Positions 1 to 64,000 of a DNA stretch of 64,000 nt are shown piece after piece; positions within the stretch are counted from its first letter, which is position 1, and each line of letters starts with the position of its first letter. The notes under the pieces are model-generated. The model worked only from the letters and a program-made list of their open reading frames with translations. It was not told the origin of the DNA and did not search any database. Position numbers and translations under genes: made by a program. The stretch comes from an uncultured Pseudomonadota bacterium (GTDB taxonomy: Bacteria > Pseudomonadota > Gammaproteobacteria > Burkholderiales > Rhodocyclaceae), in the NCBI GenBank assembly GCA_903951825.1, contig CAJBDJ010000026.1, positions 55,335 through 119,334 on the forward strand. The letters run 5' to 3'.

Positions 1-1233
1 GTGGCCGCGCGGATCGTGATCGCGCGCCTGCTTGATCGGGTTATAGACGCGCGCCACGTTGATTCCCGTCGTCCCCGCCTGCATCTGCATTTGCGGCCAG
101 TGAATTCCCGGTTCGTAGTCGAGAAACTGGCGCGCCAGCCAGAGACCGACCGGGCGCCAATGCAGCCACAAGGGGTAGGCGGCCACCGAAACCAGCATCG
201 CGCGCATCCGAAAATTGATCCAGCCGCAGTCACGCAACATCGCAACACAGGCATCGACCAGCGGCCAGCCGGTTCGACCCGCGGTCAATGCCGAAAAATG
301 CACGGAATTCCAGTCGTTCTCGCGCAGCCCATCGTAACCCCGGTGCAGATTCTCAAACTCAAGCGATGGCTCGCTTTCCAGTTTCTGGATGAAATGGCAA
401 TGCCAGTAGAGGCGGCTGATAAACGCCTGCAAGCCGCTACGCTGGCGACTGGCACTGGCTGGAAGTCGCTCGGCAAACGAGCGCGTCGCGTGCTCGACCT
501 CGCGCAGACTGAGGCAACCGAAGGCAAGATAAGGAGATAGTCGGGAACAAGCCGTTGGCGCCGACAGTGGCGAAGAAATTCCGCCGCGATACTGATTGCT
601 GCGCTCGCTCAGGAATTCATGCAGGACGTACAGCCCGGCCTGACGGCCTCCCCGCTGCCGCAAAGGCACCGTTTGATCACTCAGACCGACTGCCGCCGGC
701 AACGGAGGTGGCGGCTCACTCCACGGCAAAACGACGCTCGGCACGTGTGCGGGCGCCGCAACCGGCGGCGCCGCCATGAATTCTTCCCGGCGCTGCTGCC
801 AGCGATCACGCGCCGGCAAGCGCCGCACGACGCCAAATTGCGGAATCTCATGCCAACTCACCGCATGTGCCCGACACCAGCGAGCAACCGCCCGATCCCG
901 CTCAAAAGTCAGGCCGTTGCCGGTTTCCTCGTGGGCGTACAAGTGGCCGAAGGGTGATTGGCGATACAGACGCTCCAGCACCCCGGTGACTTCACCGCTG
1001 ACCAGGTGCAGCCGCCCGCCTGCGTCGCGCAAGCTGCGATAGAGGTCACGCAAGCTTTCGATCAGGAAATCATAGTGCTGGCGAGCCGCGTCGGGCGCCG
1101 CCCAAAGACTCGGTTCGATGATGTACAGACACAGCACCGGACCGCGTTGCAGCGCCTGCAACAAGGGCTGATGGTCGTCGATGCGCAAGTCGCGCTTAAA
1201 CCAGACGACACTGTAGTTTCCCTGTCTGCTCAT
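1..1233 (-). CDS. Cryptochrome/photolyase family protein (3' end cut by window edge)
   Basis: This gene is missing from the ORF track because it has no stop inside the window. Reading the minus strand from an ATG at 1233 gives 411 open codons to position 1. The N-terminus [16 protein letters not shown] is the start of the photolyase antenna domain. The FAD-binding domain shows [25 protein letters not shown], then [17 protein letters not shown] and RVYNPIKQ in the usual order. Family members bind FAD in the C-terminal helical domain and either repair UV photoproducts with blue light or act as light sensors; sequence alone does not decide which. Photolyases are commonly 450-520 residues, so the last part lies outside the window. 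The track ORFs at 1-1308 on plus are its shadows. Confidence 0.93.
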
Positions 1234-1429
1234 TCCCGCTCCCACCCACTCCCGAGGTTCGATCAATCTATCCAGAGATTACACGCCCCCTACGCCCTTG
1301 CCCCCTAGTGAGCGCCTCGCTGAATCAGTTCGTCAGTTGCGACTGTCGTCGTCGTGACGTGTTGCTGTCGTTGCCAATGGCTTGCTGGCATGTCAAATTG
1401 AAATCTTTACGGCAAGTGGAGCATGACAA

Positions 1430-1900
1430 ATGTTGGTACAAAAATTACGTCTTCAACACGGCTGGTCGCAGCAACAACTCGCCGACGCCAGCGGGCTGAG
1501 CGTTCGTACTGTCCAGCGTATTGAGGCGGGTTATCCCGCCAGCACCGAGTCACTCAAGTCGCTTGCGGCGGTTTTTGGCGTTGAGTTTTCAATGCTTGAT
1601 CCGGAGCGCAGCATCAGCCCTGTCGATACGGATAGTTCCGAGCCAGCCATGCAGGAGGCGTTGAGATACGCGGTGAGCGTGCGACGTTTTTATGCCCACC
1701 TGGCTAAATATATAGTTGTTACGTTTGCTTTGCTCGCGGTTAACCTGATAGCCACACCACAGCGTTTGTGGGTTTTGTGGGTGATTGCTGGCTGGGGGCT
1801 GGGCATTTTTTTGCACGCTTTCCGTGTTTTCCGGGGCAGCCGGTTTCTGGGTTCAGCGTGGGAGCGGAAGTGGGTAGATAGCTTTCTTCGACGCTCGTAG
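1430..1900 (+). CDS. HTH (XRE) regulator with C-terminal 2TM domain
   Basis: This 156-residue protein has two parts. Residues 1-60 form an XRE/Cro-type helix-turn-helix (WSQQQLADASGLSVRTVQRIE). Residues about 85-145 carry two hydrophobic helices followed by a basic amphipathic tail (RFLGSAWERKW), the pattern of the bacterial 2TM domain. The layout suggests a membrane-tethered transcriptional regulator. The ATG at 1430 is supported by a GTGGAG-type ribosome site just upstream. It stands alone, divergent from the photolyase gene, with 196 bases between them in which I see no strong promoter. Targets cannot be inferred. Confidence 0.8.
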   Translation: MLVQKLRLQHGWSQQQLADASGLSVRTVQRIEAGYPASTESLKSLAAVFGVEFSMLDPERSISPVDTDSSEPAMQEALRYAVSVRRFYAHLAKYIVVTFALLAVNLIATPQRLWVLWVIAGWGLGIFLHAFRVFRGSRFLGSAWERKWVDSFLRRS

Positions 1901-1936
1901 TGAGCTGCATTCGTTCGTTCAGCCAAAAAAGCGCGG

Positions 1937-2149
1937 CTATCGGCTCGGTTTTTTGCGGTAGGTTTTGAACAGCAATTTGGCGTCATGGTCGGCGCGTTCG
2001 AGGGTGCATAGCGCTGGGTTGTCGTCGTGGCCGCTGAAAAACTCATCTTCCTGCGCCTGCATCACCATGCGGATGGCGGCTGCGTCGCTTAGCGCATAGC
2101 GTTCGGTCAGCTGCGTGGCAACTTCGTCGAGGTGTTCCTCGTAAGTCAT
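1937..2149 (-). CDS. Small conserved-looking hypothetical protein
   Basis: This is a 70-residue acidic-to-basic soluble protein, predicted mostly helical, with no signal peptide or recognised motif. It lies 26 bases downstream of another small minus-strand gene (2176-2460) and probably shares its transcript. The start codon is preceded by purine-rich sequence within the short gap. I do not recognise a family. Its reality rests on the operon position, on codon use like its neighbours, and on the absence of a competing ORF on the other strand. Confidence 0.55.
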   Translation of the reverse strand: MTYEEHLDEVATQLTERYALSDAAAIRMVMQAQEDEFFSGHDDNPALCTLERADHDAKLLFKTYRKKPSR

Positions 2150-2175
2150 GGGGGCGAGCCTGGTCGGGGGCCGCT

Positions 2176-2460
2176 TCAGCCGGCGGCCTTTTGTTCGTTG
2201 GCCAGTGCCGTTTCGGCGATTTCACGATAGAGCGAGGCGACCTTGCCGGCGAGCTGCTCGAATTCCGGATGGCGCTCAAGCATCGGCATGGCCTGCAGGG
2301 AGTCGCTCAGGAGTTCGTGCATGAAGGCCAGATCGAATTCGTCCAGGCATTCGCCTTGGTCAACCCTGGCTTTGAGCGCCAGCGCACGCGGCAGGCGTTG
2401 CGACTCGAAACGATCCATCAAAACGGCAAGAATCCCTTTTTCGTCCTCGCTGCTACTCAT
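2176..2460 (-). CDS. Small hypothetical helical protein
   Basis: This is a 94-residue protein, predicted almost entirely helical and rich in Leu, Glu and Ala, with a central acidic patch (DQGECLDEFDLAFMHELL). A good ribosome site (AAGGAGA) lies just upstream of the ATG at 2460. It is the first gene of a two-gene minus-strand unit and is divergent from the cyanophycin operon. A perfect 9-bp palindrome lies between the two directions. No family is recognised and no function is assigned. Confidence 0.65.
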   Translation of the reverse strand: MSSSEDEKGILAVLMDRFESQRLPRALALKARVDQGECLDEFDLAFMHELLSDSLQAMPMLERHPEFEQLAGKVASLYREIAETALANEQKAAG

Positions 2461-2550
2461 CGCGTGTCTCCTTGGCTGGTTTTTTCAGCGCGTCAGTCTA
2501 TCACCGGCTTGCCGAGTGCTCCCGTTCTACCCTCAGGGCACTTGCATCAA

Positions 2551-2571
2551 AACGACAATGACATTGTCGTT
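2551..2571. promoter_or_regulatory. Perfect 21-bp operator-like palindrome (9-bp arms)
   Basis: AACGACAAT-GAC-ATTGTCGTT has two perfect 9-base arms around a 3-base centre. It lies in the 272-base gap between divergent transcripts (small hypothetical pair on minus, cyanophycin operon on plus). No T-tract follows on either strand, so it does not look like a terminator. A dimeric repressor or activator site is the simplest reading. I do not recognise the regulator. Confidence 0.55.
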
Positions 2572-2732
2572 GACCCCGCAAAATAGTTTTTTACGCTCAA
2601 TAAGTTAAACAGCCCTTTCGTCAGTCCTTGAGTGTGAGTGATTGTTTTTGGCAGTCAACGACGTTGGCATTCGTGCGATTGCCCTGCCTCGTCCCCGAAT
2701 GCCCGGGAAAGGCCTTGCGATATACTGGTTTG

Positions 2733-5030
2733 ATGACCCCAAACGCACAAAATCCTGCCGGCAGCGAGCCGGCACTCCCGGCTCGCTGGGCGCTTGCTGT
2801 CGGCGACAAGCTGATGCCCGGAGAAATCGTTCAGGCCTGGCTGCAACTCGACCTGGATGCCCGTCTACAGTTCTCGCACGGGCTGCTGATCGTTACCAAC
2901 CAACGGCTGCTGGCGCAAGCGCCGGGCGAAACGCGCTGGCAGGAGTGGCCATTGCGCGCCGGCCTCAAGCTCAACCATCTCGACCATGCCGGCGTTGGTA
3001 CGCTGGAACTGATCGACGAACAGGGCCGCCTCGCCTGCTGGCGCTACACGCTGGGTCACAACCTGGCGGCTCTGCGGGTAATTGGCGAATTTGATCTGCA
3101 GCGGCAAAGCGTGGTCAGCGGTCGCCCGGTCGAGCGCCCGGAAGACGATTTCTGCCCAAAATGCAAGGCAGCGCTGGCGCCGGGCGAGGACGAGTGTCCG
3201 ATCTGCACGCGCGAAACCGCGACGCCGCCATCAACCTGGACGTTGCTGCGCCTGTGGCGCTTTGCCAAACCCTACCAATGGCAACTGCTGGCCGGATTCC
3301 TGCTCACTTTGGCGTCGACCGCAGCGACGCTGGTCGCTCCTTATCTGACCATGCCGCTCATGGACAAGGTCTTGATTCCCTTCCAGAACGGCCAGCCGAT
3401 CGACTGGAGTCTGGTCACGCTTTACCTCGGCGGATTGTTCGGCGCGGCGCTCGTGGCCTGGCTGCTTGGCTGGATACGTACTTATATCCTCGCCCTGGTG
3501 TCCGAACGTATTGGCCGCGACTTGCGGACGACCACTTACGAGCACCTGCTCGGCCTCTCGCTGGAGTATTTCGGCGGCAAGCGAACCGGCGACCTGATGG
3601 CGCGCATCGGTACCGAAACCGACCGCATCAACGTCTTCATTTCGCTGCACCTGCTCGATTTCGCCACCGACGTGCTGATGATTGCCATGACTGCCGGCAT
3701 CCTCTTCTCGATCAATCATTGGCTGGCGATTGTCACCCTGTTGCCGCTGCCCTTCATCGCCTGGATGATCCATCATGTACGCGACAAGCTGCGCACCGGG
3801 TTCGAAAAGGTCGACCGTGTCTGGGCCGAAGTCACCAACGTCCTCGCCGACACCATTCCCGGAATTCGCGTGGTCAAGGCGTTTGCCCAGGAAAAACGCG
3901 AAGCCGAGCGCTTCCGCGAGTCAAACGGTCGCAATCTGGCGATGAACGACAAGCTCAACAAAACCTGGTCCCTGTTCTCGCCGACCGTCACGCTGCTCAC
4001 CGAAGTCGGCCTGCTCGTCGTCTGGGCGTTCGGCATCTGGCAGATTTCCAAGAATGACATTACGGTGGGCGTGTTGACGGCCTTTCTCGCCTATATCAGC
4101 CGTTTTTACATCCGCCTCGACTCAATGAGCCGGATTGTCTCGGTGACGCAAAAGGCCGCTGCCGGCGCCAAGCGCATTTTCGATGTCCTCGATCACGTTT
4201 CAAGTGTCCCCGAGCCGAACAATCCCGTGCATTTGGGCAAGTGCGAAGGCCGCCTTGAGTTGCGCAAGGCGAGCTTTCGCTACGGCACTCGCGCCGTAAC
4301 GCGCGATGTTGATCTGGTCATTGAACCGGGCGAAATGATCGGTCTGGTCGGTCACAGTGGCTCAGGCAAAAGTACCCTGGTCAATCTGATGTGCCGTTTC
4401 TACGACGTCACCGAAGGCGCGGTCTTTATTGATGGCGTCGACGTCCGCTCGGTGCCGGTGGCTGAATTCCGCCAGAACATCGGCCTTGTCTTGCAGGAGC
4501 CTTTCCTCTTTTTCGGGACGATTGCCGAAAACATCGCCTATGGCAAGCCGGCGGCCACGCGCGGCGAAATCATTGCCGCCGCGCGCGCTGCCCACGCCCA
4601 CGAATTCATCCTGCGCTTGCCGCACGGTTACGATTCGCTGGTCGGCGAACGCGGGCAGGGACTCTCCGGCGGCGAGCGCCAGCGTATCTCGATCGCCCGC
4701 GCCCTGTTGATCAACCCGCCGATCCTGATTCTCGACGAGGCCACCTCCTCGGTCGATACCGAAACCGAAAAGGAAATCCAGAAGGCTCTGGACAACCTGG
4801 TGCTCGGTCGCACCACCATCGCCATCGCCCACCGCTTGTCCACCTTGCGCAAGGCCGACCGGCTGGTCGTCATGGATCGCGGCCGCATCGTCGAAATCGG
4901 CAATCACGACCAGTTGATGATGATCGAAGGGCATTACTACAAGCTTTATCAGGCACAGGCGCGCAACGTCGATAGCGAACCGGAAGAACGACGCAGCATC
5001 GAGTCACCCAGCAAGGACACCGTCAAATGA
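2733..5030 (+). CDS. Cyanophycin-associated ABC exporter (fused permease-ATPase with zinc ribbon)
   Basis: With the ATG at 2733 the protein has 765 residues. The track's upstream start adds 35 residues unlike the family. Order: an N-terminal domain of about 135 residues, a four-Cys zinc ribbon (CPKC...CPIC, about residues 140-160), a six-helix type IV ABC exporter membrane domain, then the nucleotide-binding domain with Walker A GHSGSGKST (about 540), signature LSGGERQR and Walker B ILILDEATSS. The stop overlaps the next start (ATGA), so it is translationally coupled to a DUF1854 gene and then two cphA genes. This is the known proteobacterial cyanophycin-associated arrangement. The transported substrate is unknown. 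The ribosome site at 2733 is weak; a TATACT box sits just upstream. Confidence 0.85.
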   Translation: MTPNAQNPAGSEPALPARWALAVGDKLMPGEIVQAWLQLDLDARLQFSHGLLIVTNQRLLAQAPGETRWQEWPLRAGLKLNHLDHAGVGTLELIDEQGRLACWRYTLGHNLAALRVIGEFDLQRQSVVSGRPVERPEDDFCPKCKAALAPGEDECPICTRETATPPSTWTLLRLWRFAKPYQWQLLAGFLLTLASTAATLVAPYLTMPLMDKVLIPFQNGQPIDWSLVTLYLGGLFGAALVAWLLGWIRTYILALVSERIGRDLRTTTYEHLLGLSLEYFGGKRTGDLMARIGTETDRINVFISLHLLDFATDVLMIAMTAGILFSINHWLAIVTLLPLPFIAWMIHHVRDKLRTGFEKVDRVWAEVTNVLADTIPGIRVVKAFAQEKREAERFRESNGRNLAMNDKLNKTWSLFSPTVTLLTEVGLLVVWAFGIWQISKNDITVGVLTAFLAYISRFYIRLDSMSRIVSVTQKAAAGAKRIFDVLDHVSSVPEPNNPVHLGKCEGRLELRKASFRYGTRAVTRDVDLVIEPGEMIGLVGHSGSGKSTLVNLMCRFYDVTEGAVFIDGVDVRSVPVAEFRQNIGLVLQEPFLFFGTIAENIAYGKPAATRGEIIAAARAAHAHEFILRLPHGYDSLVGERGQGLSGGERQRISIARALLINPPILILDEATSSVDTETEKEIQKALDNLVLGRTTIAIAHRLSTLRKADRLVVMDRGRIVEIGNHDQLMMIEGHYYKLYQAQARNVDSEPEERRSIESPSKDTVK

Positions 5031-5497
5031 CCGCAGCCGATTTCACCCTCCACCGCGACGCTTTCGGCCAACTCGTATTAACCACCCAAAATGGCGAAGA
5101 ACACCGAGGCGTCACGCCGGTACGCGCCTTTCCGATCGCCGCTCCCGACGAGGGCATCGCCCTGGTGAGCACGGAAGGCCACGAAGTCGGGTGGATTGAG
5201 CATCTCGCCGCACTGCCCGCCGCCAGCGGCCAGCTGCTTGAAGAAGAACTGGCCAGTCGCGAATTTGTGCCGGAAATTGAAAAAATAACCGAAGTCTCCA
5301 GTTTTGCCTGTCCGAGCACCTGGCAAGTTGTCACCAATCGCGGCAATGCCGTATTGCTGCTCAAAGGCGAAGAAGACATCCGCCGCCTGTCGCAGAGTCG
5401 CTTGCTGATTGCCGACACGCACGGCATCCAGTTCCTGATTCGCGATCTCGGCAGCCTCGATCGCCATACCCGCAAACTGCTCGACCGCTTCCTGTGA
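5027..5497 (+). CDS. Cyanophycin metabolism-associated DUF1854 protein
   Basis: This 156-residue soluble protein matches the DUF1854 pattern: an N-terminal half with GVTPVRAFPI and EEHRGVTP, and a C-terminal half with RGNAVLLLKGEEDIRRL and ends in DRHTRKLLDRFL. The family is known almost only from genes beside cyanophycin synthetase and this ABC exporter. Its start overlaps the exporter stop by four bases. No enzyme motif is visible, so an accessory or regulatory partner of the exporter is an inference from gene order. A gap of 119 bases separates it from cphA'. Confidence 0.85.
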   Translation: MTAADFTLHRDAFGQLVLTTQNGEEHRGVTPVRAFPIAAPDEGIALVSTEGHEVGWIEHLAALPAASGQLLEEELASREFVPEIEKITEVSSFACPSTWQVVTNRGNAVLLLKGEEDIRRLSQSRLLIADTHGIQFLIRDLGSLDRHTRKLLDRFL

Positions 5498-5616
5498 CGG
5501 GCTGTAGCGAAAGGTGAGATTTTTTTGACGTCGGTCAGCCATGTCCGTCGGAAAGCGTTAATAATTGCTGGCTGCCCCCAACAACATGACCAACAACCGA
5601 GCAGGGCGAATCAAGC

Positions 5617-7872
5617 ATGAAGAAAAAAGACCTGATCATCCGCGACATCACTTCCCTGCGCGGGCCGAACATCTGGACTTATCGTCCCGTCCTTGAAGCC
5701 CGTGTCGATCTCGGCGAACTGGAGGACTTTCCCTCCAACAAGATTCCCGGCTTTGGCGAACGCCTCGCGGCCTGGCTTCCCTCGCTGATCGAGCACCGCT
5801 GCAGTTATGAAACACACGGCGGCTTTTTGCGCCGCGTCGACGAGGGCACCTGGGTCGGCCACATCCTCGAACACGTCACTCTGGAGCTGCAAAATCTGGC
5901 CGGCCTGCCCGGTGGATTTGGCAAAACCCGCGAGACATCGGAGCGCGGCGTCTACAAGGTTGCCGTTCGCGCCTGGCACGAAGAAGTGACCCGCACGGCG
6001 CTGTACAAGGCACGCGATTTGATCATGGCGGCCATTAACGACACTCCGTTCGACGTCGCCGCAGCCGTTGAAGAACTCGCCGACATGGTCGACGCCAAGT
6101 GCTTGGGGCCGTCAACAGCCAGCATCGTCGATGCCGCCGACGACCGTGACATTCCGACCATCCGCCTGCTCGACGACGGCAATTTGGTTCAAATTGGCTA
6201 CGGCGCCGCCATGCGTCGCATCTGGACGGCAGAAACCGACCGCACCAGCGCGATTGCCGAAACCATCTCGCGCGACAAGGATTTAACCAAATCCCTGCTG
6301 GCATCCTGCGGCGTGCCGATCCCCGAAGGGCGCGAGGTCAGCAGCGCCGAAGACGCCTGGGAGGCGGCCACCGATATCGGTCTGCCGGTGTGCATCAAGC
6401 CGGTCGATGGCAACCACGGGCGCGGCGTCTTCATTGACGTCAAAACCCGCGAGGAAATCGAAAAAGCTTACCGGATCGCGGTTGATGAAGGCAGCGGCGT
6501 CCTCGTCGAACGTTCGATCCCTGGCACCGAGCATCGTATGTTGGTGATTGGCGGCAAACTGGTTGCCGCCAATCGCGGCGACATGGTGATGGTCACCGGC
6601 GACGGCCAGTCGACCGTCAGCGAGCTGATCGCCTTGCAAGTCAACTCAGACCCGCGACGCGGCCCGACCGAGTTGCATCCCCTCTCCACCATCCGCATCG
6701 ACTCGGCGGCGCGCATGGAACTTGAGCGGCAAAACCTGAGCGCCGACTCGGTGCCCGCCCCAGGCCGCCAAGTGCTGATACAGCGTAACGCCAATCATGC
6801 CTTCGACGTCACCGATGAGGTTCATCCCGAAACCGCCGCCCTGGTTTCGCTGGCGGCGCGCGTCATCGGCCTCGATATCGCCGGCATCGACCTGGTGGCC
6901 GAAGACATTTCGAAGCCGCTGGCGGAACAGGGCGGCGCCATTGTTGAAGTCAATGCCGGCCCCAGCCTGCTGATGCACCTCAAGCCCGGCATCGGCAAGC
7001 CGCGCCCGGTGGGTAAGGCGATTGTCGACAATCTGTTCGCCGCCAACGACAGCGGCCGCATCCCGCTAGTCGGCGTCACCGGCACGCATGGCAAAACGAC
7101 CGTCGCCAAGCTCGTCGCCCACCTGATTTATGTTTCCGGCAAGCGCGTCGGCCTGGCGTGCAGCGATGGCGTCCACCTTGACCGCCGGCATGTACAAAAA
7201 GGCGATGCCGCGACCTGGATCGGCGGCCATCGCCTGTTGCTCAACCGGGCGCTGCAAGCGGCGGTGATCGAAAACGGGGCGCGCACCATTCTCGGTGAAG
7301 GCCTCGCTTACGACCGCTGTCAGGTCGGCATTGTTACTAACATCGACATTGACGCTGAAGACCTCGGGCGCTGGGATGTTCATCCTAGTGGCGGCGAATA
7401 CTTCACCACCTACCGCAACACCTACCGCACGCAGATCGATGTGGTTCTCAAAAGCGGCTATGCCGTGCTCAATGCCGGCGACCCGGCGGTTGCCGATCTC
7501 GCCGAAATCTCCGATGGCGACGTCATTCTCTTTGCTGCCGATGCCGACTGTCCGGCGATGGTCGCGCATCTCGCCGCCAACAAACGCGGCGTCATTGTCC
7601 GCGACGGTCGGATAGCGCTGACCACTGGCAACGATGAGGCATGGTTGATCTGCCGTCTCGGCGACGTCCCGCTGATCGGCAAGAAAAAAGACCCGGCAAC
7701 GATTGCCAACGTGCTCGCCGCAGTTGCTGCCGGTTGGGCACTGGGCATCACTTTTGACGCCATCAGCACCGGCATCAAGACCTTTGGTCTTGACCTGCCC
7801 AGTCACACCGCACTGCTCGCGCCGGTCGCCAAAAAGCCGCGCAAAGCGTCACCCAAGAACCAACAAGGATAA
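5617..7872 (+). CDS. cphA': Cyanophycin synthetase paralog lacking the C-terminal Mur-ligase lobe
   Basis: This 751-residue paralog lies directly upstream of full-length CphA. It has the N-terminal domain, an ATP-grasp domain (CIKPVDGNHGRGVF, about residues 265-280) and the start of a Mur-ligase-like domain with P-loop GVTGTHGKTT (about residue 487). It ends where CphA has about 150 more residues, so the C-terminal lobe of the Mur ligase fold is missing and replaced by a basic tail (KKPRKASPKNQQG). In CphA the ATP-grasp site adds Asp to the backbone and the Mur-like site adds Arg. This copy may therefore keep only one activity or act as a partner subunit. The stop is 6 bases before the cphA start. 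Confidence 0.88.
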   Translation: MKKKDLIIRDITSLRGPNIWTYRPVLEARVDLGELEDFPSNKIPGFGERLAAWLPSLIEHRCSYETHGGFLRRVDEGTWVGHILEHVTLELQNLAGLPGGFGKTRETSERGVYKVAVRAWHEEVTRTALYKARDLIMAAINDTPFDVAAAVEELADMVDAKCLGPSTASIVDAADDRDIPTIRLLDDGNLVQIGYGAAMRRIWTAETDRTSAIAETISRDKDLTKSLLASCGVPIPEGREVSSAEDAWEAATDIGLPVCIKPVDGNHGRGVFIDVKTREEIEKAYRIAVDEGSGVLVERSIPGTEHRMLVIGGKLVAANRGDMVMVTGDGQSTVSELIALQVNSDPRRGPTELHPLSTIRIDSAARMELERQNLSADSVPAPGRQVLIQRNANHAFDVTDEVHPETAALVSLAARVIGLDIAGIDLVAEDISKPLAEQGGAIVEVNAGPSLLMHLKPGIGKPRPVGKAIVDNLFAANDSGRIPLVGVTGTHGKTTVAKLVAHLIYVSGKRVGLACSDGVHLDRRHVQKGDAATWIGGHRLLLNRALQAAVIENGARTILGEGLAYDRCQVGIVTNIDIDAEDLGRWDVHPSGGEYFTTYRNTYRTQIDVVLKSGYAVLNAGDPAVADLAEISDGDVILFAADADCPAMVAHLAANKRGVIVRDGRIALTTGNDEAWLICRLGDVPLIGKKKDPATIANVLAAVAAGWALGITFDAISTGIKTFGLDLPSHTALLAPVAKKPRKASPKNQQG

Positions 7873-7878
7873 AGCGTC

Positions 7879-10452
7879 ATGGACGTCTCCCGCATTCGAG
7901 CCCTGCGCGGCCCCAACCTGTGGAGCCGGCATACGGCGATCCAAGCCATCGTCACCTGTGAAGGTGCCGAGGCGGCGATTTCCGATCTGCCCAATTTTGA
8001 AAATCGTTTGCGCGAGCGCTTCCCGGAGCTCGGCGACCTGATTCCTGCCGATCATCTCGACACCGTTTCAATGGCACACGCCCTCGAGTTTGCGGCGCTC
8101 GGGCTGCAGGCTCAGGCCGGTTGTCCGGTCACCTTCAGCCGGACAGCACAGTCCTACGAAGCCGGTGTTTATCAGGTGGTTGTCGAATACACCGAAGAAG
8201 AAGTCGGTCGCCTGGCGTTTGAGCGTGCCGAGCAGCTGTGTCTTGCCGCCTTGAACGACACCCCTTTCGATCTCGATGCCACTCTCAAGGAACTGCGCGA
8301 TCTCGATGAGGATATTCGCCTTGGCCCATCAACCGGCGCCATTGTCGCTGCCGCCGTCGCCCGTGGGATTCCCTATCGTCGCCTGACGCAAGGCAGCCTC
8401 GTCCAATTCGGCTGGGGCAGCAAGCAAAAGCGCATTCAGGCGGCCGAAACCTGTTTCACCAGCGCCATTGCCGAATCGATTGCCCAAGACAAGGAGCTGA
8501 CCAAGAACCTGCTCCATGCGGCTGGCGTCGCCGTTCCTCGCGGGCGCCCGGTGCACGACGCCGACGACGCCTGGGCGGCGGCCCAAGAAATCGGCGTGCC
8601 GGTTGTCGTCAAACCGCGCGACGGCAATCAGGGCAAAGGCATTTCGGTCAATCTCACGCAAGAAGAACAAATCAAGAAGGCCTACACGCTCGCCGAAGAA
8701 TTTCGCTCCGACATCCTGGTTGAAAAATACCTTCCCGGTCATGATTTCCGCCTCCTGGTGATTGGCGACAAACTGATCGCTGCAGCGCGGCGCGACCCAC
8801 CGCTGGTCATTGGCGACGGCACGCATACCGTCCGCGAGCTGGTCAATATCGTCAATAGCGACCCGCGCCGCTCCGATGGTCACGCCACTTCGCTGACCAA
8901 AATCCGTTTCGATGACATTGCCCTTGGCCGCTTGGCTGAACAGGGTTTTGCTGCCGACACCGTGCCGCCGCGCGGCGTGCGTGTCGTTCTGCGCAACAAC
9001 GCCAATTTATCGACCGGCGGCACCGCTACTGATGTCACCGATGACGTTCACCCCGAACTCGCCGCCTGCGCGGTTGCCGCCGCACAAACCGTCGGCCTCG
9101 ACATTTGCGGTATCGACGTCGTTTGCGACACCATGCTCAAACCGCTTGAGGATCAGGGCGGCGGCATTGTCGAATGCAACGCCGCGCCCGGCCTGCGTAT
9201 GCACCTCGACCCGTCGTTCGGCAAAGGCCGTGCCGTCGGCGAGGCAATCATCAGCATGATGTTCCCGGAAGGCGAGAACGCCCGTATTCCGGTCGTCGCT
9301 ATCGCCGGCACCAACGGCAAGACCACCACCAGCCGCCTGATTGGGCGCATCTTCGAAAGTAACGGCCTGCGCGTTGGCATGACCAGCACCGATGGCGTCT
9401 ACATCGACGGCAAGCGTACCGACAGCGGCGATTGCTCGGGCCCGAAGAGTGCCCGTAATGTCCTTCTTCATCCCGATGTCGACGCCGCCGTCTTCGAAAC
9501 CGCCCGCGGCGGGGTTTTGCGTGAAGGACTCGGTTTCGACATGTGTGATGTGGCGGTGATCACCAACATCGGCTTGGGCGACCACCTGGGTCTCAATTTC
9601 ATTACCACCGTCGACGAACTGGCGGTGGTCAAAAGAGTCATCGTCGAAAACGTTGCAGCTAGCGGCTCCGCCGTTCTCAATGCCGCCGACCCGGTGGTGG
9701 CAGCCATGGCGCAGCACTGCCACGGGCAGATCATATTCTTCGCCCGCGACCGCGCCAACCCGGTTCTTGCCACGCACCGCGCCCAGGGCAAGCGCGTCGT
9801 CCATGTCGAGCGCGAAGCGATTATCTGCAGCGAGGGCCGCAAAAAACACCGGATTCCACTCGCCAACGTGCCGCTCACCCGCAACGGCACCATCGGTTTT
9901 CAGGTCGAAAACGCCATGGCTGCGGTTGCCACCGGCTGGGCGCTCGGCTATTCCTGGGAAGTCATTGAGTACGCCCTGGCAAATTTCGTCAGCGATGCCA
10001 ACAGCGCCCCCGGCCGCTTCAACGTTTTCGATTACCGTGGCGCCACCCTGATTGCCGACTATGGTCACAACCCCGATGCCGTCCAAGCGCTGGTCAATGC
10101 CGTTGACAACATGCCGGCCGGCCGTCGCTCGGTAGTGATCAGCGGTGCCGGTGACCGCCGCGACGAAGATATTCGCCAGCAAACCGAAATTCTCGGCGAC
10201 GCCTTCGACGACGTCATCCTCTACCAAGATGCCTGTCAGCGCGGCCGCGCCGATGGCGAAGTCATCGCCCTGCTGCGTCAAGGGCTTGCAAATGCCCGCC
10301 GCACGCAGAAAATTGATGCCATTGACGGCGAGTTCATCGCCATCGACACGGCGCTCAGTCGCCTGCAAAAAGGCGATCTTTGCCTGATCCTGATTGACCA
10401 GGTCGAAGCCGCCCTGGCACACATTGCCAAGCGCATCGGCGAAGCCGCCTGA
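7879..10452 (+). CDS. cphA: Cyanophycin synthetase
   Basis: This 857-residue enzyme polymerises L-Asp and L-Arg into multi-L-arginyl-poly-L-aspartate, an insoluble nitrogen and carbon store in the cytoplasm. Domains in order: N-terminal domain (1-160), ATP-grasp domain with VVKPRDGNQGKGISV (about 245), and Mur-ligase-like domain with P-loop AIAGTNGKTTTSR (about 475), ADYGHNPDA and SGAGDRRDEDI towards the C-terminus. The length is typical of CphA. AAGGA at 7864-7868 is a good ribosome site. It closely follows cphA', and the two are paralogs throughout their shared length. No cyanophycinase gene is visible in the window, so degradation must be encoded elsewhere. Confidence 0.96.
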   Translation: MDVSRIRALRGPNLWSRHTAIQAIVTCEGAEAAISDLPNFENRLRERFPELGDLIPADHLDTVSMAHALEFAALGLQAQAGCPVTFSRTAQSYEAGVYQVVVEYTEEEVGRLAFERAEQLCLAALNDTPFDLDATLKELRDLDEDIRLGPSTGAIVAAAVARGIPYRRLTQGSLVQFGWGSKQKRIQAAETCFTSAIAESIAQDKELTKNLLHAAGVAVPRGRPVHDADDAWAAAQEIGVPVVVKPRDGNQGKGISVNLTQEEQIKKAYTLAEEFRSDILVEKYLPGHDFRLLVIGDKLIAAARRDPPLVIGDGTHTVRELVNIVNSDPRRSDGHATSLTKIRFDDIALGRLAEQGFAADTVPPRGVRVVLRNNANLSTGGTATDVTDDVHPELAACAVAAAQTVGLDICGIDVVCDTMLKPLEDQGGGIVECNAAPGLRMHLDPSFGKGRAVGEAIISMMFPEGENARIPVVAIAGTNGKTTTSRLIGRIFESNGLRVGMTSTDGVYIDGKRTDSGDCSGPKSARNVLLHPDVDAAVFETARGGVLREGLGFDMCDVAVITNIGLGDHLGLNFITTVDELAVVKRVIVENVAASGSAVLNAADPVVAAMAQHCHGQIIFFARDRANPVLATHRAQGKRVVHVEREAIICSEGRKKHRIPLANVPLTRNGTIGFQVENAMAAVATGWALGYSWEVIEYALANFVSDANSAPGRFNVFDYRGATLIADYGHNPDAVQALVNAVDNMPAGRRSVVISGAGDRRDEDIRQQTEILGDAFDDVILYQDACQRGRADGEVIALLRQGLANARRTQKIDAIDGEFIAIDTALSRLQKGDLCLILIDQVEAALAHIAKRIGEAA

Positions 10453-10453
10453 T

Positions 10454-10861
10454 ATGCAGACAAAACTCGCGACGGTTTTTTTGGCCGCCTGCATCAGCCT
10501 CTCGGCTCACGCCTACAGCGGCGAAGAGTTGTACGGTGATTGTCAGGCGGCCGACGACGTTTATGCCGGAAAAACCTCGGCTGACCCGTATCAGTCGATT
10601 CGCAGCGCACGTTGCATGTCCTACATTTCCGGCTTCGCTGACGGCTACGCGGTCGGCGATTATTTGGCCGAAAAAGTCGGCGTCTCGCTCAATGCCATCT
10701 GCTTGCCAAGAGATCAAAATCTGCCTTACCGCATGGTTCGTTCGGTGCTCTCACATCTCGACCATCTCCCGCCGAAACCGGCGTCGAGTACCGCAATGCT
10801 GGTTGCGGCAGCACTGGCCAAAACCTTTCCCTGTGCAGATCAGCTTGAACCAAAGAAGTGA
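10454..10861 (+). CDS. Secreted Rap1a/Tai-type small protein
   Basis: With the ATG two bases after the cphA stop the protein has 135 residues: a signal peptide (KLATVFLAACISLSAHAY), then a small Cys-containing domain with C-x(n)-GFADGYAVG and a C-terminal PFPC-like region (KTFPCADQL). This matches the Rap1a/Tai immunity-protein fold, which in type VI secretion neutralises Rap/Tae effectors but is also common as a stand-alone periplasmic domain. No T6SS gene is nearby. Its place at the end of the cyanophycin operon may only reflect cotranscription. The track's longer start overlaps cphA and lacks a leading signal peptide. Confidence 0.7.
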   Translation: MQTKLATVFLAACISLSAHAYSGEELYGDCQAADDVYAGKTSADPYQSIRSARCMSYISGFADGYAVGDYLAEKVGVSLNAICLPRDQNLPYRMVRSVLSHLDHLPPKPASSTAMLVAAALAKTFPCADQLEPKK

Positions 10862-10886
10862 TTCATGGATAATGCGCCCTTTCGTT

Positions 10887-10971
10887 GCCCCGGTGGCGGA
10901 ATCGGTAGACGCAGCGGATTCAAAATCCGCCGCCGAAAGGTGTGCCAGTTCGAGTCTGGCCCGGGGCACCA
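10887..10971 (+). tRNA. tRNA-Leu (anticodon CAA)
   Basis: The 85-base cloverleaf has a 7-bp acceptor stem (GCCCCGG/CCGGGGC), encoded 3' CCA, an anticodon arm GCGGA-TTCAAAA-TCCGC with anticodon CAA at 10921-10923, a long variable arm typical of class II tRNA-Leu, and a T-arm containing GTTCGAGTC. It decodes UUG. It lies 25 bases after the Rap1a-like gene and is followed by a terminator. Confidence 0.97.
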
Positions 10972-10983
10972 GTCACTCGGATA

Positions 10984-11015
10984 GGGCTTTCAGCGATGGA
11001 AGCCCTTTTCTTTTT
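10984..11015 (+). terminator. Intrinsic terminator after tRNA-Leu
   Basis: GGGCTT and AAGCCC form a 6-bp stem around a 10-base loop, followed directly by TTTTCTTTTT. It closes the tRNA transcript and possibly the cyanophycin operon. Confidence 0.8.
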
Positions 11016-11160
11016 CCGGCCACGGCGTGCGCAACGCCTTGGCGAGACTCCACGGCACTCTTCCATGGGCTGAACAGAAGAAAAAATTCTCCTTCATGAC
11101 AACCAAAACCATCCTGGCGCGTTGTATGAGGATCAAGAGTTGTTTTATTAAGGAATTGTC

Positions 11161-11796
11161 GTGCGCTGGATACTGTTTGCCCTACTGACTGCTTTCACAT
11201 CGGCCAGCATTAACGCTGCTGAGCCGGCCGATGTTGACGCGACCTACGCCGACGCTGCGGCCAGTTTTTCCCTCGGCGAAGCAACAGTGATCGTGACGCC
11301 AGTTCCGACCCCGGCGCAAGTTACGATTCTGCGCAGCGACCTCAGTTTTACGCCGGAAATCGCCGCCGCTCGCAAACTGAAAGCTGCTAAAAAGCTCAAG
11401 CTGGCGAAGAAGCCGGTGCTTCCGAAGTCCATGCTGTCACGTGCCGAACGACAGCAAATTGCGCTGCTGAACGCCAAGACCAAAACTAGCTCGCTTGATT
11501 GGTCCGACAACGAAGATGCTGGTTCGGGCGCCGAAGACATTGTCCTCCACCGTTCTTTCAACCGCCCCAAGCTTGCCGATGCAGACGACAGGGAAGGTGC
11601 TGATCGCGACCACTTCATTCCTGAAGAAGTCAAATTGCGCCTTTACCTAGCGCGCATGAAAGCGGTCGAAGCCCATGCCCTGGCCTCGGTGCCTGAGCCG
11701 GAAGTGGACGATGCGGCCTTTACGCCAGCAGTCAAGCTGCGCCTGTTACTGGCTCGCGAAAAAGCGCTTGCGGCGCAGAGCAAGCAGTTTTCCTGA
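11161..11796 (+). CDS. Secreted hypothetical protein with two VKLRLxLAR repeats
   Basis: This 211-residue protein starts at GTG 11161, preceded by AAGGAA. The N-terminus (MRWILFALLTAFTSASINAA) is a signal peptide. A Lys/Ala-rich segment follows (KLKAAKKLKLAKKP), and then two copies of a short helical repeat, EEVKLRLYLARMKAVEAHAL and PAVKLRLLLAREKALAAQ, about 40 residues apart. It is probably periplasmic. No enzyme motif is seen and I do not recognise a family. It is monocistronic, convergent with arfB. Confidence 0.65.
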   Translation: MRWILFALLTAFTSASINAAEPADVDATYADAAASFSLGEATVIVTPVPTPAQVTILRSDLSFTPEIAAARKLKAAKKLKLAKKPVLPKSMLSRAERQQIALLNAKTKTSSLDWSDNEDAGSGAEDIVLHRSFNRPKLADADDREGADRDHFIPEEVKLRLYLARMKAVEAHALASVPEPEVDDAAFTPAVKLRLLLAREKALAAQSKQFS

Positions 11797-11817
11797 GGCA
11801 ACCCCGGCGGAATTGAT

Positions 11818-12216
11818 TCAATCGTTGACCGGGCCACGCAACAACTTGACCCGTCCGCGCCTGAGTTTGCTTTCGAGTCTTTTTCGCTGAGCGCTGCGCG
11901 TGGGTTTCGTCGGGCGCCGTGGCACTTGAATGATCGCCGCCAAGGCAATCAGCTCACGCAAACGAACCAGTCCGTCATCACGATTACGCTCCAGGCTGCG
12001 ATGTTTCTGCGCCTTGATGACGACCATGCCATCACTGCTGATCCGCTGATCGCGCATATGCAATAGTTTTGTCTTGATTTCGTCGGGCAAACTTGAGGCC
12101 TTGATGTCAAAACGCAGGTGAATGGCGTTGGACACCTTGTTGACGTTCTGCCCGCCGGCACCCTGGGCACGGATCGCCGTGAACTCAACCTCGCTTTCGT
12201 TGAGGACGAGGGTCAA
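11818..12216 (-). CDS. arfB: Alternative ribosome-rescue factor ArfB (peptidyl-tRNA hydrolase)
   Basis: This 132-residue protein has the release-factor catalytic motif AQGAGGQNVNKV near residue 17-28 and a basic C-terminal tail (SAQRKRLESKLRRGRVKL) that in ArfB enters the empty mRNA channel of stalled ribosomes. It lacks the codon-recognition domains of RF1/RF2. Length and layout match ArfB/YaeJ. It starts one base after the ovoA stop, so both are probably translated from one mRNA. Confidence 0.93.
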   Translation of the reverse strand: MTLVLNESEVEFTAIRAQGAGGQNVNKVSNAIHLRFDIKASSLPDEIKTKLLHMRDQRISSDGMVVIKAQKHRSLERNRDDGLVRLRELIALAAIIQVPRRPTKPTRSAQRKRLESKLRRGRVKLLRGPVND

Positions 12217-12217
12217 G

Positions 12218-14326
12218 TTAACGGCGCTCCCAAAGCGTGACTTCCGACAGGGTGTGCTGGAACTTGCGGCGGGTCTCGCGAATCACGAAAGGCACCGCGA
12301 GCGGCTCGTCCAGCAAGCGGAAATGCCTGCCAAGCAGTGCCTTCAGACCATCCAGTGTCGTAAAACTTTCGCCATCGCGCTTGAAGCCGCCGACCCAGTT
12401 TTCGCGCTGGGTATGTTCCGGCAACCAGGTGTAAGGTGAGGCGATCAGCAAGATGCCGCCGGGGTTGAGACGCTGATGCACGTCTTGCAGGAAGGACGCG
12501 GGGTCATACAGGCGATCAATCAGATTGGCGGCAAGGATCAGGTCGTAGCCGGCAAAAAGCGGCTTGAGATTGCAGGCATCGCCCTGAAAGAATTCAACCT
12601 TGCCGGCCACATCCGCCAAACCAAGCGCCGCCAGGCTGCGCTCCTTGTAGGCCACCAGTTCGCCCTCTTCAACCAGCGTGTAGCGCAGGCGTCCCTCTTC
12701 GGCGAGTCGAATGCCAAGGCTGATGAAGCGTGCCGAAAAATCAATGCCGGTCACACGATCGAAATGGCGCGCCAGCTCAAAACTGGCACGACCGGTGGCA
12801 CAACCGAGATCAAGTGCTTTTTTTGCCGGTTTTCCGGCCATTGCTTGAATAGCCAGTTGAGCCAGCGTGCGCGGAAAATTGGTGACACCGAAATACTCGT
12901 CGCCATAATGGAATTCGGCGTATTCGGAGAGCAGTCGATCAGTTTCGTAGTGCGATGACAGATGCTGGCCGGATGCGCTTGAAACAATGTAGCGAAAACC
13001 GGCATGTTGGAAGAAGTGCCGACGGAAGGCGTAGCGGGAAGCCGGCGAAGCCAGGTTGCCGGAAGAAATCCACGAGCCGCCCTTGATCAGATTGTGGCGC
13101 TCGTCAAAGGTTGGCGTCGTGAAATCATCGTAAATCGGATGAACATCAAACCCTTCAAGGGGATAAATCGGCGTTTCGCACCACTGCCAGACATTGCCGA
13201 CAACATCGAAAAGCGGCCCTTGGACGAAGGTGTTGACCGGGCAAGACGAGGCGTAATGCGCCAGTTGCAGATTGGCTGCCACCGGCTCATTAGCGCCGGA
13301 ATAAGCGCAGAGCGCCTGCCATTCGTCTTCACTGGGCAAACGCACCGATTGCCCGCTGACCCGTGATTTCCACCGGCAAAACGCCTTGGCCTCGTGATAA
13401 TTGGTTTCAACCGGCCAGTCCCAGGGCATCTCCACCGCCTCAAGCATCAGCCGCAAGCGCCAGCCGGCGCTGCTTTTGATCCAGAAGCACGGATGCACGG
13501 CGCGGGCGTATTGCCGCCAGGCCAGCCCTTCCGGCTCCCACAAGGCCTCGTCGGCGTAACCGCCAGCCTCGACAAAGGCGAGAAATTCGGCGTTGGAGAC
13601 TAGATAGCGGCTACTCTGAAAGGCAGCGACGGTGGCGACACGATGACCAAATTCATTGTCCCAGCCATAATGCCCCGGTGCTTTTCGTTCGCGCCCGAGA
13701 TGGACGACAGTCGAAGGAATATCGACCAGGCTATTGACCGGCGCGGCGCCGCTTACACGACACGGCGCCCAAGCGGGGTGCGCCTTAACGAAGTCGAGTT
13801 GATGTTGGCGAATCAGCACCGACGACGTTTCAAGATGAATGCGCTCATGCTCGACACCCATCAGCACGACCCACCACGGGTCATCCCAGGTTATCGGCAG
13901 CGCCAGGCTTTTGTTGCGAATCAGCTCATCGACCGTCATCCGCACTTGCTGACGATAAGCTTTGACCTCGTCCACGGCCGGCCAGTCGTAATGCGCCTCG
14001 CTGAGATCATCCCAGCTCATTTCGTCGACGCCGATGGCAAACATCGACTCGAACTTTGGATTGATCCGGGTTTCAACCCAGCCAGCGAGGAGCAATTTGT
14101 TGATAAAGAAGGTGGCGGTATGGCCGAAATAAAAAATCAGCGGGTGGCGCAAGGCAATCGGCTTTTTATAAAAAGCCTCGTCGCAAGTCAGCCCCTCGAA
14201 CAACTGCTCGTAGCGATCAAAGGTGGCGTGAAAGTAGTCGAGAATTTCAGCGCGCTTTTGCTCAACGTCGTCGCCGGTCAGTGCGGGGGATTGGGGAAAG
14301 GTGGGCAAGGGAGAAAAGCGGTACAT
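12218..14326 (-). CDS. ovoA: 5-histidylcysteine sulfoxide synthase / mercaptohistidine methyltransferase OvoA
   Basis: This 702-residue, three-domain protein catalyses the first step of ovothiol synthesis, oxygen-dependent coupling of cysteine to histidine by a non-haem iron centre. Domains: DinB-like N-terminal region with LRHPLIFYFGHTA and EHERIHLETSS supplying iron-ligand histidines, an FGE/sulfatase-modifying-like domain ending in GFRYIVSS near residue 450, and a C-terminal SAM methyltransferase (ALDLGCATGRASFELA). The fused methyltransferase and the LRHPLIFY motif separate it from EgtB of ergothioneine synthesis. The PLP lyase OvoB is not in the window. It is cotranscribed with arfB. Confidence 0.93.
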   Translation of the reverse strand: MYRFSPLPTFPQSPALTGDDVEQKRAEILDYFHATFDRYEQLFEGLTCDEAFYKKPIALRHPLIFYFGHTATFFINKLLLAGWVETRINPKFESMFAIGVDEMSWDDLSEAHYDWPAVDEVKAYRQQVRMTVDELIRNKSLALPITWDDPWWVVLMGVEHERIHLETSSVLIRQHQLDFVKAHPAWAPCRVSGAAPVNSLVDIPSTVVHLGRERKAPGHYGWDNEFGHRVATVAAFQSSRYLVSNAEFLAFVEAGGYADEALWEPEGLAWRQYARAVHPCFWIKSSAGWRLRLMLEAVEMPWDWPVETNYHEAKAFCRWKSRVSGQSVRLPSEDEWQALCAYSGANEPVAANLQLAHYASSCPVNTFVQGPLFDVVGNVWQWCETPIYPLEGFDVHPIYDDFTTPTFDERHNLIKGGSWISSGNLASPASRYAFRRHFFQHAGFRYIVSSASGQHLSSHYETDRLLSEYAEFHYGDEYFGVTNFPRTLAQLAIQAMAGKPAKKALDLGCATGRASFELARHFDRVTGIDFSARFISLGIRLAEEGRLRYTLVEEGELVAYKERSLAALGLADVAGKVEFFQGDACNLKPLFAGYDLILAANLIDRLYDPASFLQDVHQRLNPGGILLIASPYTWLPEHTQRENWVGGFKRDGESFTTLDGLKALLGRHFRLLDEPLAVPFVIRETRRKFQHTLSEVTLWERR

Positions 14327-14490
14327 ACCGGTGCGACTTTCATCAAAATTGGCGGAACCCAGGCGGGAATCTCATTTTACCCGAGCGACTGGATCACACC
14401 GGAGATCAGTACACGCTGAGCCTTTGTCGGTCTCGACCACGCCGGCGGCCACCGCGAACCCGCCTTCGTCTGCAGCTATTTCTCAAATAA

Positions 14491-14518
14491 AAAAGGGAGC
14501 CGAAGCTCCCTTTTTGCC
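14491..14518 (-). terminator. Bidirectional intrinsic terminator downstream of the porin gene
   Basis: AAAAGGGAGC-CGAA-GCTCCCTTTT is a perfect 10-bp stem with a tetraloop and T-runs on both strands. On minus it ends the porin transcript 20 bases after its stop. Confidence 0.88.
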
Positions 14519-14538
14519 TAACTGACGATTAAATCAGA

Positions 14539-15699
14539 TTAGAACTGGTGACGCAGACCGACGTTGAAACCTGTCTGGAAGGTGCCGCCACCATTGCTAC
14601 CGTCACCGACAACTGTAGCGCGGCGCGTGGTAACGCGATTGTTCGTGGCGCTGTCGTTATCGATCATCGCGTAAGCGGTGTAGAGGTTGGTGCGCTTGGA
14701 CAGGCTGTAATCGGTACCAATTGCGTACTGCTGAGCATTGCCGCCGGCTGCTGAATTGCCATCAGAAAGATTGTAAGACGCTTTGATTGCGAACTTGCCA
14801 ACCGGAACGGTGGCGCCAATCATCCAGTTATCAATCTTGACATCGCTAAATCCCGTCGCGTTGTCTTGAATGCTGTTGGAATACCAGCCGGCAATTTTAA
14901 CCACTTTGGCGTCATAAGAGCCACCAAGCGTAATGTTTTGAACCGATTTCACAGTGTCAAGACCACCAATCGTCGGCACGCCGTTGGATCCAGCTGCGAT
15001 GTAGTGATAATTCAAACCCAAATCAATACCTGCACCGTTGTAACGAGCCAAGATGGCATAGACAGAGTTGTTTTGAGCATTGCTAGTAAGGCTGTCTTGA
15101 CCAGATGGTATCGTGGTGCCAGCAAGGTTGGTGGTGCCGGCATTAGCAGTATCTGCAGAATTTGAATAGGCACCGGTAATGGTCAAACCACCAAATGACG
15201 GGGAGACATATGCAACTGCGTTGTTAACGCGAACCGGATCAAACAAGCCACCACCATAAGTGTTGCTGTACTGACCTACGGTGCCGTTACCGAAAGGATC
15301 AACTGAGGAAACGAAAGAGTAATGCGGCGTGTAGAGGCGACCACCGATCAACGTACCGAAACCACCGGTCAAACCGGCGTAAGCTTGGCGGCTGAACATT
15401 GAGCCGGCAGCATGATCCCTGCCGGTATCAAGCAAGAACCCAGCTTCCAGCTGGAAAACGGCTTTGAGGCCGTTACCCAAATCTTCAACGCCTTTGAAAC
15501 CAAGGCGGTTGCCTGATTGCTGGCCGCCATTGATTTGGCTGGAGCTGCTTGGTTTGGATACGCCAAGCGCCGGAGTGATGGCATCAGTACGGTAGGCATA
15601 GCCATAATCAACAACACCATAAACGGTCACGTTGCTTTGTGCGAAAGCTGCGGTAGAAGCAAGGCCTGCAACAGCCAGAGCGATAATTTTCTTTTGCAT
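14539..15699 (-). CDS. Gram-negative porin
   Basis: This 386-residue outer-membrane trimeric beta-barrel porin belongs to the betaproteobacterial (OmpC/Porin_4) family. A signal peptide (KKIIALAVAGLASTAAFAQ) is followed by SNVTVYGVVDYGYAY, the conserved first strand. The motif GNRLGFKGVEDLGNGLKAVFQLE and the C-terminal strand ending in a terminal Phe (GLRHQF), the BAM recognition signal, are present. AAGGAG lies 10 bases before the ATG. It is monocistronic with a strong terminator. The 258 bases upstream (15700-15957) hold its promoter region but no other gene. Confidence 0.95.
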   Translation of the reverse strand: MQKKIIALAVAGLASTAAFAQSNVTVYGVVDYGYAYRTDAITPALGVSKPSSSSQINGGQQSGNRLGFKGVEDLGNGLKAVFQLEAGFLLDTGRDHAAGSMFSRQAYAGLTGGFGTLIGGRLYTPHYSFVSSVDPFGNGTVGQYSNTYGGGLFDPVRVNNAVAYVSPSFGGLTITGAYSNSADTANAGTTNLAGTTIPSGQDSLTSNAQNNSVYAILARYNGAGIDLGLNYHYIAAGSNGVPTIGGLDTVKSVQNITLGGSYDAKVVKIAGWYSNSIQDNATGFSDVKIDNWMIGATVPVGKFAIKASYNLSDGNSAAGGNAQQYAIGTDYSLSKRTNLYTAYAMIDNDSATNNRVTTRRATVVGDGSNGGGTFQTGFNVGLRHQF

Positions 15700-15957
15700 C
15701 TTGAAAATCTCCTTAGTGGTTAGTTTTTAATCCGATCTCTCGAACCGATTAAGCTTTACCTCTCGGATTGAGAAGTTAGACGGATTGTCGCAAAGAGGGT
15801 GCGGGCAGGGCAATCGATGTTTGTGTTCATTGTGTTGTTTATTGGTTGCTTGTTGTGTTGACGCAACAAATCGCCACTTTCGCCGCCTCGGGGGCTGGCA
15901 TTGACATGAACGGGATCAGCGATAGACTGATTCGCCAACAATTTTTCGGAGTCTGTT

Positions 15958-16439
15958 ATGGGAACTGCTCAACTGGTTTACATGACGGTAGCCGATTACC
16001 TGGCCGGCGAAGCGTTGCTCGGCCCGCGCCATGAGTATGTGAATGGCGAGATTTTTGCCATGGCGGGTGCCTCGAAGGCGCATGGAACGCTGGCGCTCAA
16101 TTTCGCCATGGCCTTGCGTGTTCATCTTCGGGGTAAGCCTTGTCGCACGTGGACATCGGACATGAAGGTGGAGGTTCAGGCCGCCAATGCCTACTATTAC
16201 CCTGATGTGGTGGTGACCTTGCGCGGCTGAGGAGTTGCGCGCCGATTCGCCACAGAACTTCGTCAGCGCGCCTTTACTCGTGGTTGAGGTGCTTTCGCCG
16301 CAATAAAGGGGGATGGCTGCAGGAAATTGCCGCTGCCGGCGGATCGGTTTTGTTGACGAGCCTGGGGTTTGGCTTGACGCTTGAGGCTATTTACGAAGAC
16401 TCGGATGTGCCGGCATTGAGTGCCAAGGCAGAATTTTAG
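15958..16439 (+). pseudogene. Broken Uma2-family endonuclease gene
   Basis: The first 90 codons encode a normal Uma2 N-terminus (YMTVADYLAGEALLGPRHEYVNGEIFAMAGAS) ending in YYPDVVVTLRG and a stop. The match continues in the next frame (AEELRADSPQNFVSAPLLVVEVLSPQ, then a stop), and after a missing stretch resumes with WLQEIAAAGGSVLLTSLGFGLTLEAIYED to a stop at 16439. So at least one frameshift and an internal deletion have removed the catalytic core. A ribosome site (CGGAG) remains. It converges on, and overlaps by four bases, an intact Uma2 gene. Confidence 0.85.
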
Positions 16440-16993
16440 GTGTCAAGGTCTTCAAACACTTCGGCCAGCGTGGCATGGAAATCCAGGCACTTAAGCCGCA
16501 GGCCGTGCGCGGCTTCGCTGGCGGCAAGCAGCCAGTCGTTTTCGGGCATGCGCCGATAAACGTCGATATGGTGGGTGTCCGGGTCGATCAGGACGTATTC
16601 TTGTAGGCTGGCAATCTGGCGATAGGCGGCAAATTTGTCGCCACGATCAAAGGCGGCGGTGTTGGGCGAGAGAATTTCGATGATCACGCGCGGGTGGTGC
16701 ATGACAAGATCGGCTTTGAGATCGTCGGGGTCGCAGGTCACGAGAATGTCGGGATAGAAGACGTTTTCGGCCACCTGGATGCGCATGTCGGTCATTAGCG
16801 CTCGGCATTGTGTGCCGCGCAGGAACGTCTTGAGCAGGGTTCCGAGGTTGATTGCAACAATATTGTGTGTTTGCCGGGCGCCCGTCGTCGCAAAAACCTC
16901 TCCGTGGTAGAACTCCTGCTTTTCCGCCTGGGTGGCTTCCCAGTCGATGAACTCGGCGGCTGTCATGACGTACTTTTCAAGGGGTAGACCCAT
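16436..16993 (-). CDS. Uma2 family (PD-(D/E)XK-fold) protein
   Basis: Starting at MGLPLEKYVMTAAEF the protein has 185 residues; the track's 30 extra residues have no family match I can see. It shows the Uma2 pattern: KQEFYHGEVFA (active-site region), then VFYPDILVTC with the conserved Asp, and PRVIIEILSPNTAAFDRGDK. These correspond to the D-(E/Q)-K residues of a PD-(D/E)XK nuclease fold. The family is abundant in cyanobacteria and some betaproteobacteria, is often multicopy, and has no established role. It lies 50 bases downstream of trmL and could be read from the trmL transcript. Confidence 0.85.
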   Translation of the reverse strand: MGLPLEKYVMTAAEFIDWEATQAEKQEFYHGEVFATTGARQTHNIVAINLGTLLKTFLRGTQCRALMTDMRIQVAENVFYPDILVTCDPDDLKADLVMHHPRVIIEILSPNTAAFDRGDKFAAYRQIASLQEYVLIDPDTHHIDVYRRMPENDWLLAASEAAHGLRLKCLDFHATLAEVFEDLDT

Positions 16994-17043
16994 GGCGGAC
17001 TCCACTGCTGGCTTGGTTTTGACATGCACAGTGTAGCTGATCT

Positions 17044-17514
17044 TCAGACTGCCGGAGGGGTAGAAAACCCGCATTGCCGCCACGCTTCATAAACCGTCAC
17101 GGCGACGGCGTTGCTCAGGTTGAGGCTGCGCTGAGCGGGCAACATGGGCAGGCGCAAGCGATGTTCGGCGGCGAATTCATTCATCACTTCCGGCGGCAGG
17201 CCGCTAGTTTCGCGGCCAAAGACAAAGACATCGTTGTCGCTGAATGCGGTGTTGAACGGGCTGGCGCTGCCGTGCGTGGTGATGGCAAACAGGCGGCGAT
17301 CGGCCAGTGCGTTTTTGCACGCCGCCCAATCGGCGTGGCGAATGATCCGGGCGGTGTCATGGTAGTCAAGCCCGGCGCGGCGCAGGGCTTTATCGTTGAA
17401 ATTGAAGCCGAGTGGTTCGACCAGGTGAAGTTCGGCGCCGGTGTTGGCGCAGAGGCGGATGACGTTGCCAGTGTTGGGGGGGATTTCGGGCTGGTAGAGG
17501 ACGACGGCGAACAT
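17044..17514 (-). CDS. trmL: tRNA (cytidine/uridine-34-2'-O)-methyltransferase TrmL
   Basis: With the ATG at 17514 the protein has 156 residues, the normal TrmL length; the longer track start reads into comF. It is a SPOUT-fold enzyme methylating the wobble ribose of tRNA-Leu isoacceptors. Motifs are FAVVLYQPEIPPNTGNVIRLC at the N-terminus, DNDVFVFGRETSGLPPEV in the middle and the knot motif LNLSNAVAVTVYEAWRQ near the end. It is seven bases downstream of comF on the same strand. Confidence 0.93.
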   Translation of the reverse strand: MFAVVLYQPEIPPNTGNVIRLCANTGAELHLVEPLGFNFNDKALRRAGLDYHDTARIIRHADWAACKNALADRRLFAITTHGSASPFNTAFSDNDVFVFGRETSGLPPEVMNEFAAEHRLRLPMLPAQRSLNLSNAVAVTVYEAWRQCGFSTPPAV

Positions 17515-17521
17515 GGCGCGT

Positions 17522-18235
17522 TCAGTGTTTGAGGGCGCGCGCGATGACCGCGAGATCGATGCGGGTGGCGCCGTGGAGCGCAAGAACGCGGGCGGCTTCG
17601 CGCAGGGTGGCGCCGGTGGTCATGACGTCGTCGATGAGGAGCAGGCGGCGGCCGCTGAGGTCGCGCTGGCATTCGAAGGCGCCGCGCACGTTGCGCGCAC
17701 GTTCTTTGATGGCGAGTTCGGCTTGCGGGGCGGTGGCGCGACGGCGAATCAGTGATTGGTGGTCGAGCGGGAGGCCGGTGTGCCGCGCCAGGCGGCGGGC
17801 GATTTCGATGGATTGGTTGAAGCCGCGCTCACGCAGGCGCAGCGGATGAAGGGGCAGGGGGATCAAGCTGTCGTAGTCGGCGGCCTCGATGATCGGTGCC
17901 AGTTGGTCGCCGGCCCAAGCGGCGAGGGCGAGTTGGTGCCCGTATTTGAGTGCCTGGATGAGGCGGTCAAGCGGGAATTCGTAGCGAAAAAGCGCGTGCG
18001 TGCGGGTAAAAGCGGGCGGGTCTTTGAGGCAGGCGCCGCAGCGTTCGCCATGCGTGGTTTGTTCGCCGCATTGCGGGCAGCGTATTTCCGGCAGGGTCGG
18101 CAGATCGGCGCTGCAGGCCGGACATAACAAGGCGCTGCCGCTGTCATCTGCACAGAGCAGGCAAGTACCGGGCATGAGGTACTGCTGCCAGCGCTGAAGC
18201 GTCGATTGGATGGGCTGGAGTAAAATTGCGGTCAT
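17522..18235 (-). CDS. comF: ComF family phosphoribosyltransferase-like protein
   Basis: Starting at MTAILLQP the protein has 237 residues. A zinc-binding N-terminal part (CLLC...CPAC...CPQCG...CGAC) is followed by a PRTase domain with the PRPP loop LLLIDDVMTTGATL and upstream PLPLHPLRLRERGFNQS, both hallmarks of ComFC/GntX. Homologs are needed for DNA uptake during transformation. It is divergent from bioB across 91 bases. Confidence 0.9.
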   Translation of the reverse strand: MTAILLQPIQSTLQRWQQYLMPGTCLLCADDSGSALLCPACSADLPTLPEIRCPQCGEQTTHGERCGACLKDPPAFTRTHALFRYEFPLDRLIQALKYGHQLALAAWAGDQLAPIIEAADYDSLIPLPLHPLRLRERGFNQSIEIARRLARHTGLPLDHQSLIRRRATAPQAELAIKERARNVRGAFECQRDLSGRRLLLIDDVMTTGATLREAARVLALHGATRIDLAVIARALKH

Positions 18236-18256
18236 CGGGCGCTGCCCTTGATAATT

Positions 18257-18262
18257 TATAAT
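18257..18262 (+). promoter_or_regulatory. TATAAT box in the bioB/comF divergent promoter region
   Basis: A perfect -10 hexamer lies within the palindromic AT-rich stretch ATAATTTATAATTAT, 64 bases before bioB. The hexamer 17 bases upstream is a poor -35. The same stretch could serve comF on the other strand. Confidence 0.4.
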
Positions 18263-18326
18263 TATGGCGTTTTTGCCGTTCGGCTCGCCGCTTAATTTAC
18301 CTGAATTCTCCAGATAGGGTTTCCCC

Positions 18327-19313
18327 ATGCAACACGTCAGTTCGTTTGCCAAAGTCGCTCCCGCCGCCGCTCCTGATTTGTCACCCCGCTGGCAGCTGGC
18401 CGAGGTGATGGCTTTGTATGACATGCCCTTGAACGATTTGCTGTGGCGGGCGCAGGGCGTCCATCGCGAGAATTTTGATGCGAATGCGGTGCAACGTTCA
18501 TCCTTGCTTTCGGTAAAAACCGGGGGCTGTTCGGAGGATTGCAGTTATTGTTCGCAATCGGCGCGTTACGACACCGATACCGAGCGCGAGCGCTTGATGC
18601 CGCTCGACGAAGTCATCGCTGCCGCCCGGGTGGCCAAGGACAAGGGCGCTTCTCGCTTTTGCATGGGCGCCGCCTGGAAGGGGCCAAAAGATGGCGACCT
18701 CGAGCGTGTTCTGGATATGGTGCGCGAGGTCAAGGCGCTTGGAATGCAGACCTGCGTGACTTTGGGGATGCTCAAGCAAGGCCAGGCCGGAAAGCTGAAG
18801 GATGCCGGCCTCGATTATTACAACCACAATCTCGATACGGACAAGGATTTTTACGGTCAGGTAATCAAGACGCACACGCATGACGACCGGCTCGATACGC
18901 TGGATCAGGTGCGCGAGGCGGGGATCAACGTTTGTTCGGGCGGCATTATCGGTATGGGCGAATCGCGGAAAAATCGCGCCGCGCTGCTCGTTCAGCTGGC
19001 TAATCTGGCGCCGCCCCCGGAGTCGGTGCCGATCAATAATCTGGTGCCGATTCCGGGAACGCCGATGGCTGATAACCCGCGCCTCGATCCGTTCGAGTTT
19101 GTCCGCACCATTGCCGCCGCGCGAATTACCATGCCGGGCTCGTGGGTGCGCTTGTCGGCCGGACGGCAGGAAATGAGTGACGAATTACAGGCATTGTGCT
19201 TTTTGGCCGGTGCCAACTCGATTTTTTATGGTGAGCGTTTGCTGACGACGGGCAACCCGGATGTCGAGCGTGACGAGGCGTTGTTTGCTCGCCTCGGTCT
19301 GAAGGCCATTTGA
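18327..19313 (+). CDS. bioB: Biotin synthase
   Basis: This 328-residue radical-SAM enzyme inserts sulfur into dethiobiotin, the last step of biotin synthesis. The radical-SAM cluster motif [11 protein letters not shown] is present, and so are [43 protein letters not shown], and [13 protein letters not shown]. The length is typical. bioC follows with overlapping stop and start, so biotin genes are partly clustered here; bioA, bioD and bioF are not in the window. Confidence 0.97.
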
Positions 19314-20203
19314 GCCAGGAGCCCACACCCCCCGCCCTGCTCGATCGCCGGCAAGTTCGGCGTAGGTTTGCGCGGGTTGCCGAAACTTATGGCGAGGGCG
19401 ATTTTTTCGCGCGGGAAATCGACCGCCGTATGCAGGAGCGACTCGACTATGTGCGCGTCGATGCCAAGCGGGTGGTCGATTTGGGCTGCGCTCGCGGTGC
19501 CAGCCTGCGTGGTTTGGCCGCACGTTTTCCGGCGGCGCAGCAGGTGGCGCTGGATTGGGTGCCGGCGATGTTGGCCGACGTCAGACCGCAATTGCCGGCT
19601 TGGCGGCGCTGGATCGGCGGGGGTTCTGGCGGCGCCCTGACGCTGGCCGCCGATGCGGCCAAATTGCCGTTGCTGTCGCGGTCAGCCGACTTGATCTGGT
19701 CAAATTTGCTCTTGCACTGGCTTGACGATCCGCTGCCGGCGCTCGCCGAAGCGCATCGAGTACTTGAGGTTGGTGGTTTGTTGATGTTTTCGACGCTGGG
19801 GCCGGATACGCTCAAAGAACTGCGCGCCGTCTTCGCCGATGGATACGCCCATACCCAGCGCTTTCTGGATATGCATGATATCGGCGACATGTTGGTTGCT
19901 TGCGGCTTTGCCGATCCGGTCATGGACATGGAAGTGATCAAACTGACTTACGACAGTTTTGATGATCTGCTCGGCGAATTGCGGGCTGCCGGTTCGTCCT
20001 GTGCAATGTCGGCGCGCCGGCGCGGGTTGACCGGGCGGGCGAGTTGGGCGCGGGCGCGGGCGGGTTACGAAGCTTGGCGCGAGGATGGCAAATTGCCGGC
20101 AACGTTTGAGGTGGTCTATGGCCACGCCTGGAAGGTGGCCCCCGTCAAAGCGGCCGATGGTCGCGCGATTGTTCGCTTCGAAACGCCGCGCCGTGGCGGC
20201 TAA
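19310..20203 (+). CDS. bioC: Malonyl-ACP O-methyltransferase BioC
   Basis: This 297-residue SAM-dependent methyltransferase has motif [29 protein letters not shown] and [13 protein letters not shown], characteristic of BioC, which methylates malonyl-ACP to start pimelate synthesis. The start is TTG at 19310 overlapping the bioB stop (TTGA). The first in-frame ATG is 40 codons later, inside the conserved region, and GAAGG precedes the TTG. This points to translational coupling with bioB. It converges with msrQ, overlapping by four bases. Confidence 0.9.
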
Positions 20204-20865
20204 TCCGGTTTTTGTTTGAAATAACGCAGTGGTTTGGCGCTTGTTGCCTGAGTGACGGGAATCGCTTTGCGCTGGCGTTCCTTGATTCGCCAGGCCAGCA
20301 AATGCGCCAGTATCAGCGAAGCGGCGAGTGGCCAGAGCAGGGCGGCGCCCTCGGCTAACCAGACGTAATGCAGGCAGCCGAGAATAGCGGCGGGATAAAT
20401 GCCGCGATGGAGTTCCTGCCAGCGGCGTCCGCCCAGACGACGAACGGCGAACTGGTTGGAGGTAAGCGCCAGCGGTAGCAGAATGGCGAAGGCAGCAAAA
20501 CCAGGGATGACGTCAGGGCGTTTGAACATATCCGTGGCGATGGCGTTGATTTCAAAGCGGTGGTCAAGACCGATAAACGAGAAAAAGTGCAGACTTGCGT
20601 AGAAGAAGGTGAACAAATCCATCGGTCGGCGCAAACGGGTCAGCCAGTGCCATTGCGTTGTGGCACGCAAGGGCGAAATGCCGAGGGTGAGCAACAGAAT
20701 GATCAGGGTCGAGGTGCCAGTCCAGCGTTGTACCTCGTCGATAAAACTGGCACCCCAATCGGCGTTGAGCGCAAGCACGGCCAGTCGCCCAAAAGGCAGC
20801 AGCATGAGCAGCGCGAGCGCAAGCTGGATCCGTCTCAATTGACTGATTGACGGTTGGCTGTTCAT
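20200..20865 (-). CDS. msrQ: MsrQ/YedZ haem-binding membrane subunit
   Basis: This 221-residue protein has about six transmembrane helices and conserved histidines (SLHFFSF, ELHRGIYPAAILGCLHYVWL) that ligate b-type haem. MsrQ passes electrons from the quinone pool to periplasmic methionine sulfoxide reductase MsrP. The motif TLGISPLRATTQW is typical. msrP is not next to it, unlike the usual msrPQ arrangement. It is the last gene of a CBS-HDOD-msrQ unit, 10 bases after the HDOD gene. Confidence 0.88.
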   Translation of the reverse strand: MNSQPSISQLRRIQLALALLMLLPFGRLAVLALNADWGASFIDEVQRWTGTSTLIILLLTLGISPLRATTQWHWLTRLRRPMDLFTFFYASLHFFSFIGLDHRFEINAIATDMFKRPDVIPGFAAFAILLPLALTSNQFAVRRLGGRRWQELHRGIYPAAILGCLHYVWLAEGAALLWPLAASLILAHLLAWRIKERQRKAIPVTQATSAKPLRYFKQKPD

Positions 20866-20875
20866 CGGGAGTTGG

Positions 20876-21718
20876 TCAAACGGCTAGCGCGGCGCGTAAT
20901 TCGGCGACGTATTCTTCCGCTTCGCCGAGCAGATCGGGGTAGCGTTCAAGATTTGCAGCGCGCGCGGTGATTTCGCTGGCGTCGGCAAAATCGGGGTTCC
21001 AGTCACTGTCATAGCCGGCGAGCGGATTGGCAAAATAGAGGACGTCGCGCACTGAGGCAGGGGTGTCAAGGTGTCGCAGTTGATCATGGCCGCGCACCGC
21101 GTCGGTGATCTGCTCCGGCAAGCCGAGAATTTGCAGCAGCTTGTTGCTTGTTTCGGCGTGCCAGTCACGAATCAATTCGAGTGTCGCGGCATGATTTTCA
21201 CGGTATTCGGAGTAATCGGCGGCGCGAAATAATAAATAGAAAATCCCGATGTCGTGCACTAGTCCGGCAAGCATGGCCTCCTCCGGATTGATGCGACCAA
21301 TGCGGCCAGCCAAGATGCGGGCAATGGCCGAGACGCGCAAGGTGTGCTCCCAGGCGTTGCGCGAAATATCACCAAAAACTGTGAGGTTTTTGGATTTCAG
21401 CATTTGATCCATTGCTACTGCCAGCGAGGTGGTTCGCACGGCTTCAAAACCCAAGCGCTTGATCGCCGACCCCAGTTCAGAAACGCCTTGACCCGATGGG
21501 TTGTAGGCCACGGAATTGGCGAGCTTGAGTAATTTGCTGGAAATCAGCGGTTCAATCCCGATGACTTGAACTACGCGTTGCAAATTGGTATTCGGATCGC
21601 TCAGCGTGTCGCGAACCAAAACGGCAGCATCCATGCAAGTCGGAAAGTTGACATCGCCCGAGAAATCCCGGGCGATGTCTTCAAGAATCCGAAAGTGGGA
21701 GTTATCCGCTGTTACCAT
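20876..21718 (-). CDS. HDOD domain signalling protein
   Basis: This 280-residue single-domain HDOD protein shows SSKLLKLANSVAYNPSGQ, AIKRLGFEAVRTTSLAVAMDQ, WEHTLRVSAIARILA and LAGLVHDIGIFYLLF. HDOD domains are catalytically dead relatives of HD hydrolases used in signalling. It starts one base after the stop of an upstream CBS-domain gene, so the two probably work in one pathway. Nothing in the sequence identifies the signal. Confidence 0.88.
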   Translation of the reverse strand: MVTADNSHFRILEDIARDFSGDVNFPTCMDAAVLVRDTLSDPNTNLQRVVQVIGIEPLISSKLLKLANSVAYNPSGQGVSELGSAIKRLGFEAVRTTSLAVAMDQMLKSKNLTVFGDISRNAWEHTLRVSAIARILAGRIGRINPEEAMLAGLVHDIGIFYLLFRAADYSEYRENHAATLELIRDWHAETSNKLLQILGLPEQITDAVRGHDQLRHLDTPASVRDVLYFANPLAGYDSDWNPDFADASEITARAANLERYPDLLGEAEEYVAELRAALAV

Positions 21719-21719
21719 G

Positions 21720-22151
21720 TTAACTGGTGATGTATTTTTCCAGCTCTGCGATCAGAAATTGCTGACTGCTAATGGTCTCCTTGACCAGATCGCCAATCGA
21801 GACCATGCCGGCAACCGAGCCATCATCATTGATGACGGGCAAGTGGCGAAAGTGCTTTTCGGTCATCAGGGCGCGGCATTCATCGAGCGTTGCTGTCGGC
21901 GATACATAGGCGACCTTGTCGCTCATGATTTCACGGACAAAGGTTTCCTTGGAGCTTTTGCCGTGCAGAATGATTTTCCGCGCATAGTCTCGTTCCGAGA
22001 AAACGCCAACTAGCTGCTCGCCATCAAGTACCAGCAGGGCACCAACGTCGTTGCTTGCCATGACCGACAGGGCGTGAAAAACGGTATCGCCGGGGGCGAC
22101 CACTGCCAGTGGCCGCGTTTTGCTGGCAAGCATCTGTTTGAGGGTTTTCAT
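21720..22151 (-). CDS. Two-CBS-domain protein
   Basis: This 143-residue protein is a tandem pair of CBS motifs forming one Bateman module. The first has DTVFHALSVMASNDVGALLVL and VGVFSERDYARKI, the second MTEKHFRHLPVINDDGSVAGMVSIGDLV. Such modules bind adenine nucleotides. It is the first gene of the CBS-HDOD-msrQ unit; TTCTCC-type complement (GGAGAA) gives a ribosome site. Confidence 0.9.
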   Translation of the reverse strand: MKTLKQMLASKTRPLAVVAPGDTVFHALSVMASNDVGALLVLDGEQLVGVFSERDYARKIILHGKSSKETFVREIMSDKVAYVSPTATLDECRALMTEKHFRHLPVINDDGSVAGMVSIGDLVKETISSQQFLIAELEKYITS

Positions 22152-22241
22152 GAACTTTTCTCCTGGGCGTTGCGCGTTGCAAAAACGTGCAACTCAGTCT
22201 AGCGTTGCGCCGGGGCGCTGCCAAGTGTCAATTGCTGAAGA

Positions 22242-22268
22242 AATAAAAAAGGCAGCTAAAGCTGCCTG
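22242..22268 (-). terminator. Intrinsic terminator of the cytochrome c4 gene
   Basis: GGCAGC-TTTA-GCTGCC stem followed on minus by TTTTTTATTT, 20 bases after the cytochrome gene stop. Confidence 0.82.
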
Positions 22269-22287
22269 TTTCATCATCTGCCGCCTA

Positions 22288-22923
22288 TTAACGCAGGCCG
22301 GCTGCGTATTCGGCAAGCGCCTTGATTTCAACATCGGAGAGCTTTGCGGCGATTGTGCGCATCATCCTCGCCGGGTCATTGGCGCGTTCTTCTGCACGGA
22401 AAGCCTTGAGCTGAGCTTCTGTATATTCGGGGAACTGCCCCGCCAGTTTCGGATATTGTGCCGGCAATCCAGCACCGGCCGGGCCGTGGCAACCGGCACA
22501 GGCGGGAACGCCTTTGTTGAAATCACCCTGGCGCCACAATTGCTGGCCAAGGGGAATTTTTGATGCATCGCTGGCTTTTGCCGGGGTGGCTTTTTGCGAC
22601 GAGAACCAGGCGGCGACGTTTTTCATGTCGTCATCCGAGAGCGGCGCGGCCATCCCCGCCATGATTGCGTTGTTGCGCGCTGCCGGCTTGCCGTCAACGG
22701 CCTTGAAGTTTTTCAATTGTTTGTAAATATATTCTTCGACTTGACCAGCCAGGTGCGGATTGGCTGCGGTCACGCTGTTGCCATCGGCTCCGTGACAGGC
22801 AACGCAGATGGTCTCGGCGATCGCTTTGCCTTTGGCGGGATCGACCTTTGCCGCGGGTGCATCCGATGCGTTGGCGATAAAACTGGTGGCGAAAAGAATC
22901 GCCATTGCCGTGGTGCGAATCAT
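22288..22923 (-). CDS. Di-haem cytochrome c4
   Basis: This 211-residue periplasmic or membrane-associated electron carrier has a signal peptide (MIRTTAMAILFATSFIANA), then two homologous c-type domains with CVACH (about residue 40) and CAGCH (about 142). Met ligands lie in AIMAGMAAPLSD and PARMMRTIAAKLSD. Cytochromes c4 feed electrons from the bc1 complex to terminal oxidases. It is monocistronic with its own terminator, and divergent from engB. Confidence 0.93.
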   Translation of the reverse strand: MIRTTAMAILFATSFIANASDAPAAKVDPAKGKAIAETICVACHGADGNSVTAANPHLAGQVEEYIYKQLKNFKAVDGKPAARNNAIMAGMAAPLSDDDMKNVAAWFSSQKATPAKASDASKIPLGQQLWRQGDFNKGVPACAGCHGPAGAGLPAQYPKLAGQFPEYTEAQLKAFRAEERANDPARMMRTIAAKLSDVEIKALAEYAAGLR

Positions 22924-23031
22924 TGCTGAGCTCCTTGTACGCGTTTAATGGCGCTTTGGCCGGAACGGAGGTTTCAAACCTGCTATTCTATATCAGTTAA
23001 TCGCCATCCAGGCGGGTCTTGCGAGTTTTTT

Positions 23032-23694
23032 ATGTCACTGTTTCAACAGGCGGTTTTCTTGACTACCGTCGCCAATCTCCGCGATATGCCGCAGGATTCC
23101 GTTCGCGAAGTTGCTTTCGCCGGGCGTTCGAATGCGGGAAAGTCTTCGGCTATCAATACGCTCGCCGGGCGGGTCAGGCTGGCCTATGTCAGTAAAACGC
23201 CGGGGCGAACGCAACATTTGAATTATTTCACCCTGGCGGCCGGCAAGTATTTTGTTGATTTGCCGGGCTATGGTTTTGCCAAGGCACCGGAAGCGATTCG
23301 TGCTCAATGGGAAGGCTTGATCGGCCCGTATTTGAGCAAGCGCGAACAGCTGGCGGGGCTCGTCGTGATCATGGATATCCGGCGGCCAATGACCGATCTT
23401 GATTTGCGCTTGCTCGACTGGTTTCGGCCAACCCGTCGGCCGATTCATATCCTGCTCTCGAAGGCTGACAAATTGAGCCGTCAGGAGCAGACCAAAACCC
23501 TGCGCTCGGTGATTGCGGAAATCGCCACCTGGGGTGATGCTGAGCTTTATTCGGTGCAGCTTTTTTCCAGTTTGAAGAAAACGGGTGTTGAGGCGTGCGA
23601 GTCTGTTTTGGCTGGCTGGCTGGATATCGAAGTGCGGGTGGCAGAAAAGAAAAAGCCCCCGGACAAGGGGAGTCCGGGGGCAAAAATGCCTTGA
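23032..23694 (+). CDS. engB: Ribosome-assembly GTPase EngB/YsxC
   Basis: Starting at ATG 23032 the protein has 220 residues. It is a TRAFAC GTPase needed for 50S assembly, with G1 [10 protein letters not shown]2/G3 region [11 protein letters not shown] and DLPGYGFA, and G4 LSKADK. The 28 extra residues of the track ORF are not family-like. The last 15 codons ([15 protein letters not shown]) are written in a GC-rich inverted repeat that works as a terminator on the opposite strand. Confidence 0.93.
23645..23681 (-). terminator. Strong intrinsic terminator on minus, inside the engB 3' end
   Basis: A perfect 10-bp stem GCCCCCGGAC/GTCCGGGGGC has a 7-base loop. On minus it is followed by CTTTTTCTTTT; on plus it is followed by AAAAATG, so it is directional. 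It overlaps the last codons of engB. Confidence 0.8.
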
Positions 23695-23800
23695 CGAGGT
23701 CAAGACACCCGCTCAGGGAGGTGAAGCGGGAGACAGCACATGCCATCTGCTCGATAGGACGTGGCTTGTCGATGAAAGTTCTCGATAGATCAATTTTTAA
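23645..23800 (-). ncRNA. Predicted minus-strand small RNA with anti-Shine-Dalgarno loop
   Basis: Read on minus, the engB-hemB gap holds three hairpins in a row. The first is CCCGCT-TCACCTCCCTG-AGCGGG (23708-23730), whose loop CACCTCCCT is complementary to ribosome sites. The second is CTTGAC-CTC-GTCAAG (23690-23704). The third is a 10-bp GC stem GCCCCCGGAC/GTCCGGGGGC (23655-23681) followed by TTTTTCTTTT. Both flanking genes are on plus, so no annotated transcript uses this terminator. The 5' end is unknown and I find no convincing promoter hexamers; 23800 is a guess. An 8-base direct repeat CTCGATAG occurs twice at the 5' side. Confidence 0.55.
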
Positions 23801-24826
<1,026 letters not shown>

Positions 24827-24831
24827 CCGCT

Positions 24832-25443
24832 TTAACGGCTGCCCGGTGTGGCGGATTGCGAAAGGCAGGCGAAATAAAGCATGGGCCACTGCTGTTGCCA
24901 TTGTGCTAGTGGTTCGCGGCTGAATCCGCTGCGCGCATATTGCTCCCAGCGCCCGACGGCATAGCAGCGCAGGAGATTGGCCAGGGCGCCAAAGTCGGCA
25001 TCCGGCTTGAGGTTTTCCTGGGTGGCGGCGATGCGCAAGGCTTGTTTGAGCGCCGCTTCGATTTTGTCGAGGAGGGCGCTGATACGATTTTGCAGACGTT
25101 CGTTTTCGTTGACCAGTACGTCGCCGATCAGGAGGCGCGTCATGCCGCGGTTTTTCTGGGCAAAGCGCAATAGCAGGGCGACGATTGCTTCAACTTGCTT
25201 GAGCCCTTCGGATTCGTCGGAGGTGATTTGGTTGATCACGGCAAACAGGCTTTGTTCTATGAATTCGATGAGCCCGTCGTACATCTGGGCCTTGCTGGCA
25301 AAGTGGCGGTAAAGCGCCGCTTCCGAGCAATCCAGTTTGGCGGCGAGAGCGGCCGTGGTGATTTTTTCACCCTTCGGGGTTTCCAGCATACCGGCCAGGG
25401 TTTGCAGGATCAGAAGTCGGCGTTCGCCCGGTTTGATAGCCAT
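24832..25443 (-). CDS. slmA: Nucleoid occlusion factor SlmA (TetR family)
   Basis: This 203-residue protein has an N-terminal TetR-type HTH (ITTAALAAKLDCSEAALYRHFASKAQMYDGLI) and a C-terminal helical dimer domain. The HTH and QNRISALLDKIEAALKQALR match SlmA, which binds chromosomal SBS sites and blocks FtsZ ring formation over the nucleoid. It lies downstream of the argB and 5'-nucleotidase genes, the usual betaproteobacterial order, and is probably cotranscribed. Confidence 0.9.
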   Translation of the reverse strand: MAIKPGERRLLILQTLAGMLETPKGEKITTAALAAKLDCSEAALYRHFASKAQMYDGLIEFIEQSLFAVINQITSDESEGLKQVEAIVALLLRFAQKNRGMTRLLIGDVLVNENERLQNRISALLDKIEAALKQALRIAATQENLKPDADFGALANLLRCYAVGRWEQYARSGFSREPLAQWQQQWPMLYFACLSQSATPGSR

Positions 25444-25470
25444 GCTTGTCTCTCAAAATAAACGGCAAAA

Positions 25471-26114
25471 TCAGCGTAGTCCGAAACGCTTTGCCAGTTG
25501 CAGGATGCTGCTGATTTTAACGTCGACGCAAGGCGATCGGCGATAGCCAGCGCTCACCCACACGGTTTTCATGCCGAGCTTTTTGGCGCTTGCCAGATTG
25601 GCCAGGCTATCCTCGACCATGATGCACTGGCGTGGCTTGATGCGTTCGGCATTGAGTAGTGTGCGAAATCCGGCGAGTAGTGGTTTGGGTTGAAAATTGA
25701 CGCTCTCTACCGAATAGACCGCATCGAAGCAGGCGTCCAGGCCGGTAATGCCGAGTACCGCTTCGGTGTAATGGCGTGGTGCATTGGAGAAGATTATTTT
25801 GCGCCCCGGCAGTCGTTGCAGCATGGGGATGAGCGGTTTCTGAAAAACCAGCATCCCGGCAAGGTCGGAAAATTGATGGGTTTCCCGCAGGAAATGCCGC
25901 GGATTGGTTCCGTGGTGGCGCATCAGCCCGAGCAGCGTGGCGCCGTAGCGTTGCCAGTAGTCCTGGCGGAGGCGGGTGGCTTCGTCCGGGGTGAGACCGA
26001 GATGCCGCTCGATATAGTCGCGCATCGCGCGGTTGATGTGGGGGAAGATGTGCGGTGTCGCGTTATGCAGCGTATTGTCGAGATCAAAAATCCAGACCTG
26101 ACGGGATGGCGGCA

Positions 26115-26115
<1 letters not shown>
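25471..26115 (-). CDS. HAD-family pyrimidine 5'-nucleotidase
   Basis: This 214-residue HAD phosphatase of the SDT1/YjjG-like group has motif I FDLDNTLHNA, motif II IIFSNAPRHYTEAVL, conserved Lys in NFQPKPLLAGF and motif III CIMVEDSLANLASAK. Relatives dephosphorylate pyrimidine nucleotides and modified analogues. Its start overlaps the argB stop, so the two are translationally coupled. Confidence 0.88.
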
Positions 26116-27032
<917 letters not shown>

Positions 27033-27040
27033 CTACAAAG

Positions 27041-27074
27041 AAAAAGGCCGTCAAGGGGTTCGCCCCGGCTTTTT
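27041..27074 (-). terminator. UUCG-tetraloop terminator of the aspS-nudB unit
   Basis: AAAAAG...GGGG-TTCG-CCCC...CTTTTT: a GGGG/CCCC stem capped by TTCG, extended across a small internal bulge to an A/T stem that supplies the T-run on either strand. It lies 19 bases after nudB. Confidence 0.75.
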
Positions 27075-27092
27075 GGACGTGAAGCGATGCGC

Positions 27093-27551
27093 TCAGCGGG
27101 TTTTTGCCCCGGCAATGCGCGAGGGCAAGGCGAGGATGGCCTCGCGATTGGAGGCGGAAAAGCATTTTTCTGCAGCTTCCTTCCAGTTGAGCCAGCACCA
27201 CTGGCGATGTTCGTCCGGAGAAATTCGGATTGCTTGGCGCTCGGGCAGAAGCAAACTGAACACATGTTCGGTATTTTCGCTCACCCCCGGGGCATAGCGG
27301 TGCCGCCATTCCTTGAAGATTTCGTAACGATTGGTCTGTTGCCAGTCACTGAGTTCGAAGCGGTTCGTGTTGAGGCCGGTTTCTTCGCCGACTTCGCGTG
27401 CTGCCGTAGCGATCAGGCTTTCGTCACCCTCGCGGCTGCCGGTGACGGATTGCCAGAATCCGGGATGGGCGGAACGTTCAAGGAGCAAGACATCAAGATC
27501 CCGCGTGAAGATCACCACCAAAACGGAGACGGCTTGTTTGTAAGCAGTCAT
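27093..27551 (-). CDS. nudB: Dihydroneopterin triphosphate pyrophosphatase (Nudix)
   Basis: Starting at MTAYKQAVSV the protein has 152 residues. The Nudix box GSREGDESLIATAAREVGEETG is intact. The N-terminus (SVLVVIFTRDLDVLLLER) and the order beside aspS match NudB, which hydrolyses dihydroneopterin triphosphate in folate synthesis. The start overlaps the barstar stop, so translation is coupled. The longer track start would overlap barstar further and has no family match. Confidence 0.9.
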   Translation of the reverse strand: MTAYKQAVSVLVVIFTRDLDVLLLERSAHPGFWQSVTGSREGDESLIATAAREVGEETGLNTNRFELSDWQQTNRYEIFKEWRHRYAPGVSENTEHVFSLLLPERQAIRISPDEHRQWCWLNWKEAAEKCFSASNREAILALPSRIAGAKTR

Positions 27552-27976
27552 GCCTCGGGCAGTTTGGCGATGCCGCGTGCCGGCGTGTCGATCAGTACCC
27601 ACAGCGGCAAGCCTGCTTCCTGGCGACTGGCGGCGGCCGCCTGAAGCACTTCAATAAACGTCGAGAAATCTTCCGGGTCGGCGCCGCGAACGCGATCGAT
27701 ACCACCAAGAAAGACAACGTGACCCTTGGCCGGTAGCCAGTCGGGGTCGCTCAGGCAATCGAAAAGCGCATCCAGATTGGCGCCAAACCAAATCGGAAAC
27801 TGCAGGGCGTTGCCCAGACCCCGCAGTGTGGCTTCCATTGTTTGGTGCCCGCTCAGGTCGGCACTCAATACCGCGAAATGAACTTTTTGGGCGCTGGCTT
27901 CAAGACTCGCCCGGCGCACTGATGGAAGGTAGTAAAGGCCGGCACGTTTGACTGACTTGAGGAGTTTGTCGCTCAT
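27548..27976 (-). CDS. Barstar family ribonuclease inhibitor
   Basis: This 142-residue cytoplasmic protein has a C-terminal barstar domain (about residues 30-135): FPIWFGANLDALFDCLSDPDWLP is the hallmark helix region where barstar plugs the RNase active site. The first 25 residues (LLKSVKRAGLYYLPS) are an extension common in proteobacterial barstars. The partner RNase gene ends three bases upstream, giving toxin-then-inhibitor order in one transcript with aspS and nudB. Confidence 0.9.
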   Translation of the reverse strand: MSDKLLKSVKRAGLYYLPSVRRASLEASAQKVHFAVLSADLSGHQTMEATLRGLGNALQFPIWFGANLDALFDCLSDPDWLPAKGHVVFLGGIDRVRGADPEDFSTFIEVLQAAAASRQEAGLPLWVLIDTPARGIAKLPEA

Positions 27977-27979
27977 CGC

Positions 27980-28336
27980 TTACCTCCTGATGCGTTGAAA
28001 AGTGCGGTAATGGTCGGCAGTATAGTAAAACTCGTCGCCGCGTCCGGCAACGATGCGCCGCGCGCCGCGATTGCGGCTACCGGGTGTTTTGACCGTGTAT
28101 TCGCGGTAGTAGCCGCGCTGATGCAGGGGAAGACGTTTTTCGTAATTACCGAAAATGCTGCCGTCGCGTGAGTAGGGAAAGGGGCCGTCTTCCTCGATAA
28201 GCTTGAGGGTTTGCCGTGCTTCGAGCGGCAAATCGGCAAGCGAAACCCAATTGACCTCTGGGTTGTCGCGCGCCAGACCGAGTGAGGCGCCGATGGCCAG
28301 CCAGGCAATCAGCAAAACCCGGAAGCAGCGGCGCAT
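27980..28336 (-). CDS. Secreted barnase-family guanyl ribonuclease
   Basis: This 118-residue protein has a signal peptide (MRRCFRVLLIAWLAIGASLGLA) and a compact microbial RNase domain. YYREYTV gives the catalytic Glu, RGARRIV the Arg and TADHYRTFQRI the His; the last motif is close to TTDHYQTFTKIR of barnase. It is predicted to be exported and to cut RNA after guanosine. The barstar gene immediately follows, so the producer is protected in the cytoplasm. It is six bases downstream of aspS. Confidence 0.9.
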   Translation of the reverse strand: MRRCFRVLLIAWLAIGASLGLARDNPEVNWVSLADLPLEARQTLKLIEEDGPFPYSRDGSIFGNYEKRLPLHQRGYYREYTVKTPGSRNRGARRIVAGRGDEFYYTADHYRTFQRIRR

Positions 28337-28342
28337 GGTCGT

Positions 28343-30145
28343 TTACACCACCGGGCTGGCAGGCTGCAAATCAGCCTTTTGCCGCAGCCGAATGTGCAAC
28401 TCGCGCAATTGCTTTTCGTCGACCGCCGAGGGGGCGTCAGTGAGCAAACACTGCGCGCGCTGGGTTTTCGGGAAGGCGATGACGTCGCGGATGGACTCGG
28501 CGCCGGTCATCATGGTGACAATCCGGTCAAGCCCGAAAGCCAGGCCGCCATGCGGCGGGGCGCCGTATTTCAGGGCGTCGAGCAGAAAACCGAACTTGGC
28601 TTGCTGTTCTTCGGGGCCGATATTGAGTGCCTGGAAAACGGTTTCCTGAATTTCGGCACGGTGGATACGCACCGAGCCACCGCCGATTTCCCAACCGTTG
28701 AGGGCGAGATCGTAGGCTTTGGCCAGGCATTTGCCGGGATCGGTCTTGATGAGCGCCACGTGCTCATCCTTGGGGCTGGTAAATGGGTGGTGGCAGGCCG
28801 TCCAGCGATTGTCTTCCGCGTCGTATTCGAACATCGGGAAGTCGACAACCCACAATGGTTCCCAGGCTCGACCATTGACGAAACCTTTTTCGTGACCAAT
28901 CTTGAAACGTAGTGCACCGAGGGCATCATTAACAATCTTGGTCGTGTCGGCACCGAAGAAAATCAGGTCGCCGGATTGCGCTTGGGTGCGTTCAATAATG
29001 GCTTTGAGGGCGTTTTCATGAAGGTTTTTGACGATCGGCGATTGCAGGCCCGATTCGTTAAGCTGCGTGACGTCGTTGACCTTGATGTAGGCAAGCCCCC
29101 GAGCCCCGTAGATGCCAACAAATTTGGTGTATTCGTCGATTTCGCCGCGCGTCAATGTTGCGCCGCCCGGGATGCGCATCGCCGCGACGCGGCCGTTGTC
29201 ACTGTTGGCCACGCCGGCGAAGACCTTGAACGAGACATCTTTGACGGCGTCGGTAACATCGGTGAGTTCAAGCGTTACCCGTAAATCCGGCTTGTCGGAG
29301 CCGAAGCGATTCATCGCCTCGGCGTAACTCATACGCGGGAAGGGGGCTGGCAGATCGACGTTGATTGCGTCCTTGAAAACGTAGCGAATCAGCTTTTCAA
29401 TCAGGGCGGTGATCTCGTCTTCGCTCATGAATGAGGTTTCGATATCCACCTGGGTGAATTCCGGCTGGCGATCAGCCCGCAGATCCTCGTCACGGAAGCA
29501 CTTGACGATCTGGTAGTAGCGGTCAAATCCCGCAACCATAAGCAATTGCTTGAAAAGCTGCGGCGATTGCGGAAGTGCGAAGAACTGGCCGTCGTGAACG
29601 CGTGAAGGAACGAGGTAATCACGGGCGCCTTCCGGGGTCGATTTGGTCAACATCGGCGTTTCGATATCGATAAAACCGTTGTCATCAAGAAAGCGCCGGA
29701 AAGCGCGTGCCGTTTTGTAGCGTAGCATCATGTTGTTTTGCATCTGCGGACGGCGCAGGTCAATGACGCGATGCGTCAGACGGACGTTCTCGGAAAGATT
29801 CTCCTCGTCCAGCTGGAAGGGCGGCGTGATTGACGGATTGAGCACTTCGATCTGCTGGCAAAGAATCTCGACTTCACCCGAGGCAAGGTTGGCATTGCTG
29901 GTACCCGCCGGACGCGGGCGTACTTTGCCGGTGATTTTCAGGCAAAACTCGTTACGCACCGATTCGGCAATGGCGAACATCTCGGCGCGATCCGGGTCGC
30001 AGACAACCTGAGCCAGGCCTTCGCGGTCGCGCAAGTCAATGAAAATGACGCCGCCGTGGTCGCGCCGGCGATGCGCCCAACCGCAAAGTGTGACCGTCTG
30101 AGTATCAAGGGAGGCGTTGAGTTGTCCGCAGTAATGAGTACGCAT
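28343..30145 (-). CDS. aspS: Aspartyl-tRNA synthetase
   Basis: With the start at [10 protein letters not shown] the enzyme has 600 residues, a bacterial-type class II synthetase with an N-terminal OB anticodon domain ([23 protein letters not shown]), catalytic core with motif 2 [16 protein letters not shown], the GAD insertion domain, and motif 3 GLAFGLDRI. The seven extra residues in the track are not needed. It heads the aspS-barnase-barstar-nudB run and follows DUF502. Confidence 0.97.
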
Positions 30146-30162
30146 GAAGCTTTCCGAGTGTT

Positions 30163-30801
30163 TCAAGTGAGGGTAACGGCGCGAGTGTGTGGCGGAGGCG
30201 CCACGACACCCATGGAGATAATGTATTTGAGGGCTTCGTCCACTGTCATTTCGAGTTCGATGACCTTGCTTGCCGGCAGCATCAGGAAAAATCCGGATGT
30301 CGGGTTGGGCGTCGTCGGAACATAAACGCTGAGGTAATCGCCAGCGAGATGATTGACGACATCGCCGCCCGGTGCGCCCGTCAGAAAGGCAATCGTCCAG
30401 CTATCCTGATGCGGGTAATTGACTAGAACCGCTTTGCGAAAGGCGTTGCCATTGGGCGAAAAAATGGTGTCGGAGACTTGCTTGACGCTGTTGTAGACGG
30501 AGTTGACAACGGGAATTCTGGCCAGGAATTTTTCCCACCAACCGACCAGTTTTTGGCCGATAAAGTTGGCGGCGAGCAACCCGGTCATGAATATCATGCC
30601 CAAGGTCAAAATGGCACCGGCGCCGGGAACCGCGAAACCAAGCAAGCGCTCCGGGTGAATTGCTTGCGGCAAAAGGCGCAGCGATTGATCCAGTGCGCCG
30701 ACAATCAGCGACAGAACCCAGAAAGTGATCGCCAGAGGCACCCAAATCAGGAGTCCGGTGATGAAGTAGCGTTTGATCAGCTGGCCGCGCACGGCGTACA
30801 T
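30163..30801 (-). CDS. DUF502 membrane protein
   Basis: Starting at [16 protein letters not shown] the protein has 212 residues. Two transmembrane helices ([19 protein letters not shown] and [19 protein letters not shown]) are followed by the family signature [18 protein letters not shown] and [15 protein letters not shown]. The function is unknown. It sits between fmdB-like and aspS genes, a conserved betaproteobacterial order, and overlaps the fmdB-like gene by 25 bases. Confidence 0.9.
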
Positions 30802-31040
30802 GCTCCCGAGCCGCCTTGGCAAGGCGGGGTGGTCTCTGCGCTGGCGGCGGGTTTGCCGCCGCCTTTGAAGTCGGTGGCGTACCAACCGCTGCCTTTGAGT
30901 TGAAAACCGGCGGCAGAGAGTAATTTGTTGTAGTTTTCCTGCCCACAGGAAGGGCAGGTGGTGAGCTGCGCATCGCTCATCTTTTGCAGGTGTTCTTTGC
31001 GGGAACCGCAGGCGTCACAGCGATATTCGTAAATCGGCAT
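30777..31040 (-). CDS. FmdB-family zinc-ribbon protein
   Basis: This 87-residue protein starts MPIYEYRCDACG, the FmdB family start. A zinc ribbon of CxxC pairs (CDACG, CPSCG) is followed by LKGSGWYATDF and a C-terminal Cys-containing tail ([11 protein letters not shown]). The family is thought to be regulatory but its role is unproven. It is first in the fmdB-DUF502-aspS unit. The track's extra six residues are not family-like. Confidence 0.9.
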   Translation of the reverse strand: MPIYEYRCDACGSRKEHLQKMSDAQLTTCPSCGQENYNKLLSAAGFQLKGSGWYATDFKGGGKPAASAETTPPCQGGSGACTPCAAS

Positions 31041-31110
31041 CAGAGTCCTCCAAAGCATTGAATTATAACTGACAGGTATATCCGGCCATATCGGTATCCT
31101 GGAGGATTTT

Positions 31111-31962
31111 TCAAGTCAGCAGGCCAAGGTACCTTTGTGTCAGCACTTGCCCCCAAAACAGGGCAATGAGACCCGCTCCGGCCAGATAGGGCCCAAACGG
31201 GATCGGGATGTGACGGCCATGTTTGGCGAAAATGATCAGCCCGATACCCACTGCCGCGCCAACCAGAGAAGAAAGAAGAATGATCGCCGGCAACATCTCC
31301 CAACCCAACCAGGCGCCGAGCGCGGCCAGCAGCTTGAAATCGCCGTAGCCCATGCCTTCTTTGCCGGTAGCCAGCTTGAATGCCCAAAATACGCTCCAAA
31401 GCGCCAGATAGCCGATCATCGCGCCTAGTGTCGCCGAGGTGAGGTCTGTCATGACACCATGCAGATTGAAGGCGAGGCCAGCCCAGAGCAGCGGCAAGGT
31501 AATTGAGTCGGGTAGCAGTTGCGTATCAAAATCAATGGCGGCTAGCGCAATCAGCGCCCAAAGCAGAATCAGTGCGCCAAGTGCGCTCCATTGCCAACCG
31601 AAATGCCAAACAGCAAAGGCCGAGAGGATGCCTGTGCCGAGTTCGATCAGCGGGTAACGAATGGAGATGGGGGTGCCGCACCCTGAACACTTGCCACGCA
31701 AAAGCAAAAAACTGATGACTGGAATGTTCTCCCAGGCGCTAATCGCATGGCCGCACGAGGGGCAGCGCGAACGGGGTCGGGAGAGGCTCAGGGGCGGATT
31801 GGTGTCGGGTGTCTCACCGCGCAATTCTGCACATTGCCCCCGCCATTCGCGCTCCATGATTTTTGGTAAACGATGAATGACGACGTTGAGAAAGCTCCCG
31901 ACGCACAAACCGAGTAGCAGGGCAAACCAGATGAGAATTTCGGGTGACGCTACAGACATCAA
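31111..31962 (-). CDS. pilD: Type IV prepilin peptidase / N-methyltransferase
   Basis: This 283-residue inner-membrane aspartic protease cleaves and methylates prepilins. A cytoplasmic zinc loop (CPSCGH...CSGCG) is present. The catalytic aspartates are in AAIDFDTQLLPD and MGYGDFKLL, and several transmembrane helices follow. The start overlaps the pilC stop (ATGA). coaE, often next, is not here; an FmdB gene follows instead after 70 bases. Confidence 0.96.
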   Translation of the reverse strand: MMSVASPEILIWFALLLGLCVGSFLNVVIHRLPKIMEREWRGQCAELRGETPDTNPPLSLSRPRSRCPSCGHAISAWENIPVISFLLLRGKCSGCGTPISIRYPLIELGTGILSAFAVWHFGWQWSALGALILLWALIALAAIDFDTQLLPDSITLPLLWAGLAFNLHGVMTDLTSATLGAMIGYLALWSVFWAFKLATGKEGMGYGDFKLLAALGAWLGWEMLPAIILLSSLVGAAVGIGLIIFAKHGRHIPIPFGPYLAGAGLIALFWGQVLTQRYLGLLT

Positions 31963-33176
31963 ACAACCGCACCCAGTTTGAAAATCGGTAGATACATGGC
32001 AATCACCATGCCACCAATCAGGGTGCCAAGCACGACCATGATGATCGGCTCCATGAGGCTGGACATGGCATCGACTGCATCATCGACCTCTTGTTCAAAG
32101 AAGTCGGCGACTTTGGAAAGCATTCCGTCCAGCGCACCGGATTCTTCGCCAATCGCTACCATTTGCGTCACCATATTCGGAAACAGATTGGTGTTTTGCA
32201 TGGCATTGGTGAGGTTTGTGCCTGTTGAGACCTCGCTTTGAATTTGCTTGGTGGCTAGCTTGTAAACGTAGTTTCCAGCAGCGCCGCCAACCGATTCAAG
32301 TGACTCCACGAGCGGCACACCGGCAGCAAACATGGTTGACAGGGTTCGCGTCCAGCGGGCGATCACCGACTTCCTGATGATGTTGCCAAAAACAGGGGCT
32401 TTGAGTAGGAGGCGATCCATGGCGAACTGAACTTTTTCCGAGCGTTTCCATGCTTCAAAAAAACCGTAAATGCCACCGCCAATAAGGCCGAAAATGATGA
32501 ACCAGTAAGCGACAAAGAAATCGGAAATCGCCATCACCAGCAGCGTGGGTGCCGGAAGGTCGGCACCAAAACTGGTGAACACCTGCTTGAAGGCGGGGAT
32601 CACAAAAATCATGATCACCGCGGTAATGACGAAGGCCACTACTAGGATGGATATCGGGTAAAAAAGAGCTGCTTTGATCTTGCTCTTGATGGCGATCATT
32701 TTTTCTTGGTAGGTTGCCAGTCGGTCGAGCAATGTATCGAGGATACCCGCTTGCTCTCCGGCGCCGACGAGGTTGCAGTAAAGCGCATCGAACTGCAGTG
32801 GGTATTTACGAAATGCTTGCGACAGCGAACTGCCGGTTTCGACGTCAGATTTGATGTCGAGTAACAGTTTGCCCACGGCCGGGTTGGAATGGCCGCGCCC
32901 CACAATGTCGAAGGCCTGCAACAGGGGAACGCCTGATTTCATCATGGTCGCCAGTTGGCGGGTGAACAGTGAAATGTCTTTGTCAGAGATTTTTCCGCCG
33001 GACTTGAAGCGCTGTTTGGTTAGCTTGACGCCAGTTATGCCCTGACGCCTCAACGTACTCTGCACGACCGCTTCGCTGGCCGCACGTATCTCACCGCGCA
33101 GCACCTTGCCGTCCTTGCTTTTGCCTTCCCAACGAAATGAAATTTCCTTGGCTTTGATTTTTTTCTGAGTGGCCAT
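31959..33176 (-). CDS. pilC: Type IV pilus inner-membrane platform protein PilC
   Basis: This 405-residue protein has two T2SSF/PilC repeats: first DISLFTRQLATMMKSGVPLLQAFDIV (about 70-95) and second VIARWTRTLSTMFAAGVPLVESLESV (about 270-295). Three transmembrane helices include VVAFVITAVIMIFVIPAF and a C-terminal one. It couples the PilB motor to pilin assembly. It lies 15 bases after pilB. Confidence 0.96.
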   Translation of the reverse strand: MATQKKIKAKEISFRWEGKSKDGKVLRGEIRAASEAVVQSTLRRQGITGVKLTKQRFKSGGKISDKDISLFTRQLATMMKSGVPLLQAFDIVGRGHSNPAVGKLLLDIKSDVETGSSLSQAFRKYPLQFDALYCNLVGAGEQAGILDTLLDRLATYQEKMIAIKSKIKAALFYPISILVVAFVITAVIMIFVIPAFKQVFTSFGADLPAPTLLVMAISDFFVAYWFIIFGLIGGGIYGFFEAWKRSEKVQFAMDRLLLKAPVFGNIIRKSVIARWTRTLSTMFAAGVPLVESLESVGGAAGNYVYKLATKQIQSEVSTGTNLTNAMQNTNLFPNMVTQMVAIGEESGALDGMLSKVADFFEQEVDDAVDAMSSLMEPIIMVVLGTLIGGMVIAMYLPIFKLGAVV

Positions 33177-33191
33177 CCCGACTATTTCCTC

Positions 33192-34919
33192 TTACAGATT
33201 CGTGGTGCTCAAAACCTCGTCAAGCGATGTAAGCCCCTGTTTTACTTTGAGAAGTCCCGATTCGCGCAGATCCTTCACACCTTCTTGCTTGGCCTGGGTC
33301 GCGATATCGAGAGCGGTGGCGCCGCTCATGATAAGCCGTTGCATTGCCTCTGATACCGGCATCACCTGATAAATGCCGACCCGGCCTTTGTAACCACTCC
33401 CCTTGCATCGGTCACAGCCAGTCGGCCCATAAAGCGTCCACGAACCATCAAGCTCCTCTTCACGAAAGCCGGCTTCGAGCATGGCCGCGTGCGGGACGGT
33501 CATGGGCTGTTTGCAGTTGCACAGGCGGCGGGCAAGACGTTGCGCGGTTATTAGCAAAATGCTGGAGGCAATGTTGAAGGTCGGAACCCCCATGTTCATC
33601 AAGCGGGTGAGAGTTTGCGGTGCGTCGTTGGTGTGCAGGGTGGACAAAACCATGTGGCCGGTTTGCGCGGCCTTGATGGCGATTTCGGCAGTTTCCAGGT
33701 CGCGTATCTCGCCGACCATGATGACATCCGGATCTTGACGCAGGAAGGCCTTGAGTGCGACCGGAAAGGTCAGCCCGGCACGGTCGTCAACGTTGACCTG
33801 ATTGACGCCCGGCAAATTGATTTCGGCAGGATCTTCCGCCGTCGAAATATTGACGCCATCCTTGTTCAGGATATTCAGGCAGGTGTACAGCGATACGGTC
33901 TTCCCGGAACCGGTTGGGCCGGTGACTAAAACCATGCCATAAGGACGGTTGACCGCGTCAAGCAAGGATTCTTTTTGCTCAGGTTCATAACCCAGGGCCT
34001 CAATGCCCAAAGTAGCGGAGGCCGGGTCAAGAATACGCAATACGATCTTCTCGCCTTGCAGGGTGGGCAGGGTGCTGACGCGAAAATCAATAGACCGCGT
34101 CTTGGAAAGCACAAGCCGCATCCGCCCGTCCTGAGGCACCCGCTTTTCAGCGATATTGAGTCGTGAAATGACTTTGATTCGAGAGGCGATTTTTTCCTTG
34201 ATGGCGAGCGGTGGGGTCGCTACTTCGCGAAGAATGCCATCAACCCGAAAGCGGATGCGATAGTACTTTTCATAAGGCTCGAAATGGATGTCGGAGGCAC
34301 CATCGTTGATCGCATCAAGGAGCATTTTCTGGATGAATTTGACGACCGGAGCATCGTCGATATCTTGGCCGGCAGCCAGGCTTTCGGCCATGTCGGCTTT
34401 GGCGCTGGCTTCCTCGTCAAGAAAATCGAGGTTGATGTCGTCGCCACCCAGATTTTTCAGGGCATCTTCAGTTGACTCCGAGTGTTTGGCGACCAGCGGC
34501 GTGAGCTTGGATTGTTCAACAATGATCGGGTCGACCGCCAGCCCTGTCTGGAAGCGGATTTCATCCAGCGCACGCAGGTTGGTAGGGTCTGCGATGGCGA
34601 CTGAAAGTCGATTCCCGCGCTTGTTTAGCGGAATCACTTTGTGGGCAGCAATCAGCTTGCGATCAATCGCGCTAACGGGAATGAGCCGCTCATCAAAAGC
34701 CGTCAGATCAAGCAGGGGATAGCCGAAGGTCTCAGCCACAAAACGCGCAATTTCAAGGGCGCTGGCTTTTTTGCTGACAACGATCTGCTCGATCAACGAA
34801 ACTTTGGCTTGCCCGGCCTGACTCAACAACTCCTCCGCCTCGGCTTCCTTGAGTCGACCGGCCTGAACGAGTGCTCGAGCAAGCCCGCTAAGCGAGCTAT
34901 TTTGAAGAGTGGATACCAT
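33192..34919 (-). CDS. pilB: Type IV pilus extension ATPase PilB
   Basis: This 575-residue hexameric motor drives pilus extension. The N-terminal domain is followed by Walker A TGPTGSGKT, Asp box, Walker B VGEIRDLETAEIA, His box TGHMVLSTLHTNDAP and a tetracysteine zinc motif (CNCK...CDRCKGSGYKGR). The ATG overlaps the stop of a CorB-remnant ORF (TAATG), and no clear ribosome site stands in front of it, so translation may depend on coupling. ypjD, corB', pilB, pilC and pilD could form one transcript. Confidence 0.97.
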   Translation of the reverse strand: MVSTLQNSSLSGLARALVQAGRLKEAEAEELLSQAGQAKVSLIEQIVVSKKASALEIARFVAETFGYPLLDLTAFDERLIPVSAIDRKLIAAHKVIPLNKRGNRLSVAIADPTNLRALDEIRFQTGLAVDPIIVEQSKLTPLVAKHSESTEDALKNLGGDDINLDFLDEEASAKADMAESLAAGQDIDDAPVVKFIQKMLLDAINDGASDIHFEPYEKYYRIRFRVDGILREVATPPLAIKEKIASRIKVISRLNIAEKRVPQDGRMRLVLSKTRSIDFRVSTLPTLQGEKIVLRILDPASATLGIEALGYEPEQKESLLDAVNRPYGMVLVTGPTGSGKTVSLYTCLNILNKDGVNISTAEDPAEINLPGVNQVNVDDRAGLTFPVALKAFLRQDPDVIMVGEIRDLETAEIAIKAAQTGHMVLSTLHTNDAPQTLTRLMNMGVPTFNIASSILLITAQRLARRLCNCKQPMTVPHAAMLEAGFREEELDGSWTLYGPTGCDRCKGSGYKGRVGIYQVMPVSEAMQRLIMSGATALDIATQAKQEGVKDLRESGLLKVKQGLTSLDEVLSTTNL

Positions 34920-35215
34920 TAATACTGATCGAACACAGAGTCATCCGAGGATGATGCTACGCAGGCCATCGTTTGTAAAGACTGGAGGCAGTCGCCGCTG
35001 GGTCGGAAGACGCAAGTGCCGACACCACTGCGACCCTGCGTATGAACCATGTTCACCCCCAGTCGTTTTGCTCCCCTGTGTAAATTTTCGAGGGCATGGC
35101 GAAAGTGACGGCGGTTGGCGGCCATCATGGCAGTTTCCGAGCCAAACAAAAAGCCGGAGAGGATCAGAAAAACAAAAAGTGCGTCCAGCAACGCTGGCAG
35201 TGGAACGTCAGTCAT
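34919..35215 (-). pseudogene. N-terminal remnant of a CorB/CNNM-type (DUF21) membrane protein
   Basis: This 98-codon ORF begins like HlyC/CorC-family transporters: a hydrophobic first helix (ALFVFLILSGFLFGSETAMMAANRRHFRHAL), including the SGxxxGSETA motif. After about 55 residues the resemblance stops and the tail (HTQGRSGVGTCVF...) is not family-like. Full members have over 400 residues, so most of the DUF21, CBS and CorC domains are missing. The ORF stays open exactly to a TAATG overlap with pilB and follows ypjD by eight bases, so it may survive as a leader for pilB translation. Confidence 0.7.
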
Positions 35216-35223
35216 TGCTTGGA

Positions 35224-36063
35224 CTAGATTCGACCGAGGAGCACTTCGGCGACGAAACGGCTGCCCACGTAAGCGAGGATCAACAGCGAGAAACCGGCCA
35301 GCGTCCAGCGCAAAGCGCGCTTGCCGCGCCACCCCCAAACGTGCCTCCCGACCAGAAGGGTGGCAAAAATACCCCACGACGCAAAAGCGAAAATGGTTTT
35401 ATGGTCAACGGTGAGTGGCTTGCCAAAAATTTCTTCTGAAAACATGACGCCACTACCGACGGTGACGGTGAGTAGTGCAAAACCGAGAAAAAGCATGCGA
35501 AAAAGTACGGACTCAATGGCCAGCAAGGGGGGGAGACTGGTGAGCGCGCGCTTGAACAGGCGGCGATGCAGGGCGTTTTCAATAAATCCCATGAAAATGG
35601 CGTGCAGGGCAGCCAGTGTGAGCAGGCTGTAGGCAGCGATTGCCGCCAGGAAATGAAGCTGGAAGCCGGTAGCGGCAGCGTTGGCGACCAGGTGCACGTT
35701 AGGGAAAAAAACCGGCAGGGCGGTACAAAGCGCGGCCAGGGAAAGCACCATCGGCTGCATGCCTTCCATGCGGGTCGTGAAGCTTTCTAGCCAGTAAATC
35801 AATACGGCCAGCCACATCATCAGCGACAGGGCAAAACTGAAGGAGAAGCGCATTCCGGCATCGGAAACAAGGGAGACATAGAGACCGGTAGCGTGAAGGC
35901 AGAGGGTCGCGGCGATGACGAGGCGCTCCCACGGCCGCATTGGGCAAGCGATACATTGGTGCTCGCTTTCCCGCCAGCGGGTGTTCCAGAAGTGCACACC
36001 AAGCCCGGCGTAGAGCAAGGCGGCAAGAGCGTGCGGGATAAGCTGAATTACAATGACTGACAT
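35224..36063 (-). CDS. CcsA/YpjD-type cytochrome c assembly-like membrane protein
   Basis: This protein of about 279 residues has eight or so transmembrane helices. His-containing helices (LHFLAAIAAYSLLTLAALHAIFM and LTVDHKTIFAFASWGIFATLLVGRHVWGWRG) match the CcsA/HemX/YpjD haem-handling family. It sits next to ffh on the opposite strand, the standard proteobacterial position of ypjD. A role in haem delivery is inferred from the family. I take the third Met (MSVIVIQ) as start; MVMSV at 36069 is equally possible. Confidence 0.88.
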   Translation of the reverse strand: MSVIVIQLIPHALAALLYAGLGVHFWNTRWRESEHQCIACPMRPWERLVIAATLCLHATGLYVSLVSDAGMRFSFSFALSLMMWLAVLIYWLESFTTRMEGMQPMVLSLAALCTALPVFFPNVHLVANAAATGFQLHFLAAIAAYSLLTLAALHAIFMGFIENALHRRLFKRALTSLPPLLAIESVLFRMLFLGFALLTVTVGSGVMFSEEIFGKPLTVDHKTIFAFASWGIFATLLVGRHVWGWRGKRALRWTLAGFSLLILAYVGSRFVAEVLLGRI

Positions 36064-36092
36064 AACCAAATTCTACTAGAAGCCCACTCCCC

Positions 36093-37451
36093 ATGCTCGA
36101 TAACCTGACTAACCGTTTGGCGCGCGTCATGAAGACGCTTAAAGGCGAAGCGCGCCTGACCGAATCCAACATTTCCGACGCCCTGCGCGAGGTACGGATG
36201 GCTTTGCTGGAGGCTGATGTAGCTTTGCCAGTGGTCAAGGAATTTATTGCTGCGGTCAAGGAAAAGGCGCTGGGTGAAGCGGTGATTGGTTCCTTGAGCC
36301 CGGGACAGGCGCTGGTCGGTGTTGTTCATCGCGAGTTGACGCGAATTATGGGGGGCGCCAACGAAGGCATTAATTTCAATACGCAGCCACCTGCCATCAT
36401 CTTGATGGCGGGGTTGCAGGGTGCCGGAAAAACGACGACGGTCGGCAAACTCGGCAAGTTTCTCAAAGAGAGTCACAAGAAAAAAGTTCTGGTTGTTTCT
36501 TGTGACGTCTATCGTCCGGCAGCGATTGAGCAGTTGAAGGCAGTAGCCGCTCAGGCCGGCGTTGACTTCTTCCCGTCGGCCGTCGGTGAACAACCGGAGG
36601 CGATTGCTTTGGCGGCGGTCGATTGGGCCAAGCGTCATTATCACGAAGTGCTTTTGGTGGATACTGCGGGTCGTCTGGCGGTTGATCAAGAGATGATGGC
36701 GGAAATCAAGCGCCTGCATGCCGCCATCAAGCCGATTGAAACCTTGTTCGTCGTGGATGCCATGCTCGGTCAGGATGCCGTCAATACGGCCAAATCGTTC
36801 GATGAGGCGCTACCGCTCACCGGCGTGGTGCTGACCAAGCTTGATGGCGACGCGCGCGGCGGTGCCGCCTTGTCGGTTCGTCACATTACCGGCAAGCCGA
36901 TCAAGTTTTCTGGTGTTGGTGAAAAACTCGCCGGTCTCGAGGCTTTTCATCCTGAGCGAATGGCTTCGCGCATTCTTGGCATGGGCGATGTACTCTCGCT
37001 GATTGAAGACGCTCAGAAGGGGCTCGATGAGGACAAGGCGATTGCTTTTGCCAAAAAACTCAAGTCAGGTAAAGGTTTTGACCTCAACGATTTCAAGGAA
37101 CAGATCGGCCAGATGAGAAATATGGGCGGACTTTCCGCCCTGATGGACAAAATGCCGGCACAGATCGCCCAAATGGCCGGGCAATTGCCCGCCGGGACCG
37201 AAAATAAAATGGTCGCTCGTGTCGAAGGGATCATCAATTCGATGACGCCGACCGAGCGCGCCAAGCCGGAAATAATCAAGGCCAGCCGCAAACGGCGGAT
37301 TGCGATGGGGGCGGGAGTGCAGGTTCAGGAAGTCAATCGACTGCTCAACCAGTTCGAGCAGTCGCAAAAAATGATGAAGATGATGAGCAAGGGTGGCGTC
37401 GGCAAGTTGATGCGCGGCATGAAGGGGATGCTGCCGGGGTTGGGTCGCTAA
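36093..37451 (+). CDS. ffh: Signal recognition particle protein Ffh
   Basis: This 452-residue SRP GTPase targets membrane proteins co-translationally. N domain, then G domain with GLQGAGKTTTVGKLG, DTAGRL, TKLDGDARGG, and a Met-rich M domain (KMMKMMSKGGVGKLMRGMKGML) that binds signal peptides and 4.5S RNA. The length is typical. It is divergent from ypjD, and its stop abuts the lytic transglycosylase stop. Confidence 0.97.
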   Translation: MLDNLTNRLARVMKTLKGEARLTESNISDALREVRMALLEADVALPVVKEFIAAVKEKALGEAVIGSLSPGQALVGVVHRELTRIMGGANEGINFNTQPPAIILMAGLQGAGKTTTVGKLGKFLKESHKKKVLVVSCDVYRPAAIEQLKAVAAQAGVDFFPSAVGEQPEAIALAAVDWAKRHYHEVLLVDTAGRLAVDQEMMAEIKRLHAAIKPIETLFVVDAMLGQDAVNTAKSFDEALPLTGVVLTKLDGDARGGAALSVRHITGKPIKFSGVGEKLAGLEAFHPERMASRILGMGDVLSLIEDAQKGLDEDKAIAFAKKLKSGKGFDLNDFKEQIGQMRNMGGLSALMDKMPAQIAQMAGQLPAGTENKMVARVEGIINSMTPTERAKPEIIKASRKRRIAMGAGVQVQEVNRLLNQFEQSQKMMKMMSKGGVGKLMRGMKGMLPGLGR

Positions 37452-38060
37452 TCAGGGGTTTTGGGCAAGGCGGGGCGATTTCTCGTAGTTCCATTGCCCA
37501 TGCCAGGCGGCGCGTACCATGTTCGGGTACTCCGGTTTGCCGAGGCTACCGTTATATCGGCCAAGGGCGCGGTAAAGGTCGCCTTTTTCAATATCCAGAT
37601 AATGCCGCAGGATGGTACAGCCGTAGCGCAGGTTGGTGCGCAGGTCGAACAGGCTGTCTTCCGGGCGCCCCAATAATCTCAGCCAAAAAGGCATGACCTG
37701 CATGTAGCCCCGGGCGCCGGCTGATGAAACGGCATATTTCCGAAAGCCCGATTCGACTTGTATCAACCCGAGAACCAGTTGCGGGTCAAGGCCGGCACGG
37801 GTCGCTTCGTAATGCACGCTGCGCAACAGGTCGAGCCGGTACTCCTGATTCGGTATGCGCTTTTCCAGGCGGCGGGACATTTCCGATAACCAGTCCACTG
37901 CCTCCATCGGGTTGCGAAAGGAACTGCTCGGCGGCTTCGTGTCGGAGACTGCCTTGTGCAATGCCCCTTGAACGGCGGCTGACAGGGGTTCGTTTTTTTG
38001 CGCCCCGGCCATGGCTGCCGGAGCGACCAAAAAAACTAGGCTCGCAATCAGCCAGCGCAC
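37452..38060 (-). CDS. Lytic transglycosylase (SLT domain), periplasmic
   Basis: This 202-residue protein has a signal peptide ([18 protein letters not shown]). The SLT domain starts with [42 protein letters not shown]; the Glu in QVESGF is the catalytic acid. It cleaves peptidoglycan glycan strands with formation of 1,6-anhydro ends. Its first 13 bases overlap proS, a common betaproteobacterial pairing. Confidence 0.92.
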
Positions 38061-39778
38061 AATTTTTCGTTGATTGCTGAGAGTATCTCGGCCTTGGCAA
38101 TCATTGTCGCCTCAGCGTCAAGCCGCCCCTTGTATTCGAACAGCCCCTCTTTCAGGCCGCGCTCGCCGATGACGATACGGTGCGGAATGCCGATCAGTTC
38201 CATGTCGGCAAACATCACCCCCGGGCGCTCATTGCGATCATCGAGAACGGCATCGATACCGGCGGTCTTGAGTTGGCCGTATAGTTCATCGGCGGCAACC
38301 CGCACTGCCGCACTCTTGTGATACCCCATCGGCACGATGCAAACCGTGAAGGGAGCAATCGCCGGTGGCAGAAAAATGCCTTTTTCGTCATTGCCCTGTT
38401 CGATTGCCGCGCCAACAATGCGCGAAACCCCAATCCCGTAGCAGCCCATTTCCATGGTTTGACTCTTGCCGTTTTCGTCGAGGTAATTGCAGTTCAACGC
38501 CGCAGCATATTTTTGGCGCAACTGAAAAATATGGCCGACCTCGATGCCGCGACATAGCTCAAGCTGGCCTTTTCCGTCCGGCGAGAGATCGCCGGCGACG
38601 ACATTACGCAGATCGGCAATTTGCGGCTCTGGCAAGTCGCGGCCGAAATTGACGCCGCTCAGGTGAAACCCGGCTTCGTTGGCGCCACAAATAAAATCAC
38701 TCATGACAGCGACCGAGCGGTCGGCAAAAACCAGTACTTTTTCCGGCTTGACCGCAACCGGCCCGATATAACCAGGTTTGCAGCCGAGGTGGTCTTCGAC
38801 CTCGGCCTCTGTTGCAAAGCGAAATGGGGAAATGGCGGCAATTTTGCCGGCCTTGATTTCGTTGAGTTCGTGGTCACCACGCAGCAACAACAGGGCGAAG
38901 GCTTGGCTGCCGTCTTCTTTTTCGCTGAATACGGCGATTGACTTGACCACTCGGCTCAGGGGCTCACCGAGGAACCCGGCAACATCGACACAGGCCGTTT
39001 GACCCGGCGTGGCGACTTTTTCCATTCCTTTGCTCGCTGCCAGTCGGGTTGATGATGGCGCCAGCGCTTCTGCCAACTCAACGTTGGCGGCGTAGTCGGA
39101 CTCCGGGCAAAAGGCGATGTCATCTTCGCCGGAGTCGGCGAGGACATGAAACTCATGCGAACCGGTGCCGCCGATCGAACCAGTGTCAGCGGCAACCGCA
39201 CGAAACTTGAGGCCGAGGCGATTGAATATCTTGGTATAGGTGGCGTACATCTTGCCGTATTCGCGCACCAGGTCATCGAAGGAGGTATGAAATGAGTAAC
39301 CGTCCTTCATCAAAAATTCGCGTCCCCGCATGACGCCGAAGCGTGGACGAATCTCGTCGCGGAACTTGGTCTGAATCTGGTAAAGGTGGATCGGCAACTG
39401 GCGATAACTTTTTACATCGCGGCGAACGACATCGGTGATGACTTCCTCGTGGGTCGGTCCAATGACGAATTCACGCTGATGACGATCCTTGAAGCGCAAC
39501 AACTCCGGGCCGTATTGCTCCCAGCGTCCCGATTCTTGCCACAATTCTGCGGGCTGCACTGCGGGCATCAGCAATTCGAGAGCGCCGGCATGGTTCATCT
39601 CGTCGCGGACAATGCTTTCCACTTTGCGCAAGACGCGCAGGCCGAGCGGCATCCAGGTGTAAATTCCAGCGGCGGCACGTTTGATGTAGCCGGCTCGCAA
39701 CATCATTTTTTGACTGATGACTTCAGCGTCAGCAGGGGCTTCTTTGAGCGTGCTGAAAAAAAATTGCGATGTGCGCAT
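38048..39778 (-). CDS. proS: Prolyl-tRNA synthetase
   Basis: Starting at [10 protein letters not shown] the protein has 576 residues, the bacterial ProRS type. Motif 2 ([26 protein letters not shown]) is present, then the INS editing domain and the anticodon domain. Motif 3 is [17 protein letters not shown]. The eight upstream residues of the track ORF are dropped. It is divergent from rppH across 111 bases. Confidence 0.97.
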
Positions 39779-39889
39779 GGGATGCCCTTGAATTCGTTGC
39801 AAAAGCCGGATTTTACATGCCGCACCTTCTTTGCAAGCGGCCGGGCTTTGTGAAAGAATCAGGGCAACCGTTAATTAATCAGGATTTTT

Positions 39890-40417
39890 ATGCTCGACCG
39901 TGAAGGCTACCGCCCCAACGTCGGCATTATTCTTTGTAACGCCAACAACGAGGTTTTCTGGGGTAAGCGCATACGTGAGCATTCGTGGCAGTTTCCGCAA
40001 GGTGGCATCAAGCGCGGAGAAACGCCGGAGCAGGCCATGTTCCGCGAACTACACGAGGAAGTCGGGCTGCGACCCGAGCATGTACGCATTCTGGGACGAA
40101 CCCGTGGTTGGTTGCGTTATGAAGTGCCGACACACTGGATCAAGCGCGAATGGCGCGGATCTTATAAAGGGCAAAAACAGATATGGTTTTTGCTACGCCT
40201 CGTTGGCCGTGACAGCGATGTGTCCCTGCGCGCGACCAGTAAGCCGGAGTTCGATGCCTGGCGATGGAACGAGTATTGGGTGCCGCTGGATGCGGTCATC
40301 GAATTCAAGCGCACTGTTTACGAACAAGCGCTTAGTGAACTAGTGCGTTTTCTCGGTGGCAAGTTTCGGCATACATCGGCCGGCGCCGAGACATCTCCTT
40401 CCGTGGAAAAGGGTTAG
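39890..40417 (+). CDS. rppH: RNA pyrophosphohydrolase RppH (Nudix)
   Basis: This 175-residue Nudix hydrolase removes pyrophosphate from mRNA 5' ends to start decay. It begins [17 protein letters not shown]. The Nudix box [22 protein letters not shown] is intact. [29 protein letters not shown] is the RppH-specific region. It leads an rppH-CNP1-coq7 run on plus. Confidence 0.97.
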
Positions 40418-40421
40418 TACT

Positions 40422-40949
40422 TTGGCCGCCGGCTTGAAATTTGGTTTGAACATCGCGATGTCTCTTGTATTCGTCTTCTCGGCGCTTGCCGCCGAGTTTG
40501 AGAGAGACTATGAAGTCAAGGCGTGGGTGGAGACTGCTCTTGATTTACCCGCGGCTCCGCGCCAGAGTGACCTTGTCGGGTTTTATGTCAGTTCTGCTAC
40601 CGAACACCTTTTTTTTGTTGATGCCTCCAGTCTTTCTGTCGGAGAGGACGGTGTCGTGCGTTACGTTTTAGTCGTTCAGACGATGGGCGGGGCACGCAAT
40701 GTCAGTTATGAAGGTATCCGCTGCCTGACGCGCGAACACCGAATTTACGCCGCCGGTCGGCGCGATGGCTCCTGGTCAATGTCACGGAATAACGAATGGA
40801 CAAAAATTCAGGATGCTGTCGCCAATCGTTATAACGCAGCACTTTTTCTGGATTATTTTTGTCCCTCCGGAGGCATCGTGAAAAATGCTGAAGAAGCTCG
40901 GACAGCGCTGCGCAGTGGCGGTCACCGCGAAACAATTCTGGTGCAGTAA
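40422..40949 (+). CDS. CNP1-like family secreted protein
   Basis: I start this at TTG 40422, four bases after rppH, because that gives a complete signal peptide (basic start, then [18 protein letters not shown]) and AAAAGGG lies upstream. The next ATG (40458) would leave the signal peptide without its positive N-region. The mature part of about 150 residues carries [20 protein letters not shown] and [14 protein letters not shown], the CNP1-like family pattern. The function is unknown. Its stop overlaps the coq7 start (TAATG). Confidence 0.8.
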
Positions 40950-41572
40950 TGTCATTTGATAATGTGATTTTTGAATTCGATCGCGCCTTGCGAACAGTGT
41001 TTGCCAACTCCCGCAGTCAACGACCCGTGCCGGGCAATGATGTCCCGGAGGCCGTGATGTCTGCCGAAGAGAAGGCTCATGCCTGTGGGTTGATGCGCGT
41101 GAATCACTGCGGTGAAATTTGTGCGCAAGCCCTTTATCAGGGGCAGGTGCTGACGTCGCGGGATGCTGCAGTGCGGGACGCCCTGCGCGGTGCCGCCGAC
41201 GAAGAAACCGAGCATCTGGCGTGGACGGAGCAACGAATAGCCGAGTTGAATGGCCGTAAAAGCCTGTTGAATCCCTTTCTTTACCTAGGGGCACTGACAC
41301 TCGGGGTGGTTGCCGGTGTGCTCGGCGATAAATGGAATCTTGGATTTCTTGCCGAGACCGAGCGCCAAGTGGAGGCTCACCTTGATAGTCACCTGGTTTC
41401 GTTGCCTGAGCAAGATTTACGTTCGCGCCACATCGTTGATCAGATGCGCCTCGACGAAATTAGTCATGCCGAAACGGCGGTTCGGCTTGGCGCCGCAGAA
41501 CTGCCACCGATCGCTGTCAAGGCAATGAAACTCAGCGCCAGGTTGATGACCGAGACGACCTACCGTATCTGA
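40949..41572 (+). CDS. coq7: Demethoxyubiquinone hydroxylase Coq7
   Basis: This 207-residue di-iron monooxygenase performs the penultimate hydroxylation of ubiquinone synthesis. Ligand motifs are [32 protein letters not shown] and [14 protein letters not shown]. Short hydrophobic helices ([18 protein letters not shown]) suggest peripheral membrane binding. It is a Coq7 rather than UbiF type, as in most betaproteobacteria. Translation is coupled to the CNP1 gene. Confidence 0.95.
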
Positions 41573-41585
41573 CTCATCGAGTGTG

Positions 41586-42014
41586 TCAGCCCTCTTCGAT
41601 TATCTCGAAGTCGTGGGTAATTTCGGCTGTCTTGGCAATCATGATTGACGCCGAGCAGTATTTTTCTTTGGAAAGCTCGATAGCCCGCGCAACGGCATCG
41701 GGCTTGAGTTGCTTGCCCTTCACCAGATAATGAAAGTGGATATGGGTGAACACCTTCGGGTCTGCTTCAGCGCGTTCGGCTTGCAGGCGAACCTCGCATC
41801 CACTGACTGAATGTCGTCCCTTCTTGAGGATCAGTACGACATCAAAAGCGGTGCAGCCGCCAGTACCGGCGAGCACCATTTCCATTGGCCGAAAGCCGAG
41901 GTTTCGGCCGCCGGCTTCCGCTGCGCCATCCATCACCAGCGCATGCCCGCTCCCACTTTCGGCAACAAAAGCCATGCCGGCGGCTTCTCCCATCCATCTT
42001 ACTGTGCAGTCCAT
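41586..42014 (-). CDS. OsmC-family protein (YhfA-like)
   Basis: This 142-residue protein has MEMVLAGTGGCTAFDVVLILKKGR, in which the conserved Cys of the OsmC/Ohr fold is seen, and a second Cys in SKEKYCSASIMI. The pair forms the thiol peroxidase site in OsmC/Ohr; the YhfA branch has similar residues but an uncertain substrate. It is monocistronic. Confidence 0.9.
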   Translation of the reverse strand: MDCTVRWMGEAAGMAFVAESGSGHALVMDGAAEAGGRNLGFRPMEMVLAGTGGCTAFDVVLILKKGRHSVSGCEVRLQAERAEADPKVFTHIHFHYLVKGKQLKPDAVARAIELSKEKYCSASIMIAKTAEITHDFEIIEEG

Positions 42015-42130
42015 TGATATCCCTCCGAGTAAATTTCATTCTACCGTATGCCCTCACCAGAGGTCGGATGCGGCGGATTGCTGCGGCGCATCAATTTTCT
42101 TTATATTCCCCGGTTTTTTGAGGGCTTGCG

Positions 42131-42235
42131 CTTTTTAAAAATGTGACTTTAGTTAATTAAAAAATAAAAAAACTTTGTTAATCAATGTTTTATAGTTTAT
42201 TTTATAAATTTATTAATTAATTTGTAAATTAATGA
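42131..42235. other. Extremely AT-rich stretch upstream of the predicted small RNA
   Basis: About 100 bases are almost entirely A and T (for example TTAATTAAAAAATAAAAAA and TTTATTAATTAATTTG) in an otherwise GC-rich window. A possible promoter TTGTTA-17-TATTTT lies at 42175-42203. The stretch is in the 473-base gap between osmC and gloA. It could act as UP element or H-NS-type silencer site. Confidence 0.6.
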
Positions 42236-42289
42236 CGCGATGCATCAAATATATTGTTTTCTTGCTTCGAGAGGTGCAGAATAAGAACC

Positions 42290-42392
42290 ATTGGAACGGC
42301 AAGAAGGCAATTTTTCTGCGGTTCGTATTTGTCTCCTCCACCCTCCTCCTTTGGTGTGGATTTAGCGCGGCTCACCGAGCCGCGTTTTTTTT
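42290..42392 (+). ncRNA. Predicted small RNA with CTCCTCCTTT anti-Shine-Dalgarno loop
   Basis: Three hairpins can be drawn. The first is GAACGGC/GCGGTTC (one mismatch). The second is CACC-CTCCTCCTTT-GGTG, whose loop contains CCTCCTTT, the same sequence as the 16S rRNA anti-SD tail. The third is an 8-bp stem CGCGGCTC/GAGCCGCG followed by eight Ts (42366-42392), a first-rate intrinsic terminator. No ORF with coding character covers it, and both flanking genes are on minus. A promoter TTGTTT-17-CAGAAT would start it near 42290; the AT-rich island offers an earlier one. It resembles in design the C-rich-loop regulatory RNAs such as Neisseria RcoF/NmsR and alphaproteobacterial cuckoo RNAs. Confidence 0.68.
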
Positions 42393-42487
42393 GCCAAAGG
42401 CGCCGCAGACATTACGGCGCAATAGCTTAAGTCCAGCGAACTCGCCTTCTCGAACGACTAACAGCGACGACTTCGGCGCCTCACAGA

Positions 42488-42880
42488 TCACGCACGGGAT
42501 TGAGTCTGTATCAGTTCGACCTTGTAGCCGTCCGGGTCTTCGACAAAAGCGATGATTGTTTTGCCATGCTTCATCGGCCCCGCTTCGCGCACCACCTTGC
42601 CGCCACGTTTTTTGATTTCGGCGCAGGCAGCGGCGGCATCGGTAACGGCCAGGGCGATGTGCCCGTAGCCGTTACCGAGGTTGTAGGCGGAACAATCCCA
42701 GTTATGCGTGAGTTCAAGCACACAGCCTTCGGCCTCCGGGGCGTAGCCGACAAAAGCCAGGGTGAATCGACCCTCGGGGTAATCCGTACGACGTAGTAAT
42801 TGCATTCCGAGAATCTCGGTGTAGAAGGCGATTGAGCGATCGAGGTGGCCGACGCGAAGCATGGTGTGCAGGATACGCAT
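42488..42880 (-). CDS. gloA: Lactoylglutathione lyase (glyoxalase I)
   Basis: This 130-residue metalloenzyme isomerises the methylglyoxal-glutathione adduct. It begins [26 protein letters not shown] (metal His). [16 protein letters not shown] and [13 protein letters not shown] supply the other His and Glu ligands. The short form matches the nickel-type bacterial enzyme. It is last in the glyQ operon, 9 bases after the metallopeptidase gene. Confidence 0.96.
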
Positions 42881-42889
42881 GAAAAATCC

Positions 42890-43609
42890 TTAAAAATTGG
42901 GCAGTTGTGGCGCTGTTTGGCGAAGTTCCCGCCGGCGGGTGCGCCAGTCGGGGCAGATTTGTGCAACGACTGACCAGAATCTGTGGCTGTGGTTCATCTC
43001 TTTGAGGTGCGCGAGTTCGTGACAAACCACGTAGTCGAGAATCGATAGCGGCATCAAAATCAGCCGCCAGTTGAGGGCAATACTTCCGTGCGGACTGCAA
43101 CTGCCCCAGCGTGTTCGAGCCGAAGAGAGGCGTAGCGGTGGTGTTGCGACGCCGAGTTCGGACGCGTAAATGGTCAGACGTTCGGCAACAACATGGCGGG
43201 CTTTTTCACGCAGGGCGGTGTTGAGCAGATTTCCGGCATTGACTTTGGTCGTTGGCCGCAGATGCAGAGCGCCGCCGCTGAATTCCCAGTGCGGGCGGTC
43301 ACTCTGGGTGATGCGGACGGTCAATGGCGCACCGAGGATGGAAATTACACAGCCATCAGTGATTTCATGCTTTTGTGCGATGGGGCGCGTCTGCCAGTCG
43401 GCGAGTTTATCGAGCACCCAGGCGCTGTGCTGGTGGATGAGTTTTTCGATGTCGGCGAGTTGCGCTTTGTGAGGTGCGCCGACGCGCAGGCCGCGCTGGT
43501 CGATCGTCAGGCCGATGGTTCGCCGCTGGCTGCGCCGCAGGTGATAAGTCAGGTCAACGCCGGCAATCGTCAACCTGTGGCTGGCTTCAACTGGCGTCGT
43601 GATGGGCAT
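42890..43609 (-). CDS. YgjP-like zinc metallopeptidase-domain protein (DUF45)
   Basis: From ATG 43609 the protein has 239 residues. The C-terminal part has LDYVVCHELAHLKEMNHSHRFW, a zincin HExxH-type site with the third ligand in NHSHRFW. SSARTRWGSCSPHGSIALNWRLI is the family signature just before it. Substrates are unknown. It overlaps plsC by 23 bases; the track start at 43651 would extend the overlap. Confidence 0.88.
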   Translation of the reverse strand: MPITTPVEASHRLTIAGVDLTYHLRRSQRRTIGLTIDQRGLRVGAPHKAQLADIEKLIHQHSAWVLDKLADWQTRPIAQKHEITDGCVISILGAPLTVRITQSDRPHWEFSGGALHLRPTTKVNAGNLLNTALREKARHVVAERLTIYASELGVATPPLRLSSARTRWGSCSPHGSIALNWRLILMPLSILDYVVCHELAHLKEMNHSHRFWSVVAQICPDWRTRRRELRQTAPQLPNF

Positions 43610-44339
43610 CCGAATAGCGATGCGGCGAGAGTCGGTGCATTTCCGCCTCAATCCAGTCTTCAGCGCGCTGATTGACTTCGATTTCGCTCATCCCAGCTGG
43701 ATCAAACGCCGGACCGATGCTGACGGTAATGATTCCGGGCTTTTTGATAAAAGCCTGACGCGGCCAGAGTTCGCCGGCATTGTGGGCGATCGGCACAACC
43801 CGGCAGCCGACGTGGGTGGCAAGGTGGGCGCCGCCGGCCTTGTAGCGCTTTTTTTGACCCGGCGCGACGCGTGTTCCTTCGGGAAAGATGATTACGTAAA
43901 AACCCTGTTCAAGGCGCTCACGGCCTTGCGTGACCACTTGTTCGAGGGCATCCTTGCCGGCAGCACGATCGATCGAAATCATCTTCATCGCTGCCAGTCC
44001 CCAGCCGAGCAGCGGGATTTTCAATAACTCTTTCTTGAGTACGAAAACGCAATAGGCGCCATTCGGAACGAGATCTTGCAGGGTCATTGTTTCCCATGCC
44101 GACTGGTGTTTGGCGAGAATGAGGCACGCTTGCGGCGGCATGTTTTCAAGGCCGATGACGCGCGGCCGGATGCCAAGCAGATTTTCAACGCCGAATTGAA
44201 TGCCCAGGCGCCACAGTTTGCCTAGCCGATAACCCCAGATTCCGCGCAGCAGAAGGGCTGCGCCGACCACCAGCGGGGCAGTCAGAACTGACCAAGCAAG
44301 CGCCCAGGCCATGAAAACGGTTGAGCGTAGCGCGTTCAT
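43587..44339 (-). CDS. plsC: 1-acyl-sn-glycerol-3-phosphate acyltransferase
   Basis: This 250-residue membrane-associated acyltransferase makes phosphatidic acid. An N-terminal hydrophobic helix is followed by the catalytic block AKHQSAWETM (HX4E in place of the usual HX4D), then FPEGTRVAPGQKKRYKAGGAHLA and VVPIAHNAGELW. Its start overlaps gmhB (ATGA). Confidence 0.93.
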   Translation of the reverse strand: MNALRSTVFMAWALAWSVLTAPLVVGAALLLRGIWGYRLGKLWRLGIQFGVENLLGIRPRVIGLENMPPQACLILAKHQSAWETMTLQDLVPNGAYCVFVLKKELLKIPLLGWGLAAMKMISIDRAAGKDALEQVVTQGRERLEQGFYVIIFPEGTRVAPGQKKRYKAGGAHLATHVGCRVVPIAHNAGELWPRQAFIKKPGIITVSIGPAFDPAGMSEIEVNQRAEDWIEAEMHRLSPHRYSDAHHDAS

Positions 44340-44881
44340 GCTTTTTTGCCGGCCAAAATCCAGTCCACCGCTGCTTCCAGATTGGCGAAGTCACGCGTTC
44401 CCGGTGGCAGATTGCCTTCGGCCAGCGTCTTTTCGCCCTTGCCGGTGCGTACCAGGAGCGGCAGGCATCCGGCGGCAGCGCCGGCCTGCAGGTCGCGCAG
44501 CGAATCACCGATTGCCGGGACGCCTTTGAGGTCGGTATTGAGCGTCGTCGAAATGCGCTTGAACATGCCCGGTTGCGGCTTGCGGCAGTTACATTTGGAG
44601 TCGGCGGTATGTGGGCAATAAAACACGGCATCAATGCGCCCGCCAACGGTAAATAGCGCTTTGTGCATCTTTTCGTGGATGCTGTTGAGGGTGTCCATGT
44701 CGAACAACGAACGTCCGACGCCGGATTGGTTGGTGGCGACGACGACGGTGTAGCCGCTCTGGTTGAGCTTGGCGACCGCTTCCAGACTGCCGGGGATGGG
44801 CTTCCACTCGGCGGGACTCTTGATGAATTGGGCGGAGTCGAAATTGATCACGCCGTCGCGGTCGAGAATGACGAGTTTCAT
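44336..44881 (-). CDS. gmhB: D-glycero-beta-D-manno-heptose 1,7-bisphosphate 7-phosphatase
   Basis: This 181-residue HAD phosphatase of LPS heptose synthesis has motif I ILDRDGVIN, motif II VVATNQSGVGR, the zinc loop CPHTADSKCNCRKP and motif III IGDSLRDLQAG. Its start overlaps the glyS stop. The coupling of an LPS-core gene and plsC to glyQS is a common betaproteobacterial arrangement. Confidence 0.95.
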   Translation of the reverse strand: MKLVILDRDGVINFDSAQFIKSPAEWKPIPGSLEAVAKLNQSGYTVVVATNQSGVGRSLFDMDTLNSIHEKMHKALFTVGGRIDAVFYCPHTADSKCNCRKPQPGMFKRISTTLNTDLKGVPAIGDSLRDLQAGAAAGCLPLLVRTGKGEKTLAEGNLPPGTRDFANLEAAVDWILAGKKA

Positions 44882-46986
44882 GTTGATAGCCTGGACAGAT
44901 CGGCGATCTGGTTCATCGCCAGGTGCAGTTTGGCAAGCAAGCCGAGGCGGTTGGCGCGAATGGTCGGGTCGTCAACATTGACCATCACATCGTCAAAAAA
45001 AGCATCGACAGGCTGACGCAGGGCGGCCAGCGTTTGCAGCGATTCGCTGTAATCGCCGGTGGCAAAGGCGGCGTCGGCTTGCGGCACGACGTCGACAAGC
45101 GCCGCGTGCAGGGCAATTTCGGCGGCTTCCTTGAGCAGTGCGCCATCAACCCAGGGGTCGATGGCGCCATCGACCTTTTTCAGGATATTGCCGACGCGCT
45201 TGTTGGCCGCCGCCAGGGCGGCGGCTTCTGGCAGCGCCGAGAAGGCACGCACGGCGGCCAGGCGCTTGCGAATGTCGCCAAGGCGTTGTGGGCGCTGGCT
45301 GACCACGGCGTCAACTTCCTGCGCCGTATAGCCTTGCTCACGCAGGTTGCCGGCGAGGCGATCGTAGATGAAATCGGCGAGCGCCGATTCCGCTGCCTGA
45401 AAGCCGTCTACCGCGGCAAAGGCGGCAGTGCTGGCAGCCAATAGCGAATTCAGGGGTAAATCGAGATCGCCTTCAGTCAACATGCGGATGATGCCAAGCG
45501 CGTGGCGGCGCAGCGCGAAGGGGTCGCGGTCGCCGGTCGGGATCTGCCCGATACCGAACATGCCGACGAGGGTTTCCAGCTTGTCGGCAAGCGCGACAAT
45601 CGTGCCAACCTGGCCGCGCGGCAGGGCGTCGCCGGCAAAGCGCGGCTTGTAGTGATCCTCGATGGCGTCGGCAATTTCCGCCGAGATGCCGTCGTGCAGC
45701 GCGTAGTAGCGCCCCATGATGCCCTGCAGTTCGGGGAACTCGCCGACCATGTCGGTCAGCAGATCCGCTTTGGCGAGCAGGGCGGCGCGATTGGCTTGCA
45801 GGCCGAGCAAGTCTCCGCCAAGGCGCGTGCCGAGGGTGTTGGCAATCGAACCGACACGCTGGACGCGCTCGCCCTGGGTACCCAGCTTGTTGTGGTAAAC
45901 GACTTTGGCCAAACCCAGAACGCGCGATTCCAGCGAACGTTTGCGATCCTGGTCGAAGAAAAACTTGGCATCGGCGAGGCGCGGGCGGACGACGCGCTCG
46001 TTGCCCCCAATGACGGCCGAGGGGTCGGCCGGATTGATGTTGCTGACGAGCAGGAATTTGTGGGTCAGCTTGCCGGCCTTGTCGAGCAGCGGAAAATATT
46101 TCTGGTTGGCCTTCATCGTCAGAATCAGGCATTCCTGCGGTACCGCCAGATATTCTTCCTCGAACTCGCCGATCAGCACATTCGGGCGCTCGACCAGAGC
46201 AGTCACTTCGTCGAGCAGGGCGTCATCGTCAATCGGCTTGCCGCCGGCGATTGATGCGGCAGCGGCAAGTTGCCGGGCGATCTCGGCGCGGCGCGCGGCA
46301 AAAGAGGCAATCACCGCCCCATCGCTGGCCAGCCGCGCAGCGTATTCGTCGGCGTTGGCAAAGACGACCGGATCGACCGCGGCCTCAAAACGGTGACCGC
46401 GCGTTTGACGGCCGGATGTCAGTCCAAGCAAGGCAAGCGGCACGATTTCGCTGCCGTGCAAGGCCACCAAGCCATGGGCGGGACGAACAAAATTGACGCT
46501 GCTCCAGCCGTCGGCCAACTGGTAGCTCATCACCTTGGGAATCGGCAGCGCGGCGAGCGCCGCTTCCAGCGCTTTTTGCAGGCCGGCCGCCAGTGTTGCA
46601 CCGGCGGCCATGCTGTCGTAGAAAAGAATGTCGGCCTTGCCGTCGTTTTCGCGTCGCAGGCTGGCGACAGCGGAGGCGTCGGCGCCCAGTGCGGCGAGCT
46701 TCTTGAGCAGCGCCGGCGTTGCCTTGCCGCCCGCATCGAGGCCGACGGCAAGCGGCATCAATTTGTGCGCAACCGCCTTGTCGGCAGCCACTGTGGCAAC
46801 CTCGGTGACATGCGCCGCCAGTCGGCGTGGCGAGGCGTAGGCCGTGGCAATCGCCGACGCTGCCGCCAAGCCGCTGTTTTGGAGGGATTGCGTGAGGGTT
46901 TGGGCAAAAACTTCGCCAAGTTTTTTCAGCGCCTTGGGCGGCAGTTCTTCGACGAACAGTTCAACGAGCAGATTTTTTGACGACAT
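44878..46986 (-). CDS. glyS: Glycyl-tRNA synthetase beta subunit
   Basis: Starting at MSSKNLLVELFVEELPPKAL the subunit has 702 residues, as expected for the alpha2beta2 bacterial enzyme. It includes the HD-like and C-terminal anticodon-binding regions (ALLKEAAEIALHAAL and FFDDVMVNVDDPTIRANRL). The 59 extra track residues run back into glyQ. It starts one base after the glyQ stop. Confidence 0.96.
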   Translation of the reverse strand: MSSKNLLVELFVEELPPKALKKLGEVFAQTLTQSLQNSGLAAASAIATAYASPRRLAAHVTEVATVAADKAVAHKLMPLAVGLDAGGKATPALLKKLAALGADASAVASLRRENDGKADILFYDSMAAGATLAAGLQKALEAALAALPIPKVMSYQLADGWSSVNFVRPAHGLVALHGSEIVPLALLGLTSGRQTRGHRFEAAVDPVVFANADEYAARLASDGAVIASFAARRAEIARQLAAAASIAGGKPIDDDALLDEVTALVERPNVLIGEFEEEYLAVPQECLILTMKANQKYFPLLDKAGKLTHKFLLVSNINPADPSAVIGGNERVVRPRLADAKFFFDQDRKRSLESRVLGLAKVVYHNKLGTQGERVQRVGSIANTLGTRLGGDLLGLQANRAALLAKADLLTDMVGEFPELQGIMGRYYALHDGISAEIADAIEDHYKPRFAGDALPRGQVGTIVALADKLETLVGMFGIGQIPTGDRDPFALRRHALGIIRMLTEGDLDLPLNSLLAASTAAFAAVDGFQAAESALADFIYDRLAGNLREQGYTAQEVDAVVSQRPQRLGDIRKRLAAVRAFSALPEAAALAAANKRVGNILKKVDGAIDPWVDGALLKEAAEIALHAALVDVVPQADAAFATGDYSESLQTLAALRQPVDAFFDDVMVNVDDPTIRANRLGLLAKLHLAMNQIADLSRLST

Positions 46987-46987
46987 A

Positions 46988-47920
46988 TCAGGCGGCTTTC
47001 TTTTCAATCTGGGCGAGGACTTCATCCGCCCACGCCCGCGGCGCCATCGGGAAGCCGAGGCGGGCGCGGCTGTCGAGGTAAGCCTGCGCCACGGCGCGCG
47101 CCAGGTTGCGGATACGGCCGATATAAGCGGCACGCTCGGTGACCGAAATGGCACCCCGTGCATCGAGCAGGTTGAAGGTGTGGGCGGCTTTCAGCACTTG
47201 CTCGTAGGCCGGCAGCGCGAGTTTGGCCAACATCAGTTGCTGCGCCTGTTTTTCGTGGGCGGCAAAGGCGGTGAACAGGAATTCGACGTCGGAATGCTCG
47301 AAGTTGTAGGCCGATTGCTCGACTTCATTCTGGTGATAAACGTCGCCGTATGTCAGGCCATCCGTCCATTGAAGATCAAACACGTTTTCGACACCTTGCA
47401 GGTACATGCACAGACGCTCCAGACCATAGGTGATTTCGCCGGTGATCGGCTTGCAGTCAATGCCGCCGACCTGCTGGAAATAAGTGAATTGGGTTACTTC
47501 CATGCCATTCATCCAGACTTCCCAGCCCAGCCCCCAGGCGCCCAGTGTCGGGTTTTCCCAATCATCTTCGACAAAACGCACGTCATTTTTCTTGAGGTCG
47601 AAGCCGAGCGCTTCCAGAGAGCCGAGATACAGTTCAAGAATGTTGTCCGGCGCCGGCTTGAGCACGACTTGATACTGGTAATAATGCTGCATCCGGTTCG
47701 GGTTCTCGCCGTAGCGGCCATCTTTCGGGCGGCGCGACGGTTGTACGTAAGCGGCCTTCCAGGGCTCGGGGCCGATGGCTCGCAAGAAGGTTGCGGTATG
47801 GCTGGTGCCGGCGCCGACTTCCATATCGTAGGGTTGCAGCAGGGCGCAGCCCTGATTGTTCCAGTAAGCCTGCAGCCGCAGGATGACTTCTTGAAAGGTA
47901 GGGGGCTTGCGGGTCATCAT
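46988..47920 (-). CDS. glyQ: Glycyl-tRNA synthetase alpha subunit
   Basis: Starting at one of two adjacent Met codons (47920 or 47917) the subunit has about 310 residues. It holds the class II catalytic core: [60 protein letters not shown] and [20 protein letters not shown]. The 100-residue N-terminal extension in the track is intergenic. It heads a six-gene operon. Confidence 0.96.
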
Positions 47921-48080
47921 CGAACGCACTCGGTAAGACAGAAAGGTGCGAATTTTACTTGGTTTTGGTACGCGCCAGCAGCGCACCGGAAGGCGCCGGC
48001 GAGAGCGGTGGTGTGGGGATGGACAAATCCTCCTTGTTGTTGTGATGCAACATTGGCGCTGCCATAGAAGTGTCGAAATA

Positions 48081-48109
48081 TTGACGATATTCAATATAAT
48101 CAATAGACT
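48081..48109 (+). promoter_or_regulatory. Putative sigma-70 promoter for the transglycosylase gene
   Basis: TTGACG, 17 bases, TAGACT. The spacer includes a second candidate -10, TATAAT (48095-48100). It lies in the 325-base gap between glyQ and the transglycosylase gene, which otherwise holds a small hairpin (GCTGC-GGT-GCAGC) and no gene. Confidence 0.5.
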
Positions 48110-48245
48110 GCAATAAATGCTGCGGTGCAGCAACGATTGCCCTGCTGGTCTGCCCTTGTCGGCTGCAGGAGAATCGATGCCGTACCCCCTGTAACCGTTT
48201 GCTGTCGGCGTTGTTGGCCGCAGTGGCAACAGTGAAGGAGGTCAC

Positions 48246-48947
48246 GTGTTCACTACGACACTATTCCACCCGGTCATGTCCCGCTGGACATCGACTGTCA
48301 TTAACCTGATCCAGAACGCCCTGATGATCTCCGGCCTGTTTTTGGTGATTGGCCTGGTCGGCCTGCATCAGGGCCATGCCGGCCTGATCGAAGGTGCCAG
48401 ATCGTTGCTGCCGAGACAACTGCTGCAGGGCGAACTCCCGGTCGATACGGTGCTTGACGAAACCTTGGTTGAAGATAGCCAGGCTCAAAAACTCAGTGCG
48501 CCGATGCGCGGTGCCCTGTCCTACGTCTCCAAACGCTACCGCGTGTCGACCGACGCGCTGTTGCCGGTTTTCGCCACGGCGCAAGAAGCTGGGCGTGAGT
48601 TGCGCATCGATCCTCTGTTGATCATTGCCGTGATTGGTGTCGAATCCGGCTTCAATCCACTCTCGCAAAGCGTCGTTGGTGCTCAGGGTTTGATGCAGGT
48701 CATGCCGCGTTTCCACAAAGACAAATTGCCCAGCGATGCTGGAGACCTGCCGTTCTTCGACCCGCTGACCAATGTTCAGGTGGGCGCCAGGGTGCTCAAG
48801 GAATCGATCACCCGCAATGGCGGCATCGAGAGTGGTCTGCAGCAATTCGCCGGCGCCATCAATGACCCAGATCGTCGCTATGCACTGAAGGTTCTGGCCG
48901 AGCGCCAGCGTCTTGAACAAGCCGCGCAGCGATTGGGCGCGGCCTGA
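48246..48947 (+). CDS. Membrane-anchored lytic transglycosylase (SLT)
   Basis: This 233-residue protein starts at GTG, justified by a full ribosome site AAGGAGGT six bases upstream. A single N-terminal membrane helix (LMISGLFLVIGLVGLHQG) is followed by a stalk of about 60 residues and an SLT domain: IDPLLIIAVIGVESGFNPLSQSVVGAQGLMQVMPRF, with the catalytic Glu in GVESGF. It probably acts on peptidoglycan from the periplasmic face of the inner membrane. Confidence 0.9.
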   Translation: MFTTTLFHPVMSRWTSTVINLIQNALMISGLFLVIGLVGLHQGHAGLIEGARSLLPRQLLQGELPVDTVLDETLVEDSQAQKLSAPMRGALSYVSKRYRVSTDALLPVFATAQEAGRELRIDPLLIIAVIGVESGFNPLSQSVVGAQGLMQVMPRFHKDKLPSDAGDLPFFDPLTNVQVGARVLKESITRNGGIESGLQQFAGAINDPDRRYALKVLAERQRLEQAAQRLGAA

Positions 48948-49004
48948 GCGAAGCGCTCCCCCCGTATAATTTATTCCCTTGATCATCAGACAGGGAGCGC
49001 GGAT

Positions 49005-49949
49005 ATGTTCGATTGGAGAGATTACGGCAACGGCATCATTGCCTTCGATGCCGGCTATGTCCGGCCGATTCTGGCAGCGATTCACCTGATTGTCGCTGAT
49101 GGTCGCGTCGCCCTCGTCGATACTGGCAGCAACGATTCCCTGCCGAATGTTCTTGCCGCGCTCGAAAAGCTCGGGCTGGCGCGCGACGCCGTCGATTACA
49201 TCATCCTTACCCACATTCACCTCGATCATGCCGGGGGTGCCGGACGGCTCATGCGCGAACTCCCGCGAGCCAGGCTGGTCGTTCATCCGCGCGGGACGCG
49301 GCACATGGCCGAGCCCTCCAGGCTGGTGGCCGGGGTCACGGCAGTTTATGGTCAGGAATATGTCGAAACCGTCTACGGCGACATCCTGCCCGTCCCTGCC
49401 GAGCGGATCATCGAAGCCACCGAGGGGCTGATTCTGCACCTGGGGCGTCGCGAATTGCTGATGATCGACACGCCGGGTCATGCCAAGCACCACATTTGTG
49501 TGGTTGACCGCCAGGCCGGGGCGATTTTCTCTGGTGACATGTTCGGCCTCTCCTATCGCGAATTTGACGTCGATGGACGCCAGTTCATCATGCCAACCAC
49601 CTCGCCGACACAGTTCGATGCCGCTGAAATGCGCACCTCGATTGAGCGCCTGATGAGTTTTCAGCCGAGCGCCATGTATCTCACGCACTACGCTCAATTG
49701 ACCGATTTGCCGACGCAAGCCGCCAATCTGCGGCGCCGTCTGGACGCCCAGGTAGCGATTGCCGAAGCGCACGCCGCGGGCGGACAAAACCGCCACGCTG
49801 CGATCAAGGCGGAAACTACGGCCTACCTGCTGGCTGAATTGCGCGCCCACGGCTGCCAGTTGCCGGAAGCCGCCATGCTTGAAGTGCTGGCGACCGATCT
49901 TGAACTGAATGCTCAGGGGCTCGCTTACTGGCTCGATCACCGCGGCTGA
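49005..49949 (+). CDS. MBL-fold metallo-hydrolase
   Basis: This 314-residue protein has the metallo-beta-lactamase motif THIHLDHAGGAG (HxHxDH) and further metal ligands in DTPGHAKHHICV and FSGDMFG. The beginning (GIIAFDAGYVRP...VALVDTGSNDS) is typical of the glyoxalase-II-like branch. A C-terminal helical region of about 80 residues follows the domain. The substrate is unknown. It is 57 bases downstream of the transglycosylase gene and may share its transcript. Confidence 0.88.
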   Translation: MFDWRDYGNGIIAFDAGYVRPILAAIHLIVADGRVALVDTGSNDSLPNVLAALEKLGLARDAVDYIILTHIHLDHAGGAGRLMRELPRARLVVHPRGTRHMAEPSRLVAGVTAVYGQEYVETVYGDILPVPAERIIEATEGLILHLGRRELLMIDTPGHAKHHICVVDRQAGAIFSGDMFGLSYREFDVDGRQFIMPTTSPTQFDAAEMRTSIERLMSFQPSAMYLTHYAQLTDLPTQAANLRRRLDAQVAIAEAHAAGGQNRHAAIKAETTAYLLAELRAHGCQLPEAAMLEVLATDLELNAQGLAYWLDHRG

Positions 49950-50303
49950 TCAAATGGCGAGGCAGCGCAACTTTGTGAATCTGTCGGCCTCTGATGCGCT
50001 GTGTGCCATGCGCCAAAAACGCGGATGAGTTTGAACTGGAAATTATCGACCCAAGACGACAATCCCTGATTGAAGTATCCGGATCATTACCCACGTCGAA
50101 GAGGTGCAAAAAATGACGCAAGATATTCGACACTGGAAGCAACTGCACGAACTGTGTAAGCAAGTGGTGCGTTTGTATCGCAAGAGCCGGCAGCTGCACC
50201 ACGCTTCTGTCTTGAGTTGAATTGCAATAGCTCAAACAACTCTGTGACCGTAGTCCTGAGGGGCATTCACCTTGATTTTCGCCCCGTCCAGACTGATCGT
50301 GCC
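49950..50303 (+). other. 354-base gap with two tiny coupled ORFs, no confident gene
   Basis: On plus, a 40-codon ORF starting MRCVPCAKNADEFE (49994-50116) overlaps by ATGA a 35-codon ORF starting MTQDIRHWKQLHELC (50113-50220). Neither has a clear ribosome site or a family I recognise. On minus, the frame of the neighbouring solute-binding protein stays open past its stop (GTISLDGAKIKVNAPQDYGHRVV, then a stop), hinting at a lost C-terminal extension. No terminator is seen here. Confidence 0.3.
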
Positions 50304-51209
50304 CTAATTTACTGGGCGGTCATTCGGATTGGCGTAAGCAGCCTTGTTCAAAGGCGAAATCGGGAAATTTAAATTCCGGTTTCCGGGTGGAATCGGCTTC
50401 ATGAACCAAGTGTCGTAGAGTCTTTCCATTTCACCGGACTTCATTAAACCAAGCACAACATCATCAACCAATTGCTTAAATTGCGCGTCGTCTTTAGGCA
50501 AAATCAATGCGTAGGGTTCGACGGAATAACTTTCGTCAAGGATGGCGTACTTTTCGGGCTTTGCGGATTCTGCCCGTGAAGCGAGCAAACTGGCGTACTC
50601 GGTAACGTACGCATCGGCATTCCCGGCAACCAGCATGGACATTGATTGCGCAGGATTACGGCCAAGCAGTGTACGAATTGAAACCCCGCGCGACAATGCA
50701 GCCTGCTTGATCAAGCGATCTGCAGGCTCACCCACAGTGGTGACGACACGCTTGCCATCCATATCCTTGAGCGATTTTCCAGCCGACTCTACTGGCACCA
50801 TGGCCCTTACTTCGGAAACAAAGAAGGTCGTCGAGAATGCAACCTGTTGCGCGCGACCCACCGTATTCGTGTGGGCGCCACATCCGATGTCCGCCATTCC
50901 TGTCTTGACCATCATCGTCGGGGTATTCGAACTCAGCGGGACGGGCTGCACCAAGAGTTTTTTGCCGAGTTTTTCTTCGATAGCTTTGACCACACGATGG
51001 CAGATATCAACACCCATCCCCATGGGTTCATCGCTGCCGGAAACGGCAAAAGAAAAAGGAACGGACGTCTCATCGTAGCCAAGAAAGATGCTACCTCTCG
51101 CTGAAATCCGCTCCAGCGTCGAACCCGAAACCTCACTCCGCGCGACAAAACTGGCGGTGGCGAGTGCCGCAATGCACAACATGCGGATCAGCGAATGACG
51201 CGACTTCAT
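50304..51209 (-). CDS. Orphan amino-acid-type periplasmic solute-binding protein
   Basis: This 301-residue protein has a signal peptide (LIRMLCIAALATASFVARSEV) and the type II periplasmic-binding fold of the glutamate/aspartate group. ISARGSIFLGYDETSVPFSF opens the domain; DICHRVVKAIEEKLG, TPTMMVKTGMADIGCGAHTNT and VVTTVGEPADRLI follow. No permease or ATPase gene accompanies it. Its start overlaps the TolC gene stop (ATGA), so it is coupled to a secretion outer-membrane protein and sits opposite lapG-lapD. That suggests a sensory role rather than transport, which is an inference. Confidence 0.88.
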   Translation of the reverse strand: MKSRHSLIRMLCIAALATASFVARSEVSGSTLERISARGSIFLGYDETSVPFSFAVSGSDEPMGMGVDICHRVVKAIEEKLGKKLLVQPVPLSSNTPTMMVKTGMADIGCGAHTNTVGRAQQVAFSTTFFVSEVRAMVPVESAGKSLKDMDGKRVVTTVGEPADRLIKQAALSRGVSIRTLLGRNPAQSMSMLVAGNADAYVTEYASLLASRAESAKPEKYAILDESYSVEPYALILPKDDAQFKQLVDDVVLGLMKSGEMERLYDTWFMKPIPPGNRNLNFPISPLNKAAYANPNDRPVN

Positions 51210-53095
51210 TTGCTATCTTTCTTGCAGCCACCCGATTGTGCATTTGCACAGGGAACTGAACTTTCGCGATTGATCAACCACTTGCCATTGACCTTGATCA
51301 TTTCCAGTGTTTTTTGCGTAATGTCGTTGTAACGGCTGGACTTGTAAACCTGACGGAAATCGGCGAAAGCCCGATCATTTCCATCTTGGCGTACCGTCAG
51401 ATCGTGAATGGTAACGTTGATCACGTCACGTCCGACAATTCGACTGCGCCGTATCTGGTACCAGTCTTCGCGCGACACACCGCCATCCGGGGTAAAAGTC
51501 TGTGCGTAGAAATTGATGTAATTGTTGTAATCCTTCGCCATCCATGCGGCAGCCCAGGCTCTGACTTGTTGCCCCACTTCCACATCGGCACCTAGTGGAG
51601 CGAGTGCGGGCGCTGAGGTAATGCCAGGACGGCTTTTTTCCACCATCAGCATGGCACGACTGTCGAGTTCCTCTCGACCTGTAGCGACGACACGCACCGC
51701 TTCCGGTGCGCACAACTGGGTTCCATCGACCTGGGCAAGCGCCTGCTGTTCAGGTGTATCCGTATCCAGTTTTTCAAGCCCCAAAAATTCCAGCAAGGTG
51801 CCCATGCCGGCATGGGTACGCAGATAGGCGAGAATCAGATCCATATCAACGTTGACTGCTGCGCGGCGCGCTGACAAGAGTTCGTTTTCGGTGTCGAGCA
51901 AGTCAAGCAGGGTGCGCTGCCCCACGTCGTATTGATCACGATAGGCATCACGTGTTTTTTCCAGCTGGGAAACCTGCGACTTGACAAATCCCACTTGCTG
52001 CCGAAGCCGGCTGACATCGTTGTAGGCAATCGCAAGTGTCTGGCGGGTATCACGACATGCTTTTTCGCGCATGTCTAGCGAAATATTTTTTCGCTCCATG
52101 AATTGCTTTTCACGCGCCAAATCGGAGCCGCCGTTGAAAAGATTCCAGGAAACCACGAACTCGGCAACGTTATTTATGCGGTCACCCGTCACCCCCTGAT
52201 AGTTGGTGGTGTTGTCGGTTCGTGCCCGAAAGTCAAGCCGCGGCAAATAGGCTGCACGGCGGACGTCAATATCGTACTGCGCGGCTTCGATATTCTCGAT
52301 GGCAGCCAGTAATGCCGGATTCTTTTTGAGCAAAATTCCAATTGCTTCAGCCTGGCTATCAGGATATTTCTCACCCATTAAATTGGGCGGGACGGCAATG
52401 TTGGGTGGCTGACTATTGACTAGACGCAGATAACGCGCAGTGACGTCATGAAGATTAGCCGTCTCGGTGGTCAAATTGAGTTCTGCCAGCGCCAAGCGAC
52501 TACCCGCTTGTTCAAGATCTACACGGCGACCCACCCCCGACTGGGTGCGCCGCATCAGCTGTTCGTAGGTGGTTTTGTGTTGAACGTAATTGTCTTCGGC
52601 AAGATTGTTGAGAAGGCGGTAGCGCAGCACATCAAGATAAGCACGCGAAGCCTCAAGGGCGACATTTTCCGATGCGTCGAGCAATTCGTAGTAACGAACC
52701 AGTTTGGCTTTATCAAGCCTGCGCACTTCGTTTCGTGCGGCGAATCCATCAAAAATCATCTGGCTAAGGCTCAGCACATAGCCGTTACGGTTGTAATCGT
52801 TAGATTGATTTAGCGGCGGCTGCTCCAAACTCTCCTTGCCAGCCCCGACGGTCGCATCGACGCGCGGGAGCATGCTGCCGAAAGCAACCCCCACTTCTTC
52901 ACTGGCCGCCTTGTAATTGTGCCACTTGGAAACAACTTCCGGGCTGTTGAGAATCGCACTTTGAGCCACTGATTTCAACGTAGTGAATTCTGGTGTCTTT
53001 GGCGCGTCGGCTCCGGATGCGGTTGGTGTACCGGCGATACTCAGCAGTGGGAACGCCAAAGCTAGTGCAAGACTGATAATCGATTTAGTATTCAT
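51206..53095 (-). CDS. TolC-family type I secretion outer-membrane protein with C-terminal NTF2/Cds6-like domain
   Basis: From ATG 53095 the protein has 629 residues. A signal peptide (SIISLALALAFPLLSIAG) is followed by a TolC/AggA-like core with two OEP repeats (for example YNRNGYVLSLSQMIFDGFAARNEV and AEFVVSWNLFNGGSDLAREKQ, and QYDVGQRTLLDLLDTENELLSARRAA). Beyond the normal TolC end, about residues 510-625 form an extra domain: VRAWAAAWMAKDYNNYINFYAQTF, REDWYQIRRSRI, ADFRQVYKSSRYNDITQKTLEM and GKWLINRE, which fits the NTF2-like/Cds6 C-terminal family. By position it would be the LapE-type channel for a T1SS adhesin. The track start 53152 overlaps lapG. Confidence 0.85.
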   Translation of the reverse strand: MNTKSIISLALALAFPLLSIAGTPTASGADAPKTPEFTTLKSVAQSAILNSPEVVSKWHNYKAASEEVGVAFGSMLPRVDATVGAGKESLEQPPLNQSNDYNRNGYVLSLSQMIFDGFAARNEVRRLDKAKLVRYYELLDASENVALEASRAYLDVLRYRLLNNLAEDNYVQHKTTYEQLMRRTQSGVGRRVDLEQAGSRLALAELNLTTETANLHDVTARYLRLVNSQPPNIAVPPNLMGEKYPDSQAEAIGILLKKNPALLAAIENIEAAQYDIDVRRAAYLPRLDFRARTDNTTNYQGVTGDRINNVAEFVVSWNLFNGGSDLAREKQFMERKNISLDMREKACRDTRQTLAIAYNDVSRLRQQVGFVKSQVSQLEKTRDAYRDQYDVGQRTLLDLLDTENELLSARRAAVNVDMDLILAYLRTHAGMGTLLEFLGLEKLDTDTPEQQALAQVDGTQLCAPEAVRVVATGREELDSRAMLMVEKSRPGITSAPALAPLGADVEVGQQVRAWAAAWMAKDYNNYINFYAQTFTPDGGVSREDWYQIRRSRIVGRDVINVTIHDLTVRQDGNDRAFADFRQVYKSSRYNDITQKTLEMIKVNGKWLINRESSVPCANAQSGGCKKDSK

Positions 53096-53145
53096 GGTCA
53101 TCTCGGATTTTTTGATTTGTGCATTTAGGCAGTTAACGAACGTGC

Positions 53146-53853
53146 GTGACACCCAAAGATAACATATTAACCAGAAATTTTTACACTTCCTTGCCCGCCC
53201 ATTTCATCCCTGATTGCCGAAAAATTGTCGTCTGGTTGGCGTTTTTGGGGGGGCTGTGCATACTTTATCCGGTCTTCGGTCTCAACTTTGAGTTGATGCA
53301 ACAATCCTTGGTGGCGCGCTTTGGGCCGGGGCAGGTGACGGTATTTCGCGAATGGCAGCAGTTGCTGGAAAATGCCCGCAACGGGGCAGAATCCGAAAAA
53401 TTGCGTAAAACAAACGATTTCTTCAACCGACGTATCGGCTTTGACGATGACATAACGGTTTGGGGGCAAGCCGACTATTGGGCTACGCCTCTGGAGACGA
53501 TAGGCCGTGGTCGCGCCGACTGCGAAGACTTCTCAATCGCAAAATATTTCACTTTGCTCAACATGGGCGTACCGCTTGCGAAATTGAGGTTGGTGTACGT
53601 CAAGGCCAGCCTTAACGGTTCGCTTCAGGCACATATGGTGCTGGCCTACTATGCCAGCCCCTCTTCTGATCCCTTGGTACTCGACAATTTGATCACTGAC
53701 ATTCGCCCGGCGTCGCAGCGCAGCGATCTGTTTCCTATTTTCAGTTTTAATGGTGCGGGCTTGTGGCAGGGCACCGGAAACCAGTCGAGCAAGAGTAATC
53801 TCTCGCGCTGGCAGTATTTGCTGCAGCGTGCCCGCGCTGAAGGCTTCCAGTGA
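53146..53853 (+). CDS. lapG: LapG-type periplasmic transglutaminase-like cysteine protease
   Basis: This 235-residue protein starts at GTG, with one N-terminal membrane helix (KIVVWLAFLGGLCILYPVF) and a BTLCP domain. The triad is Cys126 (GRADCEDFS), His163 (QAHMVLAYY) and Asp180 (LVLDNL); these spacings (37 and 17) equal those I recall for Pseudomonas LapG (C135, H172, D189). Asp125 and Glu127 flank the Cys, matching the calcium ligands. LapG cuts the N-terminal part of large adhesins and frees them from the cell surface. The start has only a weak ribosome site. It is coupled to lapD and divergent from the TolC gene. Confidence 0.93.
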   Translation: MTPKDNILTRNFYTSLPAHFIPDCRKIVVWLAFLGGLCILYPVFGLNFELMQQSLVARFGPGQVTVFREWQQLLENARNGAESEKLRKTNDFFNRRIGFDDDITVWGQADYWATPLETIGRGRADCEDFSIAKYFTLLNMGVPLAKLRLVYVKASLNGSLQAHMVLAYYASPSSDPLVLDNLITDIRPASQRSDLFPIFSFNGAGLWQGTGNQSSKSNLSRWQYLLQRARAEGFQ

Positions 53854-53863
53854 GGTAGTTCGC

Positions 53864-55777
53864 ATGTCTCTTTTTCGACAGCTTTGGATTGCAGTGATTG
53901 CTGCAACGCTCATCGCCTTCGCGGGCAGTTTGATCGTCAGCATGATCACCGCACGCCAATACGTGGAACAACAATTGGCGATTAAAAACAATGACAACGC
54001 AAATTCGTTGGCCTTGTCCATGTCCCAGTTGCCCAAAGACCCGATCACCATCGAGCTGCAGGTGGCGGCGATATTTGATAGCGGTCAGTACGCCTCGGTG
54101 CGGGTCAATAACCCACAAGGCGGATTGATCGTCGAGCGGGTCAACCAGGCGGATACTGCCCATGTTCCCGGCTGGTTCATCGCCTTGTTCCCAATTGACT
54201 CAGCGCCCGGAGTCGCGCAGATATCAACGGGATGGGCGCAATTTGGAACGGTTGAGTTGGTCAGTCGCAAACAATTCGCATACCAGGAGTTGTGGCGTGG
54301 TGGAATCAGACTGATCTGGTGGTTTGTCGGTGGCGGCATTGCGGTAGGTCTGTTTGGCATGATGGTTCTTCAGCGTATCAAAAGGCCGCTGGATGCAGTC
54401 GTTGAACAGGCTCAGGCGATCAGCGAACGACGTTTTGTGGTTATCCCCGAGCCTCCGGCACTTGAGTTGAAAAGCGTAGTGCGCGCGATGAATGCCATGG
54501 TCGGCCGACTCAAAGTGATGTTTGCCGAAGAGACCGCGCGGCTCGAAAAAGTGCGCCGCGAGGCAACGCAGGACGGCCTGACCGGCGTAGCCAATCGTGC
54601 GTATTTTATGAATCAGCTTGATGCAGCGCTCAAGGATGATGATGCAGCCGCTTTCGGCAGCTTGCTCTTCGTTCGTCTGACTGATCTCGTGGGCATCAAC
54701 AAACGTGGCGGCCGCGAGGCGGCGGATGATGTGCTACAGAAGATCGGCAAAGCCCTTGCTGAGATCGCCGCTCAAATCCATGGAGGAGCCCCGGCTCGAC
54801 TGCACGGCGGTGACTTCGCCTTGCTGTTGCCGGGAATCGCTGATCCAGGCGCGTTCGCCGAAAAACTTCTCACCGTGATGGGTGACTTGGTCGCCGCCGG
54901 CCTGATTGATCCGGGCGCCGTTGGTTATATCGCAAGCGGCACCTATCAGCGCGGCGATAGCCCCGGCCATTTGCTCGCCCATCTCGACGCGACGCTGGCC
55001 AGTGCCGAGGGGCAAGGTGCACTCGCTTGGGTGCGTGCTGAGTTGAATCAGGAAACCCCCGCCAACTCACATGCCGAGTGGAAAGTGCTTCTGGAAACCG
55101 CCATCCAGAGGCAACGTGTGCGCCTGGTTGATTTCCCGGTTTGCGGAAAAGAGGGGCAGCTACTCCACATGGAATGTCCGCTGCGACTGCAAGCGACTGA
55201 AAATGGCGAGTGGCTGACCGCCGGCAGCTTCATGCCGATGGCCTCACGGTTAGCCATGACCAGCGCCCTCGACCTGGCGGCAACCCGCCTCGCGCTTGCC
55301 CGAATTGCCGATGGCGCATTAGCCGTTGCGGTCAATATATCCGGCGAGTCGATTGTTGATCCACTATTTCGCAGTCGCATTTATGCGCTGGTCGCTCCCC
55401 ACAAAAAGATTGCTTCACGTCTCTGGCTTGAGGTATCGGAGGTTGGTGCATTCCGTCACCTCACCGAATTCCGCGCCTTTTGTGACAGTTTGCGTCCTCT
55501 TGGATGCCGGCTCGGCATTGAGCACTTTGGTCGCCAATTTAGCGATATTGGCCAAATTCATGACTTCGGGCTGGATTACATCAAGGTCGATGGCAGCTTC
55601 ATCCGCGCCATCCATGAGGAACAGGGCAACCAGACATTCCTCAAAGGACTCTGCGGAATTGCCCACAATATTGGATTGACCGTTATTGCCGAGAGTGTCG
55701 AAAATGCCGACGAACTAGCCGTCCTCCCTGTCCTCGGTTTTGACGGCGCCACCGGTCCCGCAGTATCAAGAATGTAG
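53864..55777 (+). CDS. lapD: LapD-type c-di-GMP receptor with degenerate GGDEF and EAL domains
   Basis: From ATG 53864, ten bases after lapG, the protein has 637 residues. TM1 (LWIAVIAATLIAFAGSLIVS), a periplasmic output domain of the LapD/MoxY type, TM2 (about 148-168), HAMP, GGDEF-like domain with ARLHGGDFALLLP in place of a canonical GGDEF, then an EAL-like domain where the EAL position reads ECP (about 435). Both are expected to be enzymatically dead. The C-terminus FDGATGPAVS is typical. LapD bound to c-di-GMP sequesters LapG and so protects surface adhesin. The track start adds 38 residues overlapping lapG. Confidence 0.93.
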   Translation: MSLFRQLWIAVIAATLIAFAGSLIVSMITARQYVEQQLAIKNNDNANSLALSMSQLPKDPITIELQVAAIFDSGQYASVRVNNPQGGLIVERVNQADTAHVPGWFIALFPIDSAPGVAQISTGWAQFGTVELVSRKQFAYQELWRGGIRLIWWFVGGGIAVGLFGMMVLQRIKRPLDAVVEQAQAISERRFVVIPEPPALELKSVVRAMNAMVGRLKVMFAEETARLEKVRREATQDGLTGVANRAYFMNQLDAALKDDDAAAFGSLLFVRLTDLVGINKRGGREAADDVLQKIGKALAEIAAQIHGGAPARLHGGDFALLLPGIADPGAFAEKLLTVMGDLVAAGLIDPGAVGYIASGTYQRGDSPGHLLAHLDATLASAEGQGALAWVRAELNQETPANSHAEWKVLLETAIQRQRVRLVDFPVCGKEGQLLHMECPLRLQATENGEWLTAGSFMPMASRLAMTSALDLAATRLALARIADGALAVAVNISGESIVDPLFRSRIYALVAPHKKIASRLWLEVSEVGAFRHLTEFRAFCDSLRPLGCRLGIEHFGRQFSDIGQIHDFGLDYIKVDGSFIRAIHEEQGNQTFLKGLCGIAHNIGLTVIAESVENADELAVLPVLGFDGATGPAVSRM

Positions 55778-55920
55778 CGGTTTGTCGGGTCATTCACCCG
55801 GCAATTCCGCAGTTTCATTAGGCGACTTCCATTGTTGTCTGGTGCTGAAAATCAGACATTAACCGTTTGGGGCTGTTTTCTACGGTCATCATCGCCTGGT
55901 CACAGGCGCAGTCAGGCTGT

Positions 55921-56262
55921 TCAGGCGGCTTTTTTGGACAACGGGTTGTTGCCCCAGGTGTTTTGCCAGAAACGGTAGGCGTTTTGCGCGGCCATCAGGG
56001 AAAGTAGCGACATGCGTGTTTGGTGCTGCCAGAGCCAGGACAGGCGGGGCGCCGGTTTGAGGCCGTAGGTTGGCGCTCGGCCGATTTCGCTTTCAACGAT
56101 GCTGAGAAAGCGGTTGATGAGTACGCCGGAGTATTCGGTGCCTGTGTCTTGGCCGGTCAGTTGCTCGGCTTCGGAAATCGCCCGGCGCCAAAGTTTGAGT
56201 GCTAGCTCATCGCTGATGCCGGCTTTGCGGGCAATCCAGGGGAGAAGTTTGGGGGCTTTCAT
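55921..56262 (-). CDS. Hypothetical protein, 113 residues
   Basis: This small soluble protein begins MKAPKLLPWIARKAGISDELALKLWRRAI and continues with TGTEYSGVLINRFLSIVESE and a Trp-rich C-terminus (LSWLWQHQTRMSLLSL...YRFWQNTWGN). AAGGAG lies just before the ATG. The Trp-rich pattern recalls small betaproteobacterial proteins found near phasin or respiratory genes, but I do not recognise a family. It is monocistronic on minus. Confidence 0.65.
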   Translation of the reverse strand: MKAPKLLPWIARKAGISDELALKLWRRAISEAEQLTGQDTGTEYSGVLINRFLSIVESEIGRAPTYGLKPAPRLSWLWQHQTRMSLLSLMAAQNAYRFWQNTWGNNPLSKKAA

Positions 56263-56281
56263 GTGCTGACTCCTTGTAACT

Positions 56282-56428
56282 CAGTGGGGTGACCACTGGC
56301 TGTTTTGAATGCCTTGTGGGCAAAAGTTATTGTGCGGTGCACAAATTGTTTTGGGAAGTATACTTCCCGCTTGCTCGGGAAACGACGAAATACTCTGGAT
56401 GTTGATTGTTGCGTTGCACAATAACAAC
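56282..56428. repeat. Cluster of inverted repeats in the gap upstream of uvrD
   Basis: Four symmetric elements lie within about 150 bases: CAGTGG-N5-CCACTG (56282-56298), TTGTGC-GGT-GCACAA (56330-56344), the perfect 16-base palindrome GGGAAGTATACTTCCC (56353-56368), and an imperfect element ATTGTTGCGTTGCACAAT (56405-56422). The second and fourth resemble each other (TTG..GCG.TGCACAA). The 248-base gap holds no other gene. Confidence 0.6.
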
Positions 56429-56510
56429 GAAGCGGTCTTGCCAATTTGTATGTTGATCGCTTGGCGGGCGCTATCTTTGCGTTTTTTCTCTCTCATTGTC
56501 GGGATGATTG

Positions 56511-58658
56511 ATGTCTGATTTGCTTGCCAATCTCAATCCGCCGCAACAACAAGCGGTGACCTTGCCAGCGGTTCATGCGCTGATTCTTGCCGGCGCCGGC
56601 AGCGGGAAAACGCGGGTGTTGACGACGCGCATTGCCTGGTTGATGGCCACCGGGCAGGTCGGGCCGCAGGGTATTCTGGCCGTGACCTTTACCAACAAGG
56701 CGGCCAAGGAGATGACGGCGCGGCTGGCGGCGCTGGTGCCGATCAATACGCGCGGGATGTGGATCGGCACCTTTCACGGTCTGTGCAATCGTCTGTTGCG
56801 GGCGCACTACCGCGAGGCCGGGCTGCCGCAGACGTTCCAGATTCTCGATGCGGCCGATCAGTTGGCGATGGTCAAGCGCCTGCTCAAAAACCTCAATGTC
56901 GATGACGAAAAATATCCGCCGCGCGAGTTGTGCCATTTCATCAACGCGCACAAGGAGCAGGGCGTGCGTGCCGCGGCCGCTGAGGCTTACGATCATTACT
57001 CGCAAAAGCGCGTCGAGTTGTATGCCGAGTACGAGGCGCAATGCAATCGCGAGGGCGTCGTCGATTTTGCCGAACTGCTGCTCCGTTGCCATGAATTGCT
57101 GCAGCGCAATGAACCCTTGCGCACGCATTATCAGACGCGCTTTCGCAGTATTTTGGTCGACGAGGTGCAGGACACCAACCGCTTGCAATATGCCTGGCTG
57201 CAGTTGATCGCCGCTGGCGGGGCGAAGATTTTTGCGGTCGGCGACGACGATCAGAGCATTTATGCCTTTCGCGGGGCCGAGGTCGGCAACATGCGCGATT
57301 TCGAGCGCAATTTTGCGGCGCCGAATGTGATTCGCCTGGAGCAGAATTATCGTTCGCACGGCAATATCCTCGCCGCTGCCAATGCCTTGATCAAAAACAA
57401 CCGCGCCCGTCTGGGCAAGAATTTATGGACCGAGGCCGGCGATGGTGAGCCGATTCGCGCTTTTGAGGGCTATTCGGATATCGACGAGGCGCGTTTCATT
57501 GTCGAGGAAATCCGCGAATTGCTGCGCGATGGCATCTCGCTGACGCAGATCGCCATTCTTTACCGTTCCAACGCGCAATCGCGCTTGCTTGAGCACGAAT
57601 TATTTGCGCGGGCGGTGCCGTACAAGGTTTATGGCGGTTTGCGCTTCTTCGAGCGGCAGGAAATCAAGCACGCACTCGCCTATTTGCGCTTGCTGGGCAA
57701 TCCCGACGACGACACGGCGTTCTTGCGCGTGGTTAATTTCCCGACCCGCGGGATTGGCGCCCGTTCGCTGGAAAACCTTCAGGCGCTGGCGCACCAGGCC
57801 AATTCCAGCCTCTATAACGCCGCCGCCTCGCTGAACGGCAAGCCGGGGCAGGCGGTGGGCGGTTTTATTCGGCTGATCGAAAGCCTGCGTCTGGAATGCG
57901 CCAAGCTGCCCTTGCCCGAAATTGTCGAGCATGTGATCGAAAAATCCCGCCTGGGCGAGCATTACCGGCTCGACAAGGAGGGGCAGGAGCGGCTCGAAAA
58001 CCTTGCCGAATTGGTCAACGCCGCCGCCGGTTTTGTTGATGAGGACGGGGTGGTACGCGGTGATCCGGCGGACGGCGGGGCGCTGGTCTCGTTTCTCACC
58101 CATGCCTCGCTGGAGGCCGGCGAGCATCAGGCCGGCGAGGGGCAGGAGGCGGCGCAGCTGATGACGGTGCACTCGGCCAAGGGACTCGAATTTGATGTGG
58201 TTTTCATCAGCGGTCTGGAGCAGGGGCTGTTTCCGCACGACAACGCGGTGGCGCAAGGCCAGGAGGGGCTGGAGGAGGAGCGTCGCCTGATGTATGTGGC
58301 GCTGACCCGCGCCCGCCGGCGGCTTTATGTTTCCTGCGCGCAGTCGCGGATGCTGCACGGCCAGACGCGCTATTGCGTGCCGTCGCCGTTTCTTGACGAA
58401 ATTCCGGAAGCCCTCTTGCTCAAACTCAACAAGAAGGCCGCGCCGGTCGCCCGCCATGATTCATTTTCCGGGGCATATTCGGCACCCCCGGCAGCCGGGG
58501 GTTTGCGTATCGGGCAGGCGGTTGAACATGCCAAATTCGGTATCGGCGTCATTGTTTCAACCGAAGGGCGGGGCGCCGATGTGCGCGTGCAGGTCAATTT
58601 TGGCGGCAGCGGGATGAAGTGGCTGGCGCTGGAGTACGCCAAGCTGACGCCGCTTTGA
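56511..58658 (+). CDS. uvrD: UvrD/Rep-type superfamily 1A DNA helicase
   Basis: From ATG 56511 (the track used the preceding TTG) the protein has 715 residues. Motifs are Q motif NPPQQQAV, Walker A AGAGSGKTRVL, Ia TFTNKAAKEM, II ILVDEVQDTN, III VGDDDQSIYAFRGA, IV LEQNYRS, V TVHSAKGLEFDVVF and VI YVALTRARRRLYV. The C-terminal AEHAKFG-type Tudor-like segment (VEHAKFGIGVIVSTEGRG) is typical of UvrD/PcrA. It unwinds DNA in nucleotide excision and mismatch repair. Motif II has DEVQ where many UvrD proteins read DEFQ. Confidence 0.95.
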   Translation: MSDLLANLNPPQQQAVTLPAVHALILAGAGSGKTRVLTTRIAWLMATGQVGPQGILAVTFTNKAAKEMTARLAALVPINTRGMWIGTFHGLCNRLLRAHYREAGLPQTFQILDAADQLAMVKRLLKNLNVDDEKYPPRELCHFINAHKEQGVRAAAAEAYDHYSQKRVELYAEYEAQCNREGVVDFAELLLRCHELLQRNEPLRTHYQTRFRSILVDEVQDTNRLQYAWLQLIAAGGAKIFAVGDDDQSIYAFRGAEVGNMRDFERNFAAPNVIRLEQNYRSHGNILAAANALIKNNRARLGKNLWTEAGDGEPIRAFEGYSDIDEARFIVEEIRELLRDGISLTQIAILYRSNAQSRLLEHELFARAVPYKVYGGLRFFERQEIKHALAYLRLLGNPDDDTAFLRVVNFPTRGIGARSLENLQALAHQANSSLYNAAASLNGKPGQAVGGFIRLIESLRLECAKLPLPEIVEHVIEKSRLGEHYRLDKEGQERLENLAELVNAAAGFVDEDGVVRGDPADGGALVSFLTHASLEAGEHQAGEGQEAAQLMTVHSAKGLEFDVVFISGLEQGLFPHDNAVAQGQEGLEEERRLMYVALTRARRRLYVSCAQSRMLHGQTRYCVPSPFLDEIPEALLLKLNKKAAPVARHDSFSGAYSAPPAAGGLRIGQAVEHAKFGIGVIVSTEGRGADVRVQVNFGGSGMKWLALEYAKLTPL

Positions 58659-58757
58659 GAGGTGCGGTGAGCGGATCAGGCGGGTGATGCGGTGGATTGA
58701 AATCAGCCGCCAGTGATACGCTCAGGGTGTGCCCGGAAATAACGAAAACTTGAGGAG

Positions 58758-59738
58758 ATGATCATGAACCACGCCATCCAGTTTCATCAAACCGGCGGCC
58801 CCGAGGTGTTGTCCTGGGAACCACTGGCCTTGAGCGCGCCCGGCCCCGGTGAAGTCACGGTGCGCCATGCCGCTGTCGGCCTCAATTTTATTGATACCTA
58901 TCACCGCAGCGGACTGTATCCGCTGCCTCTGCCGTCGGGGATCGGCCTCGAAGGCGCCGGCGTTGTTGAAGCGCTGGGTGCCGGGGTGGGCGAGGTTGCC
59001 GTCGGCGATCGTGTGGCCTATGCCGGCGGCCCGCTCGGTGCGTATGCCGAGGCGCGCAACATCCCCGCCCATCGCCTGCTCAAGCTGCCGCCCGAAATCA
59101 GTTTCGAGACGGCGGCGGCGATGATGTTGCAGGGGTTGACGGCGGCTTATTTGCTGCGCAAGACCTATTGCGTCGCTGCCGGCGATACGGTCTTGATTCA
59201 TGCCGCCGCCGGCGGGGTCGGCCTGATCGCCTGCCAATGGGCGAAGGCCCTGGGGGCAACGGTGATCGGTACCGTCGGCTCGGCGGCCAAGGCCGAATTG
59301 GCGCTGGCGCACGGTTGCGACCATGTCATCAACTACAGCAGCGAAGACTTTACCCGCCGAGTTCGCGAAATTACCGGTGGCGAGGGCGTGCCGGTGGTCT
59401 ACGACGGGGTCGGCAAGGCGACTTTTGCCGGTTCCCTCGACTGCCTGCGCCCGCTCGGCCTGATGGTTTCTTACGGCAACGCCTCGGGGTCGGTGCCGCC
59501 CTTCGATCTCCTGACGCTCTCGCAAAAAGGCTCGCTGTTCATCACGCGCCCGACGATTGCCAGCTATACCGCAAAACGCAGCGACCTTGAGGCGCTGGGT
59601 GCCGCCTTGTTCGACGTGGTCGTTTCCGGCCAGGTGCGTATCGAAGTGCATCAGCGTTATGCGCTGCAAGACGCCGCCCGCGCGCATCACGATCTGGAGG
59701 CGCGGAAGACCACCGGCTCGACGATCCTCCTGCCATGA
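58758..59738 (+). CDS. qor: NADPH:quinone oxidoreductase (zeta-crystallin type)
   Basis: This 326-residue zinc-free medium-chain dehydrogenase opens with HAIQFHQTGGPEVLSWEPL and has GLNFIDTYHRSGLYPLPLPSGIGLEGAGVV, the cofactor motif HAAAGGVGLIACQWAKALGA and GATVIGTVGS. A GAGGAG ribosome site precedes it. These enzymes reduce quinones with NADPH. Its stop overlaps the TAXI gene start (ATGATG). Confidence 0.92.
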   Translation: MIMNHAIQFHQTGGPEVLSWEPLALSAPGPGEVTVRHAAVGLNFIDTYHRSGLYPLPLPSGIGLEGAGVVEALGAGVGEVAVGDRVAYAGGPLGAYAEARNIPAHRLLKLPPEISFETAAAMMLQGLTAAYLLRKTYCVAAGDTVLIHAAAGGVGLIACQWAKALGATVIGTVGSAAKAELALAHGCDHVINYSSEDFTRRVREITGGEGVPVVYDGVGKATFAGSLDCLRPLGLMVSYGNASGSVPPFDLLTLSQKGSLFITRPTIASYTAKRSDLEALGAALFDVVVSGQVRIEVHQRYALQDAARAHHDLEARKTTGSTILLP

Positions 59739-61060
59739 TGCGCCAGCTCAAGGCGCGACTGCTCTCGCTGCGCGATTTGCTGGCGACGGCCTGGTGGATC
59801 GTCTTGATCGTCGGTATCGGCTTTTTGGTCGCCTACCAGTTTGTCGAACCGGCGCCGCCCAACAAAATCAGCATTTCCACCGGCAGCGATGCAGGCGCCT
59901 ACTACCTCTTTGCCAATCGCTACGCGACGATTCTGGCGCGCAACGGGATAACGCTGGAGGTCAAAACTTCTGTCGGCTCTCTGGAGAATCTCGAGCGGCT
60001 GCGCCGCGGCGAGGTCGATATTGGCTTCGTCCAGGGCGGCGTCGTGGCGCCCAAAGAAGATCAGGAGTCGCCCAACGAGTCTGGTCTGCGCTCGCTGGGC
60101 AGCCTTTTTTATGAGCCGGTGTGGGTTTTTTATCGCAGCGAAAAGCCGCTTGATCGTCTCGGTGATCTGCGCGGCAAGCGCCTGGCGGTCGGCCAGGACG
60201 GCTCCGGCGTGCGGCAGTTGGCGCAGCAGCTTCTTGCTGCCAACGATATTCCCGTCGATAAGCGACTGCTCTCGCTATCCGCGCTGAAGGCGGCTGAAGC
60301 CCTGCAACAGGGACATATCGACGCGGCTTTCATCATTGCCGCCGAAACGGCGCCGGTGGTACAGGTGCTGGTGCGTTCGCCGGGCATCAAGGTGATGAGC
60401 TTCGCGCAGGCGGGGGCGTATCAGCGGCGCTTCCCGTTTTTGACCAAACTCACGTTTCCGCAGGGTGTCGCCGACCTCGTACGCAACTATCCGCCCGAGG
60501 ACATCAAACTGCTGGCGCCGACGGCCAACCTGATTGTTCGCGACGACCTGCATCCGGCGCTGCAGAGCCTGCTCTTGCAGGCGGCCAGCGAAGTGCATGG
60601 ACAATCCGGGTTTTTCCAGGATGTTGGCGAGTTTCCAGCCTACAAGGATCGGATGTTGCCCTTGTCGCCGGAAGCCGGGCGCTACTTCAAATCGGGCCCG
60701 CCGTTCTTACAGCGCTACCTGCCCTTCTGGCTGGCGGTATTGATTGATCGGCTGATCGTTCTGCTGATCCCGATCATCGCCCTGCTTATTCCCCTGCTCA
60801 GAATCGCCCCGGCGATTTACAACTGGCGCGTGCGCTCGAAAGTTTTTCGCAGCTACGGCGAGCTGAAATTCCTTGAAGACGACCTCAGCCAGCGGTTTGA
60901 GCTCGCCAAAGTCGCCGAATATCGCCGCCGCCTCGACGCCCTCGACGCCGAGGCGGCGCAACTCAGCGTGCCGCTGGCTTTCACCGATCTGGTGTATACC
61001 CTGCGCGAACACGTCAATCTGGTGCGTTGCATCCTCGACAAGAAGGAGTCTCAGGCATGA
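59735..61060 (+). CDS. Membrane-anchored TAXI-family solute-binding protein
   Basis: This 441-residue protein has an N-terminal helix (TAWWIVLIVGIGFLVAYQF) that looks like an uncleaved anchor. The TAXI binding domain follows (ISISTGSDAGAYYLFANRYATIL, then VGSLENLERLRRGEVDIGFVQGG). A C-terminal membrane segment (LAVLIDRLIVLLIPIIALLIPLLRI) leads to a soluble helical tail of about 90 residues. TAXI proteins usually feed TRAP transporters and are free periplasmic. Here both ends are membrane-bound and no TRAP permease is adjacent. It overlaps the qor stop and the ParA-type start. Confidence 0.85.
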   Translation: MMRQLKARLLSLRDLLATAWWIVLIVGIGFLVAYQFVEPAPPNKISISTGSDAGAYYLFANRYATILARNGITLEVKTSVGSLENLERLRRGEVDIGFVQGGVVAPKEDQESPNESGLRSLGSLFYEPVWVFYRSEKPLDRLGDLRGKRLAVGQDGSGVRQLAQQLLAANDIPVDKRLLSLSALKAAEALQQGHIDAAFIIAAETAPVVQVLVRSPGIKVMSFAQAGAYQRRFPFLTKLTFPQGVADLVRNYPPEDIKLLAPTANLIVRDDLHPALQSLLLQAASEVHGQSGFFQDVGEFPAYKDRMLPLSPEAGRYFKSGPPFLQRYLPFWLAVLIDRLIVLLIPIIALLIPLLRIAPAIYNWRVRSKVFRSYGELKFLEDDLSQRFELAKVAEYRRRLDALDAEAAQLSVPLAFTDLVYTLREHVNLVRCILDKKESQA

Positions 61061-61689
61061 AAGCCTTTCTCGTCGCCAATCCCAAGGGCGGCTCCGGCAA
61101 AAGCACGCTGGCGACCAATCTGGCCGGCCATTTCGCCTCCCGCCGGCAAGCCGTCATGCTCGGCGATATCGACCGCCAGCAATCGTCGCGTGCCTGGCTG
61201 GCCATCCGCCCCTTCGAGCTGCCGACCATCGACACCTGGGAGGTCGGCGCCGACCACGTCTCGCGCCCGCCAAAAGGCGCCACGCATGTCGTTCTCGATA
61301 CGCCGGCCGGGCTGCACGGCAAGCTGCTCGAACGGGTATTGAAGCTGTCAACGCGAATGATCATTCCGGTACAGCCGTCGATGTTCGACATGCTGGCGAC
61401 CCGCCACTTCCTGCAGGCGCTGCTCGCTGAAAAAGCGGTACGCAAGGGACGCATCGATGTCGCCGTCATCGGTATGCGCGTCGATGCGCGAACCCGCGCC
61501 GCCAGCGAACTGGAACGGTTTTTCGCCGGCTTTGATCTGCCGGTGCTGACCTATCTGCGCGATACGCAGGTCTACGTCCAGGCCGCAGCCGCCGGCATGA
61601 CCCTCTTCGATCTGCCCCCCGCCCGCGCCGAGCGCGATCTTGAGCAATGGCAGGCGATTATCGACTGGGCAGAAGCCGGCGCCGCCTGA
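61057..61689 (+). CDS. Short ParA/MinD-type P-loop ATPase
   Basis: From ATG 61057 the protein has 210 residues. The deviant Walker A NPKGGSGKST is followed by LGDIDRQQSS (A') and VVLDTPAG (B), as in ParA/Soj orphan ATPases that position cargo on the nucleoid or membrane. A basic patch (VRKGRIDVAVIGMRVDARTRAA) is present. No ParB partner is in the window. AAGGAG precedes the start, which overlaps the TAXI stop (ATGA). The 30-base longer track start is rejected. Confidence 0.9.
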   Translation: MKAFLVANPKGGSGKSTLATNLAGHFASRRQAVMLGDIDRQQSSRAWLAIRPFELPTIDTWEVGADHVSRPPKGATHVVLDTPAGLHGKLLERVLKLSTRMIIPVQPSMFDMLATRHFLQALLAEKAVRKGRIDVAVIGMRVDARTRAASELERFFAGFDLPVLTYLRDTQVYVQAAAAGMTLFDLPPARAERDLEQWQAIIDWAEAGAA

Positions 61690-62144
61690 GACCTCATCTG
61701 CCGGCGGAACCGCTCGCCGGGTGCTTGGCTCGTAACAGCATCCGCCGGAATCATCTGCCGAACGCCTTTTCCACTGAGGCAATCAATCCCTGATCCGCGT
61801 CGTCAAGCACGCCACCGTCTTTGCGTGCCGCGCTGCAATCCAATCGATTAACGACTCCTCTTGAGCAAGCAGCACGCTTGGCTCGGGCAATGCCTTTTCT
61901 AAACATGTCGAAAACATGGAAAGTCCCCAAAACGCTGACCTGGCAAGGGAGAAAAAACAGGCGGCAAGGGGAGCCGAAAAAAGAGGCGAAAAATTTTTGT
62001 GGTGGGTCTTGACAGATATTGACTGAATTGGTTTACTAATTTATCACCAAGGTCATATCCGCAAAGCAATAGGCTCATCGTCATGCCTAGACAATTCCCA
62101 CCCCCACGCCAACCGTCGTCACCGCCTTTTTGAAGGAGACTCCC
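61690..62144 (+). promoter_or_regulatory. 455-base leader region of the adhesin gene with a consensus promoter
   Basis: The gap holds no ORF of coding character. A promoter with perfect -35 TTGACA (62009-62014), 17-base spacer and -10 TTTACT (62032-62037) points at the adhesin, giving a 5' UTR of about 100 bases. GAAGGAGA (62132-62139) is the ribosome site. Just upstream, the sequence becomes purine-rich (GGCAAGGGGAGCCGAAAAAAGAGGCG). Confidence 0.65.
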
Positions 62145-64000
62145 ATGTCACTCCCGATTAATCCCACTTCTGCCCAAGTGGCGGCGCTGACGGCAGCACA
62201 AGTCGAGGCATTGACGCTCGGTGAATTGCGCTACTCCGTTGCTGAAACAGGCGAGGCGGTTATGTCGGCGCTCTCCCCCAAACAGGTCGGGGTCTTGCGC
62301 CGCAAGCGCCTCGGCAGTCTGACGTTGTTCGAAGTGCGCTCCCTGGATGGTGCTGGGCTCACCGAGAAACAACTGGGGTGGGAATTCAAGCTCGAGGGCA
62401 TGGGATTTACCCTGTTGCAGCTGTTGACGGTGAATCAAGTCGCCCGCTTGTCGAACGCAGTCGTCGCTGCCCTGAACCTGACCCAGCTCAGACACCCCTT
62501 GACCGACGGCTCCGGCAACACCGTCCTGCAAGCACTGAACGCGGCGCAGGTTGTTCAGATCAATCCGCTGGTTCAGGGGGCATTCGATCCGGCGGATTTC
62601 AACAGTCTGAGTCTTGTCCAGCAACAGGCATTGCGTGGCGCGGAAGGCGGTGGTGGGGAGCCGTTGTTGAGTGTGGCGGCGACCGTCAGCACGCTTGCGA
62701 GCGTCGCCGATACCAGCGTTACGGTGGCGGTGGTGGCTAACAACGCCATTCTCCAAAGCGCGCCGGTGATGGTGAGCGATGCGGCTCCATCTGCGGGGAT
62801 GCTTGTGACCATACAGGCAGTGGGCGATCCGATTTACCTTGATCCCGGCTCTGACACGGGTGTGTCTGACGCTGACGGTATAACGTACCAAAGGAAGCCG
62901 GTGATTCGAGGCCATGTTGCAAATGGCAATACACACGTGTATGTGGCGGTTTCGGGTCCTGGTTTGGGGTTCTATTACCGTAAACCGATAAACCCGGATG
63001 GTACGTGGAGTATCAATTTGGCTAGCGATTCCACTACCACTGACTACTCTGGAGGGTCATCTTCCACGATGCCTGCGAATGGACTCAATGACGGCACATT
63101 CACAGTCCAATGCTGGCCGATGGTTGGCTGGAGCTTCGGCAATGTGATCAACTACTCTTTTACTATAGATAGCACGCCACCGACGGTCAGCCGCATAGAT
63201 ATCTCCGGTGCAAATGGGGCGGGTTATTTCAAGACTGGAGATACCGTCACCGTCTCGGTGGTCTTTAATGAAGCGTTGGCTCTGGTGGGAATAACTCTGG
63301 GGGATTGGGGGTACATATCTCCGCAAGCAGTTTTGATGCTCAACATTGGCGGCACCCAGCGGCAATGCAATTTCGATGGGCTTGAAAATTCGAATTCTCT
63401 AAGATTTAGTTACCAAATCGCAGGGGACGATTCTGACGACAACGGAATCAGCATCGACACATTCTTTTGGACATTCGGTAGTATCCAGAACTTGGCTGGC
63501 ATCGACGCCAACTTGGATTTTGGGCCAGTTCAAAGCAATTACAAGGTCGACACCGCCGCCCCGTCGACCCCGGCCGCTGCGCCGACCGGCTACAACGACA
63601 ACGCGGGCGCTATCCAAAGTGCCAGCAGTACGGCGGCGACCACGGATGACACGACCCCGGGCATTCTGGTCGGTGCGAGATTGACCGACACCGTCAATCT
63701 GTATGTGGACGGCACGAAGGTGGGCTCCACCTACGACTCGGCCACGGGAACCCTAACCCCGACAACCGCCCTGGGCGAAGGCGCTCACAACTTCACCTAC
63801 ACGCTCACCGACGCGGCAGGCAACGAATCAGACCCAAGCCCGGCGCTGAGCATCACCGTCGACACCACCGCCCCGCCCCTGACGATCACGCAGACCAACG
63901 CGACCGTTGCCGGCAACGGGGTGATCAACGCCAGTGAACGGACGGCAGGCGTGACCCTTTCGGGGACGACCGAGGCGGGCAGTAGCGTGACGATTGCGAC
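62145..64000 (+). CDS. Giant Ig-repeat surface adhesin with helical N-terminal repeats (3' end cut by window edge)
   Basis: This gene is absent from the ORF track because it has no stop in the window; 618 codons are open to position 64000. No signal peptide is present, as in type I-secreted adhesins. Residues 1 to about 170 contain many copies of a short amphipathic unit (AQVAALT, AQVEALT, PKQVGVL, VNQVARL, AAQVVQI). The rest is beta-strand repeat: Bap/Big-type Ig-like domains with VDTTAPP boundaries, DAAGNESDPSP and SGTTEAGSSVTI. The full protein is likely thousands of residues. No [TP]AAG LapG cleavage site lies in the first 500 residues. T1SS ABC and adaptor genes may lie beyond the edge. 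Confidence 0.9.
   Translation, partial: MSLPINPTSAQVAALTAAQVEALTLGELRYSVAETGEAVMSALSPKQVGVLRRKRLGSLTLFEVRSLDGAGLTEKQLGWEFKLEGMGFTLLQLLTVNQVARLSNAVVAALNLTQLRHPLTDGSGNTVLQALNAAQVVQINPLVQGAFDPADFNSLSLVQQQALRGAEGGGGEPLLSVAATVSTLASVADTSVTVAVVANNAILQSAPVMVSDAAPSAGMLVTIQAVGDPIYLDPGSDTGVSDADGITYQRKPVIRGHVANGNTHVYVAVSGPGLGFYYRKPINPDGTWSINLASDSTTTDYSGGSSSTMPANGLNDGTFTVQCWPMVGWSFGNVINYSFTIDSTPPTVSRIDISGANGAGYFKTGDTVTVSVVFNEALALVGITLGDWGYISPQAVLMLNIGGTQRQCNFDGLENSNSLRFSYQIAGDDSDDNGISIDTFFWTFGSIQNLAGIDANLDFGPVQSNYKVDTAAPSTPAAAPTGYNDNAGAIQSASSTAATTDDTTPGILVGARLTDTVNLYVDGTKVGSTYDSATGTLTPTTALGEGAHNFTYTLTDAAGNESDPSPALSITVDTTAPPLTITQTNATVAGNGVINASERTAGVTLSGTTEAGSSVTIA

Follow-up and report, generated by a model that had tools for sequence, protein, structure and literature searches.

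The closest described counterpart of the locus analysed here is the LapD-LapG-LapA system of Pseudomonas fluorescens. As far as the available portions of the published accounts go (PMC3032545, PMC3032553, PMC4359373), it shares with the present system the catalytic triad of LapG, a LapD with degenerate GGDEF and EAL domains and an output domain carrying the motifs GWxQ (LapG-binding; PMC3032553) and PxWF, a retention-module adhesin with a PAAG site, a LapB-type ABC exporter and a TolC-type channel. An outside ligand can feed into such a system: through GcbC and LapD, an extracellular organic acid (citrate) can raise surface LapA (PMC6050961). In Vibrio and Sinorhizobium, a periplasmic solute-binding protein (SBP), NspS, is encoded near a membrane GGDEF-EAL biofilm regulator, MbaA (PMC9993111). 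A further point of reference is GltI (DEBP), the glutamate/aspartate-binding protein of GltIJKL.

Genes of the locus

The locus lies in a 64,000-nucleotide stretch of DNA from an uncultured member of the Rhodocyclaceae (the window), in which an SBP-tolC gene pair is divergent from lapG-lapD:

50304..51209, minus strand: GltI-derived orphan SBP of the subfamily here called TolC-linked SBPs (301 aa; PF00497, PRK10797)
51206..51209, minus strand: overlap of the tolC stop and the SBP start, ATGA, read directly (translational coupling)
51206..53095, minus strand: TolC/LapE-type outer-membrane channel (TIGR01844, 264 bits; OEP, 166 bits)
51263..51574, minus strand: Cds6_C NTF2-like domain, C-terminal on TolC (PF24125, 49.9 bits)
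53146..53853, plus strand: LapG periplasmic cysteine protease (PF06035; NF045674, 225.9 bits; catalytic triad)
53864..55777, plus strand: LapD, c-di-GMP receptor with degenerate GGDEF and EAL (637 aa; NF045673, 523 bits; PF16448)
53933..54295, plus strand: periplasmic output domain of LapD, LapG-binding (PF16448, 141 bits)

A preliminary description of this DNA had reported the overlap of an orphan SBP gene with a TolC-family gene, the LapG residues C126, H163 and D180 with the calcium ligands D125 and E127, and a LapD with dead GGDEF and EAL domains. The overlap is present at 51206-51209, all five LapG residues were found in the sequence, and the LapD motifs are degenerate, reading HGGDF and ECPLRL. 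The best PDB matches of LapG are the solved LapG structures 4u65 and 4fgo, which cover most of its length; its true start is perhaps downstream, near 53191. The LapD reading frame is open from 53750 and overlong, and the ATG at 53864 gives the same length as in relatives. LapD carries GWAQ (GWxQ) at residues 123-126 and PGWF (PxWF). Since both proteins miss the NCBIfam equivalog cut-offs (225.9 against 320 bits for LapG, 523 against 1020 bits for LapD), these strict same-function models do not name them, and family membership rests on the motifs, the triad, the domains and the structures.

Other contigs of the source genome carry a LapA-type retention module (NF033682, 102 bits; G000:C18:549-977), in which the di-alanine LapG site lies within LLEAPAAGTAAAG and the PAAG cleavage site reads LLEAPAAG, and a LapB-type ABC exporter (TIGR03375, 1005 bits, above the cut-off; G000:C37). 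Judged from these matches, the 2.6-Mb genome appears to encode a complete Lap system with its parts split over contigs, and binding of c-di-GMP by LapD and sequestration of LapG are predicted as in other Lap systems.

The TolC-type channel

The tolC reading frame (51206-53152, 648 aa) is open to a GTG at 53152, and the ATG at 53095, which begins a signal peptide, is the likely start. The TIGR01844 score is above the cut-off, and the predicted model matches the TolC structures 1ek9 and 7ng9. In this model the NTF2-like domain (aa 527-630 of the open frame) folds separately after a low-confidence linker; it is expected to face the periplasm. The "modified TolC" of the preliminary description is thus real, but it is not special to the locus, since TolC commonly adjoins LapG and the NTF2-like domain is often there. 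TolC adjoined LapG in 28 of 60 loci sampled from the order (divergently in 27, with a detectable NTF2-like domain in 12) and in 10 of 17 sampled from the family (divergently in 9, with the domain detectable in 7). A tolC gene divergent from lapG-lapD is ordinary; the unusual part is the SBP.

NTF2-type TolC paralogues number two or three in several Azonexus genomes. In G303 and G304 (L138, L142) the SBP gene is beside lapG-lapD, and tolC-NTF2 copies, up to three per genome, are found elsewhere. The NTF2-like domain was considered as a docking site for the SBP; this idea was weakened by Propionivibrio (L205), where the SBP sits with a TolC devoid of the domain, and by the LapG-less clade described below, where the domain diverges and the SBP does not.

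The solute-binding protein and its missing permease

In profile searches the window SBP scored 68.6 bits with SBP_bac_3 and 184.8 bits with PRK10797. A Sec signal is present, and no lipobox was seen. The protein is 36% identical to 2ia4/2vha, and 2ia4 is also the best PDB match of its AlphaFold model (pLDDT 87.9; TM 0.91 normalised to 2ia4).

With this GltI-family fold and sequence, the protein might be an ordinary uptake SBP that serves a GltJKL encoded elsewhere and stands here by chance, and the source genome does have one GltJK pair, its sole HEQRo (polar-amino-acid) permease pair, on contig C1. However, that pair has its own GltI, 62% identical to E. coli GltI. Two near-complete genomes, G304 and G350, carry the SBP, and a genome search found no HEQRo permease in either. 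The SBPs of TolC/Lap context form one clade, and the window SBP has lost the pocket (see below), which also speaks against an uptake function. We regard this explanation as very unlikely; by its gene context the SBP does not appear to be an uptake protein. The term "orphan" used in the preliminary description was therefore apt: no GltJ, GltK or GltL is encoded alongside the SBP at the window locus, and the search for a cognate permease elsewhere led only to the pair with its own GltI.

A surface-exposed or exported SBP acting as an adhesin or a ligand trap, like PEB1 of Campylobacter, would agree with two weak matches, one to NF008885, the model for bifunctional adhesin/aspartate-glutamate-binding proteins (56.8 bits, cut-off 373), the other to Peb1A by fold. 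GltI and other family-3 SBPs, however, match equally or better, and the sequence carries no sign of export past the periplasm, so that such a role seems extremely improbable.

Other SBPs came to light in these searches. A third GltI-like SBP of the source genome (G000:C20:3391-4257; L146 3376-4272) has an intact pocket, and downstream of it are an apparent membrane protein, a sensor kinase and a response regulator (named by eye). At 59735-61060 the window encodes a 441-aa protein with an NMT1_3-type SBP domain and apparent membrane segments, and the examined part shows no obvious partner transporter for it. Ralstonia, Caballeronia and Pandoraea have a separate group of GltI relatives (L191-L194, L196-L198, L210, L219, L229) with no TolC link; no GltJ or GltK match occurred in flanks of 8 kb to either side of them, and they are possibly orphan SBPs as well.

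Distribution of the TolC-linked SBPs

When 93 sequences were placed in a tree, the 28 TolC-linked SBPs all fell into one clade (support 0.992), apart from the GltI proteins. Their hosts are Rhodocyclaceae (Azonexus/Dechloromonas, Propionivibrio, Sulfuritalea) and unclassified Rhodocyclales. Of 76 Azonexus/Dechloromonas genomes, the source genome counted, 20 encode the SBP or a protein at least 40% identical to it, and nearly all of these proteins are clearly distinct from the GltI paralogues (32-38% identity). A wider scan of one genome per species (84,980 species) added members in Propionivibrio, Sulfuritalea and unclassified Rhodocyclales, located beside TolC and mostly beside LapG. The SBP-TolC-LapG-LapD neighbourhood, whose conservation the preliminary description had proposed to check, thus recurs in several genera and is not confined to the source genome.

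TolC is adjacent to the SBP in 24 of the 28 loci, and an ATGA or GTGA overlap was present at 20 of the 24 tolC-SBP junctions examined. SBP and LapG occur together in 15 of the 28, nearly all with LapD. In G303 and G304 the SBP stands with LapG and LapD while TolC lies elsewhere; in G305 the SBP is alone. With its recurrence in other species and genera and the repeated junction, the arrangement exceeds chance; a chance neighbourhood was ruled out by the recurrence of the locus and the monophyly of the SBP. The tree and the gene order point to a single-origin SBP-TolC pairing that has been kept across genera. The SBP was rejected as a general component of Lap loci, as it was found in one of the 60 loci sampled from the order and in none of the 17 from the family.

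Ligand pocket and selection

The pocket was scored at ten GltI positions, of which those other than S72 and S27 are taken by us to be DEBP ligand contacts. S72 and S27 come from PMC10942590, which explicitly gives them as pocket sites of DEBP (GltI); in the literature these were the only two glutamate contacts of DEBP that we found explicitly listed. The window SBP keeps three of the ten and has lost seven (R24D, R75P, S90A, T91H, H164P, D182E and D183Y); it shares with GltI Arg97, the ligand of the alpha-carboxylate. Basal members of the subfamily keep 8-10 pocket residues and the closest Azonexus relatives 7-8; the Sulfuritalea SBP counts among those with an intact pocket. In an Azonexus clade to which D. 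denitrificans belongs, 3-5 remain; its strain ATCC BAA-841 is cultivated and has all four genes. Among Azonexus members with an intact pocket, most have A in place of S72, often together with S27; G360, a clade-A Azonexus, has both changes. Arg97 is near-universal in the SBP family apart from G330, whose SBP (L126 6509-7414) has G at this position and keeps most other pocket residues.

Compared with the 64%-identical relatives, the window SBP is changed at eight of nine informative pocket sites versus 45 of 205 other sites (Fisher p=7e-5). When L128 served as outgroup in a comparable test, changed pocket sites numbered seven of eight in the window, none of eight in L127 and one of nine in L126. 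Against the closest relatives, 78% of non-pocket sites are unchanged, and omega is about 0.1 versus L126 and L127, indicating purifying selection, with dS near saturation. The SBP is the fastest-evolving of the four genes (64% identity to the two closest relatives versus 71-80%). A pseudogene is not supported, the reading frame being intact and omega about 0.1. By these comparisons the window SBP appears to have lost its glutamate/aspartate pocket selectively, in a gene that is intact and looks constrained.

These data bear on the possibility that the SBP is a decaying passenger, a former Glu/Asp-binding accessory under relaxed constraint and with no current role in the source genome. Its fast evolution, the clustering of pocket changes on the window branch and the absence of the SBP from most genomes of the genus could be read in this way, but the reading frame and signal peptide are intact, the fold is conserved, and neither the low omega nor the unchanged non-pocket sites are in keeping with decay. 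We find this reading rather unlikely; with an intact and apparently constrained gene, repurposing seems the likelier course.

Genomes lacking LapG

A genome-wide search showed that an orthologous LapG is absent from the clade of G327, G314, G334 and G335, and in G331 a divergent second LapG is all that remains. Dechloromonas sp. H13 is among the strains without LapG. The adhesin of this clade has a retention module without PAAG, with DGTFSFEDDGG in place of LLEDPAAG. SBP and TolC stay paired in this clade, and 7-9 of the ten pocket residues are still there, although G334 and G335 are long-contig MAGs with apparent tolC frameshifts, where gene integrity is uncertain. The clade counts as one evolutionary event. 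G344 was rejected as a further LapG loss and taken as an assembly gap: the contig with its SBP breaks off within tolC, and PAAG is kept in two of the three retention modules inspected. Overall, the SBP tracks TolC better than LapG-LapD.

The joint loss of LapG and PAAG in one Azonexus/Dechloromonas clade is accompanied by strong divergence of the NTF2-like domain (adhesin N-termini L256, L257, L268, L272 and L273; TolC L129-L133), which scores 45-89 bits there versus about 107-212 in the rest of the genus. The domain may be functionally tied to LapG or retention.

The preliminary description had proposed that the SBP may report a periplasmic amino acid to LapD or TolC. In the LapD version of this idea, the amino-acid-bound SBP would, in the manner of NspS-MbaA, dock on the periplasmic domain of LapD and so tune capture of LapG and retention of the adhesin. 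Signalling from an SBP to a receptor is an established mode (PMC9993111), GcbC provides a known ligand input into Lap (PMC6050961), the SBP accompanies LapG, nearly always with LapD, in 15 of the 28 loci, and two loci keep SBP-LapG-LapD without TolC. However, the SBP stays with TolC in genomes devoid of LapG, its gene is coupled to tolC and not to lapGD, and the pocket is eroded in the source genome. Nor is the pair of the NspS-MbaA type: the SBP belongs to family 3 and not to the polyamine type. Docking on LapD is in our estimate unlikely, and a direct line from SBP to LapD is not favoured. Of the original interpretation, the orphan SBP in a conserved TolC/lapG-lapD arrangement stands, whereas the report of glutamate or aspartate to LapD is not upheld here, given the stronger link to TolC, the LapG-less clade and the loss of seven of ten pocket residues.

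Discussion

We propose, with about even confidence, that a GltI paralogue has here been repurposed: the SBP would assist the adhesin-export channel (TolC/LapE) as a soluble accessory in the periplasm, and would be neither an uptake protein nor primarily a LapD sensor. This proposal is based on the single origin of the subfamily, the adjacency and overlap with tolC, the lack of a permease in some carriers, the persistence of the SBP without LapG and PAAG, and the loss of the pocket in the source genome and one Azonexus clade. The SBP would be made together with TolC and would bind the channel or its periplasmic face, which could alter assembly, opening or retention of the giant adhesin. An acidic amino acid is the probable switch of the SBP in basal lineages and part of Azonexus; aspartate is predicted as this ligand from S72A, to which S27A is often added. 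For the window genome we consider it probable that the interaction needs no ligand or a different one. The neighbouring LapG-LapD would release or retain the PAAG adhesin in response to c-di-GMP, as in other Lap systems.

Against the accessory role, adjacency to TolC is not absolute (G303, G304, G305), and most TolC-LapGD loci have no SBP; the SBP is therefore dispensable for export in general. Contact between SBP and TolC is a prediction, and adjacency and overlap may reflect expression only. Sensing of amino acids by the window SBP is unlikely: because most amino-acid-binding residues have been lost, a simple nutrient sensor is not expected in the source genome, while in relatives the SBP is perhaps responsive to aspartate. 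A bolder version, which we consider doubtful, is that the Rhodocyclaceae subfamily is a subunit or gate regulator of the T1SS channel, by which periplasmic aspartate would, in the intact-pocket lineages, directly set export or retention of the adhesin independently of LapD and c-di-GMP, the SBP of the window lineage being a ligand-free structural subunit.

Azonexus, Dechloromonas, Sulfuritalea and Propionivibrio are familiar from communities that remove nutrients or degrade contaminants. An action of the SBP on the TolC channel, if real, would represent a new coupling of a metabolite to adhesion that bypasses the second messenger. The existence of members with intact and with eroded pockets amounts to a natural experiment, and in the LapG-less clade the function of the SBP can be told apart from that of LapG.

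In agreement with the preliminary description, which knew of no Lap system with such a coupling, a search of mostly openly accessible literature found no description of an SBP in a Lap locus or a T1SS. The available portions of the P. fluorescens descriptions mention no SBP, and according to them lapGD adjoin lapA and lapEBC, whereas here the neighbour of lapGD is tolC-SBP, with adhesin and exporter on other contigs. GltI has in common with the window SBP the fold, 36% identity and Arg97, but the latter has no permease partner at its locus and differs by seven pocket substitutions. NspS likewise is a periplasmic SBP encoded near a GGDEF-EAL protein, but it binds polyamines and has a c-di-GMP-modulating partner, whereas the window SBP is a family-3 relative of GltI, coupled to tolC and situated beside a degenerate GGDEF-EAL receptor. 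Finally, GcbC is a CACHE-domain diguanylate cyclase (PMC6050961), in place of which the window locus has an SBP.
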